From Arabidopsis thaliana (taxonomy: Eukaryota > Streptophyta > Magnoliopsida > Brassicales > Brassicaceae), in assembly GCF_000001735.4 (NCBI RefSeq), contig NC_003076.8, forward strand, positions 14,015,835-14,079,834: a stretch of DNA of 64,000 nucleotides, written 5' to 3'. The notes beneath the pieces are model-generated. The model was not told where the DNA came from. It saw only the letters and a list, made by a program, of their open reading frames with translations, and searched no databases. Shown in pieces: positions 1-64,000 of this stretch; position 1 is the first letter of the stretch, and each line of letters starts with the position of its first letter. The position numbers were made by a program, and so were the translations under genes.

Positions 1-2303
1 TACTTAGACCAAATTCGCGATCAATAATTAATATACGGTGGGCCGGCCCAACAAGATATAATGTCTAAAGCAAAAATAAATTTTTGTCCTATTAAAAGAA
101 ATTTGAAAATTTTTGCAAAAAAATGGATGCTTGAAGACTCAGAACTCTTAATTCTTTGTGAAGAAAACAAGGACTTAATCAATCTACTACGACCATTTTT
201 TGTAAGTATATACCCCTAATTTAGCTTATATTAATTTGATGCCTAAAACCCTTGCTTCACGAGCTTTAGCTCCGGGTCGGGCCTACCTATACAATTGCTA
301 AGAAATTTTAGGTACAAGTCCATTAAAACACAAGCATCCTAATCATGGGTTAGGTAGCTAGGGTATACTTGCTCACAAAAGAGTGGTTTAAGAATTTCAT
401 CAAGCACTTGTTAGGCATTGAGAATTAGCTTATGATCTAGATTAAGAGTGATCAACTCTCAACTAGCATCGAGCTCTATGTAGATTTTAGTCCTAATAAT
501 TATGAATCAAACATTAAATATCCTAACCATCACCCATAAATGAAACCACTCATTTATGGTCATTAGGTCATGATCATACAACAACACAAGAGTAAAGACA
601 CAATGAAAAGATTTTATGTATAGAATGCAAAAACTGGAGTGATTTTTTGATTCCACCAAGGAGTGATATCTCTTCTAATTCTTTTTTCAAATTTTGATAA
701 GTTTGTTTATCTTTCTCTATATTATTGTTTTGTTGATGTATTGCTTTAGCCGATATGGAGAGTGTTCGATATTGCTTTCATCTGTATTCAATCACTTATA
801 ATTACGGAATAAAGTAATTTATTTTTCATAAAAAATGTTTCGTTTAAATTTTCAAAATTTTGGACAAGAGAATAATATATGAACCATGTAAACATTATTT
901 TATGCACTTTAGATGTTCACACGTACTTGAGTCATTTTTTTTAGTTAACCTCTTTTATATACTTTTTTTAGTTTTTGTTAAAAGATTTTCCACACGTACG
1001 GGTCCCCTCGTCAAATTGAGAAGATGGTCCCCAATCTCCTAGTTTCACTCTTTTACGTAAACAAACAACATTCCTTCCGAGTTAATGTCACTTCCCATGC
1101 AAAGCAATTTGTTAACTAAAAAATTTGTTAATCAAGAAATTTGTGTAGTAATTAAAGCTACTAATTCATGGTTTCAAGGTGCTTTGTACCCAAAACTTCA
1201 AACAAGAGGCTGCTTAGTTACTACCGTTGCAACTGGCCGACAAGTGGCACCTTCTTTTTTGCATGACTATTATACATCTTTTTTTTTTTCCTTTCGTATA
1301 AAGTTATTTTATTATAATTTTGTAGTAATATTATTTGGTTCACTTGTAGAGTTATAATTGTGATTTTGTATTTGGACTATTTAGTATAACGAAACTCCTA
1401 ATCCTATTTTATTGATTCTTTTTATGTCTACTTGATCAAGTCATCAAGAACACTTTATACTGTTAGAGAGGTCAGAGGTGCTGTATCTCTTTGGCTTTTT
1501 ACATATTATGTTTGTTTACATTTCAAACCTAAACTTGATTTTTCAAAAAAAAGTAATTCTTATTTAATAAATATTTTTGTATCGAAGTTTTAATGTCCTG
1601 TATTAATTATCTGCAGTTTTTTTCCTGTAAACATAGACAAGTTTTACCTTATAATGTAGATGAAAATATTACAATACAAACTTTCAATTCAAAGTTTATT
1701 GGTTATAAGTATATTGACACATATCTCTTTTATATTGTCACAGTGTGGATCCAATTTCTGATGGGATATTATTATCTCTAATACGCTTTTTCTAGATAAT
1801 GGTTCTTTACCTATTAATCTTGGTATTTCAGATAAGGATCAGCAAACTAAATTGGATCGGGCCGATTGTGAATCAGACTCTAATACTATATTAGATATAA
1901 TCCTCCAACTCAACATCAATTGTTTATGAGTAGATGAACTCATATCTCTTATATATTGTCATGATCTTTGCTCAACTTCTCATGTAGAATATTGTTATCC
2001 CTAATACATATAGTAAACTTTTTTTTGACTTTCTGATTAATTACCAAACTTTCGTTGACTTCATTATTTTGGTTATGCCATTGATTTGATGGAACAAACA
2101 ACTGATTATCGACTAGTCCATTATAAACATCGTGGTGGTGGTTGATGAAGGGATGGTGGTGAAGGATGAAGGGATTTTGGTGGTTTAGGGAATTGGGGAA
2201 ACTCTAGTTTTTTTTATATGGGAATTTTAGTTTAATATATATAACTGTGTATGTTTTTAAATAATCAATAGAACGTCTTAACTCAATCGATAATATATCA
2301 ATT
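1..2303. other. AT-rich intergenic DNA, no gene recognised
   Basis: No open frame here has a recognisable domain. Positions 240-660 are somewhat less AT-rich and look like an old repeat remnant, but no terminal repeats or coding similarity could be assigned. The small frames at 860-1357 and 1593-1781 are short, of biased composition and without promoter or splice context. Confidence 0.5.
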
Positions 2304-2311
2304 GATTTATC

Positions 2312-3291
2312 TAGGAGTGTCAAAATTGATCAAAATTCATGGGTCAACTCAACCCATGAACCCTAATGAGTTAAAATTTTTGACTCAAATGAGTTGATGG
2401 GTCAAATGAGTTATTGGATCAATTGGTTTGATGAGTAAAATGAGTTGAGTTGTAATGGTTAATGGTTTCAATGGTTTACCCAATTAACCCATCAAGTTTT
2501 GTAAAATTGAATTAAACCAACTAAAATCTTTAAACCAATACCAATTTAAGTTTAACCAACACATCTAAACCAATTTAATAAAATTAATATTTTTCCAAAT
2601 TTCTTAAATATACAGAGATAAAATTGAGAAGACGTAAACTCGTAATTTTTCCACCAAAAAACATAAACCCGTGATTTTCCCGCCAAAAACGTAAACCCGT
2701 GATTTTCCCGCCAAAAACGTAAACCCGTGATTTTCCTGCCAAAAACGTAAACCCGTGATTTTCCAGCCAAAAACGTAAACCCGTTATTTTTTCGCCAAAA
2801 ACGTAAACCCGTGATTTTTCCGCCAAAAACGTAAACCCGTGATTTTCCAGCCAAAAACGTAAACCCGTAATTTTCCCGCCAAAAACGTAAACCCGTGATT
2901 TTCCAGCCAAAAACGTAAACCCGTAATTTTCCCGCCAAAAACGTAAACCCGTGATTTTCCCGCAAAAACGGAAAACCGTGATTTCCCCTCAGAAACGTAC
3001 ACCCGTAATTTTCCCGCCAAAAAAATGTAAACCCGTGATTTTCCCGCCAAAAACGTAAATCTATAACTTTCCGCCAAAAATGTAAACCCATAAAAAGTAA
3101 AATCCGTGAATATCTTAAGTTTGATGATAATGAATTAATAATTAGTAATAATAATAATTATTTATTATTGTTTTATAATAATAATTAATTAAATTATTAC
3201 TTAAATAGGTTAACTCATTTAACAACTCAACCCATCAAATTAAATGAGTTATGGGTTGGGTTGGGTTGGGTTACCCATTTTAACACTCCTA
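2312..3291. mobile_element. hAT-type MITE carrying an E2F-site minisatellite (copy 1)
   Basis: The 980-bp element starts TAGGAGTGTCAAAA and ends TTTTAACACTCCTA, which are imperfect terminal inverted repeats of hAT type. It is flanked by a perfect 8-bp target-site duplication, GATTTATC, at 2304-2311 and 3292-3299. Subterminal parts (2335-2480, 3205-3275) are rich in ACCCATCAA / TTGGGTTGGG motifs. There is no transposase, so it is non-autonomous and would need a hAT transposase in trans. The centre is the tandem array at about 2640-3085. Confidence 0.9.
2640..3085. repeat. 28-bp minisatellite with E2F-binding core
   Basis: About 16 head-to-tail units of roughly 28 bp with consensus CGTAAACCCGTGATTTTCCC followed by GCCAAAAA. 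Six units keep an exact TTTTCCCGCC, and others differ by one base (TTTTCCAGCC, TTTTTCCGCC, TTTTCCTGCC). TTTCCCGC fits the plant and animal E2F consensus TTTSSCGS. Open frames of 97-179 aa across this tract on the minus strand are by-products of the repeat and are not genes. Confidence 0.9.
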
Positions 3292-3299
3292 GATTTATC

Positions 3300-4283
3300 T
3301 TAACGTAATAAATTTCAATTTTATAATGGATCATTAAAAAAAATAATCAAAATGATGTCGTTTTATAGTTTAGTAGAGATTGATAAGGAATATTTAATTT
3401 CGTTAGTTTGTTTCTTTAATTGACTTAACCACATGATCAAAATTACAAACTTAACAAAAGTTTGGTATTTAAATAAAAAGTAAAAAAAAACTTACTATAT
3501 ATATATATATATTTATATAAAAGAAGAATAAGTTAAGGATTTAAATCAACTAAATGGAAAAAAAAGATTTAAAAGAAAAATTTTCCGAATAAATTTGTTT
3601 AAATTGCCTAAAAATTGGTCTCGGCATTTCTCGGTGCGTGAAATTTATAAATTTGTTGTTAATAGTCCGAAAATAAGCATGTTCAGTCTTAGGGGACACA
3701 CACATCCTCTCACTCTCAAATACTCTTTCTTTTTCTTTGTTTCCTTCTCGTTACACCCAAAATAATGTGCAACAACAATATACACCCTTCTATGAAAGTG
3801 TGGCGTAAGCAACAAGTGGCATTACATGTATGAAATATTTGGACTAACTCAAACATTCATTAAATTCAGCCCAAAATATTACGTCAAGTAATATTCACTC
3901 CATTGTAAATTATTTTTAGTTTTAAATTTTTGCACATAAATTAAAAAAACAATAAAAAAATTATTTTACTTTTGCTCAAACACTTTAAAACTAAATTTTT
4001 TTTCCAAAACATATACATTAAAAATTTAAAACAACTATTATAAATAAATATTAAAGCGACAACTAAATCGTAATAGAGAAAGTTCGTATATAAATTGAAT
4101 TTTCACAAAAAAAAAAAAATAAAAAAAAAATAACCAATAAATATTGTTGAAAAAAAAATAACAAAATATCTATTTCAAATAGAAGTAATTAAAATTGGAG
4201 CTTCAAGCATAAAAGTGTTTTTAAAATCTACAATCGTAGATCTAGCAAGTCAACTTGGGTTATCTTTGGATTGTAGTGAATGA
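3300..4283. other. AT-rich intergenic DNA
   Basis: No gene seen. It contains an (AT)n tract near 3495-3512 and poly(A)-rich low-complexity stretches at 4105-4135. Confidence 0.5.
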
Positions 4284-4420
4284 AAGTGTCGCCAGGTGGT
4301 AAGCAGGGAGGCTTGCACATGGCTCACCGACACTCTTAAGCCTTGGTGGGCGAGCAAGTACAACTAAAAGGTTTAGTTAAGGGTCTTGGCCTTTTGGCTT
4401 CTCCGATTCCAAAAGAATAG
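4284..4420 (+). other. GC-rich island with hairpin potential, unclassified
   Basis: A short stretch clearly richer in G+C than its surroundings. AGTGTCG at 4285-4291 pairs with CGACACT at 4328-4334, and the enclosed segment can pair again (AAGC..GCTT around 4311-4323). It could be part of a SINE or another small Pol III-derived repeat, or a structured RNA. No convincing A/B boxes, upstream sequence element or poly(T) terminator was found, so no identity is assigned. Confidence 0.25.
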
Positions 4421-4897
4421 ATTTTGTGGTTAGATTATTTATTTTATTTTATTTTGTCGTTTTTTTGTTTTTCCATTCTCATTTCTTTTCACTAGAGTAA
4501 TTCTTTTCAAAATTCGAAATTTACAGAATATACGAGATTAAATGAAAGAAAAATACAATAATATGTTAAAAATCATAAATGTTACATGAACTATTTTGAA
4601 ATATTTTGACTAATATAGAATATATATTAAATATTATAAAACAAATCTCAAAATATTATATAGCGTCACATAAGATACAAAAGAAATTATCTTTTCAAAA
4701 TTGTTTTGGGTATTTCAACTCTACTATATAATCTAAACAAATCTAGACTAATCTCGGTATCCAGAATTTTATTTTTATATAGGTATTTCCAAATTTTGCA
4801 TATGGGGACCAGTTGGGGAGCTGTTACTCCTCAAATCTAGATGCAGAAAACAAAGAAAAAATATAATAGTTTATGCTAAATCTTCTTCCTAATCACC

Positions 4898-4905
4898 TAT
4901 TTATA
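4898..4905 (+). promoter_or_regulatory. TATA box candidate for the small membrane-protein gene
   Basis: TATTTATA lies about 280 bp upstream of the start codon at 5188, followed by a pyrimidine-rich leader (4955-5170) typical of plant 5' UTRs. Confidence 0.4.
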
Positions 4906-5187
4906 AGCCCTTTTCCGTTTTGATTATTTGAAGTACATTTACGTATTAAACTTTTTTGGAGTTCTTCTCCCTCTTTCTAATTCCCATTTTTGTTTTTCCT
5001 AGAGTCGAATCTAATTGTCTTGCTCAACATTTAAGTAAACGATCGTAAGCTATAACTCTTTTGTCTCCTTTTCCAGTTTTTGTTTTTTTTACATCAACCC
5101 ATTTTTTCTAGGGTTTTTGTTGTTGAAAAGTTTTTCGATCACACATCATCTCTTCTCATTTTTTGTTTTTGGATCTGAGGATATAAA

Positions 5188-5778
5188 ATGGTTGAAATCT
5201 TATTTCTTCTATCTTTTTTGGTGGAACTACAAAGTAATTGCTTTCATATGAATCTTGAGAGCATAAAAATGAACGAAGGGGTCATGAGTTTTATTTTATT
5301 GCGTTTTAAGAGACCAGTGTCATGGTTGTCTTTTCTTGCCCCACCACTTCTTCACATCATAGGACTTGGGTTCTCGCAAATCATCCTAACCTCAGCTGCA
5401 TTGTTCTTCTCATCTTTCTTCTTCCCTCTCTCAATCCAAAAACCAAACTCCAAGGTTCAAGATCTTAGTCAACAAGACTACTTAGGAGAGACTGAACTAT
5501 CATCTACGACCACTAATGATATTGTCAAAAATAATGACGAAGATGACGGGACAATCCCTGATGAGGAAAGTCTCATAGAGCTCTCCTTACCAAGCGGCCA
5601 TTACATTGGCCACCACTATAGTACTATGATTGGTAAACAAGATCAAAAGATCATGTACAACAACATCCCAGATTTCAGGCTTATCCAATTATCAGCCGAG
5701 TATGAAGACGATAATCTCATCGAAATCGACATTTCCATCGGATCGATCAAGTGTTCAAGGTTCCAGATCAAAGCCTGA
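5188..5778 (+). CDS. Small putative transmembrane protein, uncharacterised
   Basis: A single-exon frame of 196 aa with a clean start (ATAAAATGG context) and a TATA-like box and CT-rich leader upstream. The N-terminus (residues 1-15) is hydrophobic, and residues about 45-80 form a long hydrophobic stretch (WLSFLAPPLLHIIG...ILTSAALFFSSFFFPL), so one or two membrane spans are likely. The rest is hydrophilic and acidic (DEDDG, DEES), with a C-terminus ending IEIDISIGSIKCSRFQIKA. That C-terminal signature resembles a small family of Arabidopsis transmembrane proteins of unknown function, from memory only. The gene sits between two E2F-site MITEs, about 1.9 kb upstream and 0.9 kb downstream. The function is not known. 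Confidence 0.7.
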   Translation: MVEILFLLSFLVELQSNCFHMNLESIKMNEGVMSFILLRFKRPVSWLSFLAPPLLHIIGLGFSQIILTSAALFFSSFFFPLSIQKPNSKVQDLSQQDYLGETELSSTTTNDIVKNNDEDDGTIPDEESLIELSLPSGHYIGHHYSTMIGKQDQKIMYNNIPDFRLIQLSAEYEDDNLIEIDISIGSIKCSRFQIKA

Positions 5779-6637
5779 TACATCTTTCTATTTCTTACAT
5801 CACTATGAAGCGTTTAAAATTAATATCGAATGTAAAGTAATATTTGAGGTTATTTTTGCACGTGGTAAGTGCTCTATGTTGTTTGTTTTTTGTTTTAGAT
5901 CTCTCCATTCATGGGGTTTTTCTATTGTTATATATTATTAGCTACATTACTCTTCCAAGTTTTAATTAGAATTCCTTTATCTTGCTTACACACTCTAATT
6001 TTGAACATTTTACGTAGTTAATTTTGACATAAGTCACGTGGACTAGTATTTCTTTCTTTTTGCATGAGATTTGAAATTATTTGGGACCATGTACTATGAG
6101 TCTGTGACTGTTTAAACCAGACTATGAAGTGAAGTCTAAGACGTTTATATATATGTTTGGCCTGACCGTGACTATAGGTTAACAAAAAAGGCATTTGCCT
6201 CAAATCCCAGAAATATATTAACATTTTAGGGTCTCTAAATTCAGAAATTATGATGTATCGTGACCTCCAAAATTCGCTAATAACCCATGTTCGACATTTT
6301 TAAAAAAAATTAGGCAGTTAAAAAGAGAAACTGAGAAGAATTGACAAACAAAAATGGAAATCAAAATACGAAAAAGGAAAACGAGATGAAATCTCAAACC
6401 ATACAAAATAAAAAAAATTCTAAATAGAAAAGAATTAAAGAGTTTTGTGAGTTTAAAAAAATACATTGTTTGGATTTTACAAAGGATGAATATTAAAATA
6501 CAATAGATGTGCTCTTCATCGGTTTTAAATATCTTGGATCTTTTTTGCCGATTGTTGCACCGTATGTATTTTTCATTCCACTAGCGGTGTAACCATTTTT
6601 TACCATTAATGTTTTAGTTTTTTGAATATTTTATATT
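5779..6637. other. 3' flank and AT-rich intergenic DNA
   Basis: Probable 3' UTR just after 5778. No further gene seen; minus-strand frames at 6018-6466 are short and featureless. Confidence 0.45.
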
Positions 6638-6645
6638 GTTTAAAT

Positions 6646-7705
6646 TAGAGATGTTAATGATGGGTTAAAACTCACTGGGTACCCAAAACCCACATAAAAT
6701 TTTAAACCCATATATTTACTTTTTCTGGAAAAAAAACACAGGTTTAAAATGGGCTGGGTACCCAAATAAATAAAATCCATATGGGTTTACCTCATTGGGT
6801 TATGGGTACCCACGAGTTTTTTTTTAAATCCTTTTTCAAGTGAATCAACATTTTCTTGTCAAAAAAGATTTCGCATTTTTTTCTCCTAAACCACGATTTA
6901 ACAGTTTACCACCAAAAAAAAAATTCAACATTTTCCCGCCAAAGAAGACATTCAACATTTTCCCGCCAAAAACGACAATCAACATTTTCCCGCCAAAACG
7001 CAATTCAACATTTTCGTACCAAAAACGACATTCAACATTTTCCGCCAAAACGCAATTCATCATTTTCCCGCCAAAAACGCGATTCAACATTTTCCGCCAA
7101 AAATGATTTCACATTTTCCCGCCAAAAACGCAATTTAACATTTTCTCGCCAAAAACGACATTCAACGTTTTTCCGCCAAAAAGATTTCATATTTTTTGGT
7201 CAAAAACACAATTTAACATTTTCCCGCCAAAAATGATATTCAACATTTTTCCGCCAAAAACGCAATTTAACATTTTCCCGCCAAAAACGACATTCAACAT
7301 TTCCGGCCAAGAAAAGGATTTGACATTTTTCCCGCCAAAAACGCAATTTAACATTTTTCCGTCAAAAAACGCAATTTAACATTTTCCCGCCAAAAACGCA
7401 ATTTAACATTTTTCCCATCAAATATATATGTAATACAGAAAATAAATATAATTTAAAATATATTTATAAGCAAAATATAGATACAACATACATATAATAG
7501 TATATTAACAATTAAACATAAATTCTAAGAAAATGATAAAAATCAAGTTGGGTACCCACGGGTAGTCTCGGAACAATCATGTTTTTTCAGGCTTTACCCA
7601 CTAAATCAAAAACCCATCTAGGTTTTTTAAAGTTGGGTTTTTGGTGGGCGGGTTTATTTTAAGTTCAGGTCGGGGTGGGCTTTTTTACCCACCACAACAT
7701 CTCTA
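6646..7705. mobile_element. hAT-type MITE carrying an E2F-site minisatellite (copy 2)
   Basis: The 1,060-bp element starts TAGAGATGTTAATGATGGGT and ends ACCCACCACAACATCTCTA, imperfect terminal inverted repeats of hAT type. A perfect 8-bp target-site duplication, GTTTAAAT, flanks it at 6638-6645 and 7706-7713. Subterminal parts contain repeated GGGTACCCA / ACCCATA motifs in both orientations. It has no transposase. Its ends and spacer differ from copy 1, so it is a separate family or subfamily that also carries TTTTCCCGCC repeats. Confidence 0.9.
6905..7420. repeat. 26-28-bp minisatellite with E2F-binding core
   Basis: About 20 irregular units of the type TTCAACATTTTCCCGCCAAA followed by AACGAC or AACGCA. 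Roughly nine units keep exact TTTTCCCGCC; the others are one-step variants (TTTTTCCGCC, TTTTCTCGCC, TTTTCCGCC). The core and its A-rich flank match the array at 2640-3085, but the spacer (TTCAACA rather than CGTAAACCCGTGA) is different. Confidence 0.9.
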
Positions 7706-7713
7706 GTTTAAAT

Positions 7714-8950
7714 TACGGAATTTTATTTATTAATAAAATATTGAAAACCTCATTTTTTCTCGCTTTAAGTCCCGATAAACCTGGGCACGACAATGTGTTT
7801 GGAAAGAAAGAAATTTCTAGATCATATTTTTTTTTTTGTGCTCAATTGTGTAAAGATTGTGAGTTTCACTTTCTAGTTTCAGTTTCACCTTACCAATGGT
7901 GGAATGTACAACGTGCTTTTTTGCACAAATATGTTCATATCGATTTGATAGATATCATCTTCTCAACATGTTTTCCTTGGCCTATATCTTTTTCTTATCT
8001 TTTGTTTTTTCATTTGAGTTTTTTTTTCCTTAACTCATGAGAAAAAATTATTTTTGAATGTTATTAGGAATGAAAATTTTCTTAGCATAAAAGTAAAAAC
8101 AATCAAGCAACAACATGTTAATTCATCAAATTTGGCCCATGTTCTTTCTTCCTTAATTTATTTGTGTATTTTTATGTAGATTTGGTTGAGAACAAAACAA
8201 AAGATTACAATGCCTCGCTTACCATACAGAATTAGAGAAGAGCAAACCCAATCAACATAAATATAGTATTTTTCAACCTCTAGCTTTGTATAGTGTGGAT
8301 GCATATGCGATGAGTCATGAGTGAGATGTCCATTGATATGTAATAACAAATTTTGGAGATTTTCCACACAAAAAAATCGACGTGGGACATTAACTTTATC
8401 TTTTCCAGTTAGTCTTTTTTTTTTCCAACATCGAAAGCAAAAATATTTCAAAAGTTTAAAGTGAAGTTATAAATAACACTGCTACTCTTACTTACATCAC
8501 AATCAAGATATGAGGTTGCATATTTGAAAGCCCGTAATTTAATTTATTAAGTGGATTATATTTTTAGAGGTTCACAACAGATTAAAATTTTATTTGGGTG
8601 TTAACACAGCCTATATTACTTAATGGTCGATACTACGTGCAACTTCGGTTATTTGTAGTTGATTGGGTAGGGTATTTCATTTTTTGGTTTTTAGATTTTT
8701 TAAAAACGTTTGCTGAATTTAACTGAAATCAGAAATCGGTTCCGGTCTGTTTGGCTCTCGGGAAATTCGGTTTATGGGTCTGATAACCAAATATAACAAA
8801 AAAAAAATCGATAACTACATAACAATTAACCAAAATTAGAAATCGGTTTGGATTGGTTTGGTTCCCGGCTAATTCGGTTTATGGATCTAAAAAGAAAAAA
8901 AATAACCAAACAAAATTCAGTTCTCCTAGCCCAATTTGTTGAATTGACTT
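7714..8950. other. Intergenic DNA with CGGTTT-rich repeat
   Basis: No gene supported. Two diverged copies of a segment of about 110 bp lie at 8727-8785 and 8840-8900 (both contain GAAATCGGTT..CGGTTTATGG). The frames at 7675-8040 and 8158-8451 have low-complexity composition and no domain. Confidence 0.45.
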
Positions 8951-11861
8951 AACTAAAAGAAATCATTTGATCTCATAGGATTATGGTACGAAACCCACGT
9001 TTTCTACCATTTTCCTACGAAAATATGTCGTAGAGGATGTCCAATAGGAAATTGTAATTGGTAAAAATTTTGTAGGAAATTTTCTAGGAAATAAATTCGT
9101 AGGAAAATTCGTAAAAATTTCATAGGAAATAAATTGGAATATTTTCACCAGTTTCTTATCAAATATTTGGCAAGAAAATTGTTTCTTGAGATCTACTACC
9201 AAATATATTCTAGGATATTAAAACAATAATAAAATTAATTTCCTTTTGATAATCAGATTAATTGCAAAATTAAATTAGGAATATTCTTAACAACAAAAAT
9301 ATTCATTGATTATTACTCCAACAAATAATATATAAACTAAATTATTACTTTTATTAAATATTTTCATTTAATTAAATAATAGAAATACAGTACTACTGTT
9401 ACTCCAACAAGTTAATCTCATTCTCATTAATTTAATAAAAGATACAATTGAGGGTTAAATAATTTGTATTTGTTTCTCATTCCAAAACTTCTTGCTGGCT
9501 AGTTTCTAGTTGAATTTTTTGTTTTAAATATATAAAATAATTGAATTTTAGGTTTAGAGATTTAAATTTCTAAGTAAATGGTATTTTTAAAAGATTGAAT
9601 TGTATATTTAGATTGTTAAAACACATGAAAATGAAAAAAAAAATATTATATATTTATCTACTTTAGTAAGATGAATTATATGTAAACCTAATTAAAATCA
9701 AGAAATTTCCAATTATATTCTCATGAATTACTTTTATCAATTATATATAAACCTAACTAAAATCAAGAAAATCCTAATTATAACTGTTTATCACTTGTTT
9801 TATAATAACCTACGATTTTCCTACCAATAACCTACAAACCATCAATCGTAAGAAATTAATTGATAGGAAATATTCCTTCAAAATTCCTACCAAAATCATT
9901 TTTTTTTGTCAAACAACTTGATTTCATTCATTGCATAACTGAAACAAGTTTACAAGTAGCCAAGGAGCAAAGGTTAAAAAGGCTTAAAACAAAGTAGCAA
10001 CAACAAGAAGCAAAGGTTAAAACAAATGCTACACAAAGATAGCAAAGATAAACCGACAAAGGATCCATGAAACTTGAGGGCCAATGCTACGGAGCCGACT
10101 GGTACCAGTGAGAGCACGGGTTGTCAAAACGTCATCCACAAACAGAGCGGTGGACGAAGTGATGGTCACGGTCCATAATAGATGAGGTGACATTGAAAAG
10201 ATTCTCAAAGTCGAGATTCTCGCTGTCCCAGGTAGATTAAGCAGGAAATGGTCGTCGACAAGGAGAGGGGTTGAGTGGGTTCTGTCACCCGGTGGGTTTA
10301 GAGGTATAGAGTTGAGAAGCATTTGGTAAGCACTGCTCCATAGAGCCGGTCTCATAATGCCATAGCTTCTCAAATCCTTGCTTTCATGAATATCAATCTT
10401 AAAAATGTTAGACAAGTATGGCTCGGATTCAATATTTAAGGGATTTGGGGAGAGAGGATTAAAGAAGTTTCGGTAACCGCCTCTCCGTAGGGAGGAGATC
10501 ATAATGCCGTTATTCTCTAATCTAATAGCATATCTAAAACCTAGATACACCAAGTCCATTAGCCTAAAGCTTTGATGAGAAGATGAAGCACTTGAGGAAT
10601 TACAATTGGCCAGGGTTCTAGAGATAAAATTACACACCAAAACCATTGAAATCGACAAATGGCTTAAGCGGAGTCCATAACCAATTAAGGCGCTAAGTCG
10701 GGATATCAATTCTAATGGGCTAATTAGAGATTTAAGAGTAACAGACCTGGGCCAAACTAGTGGAGAAAATGGGCTACCAAATCCAAGGATGGGCTGAAGA
10801 TAAACAAATAGGCCCAAAAGAGGCCCACCCAAAAGGAGAAACCCTAGGAAACCTCTAGGAAGAGGAGCGCTGCCGTACACCGCCGCCAACATCGTCGGAG
10901 AAGCCAATCCAATAGAAAACAAAGTCGGAGGAGAAGTTTTGATAATCATGCTTGGGAGAGAAACCACTTAGCTTACTGATATAGTCTCGTTTGTTTATTC
11001 CTACCAAACATATGACTATGTTTTCGTAGGAAATTGGAAAAGTTGGTCCCAATGGCGGACCCATGTGGTGAAAAGAGGGGTCATTTGACACCCTTTAGTT
11101 TTAAATCGGGAAAATTCCCGAAAAAAACCCAACTTATTTAAAATCTGCCAGAAAACTACCTAAACCCGTTTTAAATAGTTTGAGATTTTTAGGAAATTTT
11201 CCGGTTTAAATCTTAAATAGTTTTCATCTTGTTTCGGTGACTGATTTGGTATGAAGCTACAATTTTGACCCCCACCCCCACCCCCCCACACAAATGCAGG
11301 ATCGATTCCCGTTGTTGCCATTTTTTCTCATATATTTTATTGGGCCGTAGCCCATATATTTTGTTGTCACCGTTTCTTTTGTCAGATTCTTCTAATATTA
11401 CATTCAACTTTCCAAAACTATAAATATACCAATTTTTCTATATCTTATTTGACCCAGATAAAAAAATTCCTTAGTCCGCGTCCTAGTAATTTCCTACCAA
11501 ATTCCTTCAATATAGTTTTCATAGGGAATTAAAAGGATATTTTCCGACCCAATTCTTATCATTTCTTTTCCCATAAATTTCTTTCTAATCTCCTACAAAT
11601 TTTCCTTCAACTATATATTTTGTAGAAATTTCGTATAACTTTCTCACGATAAGTTTCGTATGAAAATTTTCTACTAATTTCCTACAAAAACTGTTTTCAT
11701 AACAAATCGTAGAGATATGGTAGGAAATATTTCATATCTTTCATCTACAAAATCTGTTTTCGTAAGAAAATCGTAGAGATATGGTAGGAAATATTTCATA
11801 TCTTTCATACCAAATTTTTCGTAGGAAAATAGGTAGTATTTCACCATGTTTTCTTGTAGTA
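8951..11861. mobile_element. Degenerate CACTA (En/Spm)-like non-autonomous element
   Basis: The left end AACTAAAAGAAATCAT and the right end (reverse complement TACTACAAGAAAACATG) are close to the CACTA terminus CACTACAAGAAAAC. Both subterminal regions (8990-9190; 11470-11860) contain many copies of GTAGGAAA / TTTCCTAC in both orientations, the arrangement expected for transposase-binding subterminal repeats. No transposase frame remains. The ends have lost the terminal C, and the 3-bp target duplication is not evident, so this is an old copy. It is interrupted by the Sadhu-like insertion at 9895-10996 and perhaps by another repeat at 11040-11480. Confidence 0.55.
9895..10996 (-). mobile_element. 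Sadhu-like non-LTR retroposon nested in the CACTA element
   Basis: Read on the minus strand, the element ends with TTTGACAAAAAAAAA (poly(T) at 9899-9907 on the plus strand). The 12-bp direct repeat ATTCCTACCAAA at 9883-9894 and 10997-11008 looks like its target-site duplication, although similar motifs occur elsewhere in the host element. The size of about 1.1 kb, lack of inverted repeats, poly(A) tail and conserved 3' segment recall Arabidopsis Sadhu elements, which are non-autonomous and mobilised by LINE machinery. That family name is from memory. A 312-aa frame (10967-10029) spans most of it without a recognisable domain. Confidence 0.6.
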
Positions 11862-12324
11862 TATAAAGTTTTTGTGATGGGGGTGATGGATATCGTTTGA
11901 ACAATTTTTTTCTTTTGGTATGCCATCACTTGTGGAACCCTTATTTCTAGATATTTTGAAAATTCAAAAGCATGATTCTGGTATTGATTTACATATCTAG
12001 ATCTCAAATTATGTAGAAAATCAAAAGTAATTACGGAAAGGCTTGTCGATTTGGCGATAAAGGCGGAAATTAGGGTTTTTGTTTTTGTTTTTGTTTTTAC
12101 TTTGGTTAGCCGCTCAGTAAATATGAACAGAACAAGACCGAACAAATAACCTATTGCATATACAATTGTTGCCAATCGGTTTTGATCTCATTACTCAAAC
12201 CGATTCAAACACCAAAGATCTTGGTTTGGTTTAGAAACTTCGGTTTGGTTAGGTTTTGTCAATAGAAAGTCACTTAGTCAATGCATTGAAAAAGATTTTC
12301 CTTTTTTAAGAATTTTTTTTTCAT
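11862..12324. other. Intergenic DNA upstream of the LBD35 foldback
   Basis: No gene seen. A CGGTTT / AACCGA-rich repeat lies at 12170-12255, similar to those at 8727-8900 and 58990-59125. Confidence 0.4.
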
Positions 12325-12621
12325 TAGCTTGCCAAAAGAATGAAGTGTTTTAGTCAAAATCTATCAAACTCCTATTTAATTATTTAGGTAAGTTGACAAT
12401 GAATCCATTAATTATCAATTGAACTTCCTGTATATGAGTTTTCTCCATAACTAGTAATAATTTGATAGATTTGACTTGACTACTTCATTTTATTATCTTG
12501 CCAAAAGAATGAAGTATGTATTAGTCAAATCTATTATATTATTACTAGTTATCTAGAAAAAAGCATAAACAAGAAATCAAACTGATATTTATTGGATTCA
12601 TTGCTAACTTACCTAAATAAG
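12325..12621. repeat. Foldback (inverted) repeat in the LBD35 promoter
   Basis: The arms at about 12380-12492 and 12505-12621 are reverse complements of each other with an estimated 75-80 percent identity (TTATTTAGGTAAGTT at the outer left pairs with AACTTACCTAAATAA at the outer right), separated by about a dozen bases. A third, direct partial copy of the right-arm start (CTTGCCAAAAGAATGAAG) lies at 12329-12346. The transcript would fold into a hairpin of about 240 nt. It could be a foldback MITE or a young hairpin RNA locus. Confidence 0.75.
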
Positions 12622-12658
12622 TAAAATTACAACTTGAATAATGTTTCAAGGCTTGACT

Positions 12659-12665
12659 ATAAAAC
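12659..12665 (+). promoter_or_regulatory. TATA box of LBD35
   Basis: TATAAAA about 200 bp upstream of the LBD35 start codon, only about 40 bp downstream of the foldback repeat. A possible 5' UTR intron follows, with donor GTAATC near 12752 and acceptor TTACTAG near 12838. Confidence 0.5.
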
Positions 12666-12864
12666 CCACACAACCATTTTTTACCATAGCACATCAACCA
12701 CATTTATTGGACCTTAATTCTTTTGTGATATCAGAATATTCAAGATTCTTGAGGTAATCATATTGTTAATATACAGAAAATATGCATATATAAATTTTTT
12801 GGATGATTTTATTCTCATATATGTTTTTTGGTTACTAGGTAAGCGAGAAAAAAAAAGAAGAAGA

Positions 12865-13485
12865 ATGAATTCCACATGTTGCTCTGCATGCAAGGTCATG
12901 AAATGTGATTGTGCTCCTAATTGTATATTTGCACCACATTTCCCATTGACCAATCTCGAAACTTTCGAACGCCTTCACAGAATATTTGGAGCGGGTAATG
13001 TCTTCAAGATCCTAGCTAATCTGGATCCTATCCAACGTGAAACTGCTGTAAACGCTTTGTGTTACGAGGCCGAGGCTCTTGAACGTGACCCCATATTTGG
13101 TTGTGTTGGCATCTTTAACCACTACAAAAATCAGCTTCAAAATTTAGATGAACAAATCAATTCTGCAAAGAATGAGCTTGCAGCCATCATTGGACTTGAT
13201 AACGTTCCGCAATATTCAAGTATTCCTATGCCAGCTGATTTTTTGACTAATAAGTTTTCTTTACATCCTTATATTGAAAAGATGGAGGGACTAGATGAGG
13301 TTCAAAAGAAGGAACTTATGCAACTACCACCTGTTGATGCGCAAGTTATAGTGAATGAAATGTTTAGGAAGAGAGGAAATATAAAGATATGTGGTGGTCA
13401 TGGGGATGCATGCGCATCAACATCTGGAGGGACCAGTGCAACTCAGAAGACCCTTCCATTTCCTCAAAACCATAACCAACCATAG
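12865..13485 (+). CDS. LBD35: LOB-domain (LBD/ASL) transcription factor
   Basis: A single-exon 206-aa protein. The start at 12865 (MNSTCC) is preferred over an upstream in-frame ATG at 12763 because the LOB domain begins there. The zinc-finger-like block has the family spacing: C6-x2-C9-x6-C16-x3-C20. It is followed by the GAS block, here with FGAGNVFKIL, and the conserved stretch QRETAVNALCYEAEALERDP.FGCVG. A leucine-rich coiled-coil segment (LQNLDEQINSAKNELAAIIGL) ends the domain. The C-terminal half is variable, as usual. LBD proteins are plant-specific nuclear DNA-binding regulators of lateral-organ and other development; no target is visible here. The name rests on adjacency to RRP6L2 and the divergent class sequence, recalled from A. 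thaliana. The promoter carries a foldback repeat. Confidence 0.85.
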   Translation: MNSTCCSACKVMKCDCAPNCIFAPHFPLTNLETFERLHRIFGAGNVFKILANLDPIQRETAVNALCYEAEALERDPIFGCVGIFNHYKNQLQNLDEQINSAKNELAAIIGLDNVPQYSSIPMPADFLTNKFSLHPYIEKMEGLDEVQKKELMQLPPVDAQVIVNEMFRKRGNIKICGGHGDACASTSGGTSATQKTLPFPQNHNQP

Positions 13486-14036
13486 TTCTAATTAAATGTC
13501 TTTTGTGTTTATTTTATTTTTGCATCTCAATTCCCATAATAATTTGGTGTCATTTCCTTTGTTTTATATCATTTCGTCAGAACTTCATGTAATATTTCGG
13601 TTGTTTTATCAATTTGAACTTCAAATAATGTTTCGTTTTATTTTGATTAGTCTATAACCATATTACATTTGAAGATCATTTAAAACATATAGATTATTTG
13701 ATCAATCAGATGAGAGATTAGCTTCAGTTTTCGAAAGATAAAACTTGAGAATGAAAGTTGAGTAAAACAATTGACTGGAACAAGAACTTTACTACTTCAA
13801 GCCAGACACTAAACTAGATATATATATAAAAGCACAAGGAGACTGGTTCATAATCTTAACTATGAATCAGATTTGATGGTTTGAGCTAAGAGTTTGTATC
13901 CCTAAGTCCCATCAAAGTTTGAGTTATGAAGTTGATAAAATGAAAACGATCAAAACATAAAATTCACCATAGCCCACAACCAAAACAAATAAATGATCTT
14001 AAACAGAACCATCAATCAATATTGACTGCCAGAAGA
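13486..14036. other. Convergent 3' flanks of LBD35 and RRP6L2
   Basis: About 550 bp between two converging genes; contains both 3' UTRs. No other feature seen. Confidence 0.6.
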
Positions 14037-17000
14037 TCAATTTTTAAAGGACATACTTCGGTTCCCGGATGCCGGAAAAGCTTGACGCCGTTTTCCTTGA
14101 CCAAACTCTGACTGCTCCTGTGTAGACCCCTTCTTCTGACCTGCTGCAGCTTCTCTCTTTCCTTGTCTTCCCTTGTGTCCTTCCCCAAATTTCACCTCTT
14201 TCCTTGCAGCTTCATAATCAAAAGGCTCTATGTTTAAAAACTCGGTCTGCTTTTGGGCCTTCTTGCTCTTATTCATGGATTTAAAGCACTTCTGAAAGTT
14301 TGTGGACAACTCCGAGAGAGACATTGGTTCATCTTCAGCGTCAACTTTTTTCTCATCACCATTTTCTAGTAGTATAATATCGCCCATCTCGGAGCTAGAC
14401 ACTTTGGACTCTGAAACTCTACCAGAAGTACCAACGATCTCTGAGGCTTCTTCTGAATCATCTTTCAACTCTTTCACACCATCTTCCTTGGAAACAGAGG
14501 CTGGCATAGTACTGGACATCTCTTCAGGCTTCCCATAAACTTTCGGAGATGTTTCAGAAGTTGACTTTGAGTCAGGAACTTTCTCTGTAAACGAATGGAA
14601 TGACAGGTTTACAGATGATCTTATCTGTTCGAGCTTCACATCTTCCTTCACCTGAAAACATTTTTATCAATCATTCTGCAACCAAAACCAACTATAGAGT
14701 TTTCACATATATAAACTCACCTTCTCATCAGTTCGAGATTTCTTCTTGGAGGCTGCATTTCCCAGCAAAGCTCCTAAACCACTGCTTGGTTTCTTAGAGA
14801 TCCGAACAGCCGCAGAAACCTAATAAATAACAGATATGTCTTTGAGAGCCCGGCATGGATACTAAAGAGCACCAACCAAAAGAAACAACTAGGTGTCACC
14901 TTAGCAGAACCAAACAAGCCGGATCCTAAACCTCTCCCTTCATTAGTATTTGCTGCACCCATAATTAGGTCCCTGGTACTCTCAAGCTGCGAAGAATTTT
15001 CCTTCAGACTTGGAGAAGCCACATCTCCTGTGTGCAGGTCTTTCTTCTCACTTATAGGTTCAATATTCTTATCCATTACCTACAATATAAGAAGGCCACA
15101 TTTTAAACAGACATGGAGAATACAGGAAAACAGTTGAAACCAATAAGTATCACATGCACTCTGAATTCGAGCCATAAGGTGAGGTTTCAGAAATATGAAA
15201 TTTGGATTCATAATTAGTCTTTGACAGTAAATTATTCCAACTCTAGGCTCTTGTTTTCTTTGCAGGTTGAGTTTTAGAGGGTTTTTAATACCCTAATCGG
15301 CTTTCAACTAGCTTATACACCTCAACCGAAAGCTTACAATAATAATTATACAAAAAGGGAATAGAAACTAAATCAATAGAGATATCTCACATTTCCAGGA
15401 GACACATCTTTTAAAGATAGAGCAGCAGACTCAAATGCTGCATAATGTTGCATTGATTGCCTGATGACACTGACCACCGAATCAACATTACGCTCGATAT
15501 AAGGATGCTTTGACTTCAACATCCGACGCAATTTTCCAACACTATCAGGCATCTCCTTGGCTATTAGGATAGCAACATTAGATTACGTTAGGAACTTAGG
15601 AATTGCCAAAACAAATCCACTCTCTGCCAGATGGTAAAATTGAACTCTCAGCTCTATATACCTATTTCAAGGAGAACTTTGTTTGGCAATACATAACCAG
15701 TGCTCTCATCCTCCGCACGTGCAATGAAATCCCTCCATTCACAAAGCCCCTAAGAGAAAGTAAATTTTAAGTTAGCTTTAAATAGTATAGGAAAAAGCAG
15801 TGTAAGTATGCATCATTCTTCACATCACACGAAAACATCATACCGCAACAATGGCAAGTTGAGCTGCATTAAAGCCCGCTGCTTGAAGCCTAACAAAATG
15901 CCAGAATGAGAAATATAATACTGGTTTATGTAACTTAGCTCAAGAGAAGCCAGCTATTAAAACAACAATTTGATTAACAGATTTAATCAACAAACGCATA
16001 CACCTTGTCTGCTGAAACAAAATAAAATAAGTATGTAGACCCTCTCAAGAAAAAGCAACAAACCCATATACGTGAAGATATGAATTCTCGGTCAATAACT
16101 CTTTCTCATATAGTTGTGTGCACACATCGTAACTCCGCTTGTAGACCTGTAAGAAACAGTAAGACAAAAATAATAGAAAGAACATATTATTCATGGGCTA
16201 TATATCCACTGGATGTAACAATATCTAGACAAGTAGAGTCAGTTGAGCTGAATTACCAATTTTAGACACATGAATTCCAAATTATGTGGTAGGAAATTCT
16301 ATTTTGACTATGCTTACAAAAGTCAATTCAGACAGAGAACTATTTTATGCATGACGGATGCCATTGAAAGTTATTCTTAAAAAGTATTAGAGTGTTGCAA
16401 ACCTAGAAAATCACCTAGGTGAGGCAGCTAGTATATAATAAGAACACTGAAAACCCAGTACCTCCCAAAATCGCTCTTAAAAAACATAAGAATGTTGCAA
16501 ATGTGGAGAATCACTTAAGTTAGGCAGCTAATAAAATAAGAATACTGAAAACTTAGCCTAACCTAAGTGATTGGCCACATATCATTTTCCACTAACAATG
16601 TTATGCCATCAAGTTTTTTAAGGCTACACAAATTCCTATTTGCTAGTGTGGGAAAGTAACAGAAAGATAGTAAGAACCAAGCAGACACTAGCAAAGACAA
16701 TTATACATCTATCATGCAAATACCAACATGCAGAGGAATATTATACTTTTCAGCATAGTTTAATGATGACTACCTCAAGTAGAGGAGAGTCAGTATGCGC
16801 GTCATCCTTTGCCATTCTCTGCAGTTCTAGTTTGATTAAATCATATATGTATAAGAGGTAGTGGGTATCTTCTCTTGCATATCTGCAGGGAAATCCAAAA
16901 ATGTGAGCTCAAGTCAACTTAGGCCAGAACAGTAGTGAAAAGACAAAGGACAGAGAAGATTGACCTTGTCATTTCCTCTGGAAGGGGTCTTATTCTCCAG

Positions 17001-19571
17001 TCTGCATTTTGGTACCTACAGCAATAAACAAATCAGAATTTGGAAGTCCAGTGATAGACGAGAGTGATACAAAATCCAGATAGGACTAGTACTAACTCTT
17101 TATTTGCAGTCACTCCACAAAAATGCTGCAAAAGAAACTCCAGGCTATTTCTCTCCAAATTTAGAACCCTGGAGGCCTGAAAAAATCAAATTGTTTCTAC
17201 TTAGGGGAAAAAAGCTAAATAATTAAAATTTCTTTCATGTATCATGTATGCTTCTTAGTCGCCACAGTATGAGATCCAAAGCTATTCAACTAAACCAATT
17301 GACTTGTGTCTTACAACACATACCACAAGTTACTAAAATTCAGGAGGGGGTTGAAATTATCTCCTAAAAGGACAAGAAAAATCCAGAGTTGTGCAAATCG
17401 TTGCCAGTTATCCCTTTGATGGTATAATTAGCTAAAACCATTCTCAAAATAGCTTAGTTCAGTGTACTTTGATCGGAAGAAAACTTCTAATTTTCTCTTT
17501 CCAGGCATAAAGGAAAAGAGAAGAAGAAAGCGGGATATTAAATTCAAAAGCCAATATGTTGCCATCATTCTTCTTCCATAAAGCAAAAGGTGTATGTTAT
17601 GGATACTGGATCTCCTATGTTTTACAGGAAATGTCATAGAAAAAAATAGAAGATCATCGCTGAAACAAAATCAAACCTGTCCTGTGTCAAAGAGATTGCA
17701 GACATATATGCCGAAGTCCCGTTGAAGCCAGATAATATCTCGATCTGCTCCATGCATTACCTAATTACATAAACAGATTTCAGAGCACAGAAAATATATT
17801 TTAGACCTTTTGTAATGGAATTGAAGTATCCCAGGAAAAACCTTTTTCTTTTTAGGGTCTTTGAATATCTCCCTTAGATAAGGCCCAATGTGAATACGAA
17901 GCTTAAATGTATCAACTATATAATCCTCTGTTCTGGTGGAAATTTGCATCAAGCATGTCAATCCTTGAAAAGATCTATACTGATTATGCTCCAGATCAAC
18001 CTAAAAAGAGCAAAAACAAAAAACTTAAGAGAAAGGGGAGAAATAAGCATTGGCAACTCAAACTTGAATATATTTTTTTGGCTTATCTAATCAAGGAGAG
18101 AAGTCTTATATTCTCCAAACCAAATTGCTGAAGTAACTATCACATTGGTAGTTCAGTATTATTCTAAAGAAACTCTGTAAAAGTGTATAACCAAGTAGCA
18201 AGCCATTATGTAATAATGATAGGATCATCAAATTCCTTACTACTTCTACCAAGAGACATTATGATCAAACAATTCACTGCAGACTGCACATTGGACTACT
18301 AAAGACAATCAGAAAAGAAATTTACCGCAAACTCTTCAACACTACGCAGTTTGGCAACTAATTCTTTCAGATCTTTCACTTCCTGGACGAACTTGAATGG
18401 AGTCTGTTCCAGTGGAAGGGGCTTCACAGGTTCCATCTCGTTTACATCTTTGTCAACGAAGTCAAGCACTGAAAATTTCTCCTGCATAGTATAATAAACG
18501 TATAAAAAGAGAGAAAAATGCCAAGAAAAGGCCAAATACTGACAGCCAAAACATAACCCTAAGAAAGTTAAAAACAGATCTTTTCCCAAGCCACCTTTTC
18601 ATCAATACAATACGGTAAGCTTACAGACACTAGAGTCTTAATGTGGCTGTTAAGAACACAGATAATGCTAACCAAAATACAACACTATTGGCAGTACAGG
18701 GCAGGTTCTTAAGAATAACTTCACTACATTCAAATAGAAATTCTCATTCTACACTATACTGGTAGCATCCTCACTAAACCAAGCCAATTTTCAAATAAAG
18801 TCTAACTCTATCCAAAGTTCAAACCATATTATTCCACAACAACTAAACAGATAACTCTAAAAAACACAAAACACTAACCAAAGGATGCATAGCCCGCAGA
18901 TCATCCTCGCTCCTCTCCAACCAAACATGCTCAAACGGTAGATTCGCATTGTTCACCAATATGTTATACTCCTCTTGAGGCTTCTTTATAGTTGGTACAT
19001 GAAAAGGAACTTTAGCCTTACCAGATGAATTCTTATCCCTCTCAGCCATCTTAACATCAATCACAGAACCACCACCATTAACCGCTGCCGAGCCAGTAAC
19101 CACATTACCAACAGGCTTCTTCTTCTTCCCATAAACCATCTGAAACCCATCATCTCCATCATCAGCAACAACAGACCTACCAATTTCCTTCTCTTTCTTC
19201 CTAATCCTCTGAAACTCATCAACAGAAACATCAAATCTCTCAATCAATTCATCATTCACGTTACATAACCAATCCTCCGCATATACGTCATCAACATCGC
19301 CAGGAAACTTCATCGATTTCCCCCAAACTTGCTCGGAATCACCGATCGTTGCAAGAGTTGATTGCGAGGTTCCAGTTATCTCATCGATTGGGCGTTTGAA
19401 CTCATCGAAATTGTAGTAAAAGTGAAAATCTCTACTCGTTGGAATTAGGCGAGAAGACGATGAGAGTCTCGAGAGAGTCGAAGAGAAAGAAGAACCATCG
19501 ATTAATTTCTCCAGAGACTTTACCTTCCAAGAGACTGGTGATTCGTCGACGTCCATGTTACCGTCGCTCAT
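14037..19571 (-). CDS. RRP6L2: RRP6-like 3'-5' exoribonuclease of the nuclear exosome
   Basis: A 14-exon model with consistent phases and GT..AG borders: 19571-18879, 18481-18326, 18000-17842, 17760-17677, 17176-17097, 17015-16965, 16882-16774, 16146-16064, 15889-15844, 15749-15662, 15560-15391, 15079-14900, 14819-14721, 14651-14037. It gives 870 aa with no internal stop. Catalytic DEDDy motifs are intact: Exo I VDLEHN (about 284-289), Exo II HGADRDIIWL (339-348), Exo III YAREDTHYLL (409-418). An HRDC-like region follows (EWRDFIARAEDESTGYVLPNK), then a lysine-rich acidic C-terminus ending SMSFKN. RRP6 proteins trim and degrade rRNA precursors and non-coding transcripts with the exosome. The start MSDGNMDVDE is chosen; an open frame extends upstream to 19694 but looks like 5' UTR. 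A diverged copy of part of exon 1 lies at 25011-25150. Confidence 0.95.
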
Positions 19572-20378
19572 TATCTCCGCTGGAGAAAAGATCAAATCAG
19601 AGAATTGTGATTTTAGGGTATCTCTGGGCTTGGCTAGGGTTTTAGGAACATTATTCAATGAGAAACTACTGTGGAGCTGTTTTAGTATATACACTTAAGG
19701 GCAAGAACGTAATATCCGGTATTTAATTAATTCTAGGATATATCGAAATATATAAATATTTATTTTAAAGATTTTTAAGGATATTTCCTACTCGTTTGGG
19801 ATAAATTAGCTACTCCAAAACCAAAAATTAGCAAATCAGATCTTTGTTCATTGCATATATGAAATCTCAATATTTATGCAATGACAAATTCCAAATGGTT
19901 GGGGGATTCAAAAAACTCAACTAGTTAGACGAATTCAAACAATTCAACTAATTAGACGAAATTCATACTCACACTATATAAAAGGTTTTGAAAATGGATA
20001 TATATCTAAACTCTTTGTTCTCTCGACAAAAAAACAAAACAAAAACTAAAATCTTTGTTCGAAAAAACGTTATGTGTTAGTCGGGGGCTTGGTATGGGCA
20101 TAAAGTTTAATCAGGAACTCTCAATCTAAATGTATGCATAATAAAAATAAAAATTGTTTTATATTTCCAATCTAAAAATAATCTGGGTATGCAAATTTAG
20201 GCGAAAAGTAATCGGATGTTATCTTTTGAAGAAATTAGTCATTAATCGAGGTGGATAGAATAAGCCTAGCGTGCAATTAAGTGGTGAGTAATCGGAGCTA
20301 GGCGGAAATTTTAGAACAAGATCTAAAACTAATGAATATGTTGGTAATAACTAGATTTCTTAGTTAGGAATGTACTTA
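19572..20378. other. RRP6L2 5' flank and AT-rich DNA
   Basis: Contains the RRP6L2 promoter and 5' UTR up to about 19720. Beyond that no gene is recognised. Possible intron sequence of a disrupted minus-strand unit lies left of the donor at 20379. Confidence 0.4.
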
Positions 20379-20468
20379 CCAATTTTAGTGCACGACGGAG
20401 TCCACTTGCCCTTCCGCTTGCGTCATCAAACAACAGATCTAGTCAATTTTGTTTTTGATCTCGTCAAC
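20379..20468 (-). pseudogene. 3' part of a first exon split by a hAT insertion
   Basis: On the minus strand a good donor (GTAAGT, first base 20379) ends a segment holding a 13-codon frame MTQAEGQVDSVVH (20426-20385). The other half of the exon and the promoter lie beyond the hAT element at 24167-24264. Whether a downstream protein-coding part ever followed is not visible. Confidence 0.35.
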
Positions 20469-23400
20469 TAAAGGTGTCAGACGGGCCGGCCCACGCCCAT
20501 CTAGCCCGCCCCGCAGTGGGCTTTCTTTTTTCGGGCCGCGACGGGTTGGTCCGTTTAGGACCGCGGACAAAATTATCAGTGTCCAAGTCCGGTCCGCAAA
20601 GCCCAACGGATATACGGGTCGGCCCGCAGGCATTTCTCTGCTACGCATCAAGGATTTTTGAGCTGTGGCATTGTCTGTACAAGGCAATATCTCGTCCAGA
20701 GCCGTATTGCTTGATGGTCTCTCAACCCATTCGTTCATTGCCACACATGTGTCTGCAGTACAAATCGAAGAAACTGCAGGAGAAGAAATGATAACAAGAT
20801 CACTAAGGTCAATACATTAGTTGATAGTTGAGAAACATGTAGTCAAAGATGAAAACATTACCGAGACCAAGAAAAGTCACCACAAGCATGACGATTGAAA
20901 CTACGATAAGCGCCACTCTCCTGCGAGTACAGAAATGACTATTATACATTTGTTTTTCAAAATCCAAAGATTCTGTAACAGATAGACTGTTAGGAGGAGT
21001 TTGTTACACAGAATCAAGGAAATGTCTTATGTGATTGGAGTTACTAGTCGATTTCTCAGTGATAGTAGCTACAGAAGAATCCAGTTTCGCTCCGATCTGA
21101 TCGATTTCAGTTTGTACATTTGCAGGTAAAAGAACCTGAAGAACTGCAGCCTACTTGGCTGAAGCAAGATAATCTGAGATAGCTCTAAAACAAAAGGATC
21201 ATAAAAACAGAACCAAACTAAAACAAAAGTCAGGACTGAAACATAATTGTAACAAGTTAAACTCAAATGTGAAACAGAAAATGAACTTAAGTCAAGAGAA
21301 AGACCTGCAACTTCTTCAACGCAAACATGATAACTGAAACATGAACTTAAACTCAAATCCAAACATGAATATCAAACTTAAAATAAAATCTGCAACTCAA
21401 CATTCATCTGCATCATCCACAAGCGACTGGAAAGAAGGTAGAGTCTCATCTTCAGCATCAAATTTTTCATACTCCTCTACAAGTATCACACAAACTAACA
21501 ATGTTAATTTATAGACTAAGATTGTGTGACTATAAAACTTATGAAAAACAACTTACTTACCATTTTCATAAGATTCAAAACCTTTTAACCAATTGCGACT
21601 GCATATTAATGCTTGAACATTTCTCGGTAAAAGACGACTTCTATACTTGCTTAGAACTCGAGTTCCGATGCTAAACGATGATTCAGACGCAACTGTTGTA
21701 ATAGGAATGCTTAGAATGTCACAAGCCATGGAAGCCAATTTTCCAAACCGTGGACCGTTATCTTTCCAATAATTGAGAATATCTAAACTCTTAAACCCTT
21801 TTACGTTCATTGCCGGTTCATCCAAGTACATATCCAACGTCGACTTTCCATTGGCAACAACATTTGCTTTGCGAAAAGCAAAGAAATCCTATAACAAAGA
21901 TAAGAAATCAAAATAACATAACATAAAAACTAATGACTTGCTGTTTTTCATAAAAAAAACTGCATATTAACTAACAAAAAACTGCAATTTTACTAATAAC
22001 AATCTTAAACAAAACAAAACATAAGAAACTTACATCGTAATTGCTAAAATTCCCTTTTGCAGTTTCATCATCATGTGTAACATCTTCACGAGACTCAGTT
22101 GTAGGTGATACCGCACTGGACTTGTTCTCATAAACTTCAAAAAGTTTACGTAGTTGAGCACGCAAATGTTTAATTCTTTTCTCACGAGTACTAATATCTA
22201 GTTTTGCAAAACAATAATCTGCAAGTGTAAGCTTCAACCTCGGATCAAATACCGTAGCGATTGCAAAGATATCACTTACTTCTGCCCAATACTTATCAAA
22301 CCTCTCTTTCATTAGGACAATCATGTTTCTGATAACTTCATCTTGGCTGGACTCATTCACTGTTAACCAGTTTTGGATATTCCAAACTTGCATAAAATAC
22401 AAATTCGAAGTTGGATATGTCAAACCTGATATAAGATTGGTTATTTGATCAAACGGCTCTAAAAAATCACTCATTTGCTGTAGTCGATGCCATTCAGCAT
22501 CTGTAGGATGAAATTTGTAGTTTTTTGGCATCAATGACTTTGAGATTACCAAATGCAGCTCGATACTTCAGAGCCCTATCAAGCATCTTGAATGTCTACC
22601 GTAATGGAAAAAACTTTCTTCTCAATTCCCCAGTCCTTCAATTTCCCAAGTATCTCCATCGCTAAGTTCATTCCTGTTTGCGGTGGAGGGAATGCACAAA
22701 AAACTAGGATCTTGTTATTGAGCTTCCAATTTCTGTCAATGTAATGTGCTGTAAGACACATATAACCTTCATGAGTGAGCGCAGACCACAAATCTGTAGT
22801 TAAACTAATCCTTCCAGGAAGTTGAGCTAACTCTCTCTTCAGCTTATCCGTCTCAATCTCATAAAACTTATAAACATCTGCAGCAGCTGTGTTTCGACTA
22901 AAAAACTTGACATCCGCATTTAAATACTTCCACGTTTCTCTAACTCTCTCATACTCCACATAAGAAAATGGAAGATCATGTTGGATAATTGTCTTAGCTA
23001 CCAATTCCCGGAAAACAGATTGATCTATCTTTCTAGCTTGCAATTTTGCTTCTGCATTCACCATCATCTGACTAATATCACCATTTCTAGGCACGAGCTT
23101 ACATATTTGCAAATGACGTCGATATGTATTCGTACCATTTTTGTGTGCATTGTACGCATAATCTGATTTGCAATGCTTGCACATAGCTCTTTCTTCACTT
23201 TTTCCCAAATGATTAACCTTTTTAATCACTATGAAATCGTTCCAGACTTTTGAGTATTGCCTTCTCTTCTTTGGTTTCGATGACTTTCCATTGTCCTCAT
23301 CATCATCAACATCATCAGCTCCATTGTCCCCATCGTCATCTTCTTCATCATCATCATCTTCGTCTTCATCACTAATCTCAAACACTTTTTTTGGTTTTTT

Positions 23401-24166
23401 AGATGCTTCAGCTTCAGACTTTTTTCTTCTCTCTGTTTTAGAGGCAGAAGCTTCATCACCCTTGCCTCTTTTTTGGGTTTTTGATGCTTCTAGTTCACAC
23501 ACTTTTTTCTTCTATGTCATAGGTGTTCCTGTTTCATCTCTCAGTTTTCTTTTCAGCTTTTTAGATCCTCCTGCTTCATCATTAGCTTGTTGTTGTTCAT
23601 ATCTAGCTTGTTCCAACTCAATGACTCTCCAAGATTTCACATCTAATGATCTCAAATACTCAGCATCAACAGAATCCAACGGATCCTATCATTAACAAAA
23701 TACAAAAACTAGTCAAGACTAGCAAATTGTTTATGTGTAGTCACAAATAACATACCATTACAAGTGTTAGATGCTCTGTTTGATCTGAAATCTGAATCTA
23801 AAAAGCTTCAATGATCGTAAAAAAAAAAACTTGAAGAGATAGAGAATGACTTTTCAGTTTCCTTGTTAAGCAATTGAGCGTGAACTGCTACTTCTAGGTT
23901 TTGAACTGCACAAGAAACTTTAATAGAGAGAAAAGGTTTGAAAGCCTCTATGAGAAGTGAAGGGTTTTAAAAGAGTTGGTTTTTCTTTCGTGGGCTACCC
24001 GCATACCCGCAATCCGCAACGGGCTTGTCTGCTAGAATCCGCAGTCCGTAATGGGCCTGCCCGCGAGGCCCGCTAATTTGTGGACAAAAAAATCAACGTC
24101 TAAGCCCGCTCCGCCATGGGCTACTTGGACAAAGCCCGCGGGCTAGCGGCTCGCTTGACAACTCTA
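20469..24166 (-). mobile_element. hAT transposon with internally deleted transposase
   Basis: A 3.7-kb element bounded by a perfect 8-bp target-site duplication, TCGTCAAC (20461-20468 and 24167-24174). The termini TAAAGGTGTCAGACGGGC and, on the other strand, TAGAGTTGTCAAGCGAGC form imperfect inverted repeats. Subterminal regions (20480-20640 and 23990-24150) are GC-rich with repeated GCCCGC / GCGGGC motifs. The duplication is unmutated, which suggests a fairly recent insertion, yet the transposase is broken, so it was probably moved in trans or decayed after insertion. Confidence 0.93.
21553..23502 (-). pseudogene. hAT transposase with BED zinc finger, internal deletion
   Basis: Exon-like blocks on the minus strand: 23502-22579 (acidic DED-rich N-terminus, then a BED-type zinc finger, C-x2-C in MCKHCKSDY and H-x-C in RRHLQICK, then the start of the catalytic region SLTTDLWSALTHEGYMCLTAHYI), 22552-21971 (DFLEPFDQITNLISG; VFDPRLKL) and 21837-21553 (hATC dimerisation region, [10 protein letters not shown] and [14 protein letters not shown]). 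Between the first two blocks frame is lost: the sequence jumps from FSITVD to LDRALKYRAAFGN. The usual intervening stretch of about 100 aa with catalytic residues and the CxxH motif is missing. The N-terminal tract has long GAC/GAT repeats. It is not expected to encode active transposase. Confidence 0.85.
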
Positions 24167-24264
24167 TCGTCAACGACTCTTCCGCTTTCTCTCACGATCT
24201 CTCTCTCTTAAGGGAGGCGCACAAAATTAACGAAAGAAACCCTAGGATCCTTATTTATACATCT
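24167..24264 (-). promoter_or_regulatory. Promoter and leader of the unit disrupted by the hAT element
   Basis: On the minus strand TATAAATAAGG (about 24252-24263) is followed by a telo-box-like TAGGGTTT and a GA-rich leader that runs into the hAT insertion. Upstream, 24300-24330, are GCCCAC and CCCACAAAGCCC site II-like motifs. This architecture is typical of housekeeping plant promoters. Confidence 0.45.
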
Positions 24265-24540
24265 TCATAATTTTTGCTTAGCATTTCGGTTTACTGGGTT
24301 TAGTGGGCTTTGTGGGACTTTCAAAAATTTAGGATTTTTCATAAGTTTAAGGTTTTTTTTCCCAAAACAAATTGATTGGGTTTGATGGGCTGGGACAGGA
24401 ATATTACATGCTTTTGAGAAGTTGCTACTCAATTGACTTTAACTTTATTTGTTATTAGATTTGGACCCGTCAGATTTATGCGGGTTTTATATTTTTAAAA
24501 TAGAATAAAATTTACTTAGGAGACTACCACAAAATCCACA

Positions 24541-25659
24541 TCTATTTAGAAATGTATCTACTTTACCACAATCAATAATGTTCCATAAATCCAAGTTTAA
24601 TTAGAATAACTTGTTTATACGTGTCGGAATCTAGTGAATTGATTGACATAGGTGTCAGAAACAATTTAATTACTAACTTTGAAAAATCTAGCTTATACAA
24701 TTAGATTATATACTTTAATAAATATTACATGTGATTCATTTCTTTTCAAAATTAGTATTTTACTATATTATTTTCCTTGTTTATATATCTTCTTAGAAAA
24801 TAATTATAGTCCATTTTCTTTTAAAATTTGTAATTTATTGTATAATTTTCAAGATTGATATATTTTTATATGCTTTTTCAGAAGTAATTACAATGCTTTA
24901 ACTTTAATTATTTGTAATATCTTATACAATTTCCTTTTTATTTACATAATTTTTCTTTTCACATTTGTCAAAATCTTAGAATTCATAGACTTGATACGTG
25001 TCATAATAGATAAATTCACCATTCACGTTACAAAAGCCAATCTTTTGCATCCAGTTCATCAACATCAACATGAAACTTCATCGATTTTCCCCAAACCTAC
25101 TCGGAATCACCAATCGTCAACTAATTGCAAGCTTCCAGCTATCTCATCGATAAGAATGTTACAGGTAAAACTGTAATTTTAATTTCCTAAAACCTGCTCG
25201 GAATCACCAATCGTCAAATACTTTCTTTTAACTTTTGTATACTATTTTAATTTTACTTTTTCTCTATAAAATTATTTTATACGGTTGAGTCTTTTCTTAG
25301 TAACGGATGCGTTATACGGTTGAGTTTTTTCTTAGTAACGCAATGTAACATATTTTTTTATTTTTAATTTATTTATAGTTGTGTTTTTTATTGTAACCTT
25401 TCATTAATATTTTCTTTTAATGTTAATAATTAATAATTGTGTATTTTTACAAAGTTGTATCTAGTCATTTAAAATTTTATCTTTTCATCCACTTTTATCT
25501 TTTCTTCGAATGCGTTCTTAAAATATTTTTATTTCATTTTTAATTTAAATAAAAAAATTATATGGTTGTATTTTTTCATTGTTACCTTTCATTAAATTTA
25601 TCAATTACAAATTTGTTAAAAATAAGTTTTTAGCAACATCGCGGAAGTTCATAAGCTAG
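24541..25659 (+). mobile_element. Putative Helitron carrying an RRP6L2 exon fragment
   Basis: The candidate 5' end TCTATTTAG (24541) is preceded by A, and the candidate 3' end ATAAGCTAG (25659) is followed by T, matching Helitron insertion between A and T with CTRR at the 3' end. The expected 3' hairpin is weak (around GCAACATCGCGGAAG), and there is no Rep/helicase frame, so it would be non-autonomous. The ends need comparison with related copies. It contains the captured segment at 25011-25150. Confidence 0.45.
25011..25150 (-). pseudogene. Diverged fragment of RRP6L2 exon 1
   Basis: About 140 bp match 19248-19393 in the first RRP6L2 exon at an estimated 75-80 percent identity with small indels. 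Shared strings include CATTCACGTTACA, GAAACTTCATCGATTT, CTCGGAATCACC and TATCTCATCGAT. A second short piece (CTGCTCGGAATCACCAATCG) repeats at 25194-25213. Orientation is the same as in the parent gene. It is not translatable as an RRP6 protein. Confidence 0.85.
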
Positions 25660-26139
25660 TTAAGTTATAAAACATAATGTCAACTTTCAGACGCCAATAG
25701 ATGACGACTTCTTGTCATATTTGTGACAATTTTGAGGTTGTAAGTCTATATCATAAATTCATAATGAGTAAAAGATGAAACGTTATAATGGTAACAAAAT
25801 ATGATAATATTGAGAATATTTTAGTTAGTATATATGACGGATAGTTGTGATTTTTTTTGTCATCTCCTATGGCGATTTAAGTCTATAGTTTTTTTCATAA
25901 TGAGTGACGAAATTGAGATGTTATGATAGTAATAGAATGATTGTTTTGAGAAAAATCTTTAATGGTCACTGTAACGGTTAAGTAACATTTTTATTAGTCA
26001 TTAACGGTCATGATTTGAGACTATGGTAATAAGTAATAAAATTGATATATGTTATTGTGATGAAATATTACGTCTCAACAAAATTATTTTCATGTAGTAT
26101 ATGGGTATGCAATTAACATATCATACTTAAATCAAGTAT
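25660..26139. repeat. Diverged tandem repeats of about 150 bp
   Basis: Three diverged copies share CATAATGAGT.., AACGTTATAATGGTAA / GATGTTATGATAGTAA and TATGACGG / TAACGG motifs (about 25690-25845, 25850-25985, 25990-26080). No gene seen. Confidence 0.4.
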
Positions 26140-26806
26140 TCATTATACTCTAACCCAAATCTAATGTTATTGGTTAGTGGATTTTAATAGAGTTATTGTT
26201 TAGTGGATTTTAATAGAGTTAAACTCTAACCCAAATCTAATGTTATTCATTCATTGATTTTAAATCCATTATTTAAATCAACTGTTACTAGTTCTTATAC
26301 TTACAATATCTTCATTAAAAGACTTTAAAATTAAGTGTTATTGGTTTTCATATTTCTAATGTTTATATTACTAGAGTCTTAATTCTAATGTTATTGGTTC
26401 TCATATTCACAATGATTAGTTCAAGTTTCATGTTATACATGTTTGATAGATTTTCACAAATACTTTTATTTGAAAAGATTTGAATGAATCTCAAACTGAT
26501 TTCATGTGTAAATTATAGCAATCAAAATATTGCCTTGTATCTTGAGATTTTCACAATCTACAGTCTCATGAGAATATTACATATTGCCTTGTTCTTTTGC
26601 CAAAAACTTTATTTTTCCTTCCACATCTAGTTTCACGTTACATCTCGGACTTTCTTCTCTCCTTCTTCTTTCCTCTTCCCTTTCACGGTAAAGTCTATCT
26701 CTTTTCATCATTATAGTAGTTATGGCTCGTTAATTTGCTTGAGAACAAAGTCACTTTTATCACTTTTGATCATACTATTATATATATTTTTATTGTAGGT
26801 TTTATA

Positions 26807-28104
26807 ATGGAACGAAATCTTTGTGAAGAAGATGATTCAGATGTAGATATTATGTTATTGATGGTGGTTGGATCCGTTGATGCTTATGAAAGTCAAATCC
26901 CACGTCCGATGCGACGACAAATCACAAAAAAGGGACACGCTTATATACAAAAGGCTTTGAAAGATGATCCTATTCATTTTCGTCAACTATATCGTATGAA
27001 TCCTGAGGTTTTTGCGGAATTATGTCATCTTCTCCAAATGAAAACAGGTTTGAAAGGTACACCACATGTATGTGTCGAGGAGATGGTTGCTACCTTTTTG
27101 ATGACAGTGGGCCAAAATTCAAGATATTGTCACACAATGGACACTTTCAAGAGATCAAAATTTTCAACAAGTATTAATTTCCACAAGGTTCTCAGAGCTT
27201 TAAACATGCTTGCACCAACATTGATGGCCAAGGTTACAAATACAGTGCCCTCAAAAATAAGCAAAAGCACAAGATTTTATCCTTACTTCAAGGTACATAT
27301 CTTTTTTGTGTGAATAATATTTCTTGAAGTCTTATATAAACAGTTTTTAATTTATGTTAGGACTGTGTTGGAGCTATTGATGGCACACACATAAATGCAA
27401 TGGTACAAGCTCCTGAAAAGGCTAGTTATCGTAATCGAAAAGGAGTCATTTCACAAAACGTATTAGCTGCTTGTAACTTAGATCTTGAGTTCATATATGT
27501 TCTAAGTGGATGGGAAGGTTCGGCTCACGATTCAAAAGTTCTACAAGATGCTTTAACAAGAAGAACTATTAGATTGCAAGTTCCAGAAGGTAATAGATTA
27601 CAAGTTCCAGAAGGTGATTTATCATATGATAATTTATTTCTAATAGTGTGCTTCCATGTTTCAGGAAAATATTATTTAGCAGATTGTGGGTTTCCAAACC
27701 GACGTAATTTCTTAGCTCCACTACGAAGTACTCGTTATCATCTACAAAATTTTCGTGGTGAAGGAAGTGACCCAACAAATCAGAATGAATTGTTTAACCT
27801 TCGCCATGCATCTTTAAAAAACGTTATCGAGAGAATTTTTGGTATATTTAAATCTAGGTTCTTGATAGTTCTTGCATGTGTTGCCTTACATAACTTTCTT
27901 CGACAGAAATGTCGGTCAGATGAATTTTCAAGTGACGAAGAAGATGAAACAGATGTTGACAATGCAAATCAAAATTCTGAAGAAAATGGTGGTGAAGAAA
28001 ATGTTGAAACCCAAGAGCAAGAAAGAGAGCATGCAAGACATTGGCGAGCGACCATAGCTGCAGATATGTGGAGAGATGCTACTAATATTGGTAGCCAAAG
28101 ATAG
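26807..28104 (+). pseudogene. Harbinger (DDE_4 / HARBI1-type) transposase, nearly intact
   Basis: Exon 1 26807-27292 and exon 2 from 27361, joined in phase 0 (..FYPYFK then DCVGAIDGTH). An optional 51-nt intron at 27614-27664 restores QVPEG-KYYLADCGFP. Catalytic acidic residues are visible in AIDGTH, SAHDSKVL and NVIERIFG. Two oddities suggest decay: a 24-bp in-frame duplication giving RLQVPEG twice just before that intron, and SRFLI running directly into VLACVALHNFL, where family members normally have about 15-20 more residues. The C-terminus is acidic and ends TNIGSQR. The start is at MERNLCEEDD, just after a TTGTAG acceptor, so a 5' UTR intron is likely. Confidence 0.75.
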
Positions 28105-29031
28105 TAATTCACTTTTTATAAAGTTCATGTATTTGTCTTTCTTTGGTGTTGATGGAGACACTTTTCCCGTGTTTGAGCTGAAAGATTTATTTTTGAACCC
28201 TTTACACTTTCTTTTATTATTATTATGAACGAGTTATTGTCGTGAAATGATATATGACATGCTTCCGGGCTAATCTCATCGACATAATTAGAAACTGAGA
28301 AGTTGGCCATGGGAAAATGATACAAGACATACAAATACAGAAATGACAATGATGTCAACATGACACTTAACCATAACGTTTAAATTATGTTCTACTCATA
28401 TCGGTGGTGGGATAATTATACCTTGACCTAAGAAGTATGGGTTTATGTGTATTCTTTTGTAAACGTTTAATACTATTAGTTATGAACGAGTTATTCTAGC
28501 TCTATCATCTATGTTACAGCTAAGCTTTTGGAGTTATACTATAAAACATTGTTCATTATTCAAATCATATCAATTAAAATAAAAAGTACAGAATCATATC
28601 AATTAGAATATTACCTTGATCATCATAATATTCTAGTTGCTACTAAAGAATAGAACCATATTACTTAGAATATATATTACCATGATCATCATAATAATAT
28701 CACAATCTTTTTGTTATATTAACGTATATCTTTACGATCGCACTATCTCTATAAATGTCACGTACATCTCTCTTCTCATTCTCTAAGCATACAAGCTCAT
28801 TCGACTGCAAAGAAAAAAGTTCACTTGTTCTTACTTTTTTCTTTTGTTCTTATTTACAGAATCATATGCTGGAAGTGTGATATTGATTAACTTTTGAATA
28901 GTTAACTTTTGTTTCCCGTCTCACTATTTCCTTGTTTTTTGCATTGACGTATGGTTATTTTTTAATAAAATATTGCAACTTTTTCATGTTTTAACGTATA
29001 TTTGTTTTTGCAATTTGTCATAGGTATCACT
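28105..29031. other. Spacer between the two Harbinger genes
   Basis: AT-rich, no frame with similarity. It includes 3' UTR of the transposase and, at 28735-29030, promoter and leader with a probable 5' UTR intron ending CATAG just before the second gene. Confidence 0.45.
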
Positions 29032-30004
29032 ATGGGAAATTCACAACAAAAAAAAAGAAAAAAGGGGGATTATAATCCGTGGTCTCCAGAGGAGACTAAG
29101 CTGTTGGTGCAACTTCTTGTGGAAGGGATCAACAATAATTGGCGTGATTCTAATGGCACAATCAGTAAATTAACTGTGGAAACGAAGTTTATGCCGGAGA
29201 TCAACAAAGAGTTTTGTCGTTCAAAAAACTACAATCACTACTTAAGCAGAATGAAGTATTTAAAAATACAATACCAAAGTTGTCTTGATCTTCAGCGTTT
29301 CAGTTCTGGTTTTGGTTGGGATCCTTTAACAAAAAGATTTACGGCTTCTGATGAAGTTTGGAGCGACTATCTAAAAGTAAGTATCTCATTTTCTTTTTTA
29401 AGTGAACATGGTCGTACTTACATATTATTAATATGTCCCTTTGTTTTTGTAGGCACATCCGAACAATAAACAACTTCGTTATGATACATTTGAATTTTTT
29501 TACGAGTTGCAAATCATATTTGGGGAAGGTGTTGCTACTGGAAAAAATGCAATTGGATTATGTGATAGTACGGATGCACTTACGTACAAAGCTGGAGAGA
29601 ATCCAAGAAAAGAATATGTGGATGATTTTGACAACGTGTATGAGTATGATACTACAACTCATCATGAGTCATCGGAGCATTACACACCATTTATGTCTCA
29701 TGGAACTTCAGAAAGTCCTACAGAGAAGCTTCCCCCACGTAAAAGAACAAGATCTGAGAGAAGTACTTCACAAAAAGAAGAAAGTCCTATGATGGTTGTT
29801 AGCAGTAAAATTTTGGATATAATACAACAAAGAGAAGAGAGGCAACAAAAAGAAGTGGCACAGAAAAAGAATAACGTTTGGGATGCTATAAAAGAAATTT
29901 CTGACTTGGATGAATGTATTCGTTACAAGGCACTTACCAAAATTTATCATTTGGGAATACAAGACGTTTTCGTGAGCATGTCGGTGGAAGAGAGGCTAGG
30001 ATGA
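29032..30004 (+). CDS. Myb/SANT-like DNA-binding protein of the Harbinger element
   Basis: Exon 1 29032-29376 and exon 2 29453-30004 give 298 aa in phase 0. The N-terminus is basic (KKRKKGDY) followed by a trihelix/Myb_DNA-bind_3-type domain with aromatic spacing NPWSPEETKLLVQLLV..NNW, ..EINKEFCRSKNYNHYLSRMKYLKIQYQ and ..GFGWDPLTKRFTASDEVWSDYLKAHP. A linker, a nuclear-localisation-like PPRKRTRSERS and a C-terminal helical region (ILDIIQQREERQQKE..) follow. In Harbinger elements this protein binds the transposase, helps it enter the nucleus and recognises the element ends. The frame is open throughout. Confidence 0.85.
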
Positions 30005-30383
30005 ATTCAAACCATTATGGAATAATTTGAGCTTAATTTTTATTTTCTTTGTTTTTAAAGTTTTTAATTTGGATTCACCAAAATTATTATGAATAAATTC
30101 TTTATCTTATTTTTTATTCTCAAACTTCAAAACTCTAGAAAACTTGAAACAAAAAAATAAAAAATTGGTCAAAGTTTTGTTAGATTTCGTTTAGATTATA
30201 AAATCATTTGTTATAGAGTTCAATTCTATTAGAAAACCAAATGACATCATATATCACTGAAAATAGACTTCCACGACAGAATGAATAGTGATTCAGTTTA
30301 AATGAACTCAGATGTTTTGAAATCTGATAAACTTCAACTCTAATGGAGTTGACTTCAACTTCACTAACCAATAATACCACCTT

Positions 30384-31641
30384 AGTTTAGTGGAGGATCT
30401 TTGAGACACATGCGGTTGCTAAAAATAACTACAAAAACTTTGAATCTTTTGAATACGAATTTTATTTAAAATTTAAATGAAAATTAATTATAGATTTTTG
30501 GGTTGTTCAAAATGTGTTTGTAGTTTCTAAGAGAACGTTGAATCATATTATTCATCACTTTATTTCATGACAATATGGGTATGCAATGTATGAATTGTTT
30601 ATTTTTACCAGCGTCTATCTTCTATAAGACAAGAGTTTCAACGTGAGATATGCTAACAACGTTAAAACTAAAGATAATACAAAATTAAATAATTTTAAAA
30701 AGATTATTATTTATTGGTACGACAAGAGCACAAACTCACTAAGATATGAACACTTATAATTGTGACATATTATGAACACCTATATTTTATCTTTATCATC
30801 ACTCTATTATTCTACATATCTTTGGGTATGCAATGAACAAATTTCACACATTTACTTTAATGGTGTATTGGATCATGCATGTGGAAACTAAAAATAGTCT
30901 GACAACTCTTGAATCACCCGAATATATATTAATTTTGTTTGATTTCAAATAAAAAGTGAATGATAAATTTTTGGGTTGTTCATATTTTCCAGCTAATTAG
31001 TGAAGGAAAGTGGTAAATATATATATATGATTGTATAAGACAATGTATATATGGTTGTATAAGACAATGTTAAATATATTGTTTTCAACACATCCATTTC
31101 CTGGCACATGCCTTTCTACTTCCACAAGTTTTCAAAAAAATCAAGTATGTTCCTATACGATGAGATGGAACCAGTATCGGCGCACCTTCCATTGAGGCGG
31201 TTGTTCGAACATTTTTTGTTTTTTTTTTGTCTATTTGTGGTTAATCAGTATTCGGAGACTCTCAAATTTCACAGTTAAACTCTTTACAAATTTCTCTAGG
31301 TGTGCCATTTTCTTTAGTGTACAAAAAAAACTTTTTTGTTCGAATCTTCATCACAGATATGTCTTTTTGGAGCTCTTTCATCCTATCCAAAGATTCTCGG
31401 AACCGAAAAAATGCACAAAGAGACCATGCAAATGAAAGATACTCTACTTTCCTATTATGTATGAGTTTGGGACAACTAACTAAATCAAACGACACGTAAG
31501 CCCAACAAAACAATTGGTAGAAGTTGTAGATTTAATTAATGACCACGGGCAATTAAGATTTATTGAAACCATGTAGATTATAAATTATAATAATAGTCGA
31601 ATCAAGGCCGTGAAAAAAAAAAGTCGAATCAAGGCCTTTGT
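30384..31641. other. Intergenic DNA with diverged duplications
   Basis: Segments near 30400-30510 and 30860-30990 are diverged copies (both end AATTTTTGGGTTGTTCA or nearly so). The motif GGGTATGCAAT recurs at about 26104, 30577 and 30824, on both sides of the Harbinger element. Short frames at 31235-31513 have no recognisable domain. Confidence 0.35.
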
Positions 31642-31713
31642 AAAAAAGCCCATGGGCTTTTTTAAAGAAAACTAAATGTAGAAACGTCCTGAAGCGACCT
31701 TAGAAACCCTAAA
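31642..31713 (+). promoter_or_regulatory. Site II palindrome plus telo-box promoter
   Basis: A perfect 22-bp palindrome centred on AAAGCCCATGGGCTTT (31642-31663) contains two opposed GCCCA/TGGGC site II elements. AAACCCTAAA (telo-box) follows at 31704-31713. This pairing is typical of growth-regulated plant genes for ribosome and organelle biogenesis, and sits 75 bp before the start codon at 31787. Confidence 0.6.
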
Positions 31714-31786
31714 CACTCTTACGATCGTTTCTGGTTATTACGTTTTCGAGCCGCTGTTTCTTCTTCTCTGGTTCGCGTAAATCAGT

Positions 31787-32152
31787 ATGGATCAGAATCT
31801 GGATCCAGCTTTTGGGATAATTTTCCTCTGGGATATCGAGAACTGTCGTCTCGAGTTTAAAATGGTACCAAAAATGATGAACAACATTCGTAGGTCTCTG
31901 AGAAGGGCTGACAACAGGTATCATATAGTCAAAAAGGTTTTGGTCGGAAACCAGAACCTTAGGTTCATCAAAGATAATCTGGTCTATCTACATGTAGAAG
32001 GATTCGAGTTCTATGACATACCGCTTAGGGAACACACCTGCCCTGAACCCTGCGGTTTTGTGGTTCAACATTCACCGTTCAAAAGGTTATCTTACCAAAA
32101 CTACTTTAACAAAAAGAAATTTTACAAATCCCTCTACATTAAAAGTTCTTAA
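31787..32152 (+). CDS. Short NYN-domain-like protein, probably truncated
   Basis: A 121-aa frame with MDQNLDPAFGIIFLWDIENC near the start. The pattern F-W-D-I-E-N-C matches the first motif of NYN (PIN-like) nuclease domains found in limkain-b1/MARF1 relatives and in a large Arabidopsis family. Here the following segment lacks the usual prolines and the later acidic catalytic motifs are not evident; the frame ends KFYKSLYIKSS. It may be a C-terminally truncated copy or a divergent small member. The promoter has site II and telo-box elements, so it may be transcribed. The family assignment rests on one motif. Confidence 0.5.
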   Translation: MDQNLDPAFGIIFLWDIENCRLEFKMVPKMMNNIRRSLRRADNRYHIVKKVLVGNQNLRFIKDNLVYLHVEGFEFYDIPLREHTCPEPCGFVVQHSPFKRLSYQNYFNKKKFYKSLYIKSS

Positions 32153-33222
32153 ATCAAAAACTGTCCAGTAAGTAGTATTGTTCAAAACGGTGTGTTTTAA
32201 AGTTATTTGTTAACAAAAAAAAATTCCGATATCAATCCATAAATTTGTGTAAATGATTATAAACGACTAAATTTGGGCTCAAAACATTATTTTGATGAAG
32301 AGCACTAATGGATAAAAATAACATTTCTTAAATATTTGTTTAAAGGACTAGTACAATAACATTTTTAACTATTTTAAAAATATATTTATAGTTGGTCTGA
32401 GTAGGAAATAACCGAAATCTTAGTTTTATGGAAAAATATTATAACGTTCTATGTAATTAAAATAGTGTTTAAGCATCAGTGTTTAAACTCTGTAAAACTG
32501 TGTAAATGATTATATGTTTTCTTCTTATTTTGACATTTAACATTAAAATATTTCATGTTGAGTCGAACTGGATCTTCTTAAAATCACAATATACAGAAAA
32601 TTAGTTTAACTATCTTTATTTAACTTTTTTTTTGGTCAACTATTTAATTAGTATTACTACTGTAGTATCATAGTTGCTCCAAAAAAAAGAAAAAGTACAA
32701 TAGTTTTCTATTTTATTCAATATTTGTCTAAGCCACAAAGAAAGTAACTCTAGACTGACAAGCGTGAAAGGAGGTTAATTAGCTTAGTCTCGTACTCACA
32801 CATCATTTCAAAAGTAGAGAGCAACATCACATGACAACAACAAGTGATCCCTTGTTTCTGAATACAAAGAACAGAGACCACAAGTCGTTTGGAGCGGCTC
32901 TCCCCAGCCAACAAATCTTGATTTGGTAGGCAATCGGTCCAGGTTTGCTATCCACATGTTAAAAGTATGTTTAGGCGTGGCCGCTTTACATTAAACCAAA
33001 CCGAATCTGACGAGTCTACCAAATCAGCTCTTGGTCTTAGAACAGACCACGTTCTTGATGATGAGAAGCCTTTGCAACTTATATGTTCTCCACCACCCAA
33101 CCATAAGAGGCCATACCTCGAGAATCCTTTTGCAACTTATTTTTCTTTCCAACATTTAAAGCACATTTATTTTCAACAGATTACAGTTAGACACAAGCAT
33201 TGTTCCATTGCCGTTTCATGGC
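32153..33222. other. Intergenic DNA between NYN-like gene and CYP79A
   Basis: AT-rich, with no supported gene. The frame at 32967-33227 has no domain and overlaps the CYP79A promoter. Confidence 0.45.
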
Positions 33223-33230
33223 TATAAATA
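33223..33230 (+). promoter_or_regulatory. TATA box of the CYP79A pseudogene
   Basis: TATAAATA lies 59 bp upstream of the ATG at 33289. The promoter core is still recognisable although the gene is broken. Confidence 0.55.
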
Positions 33231-33288
33231 GCTTATTCCTCATTGTTTCAACAGAATTCAAATAATTTCTACAAATTGAGATTAAAAA

Positions 33289-35294
33289 ATGTTCGACGAC
33301 TCTACCTCAATGCTTGCGTTTATCCTAGGTTTGCTTCTCCTATCATTAACAATGAAGCGTAAAGAGACGAAGAAAACCATGTTAATGACTAGCCACACGA
33401 GAAACCTCTCTCTTCCTCCGGGGCCAAAATCTTGGCCTTTAGTTGGAAACCTACCAGAAATACTAGGGAGGAACAAACCGGTGTTCCGGTGGATACATTC
33501 ATTGATGGAAGAACTCAACACCGATATTGCATGTATCCGTCTTGCGAATACTCACGTGATCCCCGTGACATCCCCGAGAATTGCAAGGGAGATTCTGAAG
33601 AAGCAAGACTCCGTTTTCGCCATTAGACCGCTAACAATGGGGACGGAGTATTGCAGCCGCGGGTACTTGACCATTGCGGTGCAGTCACAAGGAGAGCAGT
33701 GGAAAAAGATGAGGAGAGTGGTGGCATCTCACGTGACAAGCAAGAAGAGCTTCAAATTGATGCTTGAAAAGAGAACCGAAGAGGCAGATAACTTAGTCCG
33801 GTACATCAATAACCGCTGTGTCAAAAACCGTGGTAATGGTAATGGTCTTGCGGTTATTGATTTAAGATTTGTGGTACGACAATACAGCGGGAATGTAGCT
33901 CGGAAGATGATGTTTGGTATACGGCATTTTGGTAAAGGAAGTGAAGATGAATCGGGACCAGGGTCCGAAGAGATTGAACATGTCGAATCTTTGTTTACGG
34001 TTTTAACCCATCTTTACGCCTTTGCATTGTCGGATTATGTCCCGTGGTTAAGGTTCTTGGACTTGGAAGGCCATGAGAAGGTTGTGGCTGACGCAATGAG
34101 AAATGTAAGTAAGTATAACGATCCTTTTGTCGATGAAAGACTCATGCAATGGCGAAATGGGAAGATGAAAGAGCCTCAAGATTTTCTCGACATGTTTATA
34201 ATGGCGAAAGACACCAACGGAAAGCCTACTCTATCGGAAGAAGAGATCAAAGCACAAGTGACGGTATGCATATTATGGACTTCGCTTAGTATTTTTTTTA
34301 ATCTACCACAATATAGTAGGTAGAGTATTTTTTTTATAACAAGAAACTTTCGTCGTTTCATGGCCAATAGTGATCCGACTCTGATAATACATGTGTCATG
34401 TCGACAAAAGTAAATCAGTTGTCCATGAATGTAGTACTTAGGATGGGTAAAACTGTAACAACACCTCTGCAACCTCAAAGATCATGGTAAATTGTAGTGG
34501 AGTTTCTTTAGGAAATAAAGCTCTAAATATTTTCAATTTTGAATTCCATGCATTAGAGATGTATTTTCACAAGCAAAATGTTTAAATTTCTTTTACAAAA
34601 AAACGAAAAACAAAATTATCCGATGATCTCTAAATTTTTTTTGATGGTTGATTATGTTGGATTATGAAGGAACTAATGTTGGCTACAGTAGATAATCCGT
34701 CTAATGCGGCGGAGTGGGCTATGGCGGAGATGATTAACGAGCCGAGCATCATGCAAAAAGCTGTGGAGGAGATCGATAGGGTAGTTGGAAGACACCGTTT
34801 TGTTCTTGAGTCTGACCTCCCTAGTCTAACCTACGTGAAAGCGTGTGTGAAGAGACATTTCGGTTACATCCGGTGGCGCCATTCAACCTCCCTCACATGT
34901 CCACTGCTGATGCTGTGGTGGATGGTTACTTCATCCCCAAGGGAAGCCACATGCTTATTAGTCGTATGGGGATCGGGAGAAACCCTAATGTGTGGGACAA
35001 GCCGCTTAAATTTAACCCTGAGAGACATTTAGGCAATAACTCATGTGTGGAACTAAAAGAGCCTAATCTCAATATAATATCGTTCAGTGCATGAAGACGA
35101 GGGTGTATGGGTGCGGACATTGGGCAGCCATGACGTACATGTTGCTGGCTCGGTTGATTCAAGGGTTCACATGGTCACCAGTGCCTGGTGAAAGTAAAAT
35201 TGATATTTCAGAAAGCAAGAGTGATCTTTTTATGGCAAAACCCTTACATGCGGTTGCAACACCTCGTTTGGATCCACATGTGTATCCAACCTGA
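33289..35294 (+). pseudogene. CYP79A3P: CYP79A cytochrome P450 pseudogene, near full length
   Basis: Exon 1 33289-34263 encodes an N-terminal anchor, the proline hinge LPPGPKSWPLVGN and the P450 body through KAQVT. The single intron is at the CYP79 position; exon 2 starts at 34670 ([16 protein letters not shown], the CYP79 variant of the I-helix). It is strongly similar to CYP79A2, the phenylalanine N-monooxygenase that makes an oxime for benzylglucosinolate (recalled). Exon 1 is open. Exon 2 has three lesions: a 1-bp loss at about 34851, exactly in the ExxR helix (frame passes from KACVK to ETFRLHP); a TGA at 35092-35094 in place of the glycine codon of the haem loop (FSA-stop-RRGCMG); and a 1-bp loss near 35129 after GADIG. 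The A. thaliana neighbourhood has CYP79A3P and CYP79A4P; which name belongs to which copy is inferred from order. Confidence 0.9.
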
Positions 35295-35904
35295 TTTAAA
35301 CGGTATTTGTTTTGTTTTTGTTTTTTTCCTGATAAGACATGTAATGGTATTATGTTAAATAGTTTATCTAGAAACAGCTATCATGAATAATATAATTGAA
35401 TTTTTCATTTACTTTATATTTAAACATAAGATTGAAAATGTATTAACGTCTATTTGCAAGTTTAATTGATTTGAAAGAGCAAATGGAAAATTCAAGCAAA
35501 AATCATGTCTTGTTGGATTAAAGTTTTGGTTTGTAAATAATTAGGAGATTTATTGGGTTGTACATAATCATGATCATTTATTTGTTCTTAGTTAGATAAT
35601 TAGGCTAATTCATATCCTATTAAGTGTATCTCTTATGTACATTCGGCAATAGAAATTTCAAGCACAATAATGTGTTGTTGGATTTAAAATCTTGTGTTAT
35701 TTGTTTAATGTCTCATAAATAGTAGTTAATATTTGATGATTTGTTTTTAATGATTTATAATTAGAAATCAATTACTATTTTAAAATACACTTATAGAATT
35801 CAAAATCAATTAAAATCTAAACCAATAAATCATGTTTACCAATTAGTCTTCGTCGGTATAGATGATAGGTTTCTACCAACTTATTTGTTTTCTATTAATC
35901 CGAC

Positions 35905-36960
35905 CTCCTCCTGAGAAGCCAATGCTTATGAAATCAAGACACGTTTGATTAGATTGATTCAAAATTTCAAATCTCTTAAGTTATTGGGAACCCCTATGAT
36001 CATTTGGATTTTTTTGAGAGGTTGTGTAGTACGTTTAAAAATGGAGGTGTGCCCGAAGATAGTTTCAAGCTCATTTTGTTTCCTCTTTCTCTTAGAGAAA
36101 AAGCAAGCCTGGGAGAAAACTATGTAGGAGAAACCAAACCAACAATGGTTTATGCTCAAATGAGCTTATTAACATAGAAATCTAAGATTGAAATTAGATA
36201 GCTTAAAAGCTTTATTGAAATGTGAAGTAAAGGAAAGGGAAAGACTTTAGTTTGTCACCAAGATCACAAATGATTCTAGATTTGATATTTCATTAGATGA
36301 AGGGAGAGTTGTTTCCAACTCTCAAGGTTGTTTACATTGATTTTATAAACACAAATTTAAATGAATCTCTACTAGCTAAAACCCTAGTTATATGGGCTAA
36401 TGGACTTCTCATATGACTCTATCTTGGGCTTCCTTTGGGTCCTCTAATATGTCGATAAACTATACCATCTCATTTGGTCAGTTCTTGGGATGCGTGTAAG
36501 AAAATCATCCATCTCAAGTTCTACTCCAAGCAAAAAACGCAAAAGTGAGAAGTGAATAATGGGGTTTAAGCAAGGAATGGGGACGGCTTAATGATTATAC
36601 TCAAGATTGCCCTCATGGATTCAAAAAGGAAGTTATTTCCTTAGTATTTATATTGTGGAGTTAATAAGGAGCTAAAACTGTTTTTGGACATGACTAGCAA
36701 ATGACATTTTGCAAATATTACCATGGACTAAGGAGAGTTACTTGTTGAAAATTTGGCTCAAAGTGATCTAAGCTACAATGATATATGTGACAGGATCACC
36801 TTTGGAGATACCAAGTGACGACTACACATGGAAAAAATTGCAAAATCAATTAGATTAGGTGGAGAAGTTCATGATGATGCACAAAGAGGAGTTAACGATG
36901 TTACCACGGATTTTTTAAAGTATATATCCAAGATGAAGATATCACTAGTCCAACAAAAAA
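35905..36960 (+). mobile_element. Athila-like gag remnant (unit A copy)
   Basis: Broken pieces correspond to the better preserved unit B frame SFKLILFPLSLREKASQWLK..IPSHLVSSWDACKKIIL (Ty3/Gypsy Athila-type gag). Here the frame is split by a 333-bp insertion at 36124-36456 and by small indels. No LTRs or pol were recognised. Confidence 0.65.
36124..36456. mobile_element. 333-bp insertion present only in unit A
   Basis: Relative to unit B (43450-43480) the sequence is interrupted, with AAACTAT repeated at 36117-36123 and 36457-36463, a probable 7-bp target duplication. No inverted repeats, poly(A) or TG..CA termini are clear, so the class is unknown; a small solo LTR is possible. Confidence 0.6.
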
Positions 36961-37247
36961 ACTATTCAATTAATAAATTTTTTATTTTTTGTGGTCCAAC
37001 TTCATTTTATTAAAGAATCTAAATGGCATTACACAAAAGATTCAATACAAACCAAAAACACTGATAAAAGCTTATATCAATAGAATTCATAGACACGTGT
37101 CTTAATAGAGGATAAACATGGGCACGTGACAAGTTTGGAGAAAAGTTGTTTTTTCATGAACTTATCACCGGCGAACTACTTCTGGTCACCGGGATATTTC
37201 TTTACCTTCCAGTTCTTCATCATCACCCTTCTTGATAATAATAAAAG

Positions 37248-37250
<3 letters not shown>

Positions 37251-37286
<36 letters not shown>
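37251..37286. repeat. (TA)n microsatellite
   Basis: Uninterrupted TA dinucleotides next to the left end of the unit A MITE, a common insertion site for TA-preferring elements. Confidence 0.9.
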
Positions 37287-37290
<4 letters not shown>

Positions 37291-37303
37291 AATAACAGAA
37301 TAC

Positions 37304-38208
37304 GAGAATGCATGGTCACATATGTCAACTATACTATTGTATCCTCAGCTACATGAAGTAGATGTATTGCATGACCACATGTCTAAACTATATAACGTCA
37401 TGTGGTGTTCCATAGACATACAATCTGGTACACCAATGGTTTGACTCCAGCGAAGACAAACAATAGCAGGAATGGACCAGAAAAAATATTAAAAAATATT
37501 ATTTATTTATTTAATAATAAAAAACAAATTCTATTTTTTTATATTCATTTTAATGTATTGATTCTTATAATAGTTAGTTTTCATTTTCAAAATTAAACTA
37601 AATGTGTAATAAAATCTACTAATAAATTTTAAAGAGATAAAGATTTAAATTAAAACCGGAATTTTTTATTAAGATCATTTAAGTAAGGAAATTGCTTATT
37701 TTTACATTTTAAATTAAACAAATACTAAATTTCTTATTTGGTTTATTTATATACAAAAAAAATTCTTCAATTTTTTCAACCACAAAAAGTATATTTTACA
37801 ATAAAAATCATTAGAATCAAACCCAATATAATAAGATTTTCTGCTTTTAGTTTAAATTTTAATATCTTAAAATGTGAGAATTATTTTTATTATTTAGTTT
37901 TGAAATTGAAAACCTAACTATTATAAGAATTAATGCATTAAGTGTTTTTGATTATAGAACACCATATAAAATTATTTTATTTTTAATTTTTTATATTAAA
38001 ATAAATATAAGTGTTTTAAAATATTTGTTTTGATCAATACCAGTCAATGCTTGTCTTCCCCGGAGTAAATTTATTGGTGTACCAGAATTTTATGTCTATG
38101 ATGTTAACTACATGAAATCGTATAGCTCAAAAATGTGACCATGCAATACATCTATTTTGTGTAGCTAAGGATAAAATAATATACTTGGATGTGTGATCAT
38201 GCATTCTC
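37304..38208. mobile_element. Non-autonomous long-TIR element (unit A copy)
   Basis: The left arm (37304 to about 37475, starts GAGAATGCATGGTCACA) and right arm (about 38035-38208, ends ATCATGCATTCTC) are reverse complements over about 170 bp with obvious shared strings (CTGGTACACCAAT / ATTGGTGTACCAG; AAGACAA / TTGTCTT). The AT-rich middle has no coding capacity. The long arms suggest a MULE-like or foldback family. A clear target duplication was not found. Confidence 0.75.
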
Positions 38209-39178
38209 TGATACTTAGTGTAGTTAGAAATATTTTTTCCTTAGATTTATTTGTTCAATTGTGACTATACCAATTAGAAGATATTTTCTATTATATATAT
38301 TGAAAAAGGACCTCGTTTAATCGTATCGTCGATATGTTTTCAATTAATTATCTAATTTTTAATTAAAAATGTACTAAACACACTAAACAAGCAAAATAAT
38401 AATAAAACAATTAAAAATATGAAAATATGAATGAGTCTATGGTGCAGTTTTGAGAAATAAGTTTTGATAATACTTTTCTTTTAGAAATTATATAAAAAAT
38501 ATTACTGTAAGAAATTATTATGATCCCTATAAACAATTTTTTTGCCTCCACCACTAGCACCTCTATGAGTCTCTTACTAATATAACTATTAGTGTTTTTA
38601 ATGTAATTAAATTTTTTAATTAAATTTGAAACTATAAAAAAATATAACCAATCATAAGAGGAAAAATGTAATTTGGAATTTTGGAGTTTGCTATTTAAGA
38701 GAGTCTTCCTACTCTCCCTCCTCACTTTTTCTAATTTTTCATACTCTTATTGATGAGTCTCTAATTAAGAAAGCCATCAATGAAATACACTTTAACTGTC
38801 ATAGTATAATTTATAAACTAAAATTAGTGAAACTCTTCTATAAAAATACTATTTGGTTTCTATATATTTTGAAAAAGTGGGTGATTGGTTCGGCTGTATC
38901 TGTAGATTTATTGCAATAGAAACTTTGTTTTAGGTGTGATGATTATAGTTGTAGGTTTTATTTGTGTAGAAATTAAGTAGTATATTTTTACTAATATTAA
39001 ATTATTATATCATTAAATTGGTTCTAGAAATACAATTTGGGGTTTATAATGTATTTTTAAACAAAACATATAATTGGTACAAAATAGTTATGTGTTATAT
39101 AATATTATTCTCAAATATCAATTTTATAAATTATGATATACATAACATATATATGATGTATTTAAGAAACAATGTAAG

Positions 39179-39180
<2 letters not shown>

Positions 39181-39212
<32 letters not shown>
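39181..39212. repeat. (AT)n microsatellite
   Basis: Uninterrupted AT dinucleotides in unit A; the equivalent place in unit B (46179-46241) has two such tracts. Confidence 0.9.
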
Positions 39213-39214
<2 letters not shown>

Positions 39215-39639
39215 CATAAAGTAGTTATTTTATAAATTACTTATATCCACAAAAATAATTTTTTAATAATATATATGGATGAAAACTATAATAATTTCTT
39301 TTTTAAAAAACAAAAGAAAAAAATCAAAGTGGACAGAGGAACAAAAATGGTACATCCCACCTAAATACCATAAAATTGTACTTTAAAAATTTCTACTAAA
39401 ATTATTATATTGGCTGTGAGAAAAAAAAAGAAATCTACAATAGGGGTTGTAGCTTTTTTGTTGGCTTTATACATCTTCTAATGCCCTACCAATTATACCC
39501 CAAACATTTTTTTTTGAAATGTTAAATACATTGCTCAACAAAAAATATTATATACAATATAAAAATGAAATTTGCAAGATTATCCATAACAAGGGACATG
39601 AAAAATATCATTGATCTGAGTTTCGATACAATTCCGGAT

Positions 39640-39935
39640 ATAGGTGTCCAAAGCTTATGGATCCAAATTCAGATATTTAAATATTTTATATGATATTTTC
39701 TGTTAGTCTTTTCTATTTATTGAAATAATAGTTAATATTATTTTAAAATTTTCATCTATTTTTTGCAGATATGGATAGTCGCATATATTGGTGGATCCAG
39801 ATCTTGATATTTGTTTTATGGATCTAACGGATCCAGATCCAGATAGTTAGTTTACGGATCCAGCGGATTCGGATAGTTGTTTCACGGATCATGCGGATCT
39901 AGAGGATCATGCGGTTCTAGATCTGGGTATCCCAA
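39640..39935. repeat. GGATC-rich subterminal-like repeat cluster (unit A)
   Basis: Many copies of GGATCCAGAT, GGATCTAACGG, GGATCATGCGG and similar motifs within 300 bp. This clustering is typical of subterminal regions of plant DNA transposons. The equivalent unit B region is 46625-46940. Confidence 0.6.
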
Positions 39936-40615
39936 AATTTTACAGAAACTAATTTCATGTTCATCTTTCTATCTACAACCGAAGAAACAAAAACAACATG
40001 AAAAATTGAAGGAGTTCGATGATATGAGATTATTACCTTTTTTGAGTAAAGCATGGAATATCTCATCTCGAGATTACTAAGGACTTTCTTCGAACATTGT
40101 CGTCATGTCCTTTGGTTGTTTTGAAAAGTTTAGGAAAAAATAGGAGGCAGAGCAAATAGATTATGTTATAGAATTCAGAGAAATGCATATTTATATAAGA
40201 GGAGCAATATTTTGTGAATTCTAGGGTTTTCAGAAGATTTATTTCTTAAATGTAATAAGTTTTTAGTAAAGATATTTGTTTGATAAAACTTGGAAAAAAA
40301 ATAATAATGACGACCAACTATATCGTTAAACAATATCTTACTGAAAAAATTGAGATAATCGCCTATGAGATGTTTAAAGTAAAATATTTCAAATAAAGTT
40401 CTATAGGAATATTGTAAAAATATGTTACTATATAAATTTCTAAACTAAAATAAACTCTCTCTAACTTTGACACATCAACCTTTTTATGTGATGAGAAGCT
40501 GACACATCATTAAAACAATAACCAATCAAAACATTACAAATACTACACATCAGATTAATATCTGCCACATCAGATTAAATAGATTTATTCAGCTTGTTGG
40601 AAATGAAAAAATTAA

Positions 40616-41070
40616 AAATCTTGAAAGAGGCATTCCGGTTACATCATGTGGCGCCATTCAACCTCCCTCACATGTCCACTACTGATGTTGTGGTGGATGG
40701 TTACTTCATCCCCAAGGGAAGCCACAAGCTTATTAGTCGTATGGGGATCGGGAGAAACCCTAAAGTGTGGGACAAACCGCTTAAGTTTGATCCTGAGAGA
40801 CATTTAAGCAATAACACATGTGTAGAACTAAAAGAGCCTGATCTCAATATAATAACGTTCGGTGCAGAAAGACGAGGGTGTATGGGTGCGGACATTGGGT
40901 CAGCCATGACGTACATGTTGGTGGCTCGGTTGATTCAAGGGTTCACGTGGTCACCAGTACCCAGTGAAAGTAAAATTGATATTTCAGTAAGCAAGAGTGA
41001 TCTTTTTATGGCAAAACCCTTAAATGCGGTTGTAACACCTCGTTTGGATCCAAATGTGTATCCAGCCTGA
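40616..41070 (+). pseudogene. CYP79A4P: Truncated CYP79A 3' fragment
   Basis: Begins at the duplication junction inside the ExxR helix ([17 protein letters not shown]) and runs open to the natural stop (..RLDPNVYPA). ExxR and the PERH motif are present. In the haem loop the sequence is FGAERRGCMG: the glycine expected at the fourth position is glutamate. There is no promoter, N-terminus or I-helix, so it cannot make a P450. The short upstream leader MLEMKKLKIL is unit-end sequence, not P450. Confidence 0.9.
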
Positions 41071-41512
41071 TTTAAAGGGTAACAATTACAAGAAAAATGC
41101 ATTATTATTAAAACAAAAAGAGAAAGAAAAATGCAATATTAACTGCATGTATTGGTATTTTTTTTTTTTTCCGGACAATACAGGTAATGGTAGTATGTTA
41201 AATAGTTTATCTAGAAACAGCTATTACAAATAATATAATTTTCAATTATATTCTTCATTTACTTAACATAAGATTGAAAATGTATTAACGTCTATTCGCA
41301 ATTTTAATTGATTTGAAAGAGCAGAAATCAAATATTTACCGGTAGTCTGGTAGGTTAGCTTTGAGTCTTGGCAATGGAAAATTCAAGTAAAAATCATGTC
41401 TTGTTGGATTTAAAAATTTGGTTTGTAAATAATTAGGAGGTTTATTGGGTTGTACATAATCATGATCATTTTTTTGCTCTTTAGTTAGATAATTAGGCTA
41501 ATTCATATCCTA

Positions 41513-42963
41513 TCTATATATACATTTTTGGTAGACTTTTTGGCCAAAAATCTCTATACTATTTACTAATAATATACAAACCCTTACAAATTCTATCTCA
41601 ACCAAATATTCAATAACTAAAAACTTACAAATCATTAATTTGCATTAAATACTTGAATTAACTCTTTCATCAATTTTTATCTTTAACTAAATCTTTCTAA
41701 CTATATTCAATTAAGACTAAATTCCTAAAATCTCTCTATCTACATTAAATATAAATATATAATTTTCTATCACTATATTTGTTTTTATATCTAATTTATT
41801 TTGACTTTATATTTAAAATACATATAGGTAATAAAATATTAGATTTTGTCTACATATGATGTAATTCCGATTTTTTAAAACCGACATATAATACTCAATC
41901 GATGAAAAAATAAGTGTACAAGGTCCCACATTGCTTAGAAATTAAATAAATCGTTTAGAGTTATACTATAAAAAGGACCAAAATGATTCTGAATACGAAT
42001 GAGCATGAACATTGGTTTATCATACATCCAAAATTAAAAATGTTATTCGGCTTACTCCCTTTCTTTATTTTAAATAACTTAAACTTTAAAAGTTTCATAA
42101 AATCACCTTAAATTTGTTTATAAATTTTTTAAAATATAAATAATTTTAAAATTTTATGAAGTTTTAAATTTTATAAATATTTGAATTTTATAAGAAGTTT
42201 AAACATTATAAATATTAAAAAATATTAATATGGGATGATATACTACATGTGAAATCGTAGATGTAACAATCAATATACAATTATGAAGTTTGGATCTATA
42301 TTACTTTTTTTTTGAAGTTTCCAATATTATAAATATTCGGACTTCATAAGAAAATGACAAAATGATGTTTAATTTCACGGGACGAGGTTATATGGTGGTA
42401 CGGGTTTGAATCGATATTAATACGGGATGATATATTATGGATGAAATCCTAGAATTAACAATCAAAATACAATTATATAATTTTAAACACTAAAAAAAAC
42501 AAATATTAACAAAGCAAATACTATAAGTTAAAATTTCAAAAAAAATTAGTTATAAAAATTGTGTCGAGATGTATCATAGTATCATATATAAAACATAGGC
42601 TTATGATTTACCTCTGAAATATTTTATTTATATATATATATATATAATATTAATTATAATAAAAACCTCTAATTTTCTAACAAAAATATCAACATGCTGT
42701 GTACCACGGGTCAATCTATAAATAATACAAGTTTAAAATTTTTATTATCTCAAAAAAAAATTAAACCACAAACAAAAAAATATTGAATTTTAATAATAAA
42801 TTAATATACAACAAATATCAGAACATTGAATTACTCAAGGTTTATATAGAAAAAAGTTATTTGTTAAGAAAATATTATTTATATGTAAATAATAATTCCT
42901 TTCTTTATAACTTTTTAATAAACATATCCACCTGCGGTGTACCGCCTGCAGGTCAATATCTAG
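41513..42963 (+). mobile_element. Non-autonomous Helitron, unit B only
   Basis: The 5' end TCTATATATACATTTTTGG follows A (41512), and the 3' end AATATCTAG precedes T (42964), as expected for Helitrons. About 10 bases before the end is the hairpin GCGGT-GT-ACCGC (42934-42945) within CCACCTGC..GCAGG. Unit A lacks the element at this place (near 35622). A second degenerate terminus (TGTACCACGGGTCAATCTAT) lies internally at about 42699-42718, possibly a bypassed terminator or a nested copy. There is no coding capacity. Confidence 0.85.
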
Positions 42964-43284
42964 TTATGTACATTCGACAATAAAAAATTCAAGCAAAATA
43001 ATGTGTTGTTGGATTTAAAATCTTATGTTATTTGTTTCATGTCTCATAAATAGTAGTTAATATTTGATGATTCTTTTTTAATGATATATAATTAGAAATC
43101 AATTACTATTTTAAAATACACGTATATAATTCAAAATCAATTAAAATCTAAACTAATAAATCATGTGTATTAATTAGTCTTCGTCAATATAGATGGTGGG
43201 TTTTGTACGAGTCCATGTTGTACATTTCAGTGGTTTTATTTTCAACCAACTGATTTGTTTTCTCTTAATCCTGAGAAGCCAATG

Positions 43285-44000
43285 TTTATGAAATCAAGAC
43301 AAGTTTGATTAGATTGAGTTATCGGGACTAGTAATAGAGAACCCCTATGATCATTTGGATTTCTTGGAGAGGTTGTATAGTACGTTTAAAATTGGTTGTC
43401 CGGAGATAGTTTCAAGCTCATTTTGTTTCCTCTTTCTCTTAGAGAAAAAGCAAGCCAATGGTTGAAAACTATACCATCTCATTTGGTCAGTTCTTGGGAT
43501 GCGTGTAAGAAAATCATCCTTCTCAAGTTCTACTCCAAGCAAAAAACGACCAAAGTGAAAAGTGACATAATAGGGTTTAAGCAAGGAATCAATGAAAGTT
43601 TCCATGAAGCATGGGGACGGCTTAATGATTATACTCAAGATTGCCCTCCTGGATTCAAAAGGAAGTTATTTCCTTAGTATTTATATTGTGGAGTTAATAA
43701 GGAGCTAAAATTATCATTGGACATGACTAGCAAATGACGTTTTGCAAATATTACCATGGACTAAGGAGAGTTACTTGTTGAAAATTTGGCTCAAAGTGAT
43801 CTAAGCTACAATGAAATATGTGACAGGATCGCCTTTGGAGATACCAAGTGACGACTACACATGGAAAAAATTGCAAAATCAATTAGATAGGTGGAGAAGT
43901 TCATGATGATGCAAGAAAGAGGAGTTAACAATGTTACAATGGATTTTTTAAAGTATATATCCAAGATGAAGATATCACTAGCCCAACAAAAAACTATTCA
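43285..44000 (+). mobile_element. Athila-like gag remnant (unit B copy)
   Basis: The frame 43396-43677 reads as Ty3/Gypsy Athila gag (FKLILFPLSLREKASQWLKT; KFYSKQKTTKVKSDIIGF; ESFHEAWGRLNDYTQDCP). The downstream part reads in broken frames (MDFLKYISKMKISL..). No protease, RT or LTR recognised. Confidence 0.75.
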
Positions 44001-44332
44001 ATTAATAAATTCTTTATTTTTTTGTGGTCAAACTTCATTTTATTAAAGAACCTAAAGGGCATTACATAAAAGGTACAAGGCCCATTTAAAGATTCAATAC
44101 AAACCAAAAACACTGATAAAAAGCTTATATCAATAGAACTCATAGACACGTGTCTTAATAAAGGATAAACATGGGCACGTGACAAGTCTGGAGAAAAGTT
44201 GTTTCTTCATGAACTTGTCGTCGGCGAACTACTTCTGGTCACATGGATATTTCTTTACCTTCCAGTTCTTCATCATCACCCTTCTTAATAATAATAATAT
44301 ATATATATATATATTATGAAATAATAAAATAC

Positions 44333-44580
44333 GATAATGCATGGTCACACAAGCTAACTATATTATTGTATCCTCAGCTACATAAAGTAGATGTACTGCC
44401 CACATATCTAAACTATACAATGTCATGTGATGTTCCATAGACATACAATCTGGTACACCAATGGTTTGACTCCGGCGAAGACAAACACTAACAGGAAATG
44501 ACGAGAAAAAATATTAAAAAATATTATTTATTTATTTATTTATTTTTAAAACAAAAATAATCAAAAAACAAATTCTAAAT

Positions 44581-44617
<37 letters not shown>

Positions 44618-45281
44618 TTTAATGTATTGATTCTTATAATAGTTAGTTTTCATTTTCAAAATTAAACTAAATGTGTAATAAAAACTACTAATAAATTTTA
44701 AAGAGATAAATTTAAATTAAAACCGGATATTTTTATTAAGATCATTTAAGTAAGGAATTTGCCTATTTTTACATTTTAAATTAAACAAATACTAACTTTC
44801 TTGTTTGGTTTATTTATATACAAAAAAAAAATTCTTTAATTTTTTCAACCACAAAAATTATGTTCTACAAGAAAAATCATTAGAATCAAACCCAATACAA
44901 TAAAAATTTTCTGCTTTTAGTTTAAATTTTAATATCTTAAAATGTTTAGAATTATTTTTATTATTTAGTTTTGAAATTGAAAACCTAACTATTAGAAGAA
45001 TTAATGCATTAAGTGTTTTTGATTATACAACACCATAGAAAATTATTTTATATTTTATTTTTATATTAAAATAAATATTAGTGTTTTTTTAAATATTTTT
45101 TTTGATCAATACCAGTCAATGCTTGTCTTCACCGGACTAAATTTATCGGTGTACCATAATTTTATGTATATGATGTTAACCACATGAAATCGTATAGCTC
45201 AAATATGTGACCATGCAAAACATCTACTTCGTGTAGCTAAGGATAAAATAATATACTTGGGATGTATGATCATACATTCTC
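44333..45281. mobile_element. Non-autonomous long-TIR element (unit B copy)
   Basis: The counterpart of 37304-38208 with the same inverted arms (left from GATAATGCATGGTCACA, right to CATACATTCTC) and a slightly longer middle with an extra AT tract. Confidence 0.75.
44586..44614. repeat. (TA)n microsatellite
   Basis: A TA tract inside the unit B long-TIR element, absent at the matching place in unit A. Confidence 0.9.
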
Positions 45282-46178
45282 TGATACTTAGTGTAGTTAG
45301 AAATATTTTTTCCTTAGATTTATTTGTTCAATTGTGACTATAACAATTAGAAGATATTTTCTATTATATATATTGAAAAACGACCACGTTTAATCGTATC
45401 GTCGATATGTTTTCAATTAATTATCTAATTTTTAATTAAAAATGTACTAAACACAGTGACAAGCAAAATAATAATAAAACAGTTAAAAATATGAAAATAT
45501 GAATGAGTCTATGGTGCAGTTTTGAGAAAAAAGTTTTGATAATACTTTTCTTTTAGAAATTATATAAAAAACATTAATGTAAGAAATTATTATGATTCCT
45601 ATAGACAATTTTTTTGCCTCCACCACTAGCACCTCTATGAGTCTCTTACTAATATAACTATTAGTGTTTTTAATGTAATTAAATGTTTTAATTAAATTCG
45701 AAACTATAAAAAAATTTAACCAATCATAAGAGGAAAAATGTAATTTAGAATTTTTAGAGTTTGTTATTTAAGAGAGTCTTCCTACTCTCCCTCCTTACTT
45801 TTTATAATTTTCCATACTCTTATTGATGAGTCTCTAATTAAGAAGACCATCAATAAAATACACTTTAACTGTCATAGTATAATTTATAAACTAAAATTAG
45901 TGAAACTCTTCTATAAAAATACTATTTGGTTTCTTTATATTTTGAAAAAGTGGGTGATTGGTTCGTCTATATCGGTAGATTTATTGCAATAGAAACGTTG
46001 TTCTAGGTGTGATGATTGGTTGTAGAAATAAAATTTGGGTTTATAATGTATTTTAAAACAAAACATATAATTGGTAAATAATAGTTATGTGTTATATAAT
46101 ATTATTCTCAAATATCAATTTTATAAATTATGATATACATAACATATATATATGATGTATTTAAGAAACAATGTAAAT

Positions 46179-46241
46179 TATATATATATATATATATATA
46201 TAACCCAATAAAAAGAGTTATATATATATATATATATATAT
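46179..46241. repeat. Two (TA)n microsatellites
   Basis: TA tracts at 46179-46202 and 46219-46241 separated by AACCCAATAAAAAGAGT. Unit A has one uninterrupted tract here. Confidence 0.9.
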
Positions 46242-46624
46242 TTCATAAAGTAGTTATTTTAAAGATTACTTATATCCACAAAAATAATTTTTTCATAATA
46301 TATATGGATGAAAACTATAATATTTTTTTTTTTTAAATAAAAAAAAAAAAAAGTGGAAAGAGGAAAAAAAATTGTACATCCCACCTAAATACCATAAAAT
46401 CGTACTCTAAAAAATTGTACTTAAAATTATTATTTTGGCTGTGAGAAAAAATAAGAAAGCTACAATAGGGGTTGTAGCTTTTTTGTTGGCTTTATACATC
46501 TTCTAATGCCCTACCAATTATACCCAAAACATTTTTTTTTTAAATGTTAAATACATTGCTCAACAAAAAATATTATATACAATAGAAAAATGAAATTTGC
46601 AAGATTATCCATAACATGGGACAT

Positions 46625-46940
46625 GAAAAATATCATGGATCTGAGTTTCGATACAATTCCGGAAATAGGTGTTCAAAGCTTATGGATCCAAATTCAGATA
46701 TTTAAATATTTTATATGATATTTTCTGTTAGTCTTTTTATTTATTGAAATAATAGTTAATATTATTTTAAAATTTTCATCTATTTTTTGCAGATATGGGT
46801 AGTTGCATATATTGGTGGATCCAGATCTTGATATTTGTTTTATGGATCTAACGGATCCAGATCCAGATAGGTGGTTTACGGATCCAGCAGATCCGGATAG
46901 CTGTTTCACGGATCATGCGGTTCTAGATCTGGGTATCCCA
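46625..46940. repeat. GGATC-rich repeat cluster (unit B)
   Basis: The counterpart of 39640-39935, lacking one GGATCTAGAGGATCATGCGG repeat present in unit A. Confidence 0.6.
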
Positions 46941-47645
46941 AAATTTCACAGAAACTAATTTCATGTTCATCTTTCTATCTACAACCGGAGAAACAAAAAC
47001 AACATGAGAAATTGAAGGAGTTCGATGATATGAGATTATTACCTTTTTGAGTAAAGCACGGAATATCTCGTCTCGAGATTACTAAGGACTTTCTTTGAAC
47101 CTTGTCGTCATGTGCTTTGGTTGTTTTGAAAAGTAAGGGAAAAAATAGGAGGCGGAGCAAATAGATTATGTTATAGAATTCAGAGAGATGCATATTTATA
47201 TAAGAGGAGCAATATTTTGTGAATTCTAGGGTTTTCAGAAGATTTATTTCCTAAATGTAATACGTTTTTAGTAAAGATATTTGTTTGATAAAACTTGGAA
47301 AAATAATAATAATGACGACCAACTATATTGTTAACAATATCTTACTGAAAAAATTGAGATAATCGCCTATAAGATGTTTAAAGTAAAATATTTCAAATAA
47401 AGTTCCATAGAAATATTGTAAAAATATGTTACTATATAAATTTCTAAAATAAATATCAGTTCAATTAAACTAAAATAAACTTTCTCTAACTTTGACACAT
47501 CAACCTTTTTATGTGATGAGAAGCTGACACATCCTTAAAACAAGAAACCAATCAAAACATTACAAATACTACACATCAAATTAATATCTGCCACATCAGA
47601 TTAAATGGATGATTTCAGCTTGTTGGAAATGAAAACAAAATAAAA

Positions 47646-48415
47646 AGCTTGAAAAACTTGTCAATTCCTCTTTGATCTTTCCGTCTTTACTTTCTAATTC
47701 TCGTGTATCTATTTTGAATAGTTGTAATACTTGTATCAGTTTTTAAATTTAATTTTAGGTTAGGTTTTGTAATTAAGTTCGTTAAAGAAAAATTAGGAAT
47801 TAGCAGAGGGGAAGATATGATAACCTTATTACCTGGATCTTTGTTTCGTTATAGGCTTAGCTTTCTTACAAGTAATGAAGCTGTTTGGACAAGTGTTTTG
47901 TCATATAGATATAGAAATCTATTGAAATGGGTTCCAAGATTAGAATTAGTAAAATAAAATACTACTAAATTTAAAATATGAGAAAATACAAAATAATAAA
48001 TCCTAAAAGTCTTTGTTTTAAACCAATCACACTTATATTAAAACAAAATTAATTTACAAAACATATCATGCAGCGTAACACGAGTTTTTACTTAATTAAT
48101 AGTAATATTAAATTAAAACCTGAAATATTCAAATTCTAATTTATATGAGTTAACATGTAACAAATATATTTAAAAATGCTTTAGAAGATGCGATAAAAAA
48201 CTTTGAAGATTTTTTCACAAGTTAGTGAAAAAAAAAAAAAAAGATCAAGTTACAATAGAAAACATATAAAAAGTTGCAGATTCATTTACTATGTTCCCAA
48301 TTTCATTTTTGATGAATATGAAGAAGAAGAAAAATATTGTGTTGTCAAGGCCCAAATGAAGCCAATAATTGAGTGGATGGATAGATAATAGCGTGAACAA
48401 ACCTAAATCGATTGC
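47646..48415. other. Intergenic DNA with a possible Helitron remnant
   Basis: Around 48045-48095 (ACAAAACATATCATGCAGCG then AACACGAGTTTTTAC) resembles the subterminal part of Helitrons like that at 41513-42963, but the ends are not identifiable. 48180-48390 may be decayed 5' coding sequence of the next gene. Confidence 0.3.
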
Positions 48416-49763
48416 GTGAATCAAAAGCATCAGCCGCTTGCTTTAGATCTATACATTCCTTCGTCTCGTGATTGTTGTGAAAACTCGAGTTTTAATCCTC
48501 TCCCTTCTAAGATCTTTGAGAGCAAGGCATTGGTTTGGCTCAAGATACAGTTTCAAGATGGTGTCAGCATTGATGTGAAACGTGGTGTTTCTCTTCCCAA
48601 GCTTAAGACCCTCCACCTTGATTATTTCAAGATAGAACCGAGTAAGTTTAACAAGCTTCTTTCTGGCTGCCATGCGCTTGAAGAGTTAGTGCTGATCAAT
48701 TTGATGTGGGCTGATTCCTCGGGATATAAAGTTTGCCCTGTCACAGTGTCTATCCCAACCCTCAAGAGACTAAAGTTTTGTCGTTCTGAAGATTTCTATG
48801 AGGGTAAATTTCATGAGTATGAAGACTATGATGAGGAGAACATTAAAAAGGGAGTGTCATTGTCGTTTGATAATCCGAATTTGGTGTACCTTGAATATTC
48901 TGATGTTATTGTGGACAAGTATAAACAAGTGAGATTTGACTCGCTTGTAGAAGCTAATCTAGGACTTCGAAAGAATCAGGCTGAACCAGACAAGATTAAT
49001 GTAACAAAGCTTCTCATGGGACTACACAATGTTAAGATCCTCTACTTGTCTAATGACATTCTTGAGGTTAGTACCATCTTTTTATTGACTAATTTTGTTT
49101 CTGATAATTAAGTGCTTCAGTTTAATACTCATAATTCACAATTGAGTGATGTTATAATTGATTTGGTTTGTGCGTCAGGTACTTGCTTGCTGCCGAGAAA
49201 GAATACCGGTATTCGACAATCTACTCGAGTTAACTATTAAGACTACACCATATGTAGGATGGAAATCATTGCAACCTCTACTCAAGAGTTATCCAAGTCT
49301 AGAAACATTGGTCTTCGAAGTACTTTACACAGCCTTTAGATCAACTGTTGAAACGTTTTTAAGCATACAATTTGATTATGAAACTGACTCTGTTATGTTT
49401 CAGGGATTGCATCACAAGTATACAAAGAAATGTGGGGACAAGGACGGATGTTTGTGCAAATATGAGAATGATTTGGGGGCAAAGAAGAAGAATGTTCGTA
49501 CTTGCTTAACATCAAGTCCTGTGAAAGTTCTAAAGATATTGAAGTTTGGTGAAACTTTTGAGGATGAGGATGAGGATGGTCTTGATGTTGATCATGATGA
49601 CTATGATGATGAAGATGATGTGTCTTGTGATGAAGATGTGATGAAAGTATTCAAGAAACTGCAGAAGCTTCCTCGAGTAGCTTCAGCCAAGTGTGAGGTC
49701 CAAATAAAATCAAAGAACCTTAGCTTGTCATCTACTTCGACTAAACGAGGTACTCTTCTTTAG
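48416..49763 (+). pseudogene. F-box/LRR-type protein without the F-box
   Basis: Exon 1 48416-49066 and exon 2 49179-49763 (phase 0, ILE then VLACC) give about 412 aa. The leucine-rich pattern is that of plant F-box/LRR proteins: PSKIFESKALVWLKIQF, VSLPKLKTLHLDYFKI, LLSGCHALEELVLINLMW, SIPTLKRLKF, SFDNPNLVYLEYSD, then VFDNLLELTIKT and LLKSYPSLETLVFEVL. A cysteine-rich insert (HKYTKKCGDKDGCLCKYEN) and an Asp-rich stretch precede an FBD-like end (KLQKLPRVASAKCEVQIKSK). The N-terminal F-box that would bind SKP1 is absent. The upstream DNA reads as family-like residues (EWMDR) broken by stops at about 48386, so the gene is probably 5'-truncated. A shorter transcript from the ATG at 48416 is still possible. 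Confidence 0.65.
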
Positions 49764-51362
49764 AAGATTCTTCTTGTGGTATCTCAGCCATGGATAATGT
49801 CTCAGGCTAAACTCAATCCAAGATTCTCTTGTTTCTGCCTTTTGTTCTTTCCTTTACTGACTTGGTTTAATGTTTTTTTTTTCCTTTTGATTGAGAATGT
49901 TGGTATCTTTTGTTTGTCTCTCTTCTCTTCCTTCTAAGAAAATTAGCACTCGTTTGTTGCCTTTCTTGTACCAATCGCATTTTGCTATGAACATCAGAAG
50001 TAATTGACTGGACTTGCTTTGCTCACCAGAATTCTTCCTCAGCCGATCAGAATCGAAGCACTCTTCAGAGAGACTATCAAACATGACAGGGACTCCAAAT
50101 CTACATACTTCAAGTGAATCAACTGCAACAACTTGAAATCAAACGACCAAAGTGAACCATCGCTTAGTTTAATCCAATATGGGTAAGCGTGGATTTACCA
50201 ACAATTGGACGAAGAATCAAGTACACAACTAACAAACACCCGTCAAACCCCCATGATTAAATACTTCAACAACATCTAAGTGTTGATTTGAAGATAAACC
50301 GACAAGAAGTCGGAGATAGATCCGAACGAAGTCGGAAAGCTAAAACATAGAACAAAATCTAAAAAATCCTATTAGCAAAGGATAAGAACAAGATTTAGAG
50401 TTTTCTCTCTCTAAAAGATTTGAGAAAGTGAAGAGAGAGAAAACTCTTTTTATTTTATTTTAATAAATTCTAGAAAGTTAACAAATGGATGTTATTAAAA
50501 TGGAACAAATGTCAAAAAAATTGCAAACTTTTAAATACACAGAAAAGCATGAACTTTCGAAATGTCATTAAAATCCTAAAGTTTGGTTTGATTTTATAAA
50601 AAAATAGTTAAGTTTCGTTAACTGGGTCATTTTAAGCATATCAATAAATTTCCGTTAACAAAAATATGATAGAGTTAACTTTCCATAACGTTTAGGAAAT
50701 AAATAAATCTTATACATACATATAAAGTATCACTAAAGATAATAACCAACACAACGTTGGGTATCGGAAAGCTTATTTTGGGAAAATCAACTTTTCATAC
50801 CCAACCAAAGTACCAATGTTCAATTAATACATAACAGTTTACTCCCTGCTAAATTAGGTTGGCTATCTTCCAGCGTTAGTGGCTCCGTGAGCACCATCGG
50901 CTGGCTACTTTCTAGCATATGTCAGCTTCTCTAGTGACTATGGCCGGATCTTTTCTAGCGGTTCGTTTAAATCAGGTTATTAGTACCGTTTTTATGTTTT
51001 TCCTTTTCAATAATCACCGTGATCTTCGTACCAGTTTCAATTTCATAAAGCCTATGTGTTTCAATTTTAATCTCGTTTTTTGGGTTTTAATCATCGTTTG
51101 TTTAAACCCAATTTAAAATTCTCAATCCTTTGATTTGGAATCTCAATCCAGCTTATCTAGAAAGAATTTAATATCAAGAGAGATCATGATTTCTCTTTTT
51201 TCAAAGATCGTTGTTGTTCTGGAGGAATATAGATCAAACTACAAACTTAAAAGTTTTAATTTCTATTTTCTTCTTAAGATTCAATCATTGGTTAGTTTCT
51301 TGGAGAACATCAATCAAGGAGATGATATTAGGGAGCAAAGCGGCGGATTCACAAGAGTGATC
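49764..51362. other. Intergenic DNA with a hairpin and possible retroposon remnant
   Basis: A perfect 16-bp inverted repeat (AGAGTTTTCTCTCTCT at 50397-50412, reverse complement at 50432-50447) forms a strong hairpin. Minus-strand sequence from 50450 to 49865 looks like a transcribed leader followed by an A-rich end (AAAAGGAAAAAAAAAA), which could be a LINE-type remnant. 50500-51362 has no supported gene apart from the 3' flank of the next one. Confidence 0.35.
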
Positions 51363-54300
51363 CTACCTGCAACTCTCAAGAGAGAGGCAGTGCACATAGT
51401 CGTCACGACAGCCAACAAATATCCGGCCACCGATCATCACTGGTGAAGAGAAAATGTCTGCCTGCAACTCCATCCTCGTGATTTCTCCTACTTTTGAGTC
51501 ATGTGAATCTCTGCTGAGAATGGAGGGTCTCACACGAAGGACATGAACTCTTCCCGAGCTTGAGCATACAGTCACCAACCTGGAAAATACATGGAAACAG
51601 AAGGAGGAGGTACCTTCATAAATCCATGATAATTAAATACATTCATATGTGCTTTTCCCTTGCAGTTAATACCTGTCTGATGCAAGCAGTTCATGCGATT
51701 CAAAATGCAGATTCTCATCAATGTATGCAGATGCTGTGATCGGGTCCCCAATATTGTCTTCCCACACAAGACACCCAGATTCCTGAAATAAATTCCAAAA
51801 CAAAAGTCTTGACTCATGGTACTGAAGTTTTGAGACGAGTACCACAAAAACAACTGATCCTCATGAACGTCCCTATCAATGTCCTTGCAGTAATAAAACT
51901 CAACCTAATATATCTTTATTCCACTGATTTTGCTACAGATTCAAGTATATCTTTAGTGCATCCACAAGCTGTTAATTCCAAAAGGGTATATTCCTTCTAA
52001 TATAAACTCGGAAATCAATATGCCAATGAACGCGGAAGAATCTTATTAAACTGGTGTGTTTCAGAAAGGACTCCCTAGAAGATGCATAGGAAGATGTATG
52101 AATTTAGAATATGCAGTGACATGATAAAGTCTATTGCACATCAGATTTCAGTCCTAAAATAACAAAAGCCCCTAGCACAAAAAAAAAAGTCGACAGCAAT
52201 AAATAAACTATACAAGACCCATGTCCAAGGGATATAAGAAAGTACCGGTTCTAGGGAATAAACACATCCATTTCTACAGCACACAAGCACCTGTAGAAAA
52301 ATAGACGTGTAGTCAGCCTCAGTGAGATATCTCTACACAAAAAGGATATACTGCAGATGTACTCAGGAATCAAGGGCACCTGAGAAGGAAGCACATGTGA
52401 CATGCAAGGTCCAGCAAATATTGGTCCACCAGTCCTATACTGCATTAATGTAACCGCTGACTTAGTTTGAGCACTGTGAGATGGCCAAAACAAAATGACA
52501 GGAACAAAAGATGTGGAACGCAATGTGGACTTTATGATATCATTTGAATGAACTGGGATCAATTCATACACATACCCTCCAAATAATAGTTCCAGACGGA
52601 CTCATTGCGATCACTTGGCCATCAACTAAGCAGCAAATAACTGTGACAGAAAATAGAGAGTAACAATGATACTAAAATCAAGGAAATGGAAAGAAAATAG
52701 TAGAGGAAGAAAATACCGTTTTGAGTTGATGGGGTAATGCATAGGGAACCAAAAATCGGTGCCTCTAATTCAAATAGCCATAAGGTGTGGAATGGGGAAT
52801 CCTGCATTTGCAAAATCAACCCGAATAAAGAAGGCTCCGTCATTACTTTATAAGAAGTCAACAACAAATCTTCCTCTGGAGCCAAGAAAAACTGTAATGC
52901 TGATCAGTTAAGTTAAACAGCTCTATAGGGTAAGGCATACAGGACCCAATTTTGGTAGTAACCATTATTTCTAAGGACTATTCTGCTTCATTTGTGTAGA
53001 GCACACAAATTCATTTTCGACAACTGACCTATTCTTATCATGACGACTTACTGGAATGCAAAAAGTGAGGCAACAAACGGTATACAAAAGGTATACAAGC
53101 AACAACACATAGGGTGTTAAGAGTATGGATAAAAGGCCCATACCTTTATTGATACAGCTATCACGCGACCACTGGTAGAGGCCACGTAAAGTGAACTATG
53201 ACCCTGGGTGAAGCATCAAAGATAAATCAGGTGATGTGAAGAGAACTGCAATAACCAACAAAATCTTTGACCACAGATGACATTGTTAAGCTGTGGACAA
53301 GCAACTATGCCTAACCACTTGGATAGAGTAGTTAAAGTCTGCACCTCATCAATTGCAGGCGAAGCAAATATGCTCCCACCACATTGCAGCTTATAAACAC
53401 AGCATTGACTCCTATAGTCAAGGGCATAAAGAGTGTGGTCATGTGATCCGCACCTGCGTGAATGAGGCAAAATTAAGCTTAATGATTGGTGGACTTTACA
53501 AGAACTTTATGCAAAATCTAATCTACAGAATGAAAAAGAAACACATGGAGCTAAAAAAGTATCCTCCTTATTTTACTATAGTCACTGCTCCTAAATACCT
53601 CTTCAAACTTCTTTGTCAGTTGCTATGAATTATAACTTGGCGAAAAACCCTTCATAGACCCAGTTCGAATTGGTTGTCATAATAATTTTTCAAGACCTAA
53701 TGTGTATTATCTATGAAAACAAATAGACTATCATCAGTTCAATGTAAAGAAAACCATATAATCAAGCATTGGTACCTATGAAAATATGGATGTAAGGTCC
53801 ACTCAGACAAAAGCAACATTGGAAAGGAATTTAACATGTGGCACAAAAATTATGACTATGATCACAGAACCACTCCTCTTCAACTCAGTACAATGACTTG
53901 GCTAGATATGATAACAGAGAAAGTCATCGTTATCTTACCATATCAGTTGCGAAGATGTATCCACCACAGGCTGGCACTTTATCTTCATCCGAAAAAGAAA
54001 ACAAATTGTCTCAAGTCAGCTAGCCATCTGAGAACAATTTCTAGGAATGAGAAAATATATGACACAGAAATTTAAGTGGCATTGAGGTAGACAAACAAAG
54101 TACAAAGCTATGATTGATTAATTTTCCTTCAGATCATACCTCACCACATGCTTGAAATTTCCAACATAAGCTTCCCGTTGAGAAATCTAAGAAATATAAT
54201 TTTCCTTTGTAGCATCCAATAACGACCTAGCATTGGAGATGTCCCCAAAACTGTTCAAGTAGACTAGAAAGAATATAGTGATCTACACAAGTTGATGAGA

Positions 54301-57300
54301 AAACTAACCTGACTAAAATCACCAACTACCATGGCTGAACCTTCGATCCTTCCCTCTAGAATGGTCTCCCAATACATAGAACCACTAATTAACACAAGAA
54401 AGTGTATCATTTGTTAGAAATCCAGCCTAATATGTAAGAAATTTAAACCTAACATTTAAATCCTCTCATTTCATTTTAGATCCAAATCCAACCTAACATA
54501 AAACCTGATACGCTAAATAGTGATTTAATTTAGCCAGAATGATGATGCACCACTTTGACTATGATATATTACACCTCTCAACATATGATACATCAGATTA
54601 TAAAGATGCATACCTTTTGGCGTCAATGCACGAAAATTTACGTGAGTGAGACCCAATGAATAGATAAGTTTTCGAATCCTTCAACACAACTAGGGGGGAG
54701 GCATCTACACATGACTCCATATGAACTTTCCATATCTCTTGCATAGAGACCATTTGGTTCCTTGGAATCTCCAACGACCAGTATTCTCGGTTTGCCTCTT
54801 CATTACTACATGACTCTGGAGAATGTACCTTATTGCAACGACTAAATGCACATTGTATTTGAGAAAATCCTGAATCCCATAATTTATTTTCTTTCATTCT
54901 TTTGGGAGAAAACTTTTCGTAATCAATTTTCAATCGCTTTGGGGAATTATTCTTCTCACACTGCAATTTTGAAGGTGTTGGGCCTGATGTAACACCAGAA
55001 TGAAGTGGAACAGTTCTACTAACCAACCCATTACCATTCTGACTCTCTATCTTGTGGTCTAGTTTCTGAGTGGTGTTGTGTTGCATATCTTCTCTTAACT
55101 TCCCTTCTTTCTCTGACAGATAGATCAAAAGCCTAGATGGACTTCGAAATTGGTAAATCAATCTCATATCAATACCAAGACTATGAGAAAGATGCGCTGC
55201 GGCTAAAGAGTCTCCCCCAATCGCAAAGAAATCATCATCGTCTGAAACTTCTTTGACCAGTAATGCATCACAGACAGCCTATACCAAAATTTAAGGAAAT
55301 CATATAACTCCTCTTCTATAGTCAATTAGATTCTGCAGATTAAAACTATACAAACAATGTTCTCAACATTTTTCATAAGCATAATCACTCAACCAAATAC
55401 TGATATTCTAATTTCTAAGTTAATCTGTTTCCAAAGAATTTTATATTCGTCTCCCACCAAGTATAGCATTTGCTTTTATTTTCTGTGAGAGAAAAATACC
55501 CTTAAACACCCCTAAACCGGCACCTTTATTATCAGATTACTTTGCACAACTTTAGTTTCCCGTTCGAACTATAACTCCAACCCAGAATGGCAACCGTCCA
55601 AAAGTTACCCAAAAAAGGTTATCAAAGATTTCATTTCCTAATATATGGTCTAGGGAGAAAGAAACAATTAGATACCAAAGAGGGCTCGTAAGGAGAAAAA
55701 CAAAACGTGTGTAAGCACAGCATGGAAATTGTCTGACCTTTTTAATATTTTGCAGTAAACTATTAGTTCCATTGCTCTGCATCATATCTTGAGCACCGGT
55801 TGTAGGACATTTCAACCTTGCTAGTGCTTCATAATCAACTTTTCCACTTGAAGTAAGTGGCAGTTTCTCCACCAAAACAAAATGGTTAGGAATCATCACC
55901 GGAGGAAGTTTTCCACCCATCCAATTTCTGATAGAAAATATGATACCATCACTGGAGTTGCTTTCCTTGTTCAGTACTACAAAGGCCTTGAGTGAAGCAA
56001 GCTCCGTCTCATCTCTGCTAAGTAGAACAACAGCTTCAGCAATATCTGGATTTAGTTCTAGAGTTGTTTCAATCTCTTCAAGGGCCATGCGTTTTCCATT
56101 GAGTTTAACAGTTCGATCCCTTCTCCCAATAAAAATCAAATCACCACTAGAAAGTTGTCTTCCATAATCACCAGTTCTATAATAAAGCTGGCTTCCACAA
56201 TCATTTGTTAAATGATTACAGAGTGAGTTATTATGTAGCTTCACGTAGCCTTCAGACTCTATCGAGGAATGCATGTACCCTTGTGAAAGACAGAGACCAC
56301 TAACACAAATTTCTCCTTCGTAAGGTTTATCTTCGTCCCCCAAAAGTACAACTTTGCAATTGGAAATTGACTTGCCAATAGGAACACTACCAATCTCTTC
56401 GGTCTTCAAGAGTCTTGGCAACTCACTGCAGTCAAAATAAGTGCAGTCCCCTGATACCTAAACAAAACAAAAGGCTAATCGATACACTTTCAATTTCAAC
56501 AAAGTGCTGCATAAGTTAAGAGAATATAGAGAGGATATATTACAACTCTGACCAGCTACAGCAAGTTAGACTATGCCTAAGTATCAAATAAGTGAAATTA
56601 AGAAGTCTTCAAGGTATCAACATCTTCCAAACCAAAAGCAGGTTGTAGTTATCAACATGTTTTCAACCCATAAAACCAAGCCAGTAGCAACCAGCTGACA
56701 CCGCTATGAACTTTTCAATTACACCAGCTTAAGAAGATTTTCTAAGACTAAATTACAATTATCATATTTTTCGCACCTCTGTACTCCCATATAGATTCAG
56801 AAAACATGTTTCAGGAAGTAGGCTGTGAAGTGAATCCCACAGGCTCACGGGAAAGGGTTCGCCACTTAAAACTACCAGCTTCAGGCAACTTTGAAGCTTA
56901 TTGTTGTGTCCACGATGTTGTAAAGTAGGAAGAATAGCTCTGATCATCGATGGGACAGCTAGGAGTCTACTGATAGAATACTCCTATCAAGATGGATAAA
57001 CAGAACAAAGATAAGTTATGAGATGCTATTCTTCATATGCTGTTCTTGAAAATAGATCATAAGTAGATTGAAGGTAAATAAAGAAACTAGAAAACTATTC
57101 ATTATATTTTTTGATAAAAAAAAACAAAGATGGCACCCAATGGATTTATCATAACAAAGATAAGATATGATACAATAGCACTTTATACATTGTTTATTGC
57201 TATAAGTTACGTATTGATCCCAATATGCAGCCTAGTGAAGATGCTGAAACCAATTTCCAGATTTTGAAATAGATATTTAGGAACAGAGAAACGAGAAACG

Positions 57301-58927
57301 GCTAAAGAGCATCTAAAAAAATATTGGCAACCACCAAAACACTTTGATAAGGAAAATATTACATGGATCTTAACAGCATGACACCTACAGAAACTGGTTG
57401 TTTTTTCTTTTCAAACTATAGAAATTTTACCTCCAAAAAATCAATGATGGATATCATATTTTCTTTTAGTAGTGTGAATGGAGGGATGACTAAGGCGGTG
57501 GAACTAAGAATAGCACCAAGAAACTCCTGTATATGATCAATAAAACCAACTGAAGTCTTGAAAGCAAATCGCTGCTCTCCAACAACAGGATAGAGCTCTT
57601 GCATCCATAGGAAACGATTTAAAAGTCCTACAGAGAACAAGGGAAGGGAATATCAGATGTCATTGCTTGGAAGACGAGCAAACACAAAAACAATAGATGA
57701 GTTCATTTACATTAGCTAAGAAAAAGTTACCTACCATTAGCTTTTTACTAGTGTCCTGCACTAAAATACACCATGTCACTTACAATGGATAGAAAATAAA
57801 TTATAGAATAATCGATCAATGCGAAGATTCAAAATATGAAAACAGCTACGGGACAACCTACAGATATGCTCTATATATTTATTCCAACGAGATGCTCAAA
57901 TATCGCAAAGGGTCAAAGTTATTCTGCAATTCCAGATAGTTATAGCTAACATGTTTATAAAAATGACAAATAACAATCTAACATTACATGCTATATCTAG
58001 AATCTACTATCTACACAAAGAAAAGCGGTTTGCTTTCGTCAAACATGTGAAATATTATAGATAAACGCCAAATGCTATAAATAATCTCATTCTCGAACTA
58101 ATAAGACCTTCAAATTTCAAGATCATCATACCTAACAATCTATTTTCATTGTAGAAGTAGCTGAAACAAGTTTATGAATAAAACACATCCTAACCTTGCT
58201 CAGTACCACAAACTCCTTTAGGCTTCCCAGTAGATCCTGAAGTATACATAAGATAACAAAATTTTCTCTGCCTCTCTTTCTTGCAAGGCCAAACAAAGCT
58301 TGAGCAACCAGTTTCCACACTCAATTTCTCATCCATTGAAAACAATAACACAGGGCAAACATTTCTTTCCACAAGCCAATGCGATTCCACAGAAGACAAG
58401 CCACAAGCAATAACAAGAGAAATATTTGAAGAGGAAATAAGAGACAAAACCCTTTCTCTTGGCCATGATGGATCTAAAGGTAAAAAAGCTTCTCCACACC
58501 TCAAAACAGAGAACACACTGATAACATATTCAACTGATGGTGGCATATATAAAGCCACTACCTTTGGCATATACACAACATCTGAACCAGCCACTGCAAT
58601 GTCAAAAGGTTAAGACTTTATGAGCTTTTATACTCACAGAACTTAAGAATTTTATAAGAGCTTAAATGGGTAACCTTGAGAATCATCGTTACTGAGGATA
58701 CGATGGAGACGAGAGGTGAGTGAATCAATGGATGAAGAAAGCTCTGCGAACGTGAAACATTTGTCTCCGTCGTAAACAGGCGGTGCAGCTGATTCCGACC
58801 TAATGCTCCTCGCCGTCAAGCCGGAAGCTTGAATCACGGCGATTTGATGAGGGTTTTTGGAGGCTGCATCAACGAATTTATGAGAAATGCAGCAATTCTT
58901 CGGCTTGCCTCGGTTTCTTTCACTCAT
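51363..58927 (-). CDS. Adenylation/carrier/beta-propeller protein, AASDH (ACSF4)-like
   Basis: An intact 17-exon model, about 1,132 aa: 58927-58675, 58593-58195, 57627-57431, 56983-56777, 56457-55738, 55278-54614, 54384-54309, 54226-54140, 53982-53939, 53453-53345, 53203-53144, 52801-52717, 52640-52576, 52439-52380, 52290-52246, 51782-51673, 51579-51363. Phases agree. The adenylation domain shows [10 protein letters not shown] (near residue 205), YGSTE (about 348-352), YRTGD (about 447), [20 protein letters not shown] and TSSGKVD. A carrier domain follows with GGDSLAAAH; Ser about 616 would carry phosphopantetheine. The C-terminal 290 residues repeat PQQ/WD-like blades ([33 protein letters not shown]). 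This order matches animal AASDH, called beta-alanine-activating enzyme; its plant substrate is unknown. It corresponds to A. thaliana AT5G35930 (recalled). Confidence 0.9.
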
Positions 58928-60451
58928 CTGCGCCGCTTTCCGGTGAAAGCTGAGTTTTTTTTTTTTTTTTTTTGAATTCACCGGAAGCTTTGTTCTTATT
59001 TTTTTATTCGGTTTAGTTCGGTTTAATTTGGTTTTATGAAAACTCTAGCCAAATTCAAACTGAAATTAGTTTGATTTTGTGTTGTTTAGTTTGGTTGGAG
59101 TTAATTCGGTTTGGTTTATTTGGTTTTCGTTCACTATTATTTAGATCTAGAAATCGTAGTTGTTTTACTAAACGTTTATATCGAAAGTTTTATATTGGTG
59201 ATTAAAGAAAATTAGCACAGTGAAAATGTAAAAAACGTTTGGAGATATGTACAATAAGGGAACAAAAATGAAAGATGACAAGTTTGTTTATATAACTGGT
59301 TGAATCATGGTTAAGAATTAGAGATTTAAGATATAAAAAAACTAAGTAAAATTTATTTCTATTAAAAAGAAAATCAAACATGGGTTGACTTTAGAGTTAT
59401 CATAATGTTTATTTAATTCAATTATTTATAGATTAAAACAGTTTGGGTTAAACCAAACCAAATTAAACTATTCTGTTTGCTTTGGATCAGTTTGAATTTG
59501 GTTGTTTTGGATAAGGTTAAATTAAATAATTCAATATCCTTCAGATAAACAAAATTATAGTGACCTTTAAATCCATAAAAAAATTATATTGAGTCAAAAA
59601 TTTCAATAAATATACACAATTCAAAAAAAATATAATAGTGGAAATGTAGAAATTGAATTTATTACCAAAGGTGAATAATTTTGCCACTTTGGTATTAATA
59701 TAAAGTGTTCTTTTTTGTCATCCGATATTAATTAAATCTCAAAAAAATCATTTCTGAGGAATGTTGTTTACATATGTGATGTGATGCGGTTGAACACGAA
59801 TTTTTCGTGTCAAATTATCTATTTTAACATTTGCACTAGAAAAAATTAAAGATAAAGAAAAACTTGTAAATTCATTCTTGTCACTATGCAATTCCTCTAA
59901 ATACACTGAGAATGTCGGCTATTCGGTTGAGGAAGACACCATCTTGAGCAGTCTGTGAAAAATGTTATATCTTGGTTATCAGTGTTAATTATACACTTCA
60001 TTGCCCAAAGAAGGGCTTTCACTTATGTATGTAGGAGTTGTTACTTTTTTAAATATTTTGTTATTTTCAATGTGCAAGTGTTTTTTATTTAAATCATTTT
60101 CTTTGTATTATGTAATTGGGACTATGAAAAAGGAAATATTTGCATCTTAAGACACTTTATTTAAGATTTCAATCATTTATAACACTTTTCGAAACTGACA
60201 CACTTTTTCATCTTCTCCCAACCTTTTTCTTATTTAAAATTACCGTCTCGCCCTCGAGTGAAGTTCAGTCGTCCCAACAAAACCAACCCTAACCGGTCCT
60301 AGTCACCTTACTCATTTTCCCTTATCCACCATCTCCTGAACATAACCTTCTTGATCCAATTGCCGCGTCCCGTGTAAAATTCATATTCTCTCCCCTCTTA
60401 TCGGTTATTTCTCTCAAATCCACCGTGGTCCCCCTCCATTTCTGTCCAAAA
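58928..60451. other. Divergent upstream region with CGGTTT-rich repeat
   Basis: A run of about 20 T lies just upstream of the adenylation-gene start. 59000-59125 is rich in TTCGGTTTGGTTT motifs, with opposite-orientation AAACCAAACCAAATTAAAC at 59451-59469, suggesting an old inverted-repeat element. A CT-rich leader of the DUF1985 gene begins near 60240. No other gene seen. Confidence 0.45.
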
Positions 60452-62882
60452 ATGAACGAAATTACTGAAGATCCAAACATAGTTCCCCCACCCCCTACAT
60501 TAATAGGTAAAGATTTTTAACCTAGATTCGTTTTGGAACTATTCGCCGTCGTTTTCATCTTCTTTAAACTGAAAAAGTTTCTAAATTGTACAGGAAGGGC
60601 TGCGTTTCTTGATCCAGATTTTTGGGATAACGATTTGCCACCGCGTTTGTACGGAACCGACCGTTACCCAGACGCTAGACTTAATGTATATTCAAAGTTT
60701 GACTTTATATGTTTAATTAAGAAACATATGGAAGGGACGAACGAGTTCAAACGAATACTTGATTCTCCCTTTGGTCCTCTGTTTTCTTTTCCCGTTCAAC
60801 GGTGTTCTCTGTCCTGCAAACTCATCCATGCCCTAGTTTGTCGGCAGTTAGTTACAAAAAAAAGCATGAAATGTGGACAGTTTTTGGTGGTCACCCATTG
60901 CGTTTCTCTCTTGCTGAGTTCGCTTCTGTAACTGGTCTCCCCTGTGGGGATTTCTCTGAAGATTACGATCCTGATTACGAGCCAAAGATCCCAAAGGAGG
61001 CTGATGATTATTGGCTCCAAAAGATTGGGAAGACAAGGCTCTCCAGTTTATGTGATATTTCTCTCTGCTTGCCCAAGAGTTCTGGTGACATTCAACTCCG
61101 GATTGCTCTCCTCCTTATAATCGACGGTGTCCTAATTGCATCCCTACAAAACGCTCGTCCTACATACAAGTATGTTCAAATGTTGGAGGACGTTGACTCT
61201 TTTCTTAAATTTCCCTGGGGCCGGGAGTCATTTCACAAAACCATCAAATCCCTAATTCCTCCGAGGACGGTTGGGTCTAATCTTGAAACTGACCTTGCAG
61301 CATTCCGTGGTCACCTACAACGAAGGTCTTTTCGGTTGCGTGGCTTCCCTCTTGCCTTACAACTCTTAGCCTATAGGAATATTCCGGCTCTGGCACTCGC
61401 TCTTACAGACCCATTGGACGATACAGTTATATTAGACTGGGATAACGCCTGGATTCCTCGTCAATCCCGTCTCCTGGCTGATGTTCATGCAGTTGAACAA
61501 GCTCCAGATGTATGATTCTACTTTCATTGTTTTCACCATTTTGTAGCTTCCAACTTTCGTCAAGAATTTCGATTGTATTGCAGGTAACTGTGGAGTCTTT
61601 TATCGAAATGGGGGATGACAGGTTGTATGAGTGGGATGATGAAGTCAGGGACAAGAAGGTGTCTTATATGTTAGAGAAGATAAAAACAGGTTATGTTTTT
61701 GGAAAGTGTGAATGGCCTGGTGGCGTCATGTCTTTAGACCTCATTGACATTGTTAAGGTTAAAAAAGCTGTACCTCCCCCTTCGAAGATTCTTTCCAACA
61801 AGAAGAAGAAAAAAAGGCCTTTGTTGAATTGTCCTAAAGGCTCCGTCAAACGTAGAAGGTCCACCCAGCTCAATCCTGAATTACCTCCATCTCCTCCTCA
61901 AGATTTGGCTGCTCGTGTTGATTCTCTTGAAAATGAAATTGGGTTGCTTAAAGCTCAACTAAAGAAAGTCAGTGCCCGGAATACACTTGTTGAGTCAAGT
62001 TTTCTACATGCTAGACGCAGAGCACAACCCTCTATGTTCCTCTTCAAGAAAATCGTCCGTAACCCTGCTTCAGAAACAGCCTCAAGATTCCTGCATGCTA
62101 GACGTAGAGCAGAACCTACTTTCTTTCGAAAGCCCTTTAGAAAGGGTAGGGTCAGACAAGATTGGACTCATTTTGAACGGCCGTTAGGTGGTCTTGACCG
62201 TAACTCTGATCCCCAGGTACTTAACTGGACTTATTTTTATTTATTTTTACATCCTCATGTCCATTATGTTATAGGCTCCTTTCATAATATTTTTGGTCTG
62301 ATTGTCTTGATGATGTTCAGGTATGCTTATTGATCTCATCACTTTCTTACATGTTGTATGTGCTTTACTAATTATAGATTGTCTTCATCTATGTTTCTTT
62401 CAACGAATGCAATTGTAAAGAAAAAAAATCTACTATAGTTTTAAAAGTTGATAAATGAGATATGTTTCTCTTTATAATATAAGAGCAAAATCATCAAAAC
62501 ATATAATTTTATTTTTATTTATTTATTGGTACTAATTTGTTTTGATATATAATATTTGTTTAGTGGTTTTTTCTTAAATTAAGATTTGATGGGCGTCAAA
62601 TTTTATTTTTGAATGGGGTCAATATATCAATGACTAAATAAAATAAGCTAAATTTTAGAAATTCATGGGTGTCAATTGACCCCATGGTAAAGTGCTACCC
62701 CCGCCACTACTGATAATGAAATAGAAAGATTTGGTGTCTGTTATTGTTGTTGTTTTTAAACTCATAACAAAACCTTCATGCTTGTAGCTTCTCTAATTTG
62801 GGTACAGATACTTGATTCAACGCTCAAAGTGGTTTTAAGGCCTAAGCAGGAAATGATATTCGATGAACCGGAGCTGCCATAA
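60452..62882 (+). pseudogene. DUF1985 protein without Ulp1 domain, frameshifted
   Basis: Exons: 60452-60506 (MNEITEDPNIVPPPPTLI), 60594-61509, 61584-62215 and 62808-62882 (ILDSTLKV..FDEPELP, stop). Exon 2 contains the DUF1985 core (MWTVFGGHPLRFSLAEFASVTGLPCGDF; LPKSSGDIQLRIALLLIIDGVL; FLKFPWGRESFHKTIKSL). This domain belongs to Arabidopsis transposon-associated proteins that usually end in a C48 (Ulp1) cysteine protease. No such domain follows here; the protein ends in a basic linker and a coiled coil (AARVDSLENEIGLLKAQLKK). Frame shifts in an eight-A run at about 60856-60863, between ..CRQLVTKK and KKHEMWTVF. A motif FLHARRRA(Q/E)P is repeated 87 bp apart. It is decayed or domesticated-looking; function unknown. 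Confidence 0.65.
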
Positions 62883-63239
62883 ATCTTTGAGAATTTTGGA
62901 TACATTGCTTATTTGATTGAGTCTTTTTATTTAATTTATGGTATGGACGGTTAGGACATGTAAATTAGTAAATATATGCAAAGATTAGTAACTTTTAAGA
63001 CGTGTCTTGTATTGATGATGTGTCGTCATTGTTTTGTTTTTGGTGTAAAAGAATCCAGGACTCTAACATAAGTAACTACATTCTTCAAATATTAAAAATG
63101 AAGTAATCGTCAAATTGAGTAAGATTCAAAATGATACAAATAACTAAAAATGAAGTAATCTTTAAAAACAATACATTTTATCATCATAAAATATTTATCA
63201 AATCCATATCCCATGAATTTGTATGATTATCAATCAAAT
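62883..63239. other. 3' flank of the DUF1985 gene, AT-rich
   Basis: No gene seen. Confidence 0.4.
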
Positions 63240-63400
63240 TGTTCACCATAAGAAATGGGTTATTATTATAGCCATTGTTGAAAGCTGGTTTCGGGTATCA
63301 AAATGGGTTATTATTATAGCCATTGTTGAAAGCTGATCTCGGGTATCGAAATGGACTATTAATACTATTATAGCCATTACTAACAAAGTTTTATAGAATT
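63190..63400 (-). pseudogene. Asn/Tyr-rich repeat coding remnant with 48-bp tandem repeat
   Basis: About 2.5 copies of a 48-bp unit begin at 63253, 63301 and 63349. Read on the minus strand, the unit length keeps frame and gives PFRYPRSAFNNGYNNN, followed after the last repeat by PFLMVNNLIDNHTNSWDMD and a stop. One in-frame TGA interrupts a repeat (NPF-stop-YPKP). This may be the C-terminal end of a lost gene; the family is not recognised. Confidence 0.4.
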
Positions 63401-64000
63401 CATCATACATGACAAAATAAATAAAATGGCCACTTAAGTAATTTTTGATAGAATTTATACACGACGAAATAAACAGGAAGTTTTAAGAAAAAGGTTAACA
63501 ACGGCATAAAGTTGCCAAATCTTAGAAAATATTGCCATTTTACTTAGTAAAAAAAGTGTAAAATCAAATACTAAACGAAAAAAATAATATCTACATATAC
63601 ATTTTTGTAACCATTTTAACAAATAAATCCTGGATTTGGACTTATTTACAACTCAATGCCATTAACATTAAATCTTTTCTCTAAAATAATTAATTTTACT
63701 ATAAATTCTTGATTTAAATTGTCAACCACATTATCAATCAAATTTAATCCAAACAAACTTCAAATCAATCCCTTAAAATTAGCATAAACATATTTGTTAA
63801 CAATATTTTAAAATAAAGTTTTTTGTTAAAACAAATATTGTTCTTACTAAACGTTTTTTGTTTAAATAAATAAATCATGTATTTGAACTTATTTACAATG
63901 TCATGACACTGACATTAATTATTTAGGAATGAAAATATTTAATTAAAGATTTAAATCTTCTAAATCCTTACTTTTAGAGTTATTATGTCATTACCTAAAA
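63401..64000. other. AT-rich intergenic DNA
   Basis: No gene or clear repeat recognised up to the window end. Confidence 0.4.

Follow-up and report, generated by a model that had tools for sequence, protein, structure and literature searches.

Transposons have amplified E2F-binding sites in the Brassicaceae (Henaff et al. 2014, Plant J 77:852, as presented in PMC12595863 and PMC4110626): about 85% of E2F motifs lie within transposons, hAT MITEs are among the carriers, and E2Fa binds transposon-borne E2F sites in vivo in Arabidopsis. The review passages concerned are silent on tandem arrays, spacer types and a common ancestor between families. A second described system is SIMPLEHAT/SIMPLEHAT2, an Arabidopsis hAT MITE that gives rise to Pol IV siRNAs and for which a Simplehat northern probe has been published (PMC3189211). 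In the two families compared here, A and B, the outermost 25 bases were identical to this 25-base probe in 11 of 28 A copies, and the probe sequence was absent from all 17 B-ended copies, including the element under study (copy 2); copy 1, its family A neighbour, was off by two bases. A literature search found no paper joining E2F and SIMPLEHAT and, among titles and the opening lines of abstracts, nothing on E2F arrays common to different MITE families. The kind of element is known; common ancestry of the A and B arrays was not found in print by this search.

The window, a stretch of 64,000 nucleotides on contig 5 (14,015,835–14,079,834), belongs to a genome that comprises 7 contigs and 119,662,809 bases. 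Its two array-bearing elements have the following features, in window coordinates.

2312–3291, plus strand: copy 1, a hAT-type MITE of 980 bp from family A (SIMPLEHAT-like), with target-site duplication GATTTATC at 2304–2311 and 3292–3299
2632–3089, plus strand: tandem E2F-site array of copy 1, 28-bp unit ACGTAAACCCGTGATTTTCCCGCCAAAA (TRF, unit tables)
6638–6645, no strand: left target-site duplication of copy 2, GTTTAAAT, 8 bp, perfect
6646–7705, plus strand: copy 2, a hAT-type MITE of 1060 bp from family B (terminal inverted repeats, target-site duplication, family copies in the genome)
6646–6655, plus strand: left terminal inverted repeat of copy 2, TAGAGATGTT, 10 bp
6646–6890, plus strand: 5' flank of copy 2, its first ~180 bp common to transposase-bearing hAT relatives (25 genome matches with the 5' end as query; profile match to L037 at E 3.5e-29 and to L069 at E 1.3e-18)
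6896–7412, plus strand: tandem E2F-site array of copy 2, 27-bp unit, for example ACGCAATTCAACATTTTCCCGCCAAAA, about 20 units (TRF, core search, unit tables)
7415–7705, plus strand: 3' flank of copy 2, common to transposase-bearing hAT relatives (30 genome matches with the 3' end as query; profile match to L037 at E 1.9e-60 and to L069 at E 7.4e-32)
7696–7705, minus strand: right terminal inverted repeat of copy 2, AACATCTCTA, 10 bp
7706–7713, no strand: right target-site duplication of copy 2, GTTTAAAT, 8 bp, perfect

The boundaries of copy 2, whose family may be SIMPLEHAT1, are set by its perfect terminal inverted repeats together with the target-site duplication, and both the coordinates and the perfect 8-bp duplication given in the initial annotation proved exact. 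TRF resolved a single array (period 27, 19.4 copies, 78% matches), and a looser core search yielded 21 spacers. The units run head-to-tail and are built on the 15-base core TTTTCCCGCCAAAA, which is near-palindromic; it occurs exactly only seven times in copy 2, the remaining units carrying changes, so that the earlier description of about 20 units with the same core as copy 1 holds for the number of units and for the core common to A and B but not for exact identity. Likewise, the spacer had been correctly described as different from that of family A, but the heptamer TTCAACA named for it is only part of a longer sequence, mostly ACGCAATTCAACA, ACGACATTCAACA or near variants. Copy 2 contains nine exact TTTCCCGCC sites, which we take to match the E2F consensus and which are predicted, as a likely outcome, to bind E2F in vivo. 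The only open reading frame of at least 110 amino acids wholly within the element (126 amino acids, TTG start) lies inside the array, and copy 2 has no transposase of its own. An 8-bp target-site duplication, short terminal inverted repeats, the absence of an own transposase and ends common to coding hAT elements place copy 2 in the hAT superfamily as a MITE, one with many E2F consensus sites inside it.

The window also holds repeats and a candidate gene outside these two elements. The same GGATCC-rich repeat (GGATCCAGATCCAGATAG...) lies at 39793–39921 and, 7 kb away, at 46817–46914; a 64-bp tandem duplication with 93% matches surrounds TCGTAGAGATATGGTAGGAAATATTTCATATC at 11682–11808; and on the minus strand at 15810–15903 ARAGORN, in bacterial mode, called a tRNA-Ile(AAT) of 94 bases, a length at which the call may hold an intron or be false.

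Allowing one mismatch, a search of the window for the 15-base core gave 23 hits, 12 of them in copy 2 and 11 in copy 1, where 0.01 would be expected. The exact core is found 826 times in the genome, compared with zero occurrences of the backwards-read control pattern, and 338 of the 826 sit within the copies examined here, 28 from family A and 19 from family B. Whole copy 2 as query gave 51 genome matches, A arrays among them; copy 1 gave at least 65, and its 5' end at least 97 first-look candidates, 40 of which were scored. Our element table started from 68 loci, nine of which were skipped as repeats of other loci, and both ends were recognised in 45 of the 59 that were left (28 A and 17 B-ended, the latter including L037, which has no array, and L022, which has a damaged 3' end); the B unit counts take in L012, L023 and L025 as well and omit L037, giving 19 copies. 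Perfect 8-bp duplications flank 19 of the 28 A copies and 9 of the 17 B-ended copies, five further B-ended copies having duplications that agree at 7 of 8 bases. Of the 45 tabulated elements, 44 possess exact TTTCCCGCC sites, and within each of these all such sites point the same way. Each unit detected in the 28 A and 19 B copies is nearer to the common spacers of its own family, a result that shows the absence of mixing and is not an independent test, the reference spacers being drawn from the same families. In agreement with the initial annotation, A and B are separate families of hAT MITEs that have their core in common and differ in their spacers. Separately, a pair of TTTCCCGCC sites 35 bases apart at L007 (contig 1, 3,825,977) lacks matches to A or B ends and is possibly part of a host promoter.

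Direct comparison of the two spacers was indecisive. Seven edits separate the consensus spacer of A from that of B, a distance equalled by 40% of 20,000 shuffles (P 0.40); the core is identical in the two consensuses. Individual B units were at shuffle level against the A consensus (77 of 100 shuffles reached the observed value), whereas A units were closer to the B consensus than any of 100 shuffles; in a negative control of 25 B units, 986 of 1000 shuffles reached the value for the A consensus and 35 of 1000 that for an A variant. Since the signal is null from B to A and positive from A to B, it is lopsided and weak, and we dropped this comparison as an arbiter of a common source.

A third group of arrays connects the two spacers. 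Six loci (L033, L070, L071, L072, L073 and L075) carry old, degenerate arrays with an intermediate spacer which, by our own reading of the consensus, centres on ACGTGATTCCGTA or ACGTGATTCCGTGA. The longer of the two forms lies 3 edits from the A consensus (0 of 20,000 shuffles), 2 edits from the A variant ACGTAAATCCGTGA (P 5e-5) and 6 edits from the B consensus (P 0.02). The shorter form lies 4 edits from the A consensus (P 0.0006), 5 from the B consensus (P 0.007) and 4 from the B variant ACGCGATTCAACA (P 0.003). With L033 set aside, the 25 degenerate spacers of the remaining five loci, taken as individual sequences with core-adjacent bases trimmed, were nearer to both A and B than any of 1000 shuffles. 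Within that set, the seven spacers of L070 and L071, loci found through their 5' flank alone, were matched by 18 and 0 of 2000 shuffles against the two A targets and by 7 and 1 against the two B targets; the corresponding counts were 0 and 0 (A) and 11 and 0 (B) for L072 and L073, and 29 and 0 (A) and 0 and 0 (B) for L075, counts to be read with the facts that L072 and L073 are alike, that L075 was found by array similarity and that L070 gave two spacers. The initial annotation had held that only the E2F site and an A-rich flank are shared; the resemblance of these spacers to A and B beyond shuffled sequence does not support this.

The hunt for further bridging arrays returned L076–L079, which have an intermediate-type 3' end and zero core-like sites, L080 and L081, which are B-ended and lack an array, and L082, an ordinary A copy; L074 matches the A flank, with no array present. 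At L072, L073, L076, L077 and L078 (contig 1, 12.5–13.1 Mb), the intermediate-type 3' end is joined to similar upstream sequence that lies outside the element as recognised here, and the array is short or absent. This part of contig 1 is presumably pericentromeric.

One of the bridging loci, L033 (contig 2, about 10,507,373–10,508,560), is a single-copy element around which no duplication was recognised. Its ends are A-like (E 6.1e-13 with the 5' profile of A and E 5.5e-14 with the 3' profile; 19 of 22 5' terminal bases), and its single array of 20 spacers is mixed: the first 14 are nearer B, and the six that follow comprise five nearer A and one tie. For the first 14, the distance to the B consensus is 2.79 edits, compared with 7.19 (sd 0.30) after shuffling (0 of 500 reach), and they have no likeness to A (349 of 500 shuffles reach); the last six lie 5.33 edits from a common A variant (shuffled 8.37; 0 of 500 reach) and resemble both A and B (0 of 500 for each). 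Trimming the spacer ends gave much the same results, with 0 of 1000 shuffles for both parts. The change from B-like to intermediate units is sharp and falls near position 1890; when the second half of L033 was searched against the genome, B arrays mostly matched from about 1804 and A arrays mostly from about 1899, with some overlap. The sharp switch, the single copy and the unrecognised duplication suggest that L033 may be recombinant. The initial annotation had named an ancestor holding both spacers as the sign of simple divergence from one family, and L033 comes close to this: B-like and intermediate, A-leaning spacers stand in one array, but none of its 20 spacers is of the fully derived A type.

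On either strand, A flank profiles had no significant similarity to B or coding-hAT flanks (best E 2.5), nor did B flank profiles to A or intermediate flanks (best E 3.8), suggesting that one carrier probably obtained its array from elsewhere. The ends of copy 2 are common to L030, L032, L036, L037 and L069, hAT elements with transposase pieces, all of them fragments. Translated frames of the B-ended L032 matched the Pfam families hAT-like_RNase-H (1.4e-29) and Dimer_Tnp_hAT (1.5e-27), and a frame of L036 had a sub-threshold match to hAT-like_RNase-H (21 bits; Pfam cut-off 27). Copy 2 is therefore a MITE whose hAT lineage possesses, or once possessed, a transposase. Unlike copy 2, these coding elements have no array in the parts covered: TTTCCCGCC was absent from the covered parts of L029, L030, L032, L036 and L037, as were paired core-like sites 22–32 bases apart from those of the same five and L069, where L030, L032 and L036 cover the element partly and lack part of the 5' side.

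The combination of B-like units and A-like flanks in L033 suggests that the array probably passed from one hAT carrier to another in the distant past. We favour the reading, at a probability of roughly 0.55, that both arrays come from one old array that was exchanged early between two hAT carriers. The ancestor would have been a single old minisatellite with a unit like ACGTGATTCCGTA-TTTTCCCGCCAAAA, whose spacer would have changed to ACGTAAACCCGTGA in the line leading to family A and to ACGCAATTCAACA in that leading to family B. At an early date the array would have passed between carriers with different ends, most plausibly by template switching during post-excision repair. Each carrier may then have multiplied as a MITE, using the transposase of coding relatives, and this multiplication would have spread several hundred E2F-like sites.

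A different history, in which one ancestral element had both the ends and the array and the flanks diverged past recognition with no exchange, is unlikely but survives best among the alternatives. The array has the same orientation and a similar position in A and B, and the weak cross-lineage profile scores are located at the termini, where 14 of 22 bases agree between the A and B 3' ends (23 of 20,000 shuffles reach) and 12 of 22 between the 5' ends (255 of 20,000). The termini of copy 2, which had been described as unlike those of copy 1, do differ, but their first 20 or so bases are somewhat alike (11 to 14 of 22). Short terminal likeness is nevertheless expected of two related hAT lineages, and descent with ends and array together sits poorly with L033, the units of which lie about 0.23 from B units while its flanks match A and not B. 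More precisely, the 5' units of L033 are at a distance of 0.233 from B units and 0.252 from each other, compared with 0.208 among B units; because unit turnover may keep arrays alike, the value of 0.233 gives no date for the exchange.

We regard as distinctly improbable the proposal that L033 is a hybrid, a B array gene-converted into an A-like element, and as such uninformative on origin. The sharp switch near position 1890 fits gene conversion, and there is a weak hint of common unit order, L033 beating shuffled order in 4 of 19 B copies at 5% and 1 of 19 at 2.5%. This signal is far below that of the young B copy L009, used as control (16 of 18 B copies at 2.5%), so the L033 array looks unlike one copied from a modern B element. 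However, L027, an old element with B ends, matched the order of only 1 of 18 members of its own family, suggesting that unit order fades with age, and its failure together with the weak L033 signal keeps some room for a hybrid. The bridge does not depend on L033, since L070, L071, L072, L073 and L075 have intermediate spacers without it. L075 behaved similarly to L033 in the order test (2 of 19 B copies at 2.5% and 4 of 19 at 5%). Block homology of the arrays, judged by unit order, was not upheld, given the contrast between L033 (1 of 19) and the control (16 of 18); the match of L033 to few B copies means that homology is demonstrated for the unit and not for the array as a block.

Least probable of all is that the two hAT families came by their E2F sites independently, through capture or evolution, and then amplified them, the separate acquisition proposed in the initial annotation: likeness confined to an identical core against 7 spacer edits, the lack of direct signal between consensus spacers (P 0.40) and the lack of significant flank similarity would suit it, but intermediate spacers related to both A and B, and their combination with B-like spacers in the L033 array, speak against it, and a separate origin of the two repeats is not supported.

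We also asked whether the E2F core is under constraint. Core CpGs of family A are not protected, having changed in 68 of 706 places compared with 62 of 706 for the first spacer CpG (Fisher P 0.65) and 85 of 706 for the second (P 0.17), and single copies therefore seem to decay freely. At A/T positions of family A, 25 of 2824 core bases and 45 of 2118 spacer bases had changed, a contrast biased by the picking of units for core likeness. Between the A and B consensuses, 0 of 14 core positions and 7 of 14 spacer positions differ (Fisher P 0.006, counts entered by hand), although this contrast is partly circular because the core was defined as the shared part; the between-family core identity would fit selection on the elements that spread, subject to the same circularity. 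In the degenerate arrays of L070–L073 and L075, 10 of the 13 full-length cores have a T as their ninth base (TTTTCCCGTCAAAA), 12 of 25 cores having been set aside for not being 14 bases long. With a ninth-base T, TTTTCCCGTCAAAA would be a poorer E2F site and would represent either the ancestral state or C-to-T decay; in this small sample, its frequency suggests that the perfect site may characterise the families that expanded. We put forward as tentative, and rather doubtful, the idea that the E2F array is a module transferable between hAT lineages, its core being kept or perfected in expanding lines because E2F binding might aid the element, for example through S-phase exposure to transposase, with single copies decaying freely after insertion.

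These elements offer a concrete set of loci for asking how transposon families spread a transcription factor site, whether through several captures or through a single array handed from carrier to carrier. In the latter case, part of the genome's load of E2F sites would trace to one ancestral array, and module-level selection on that array would become testable in other Brassicaceae.
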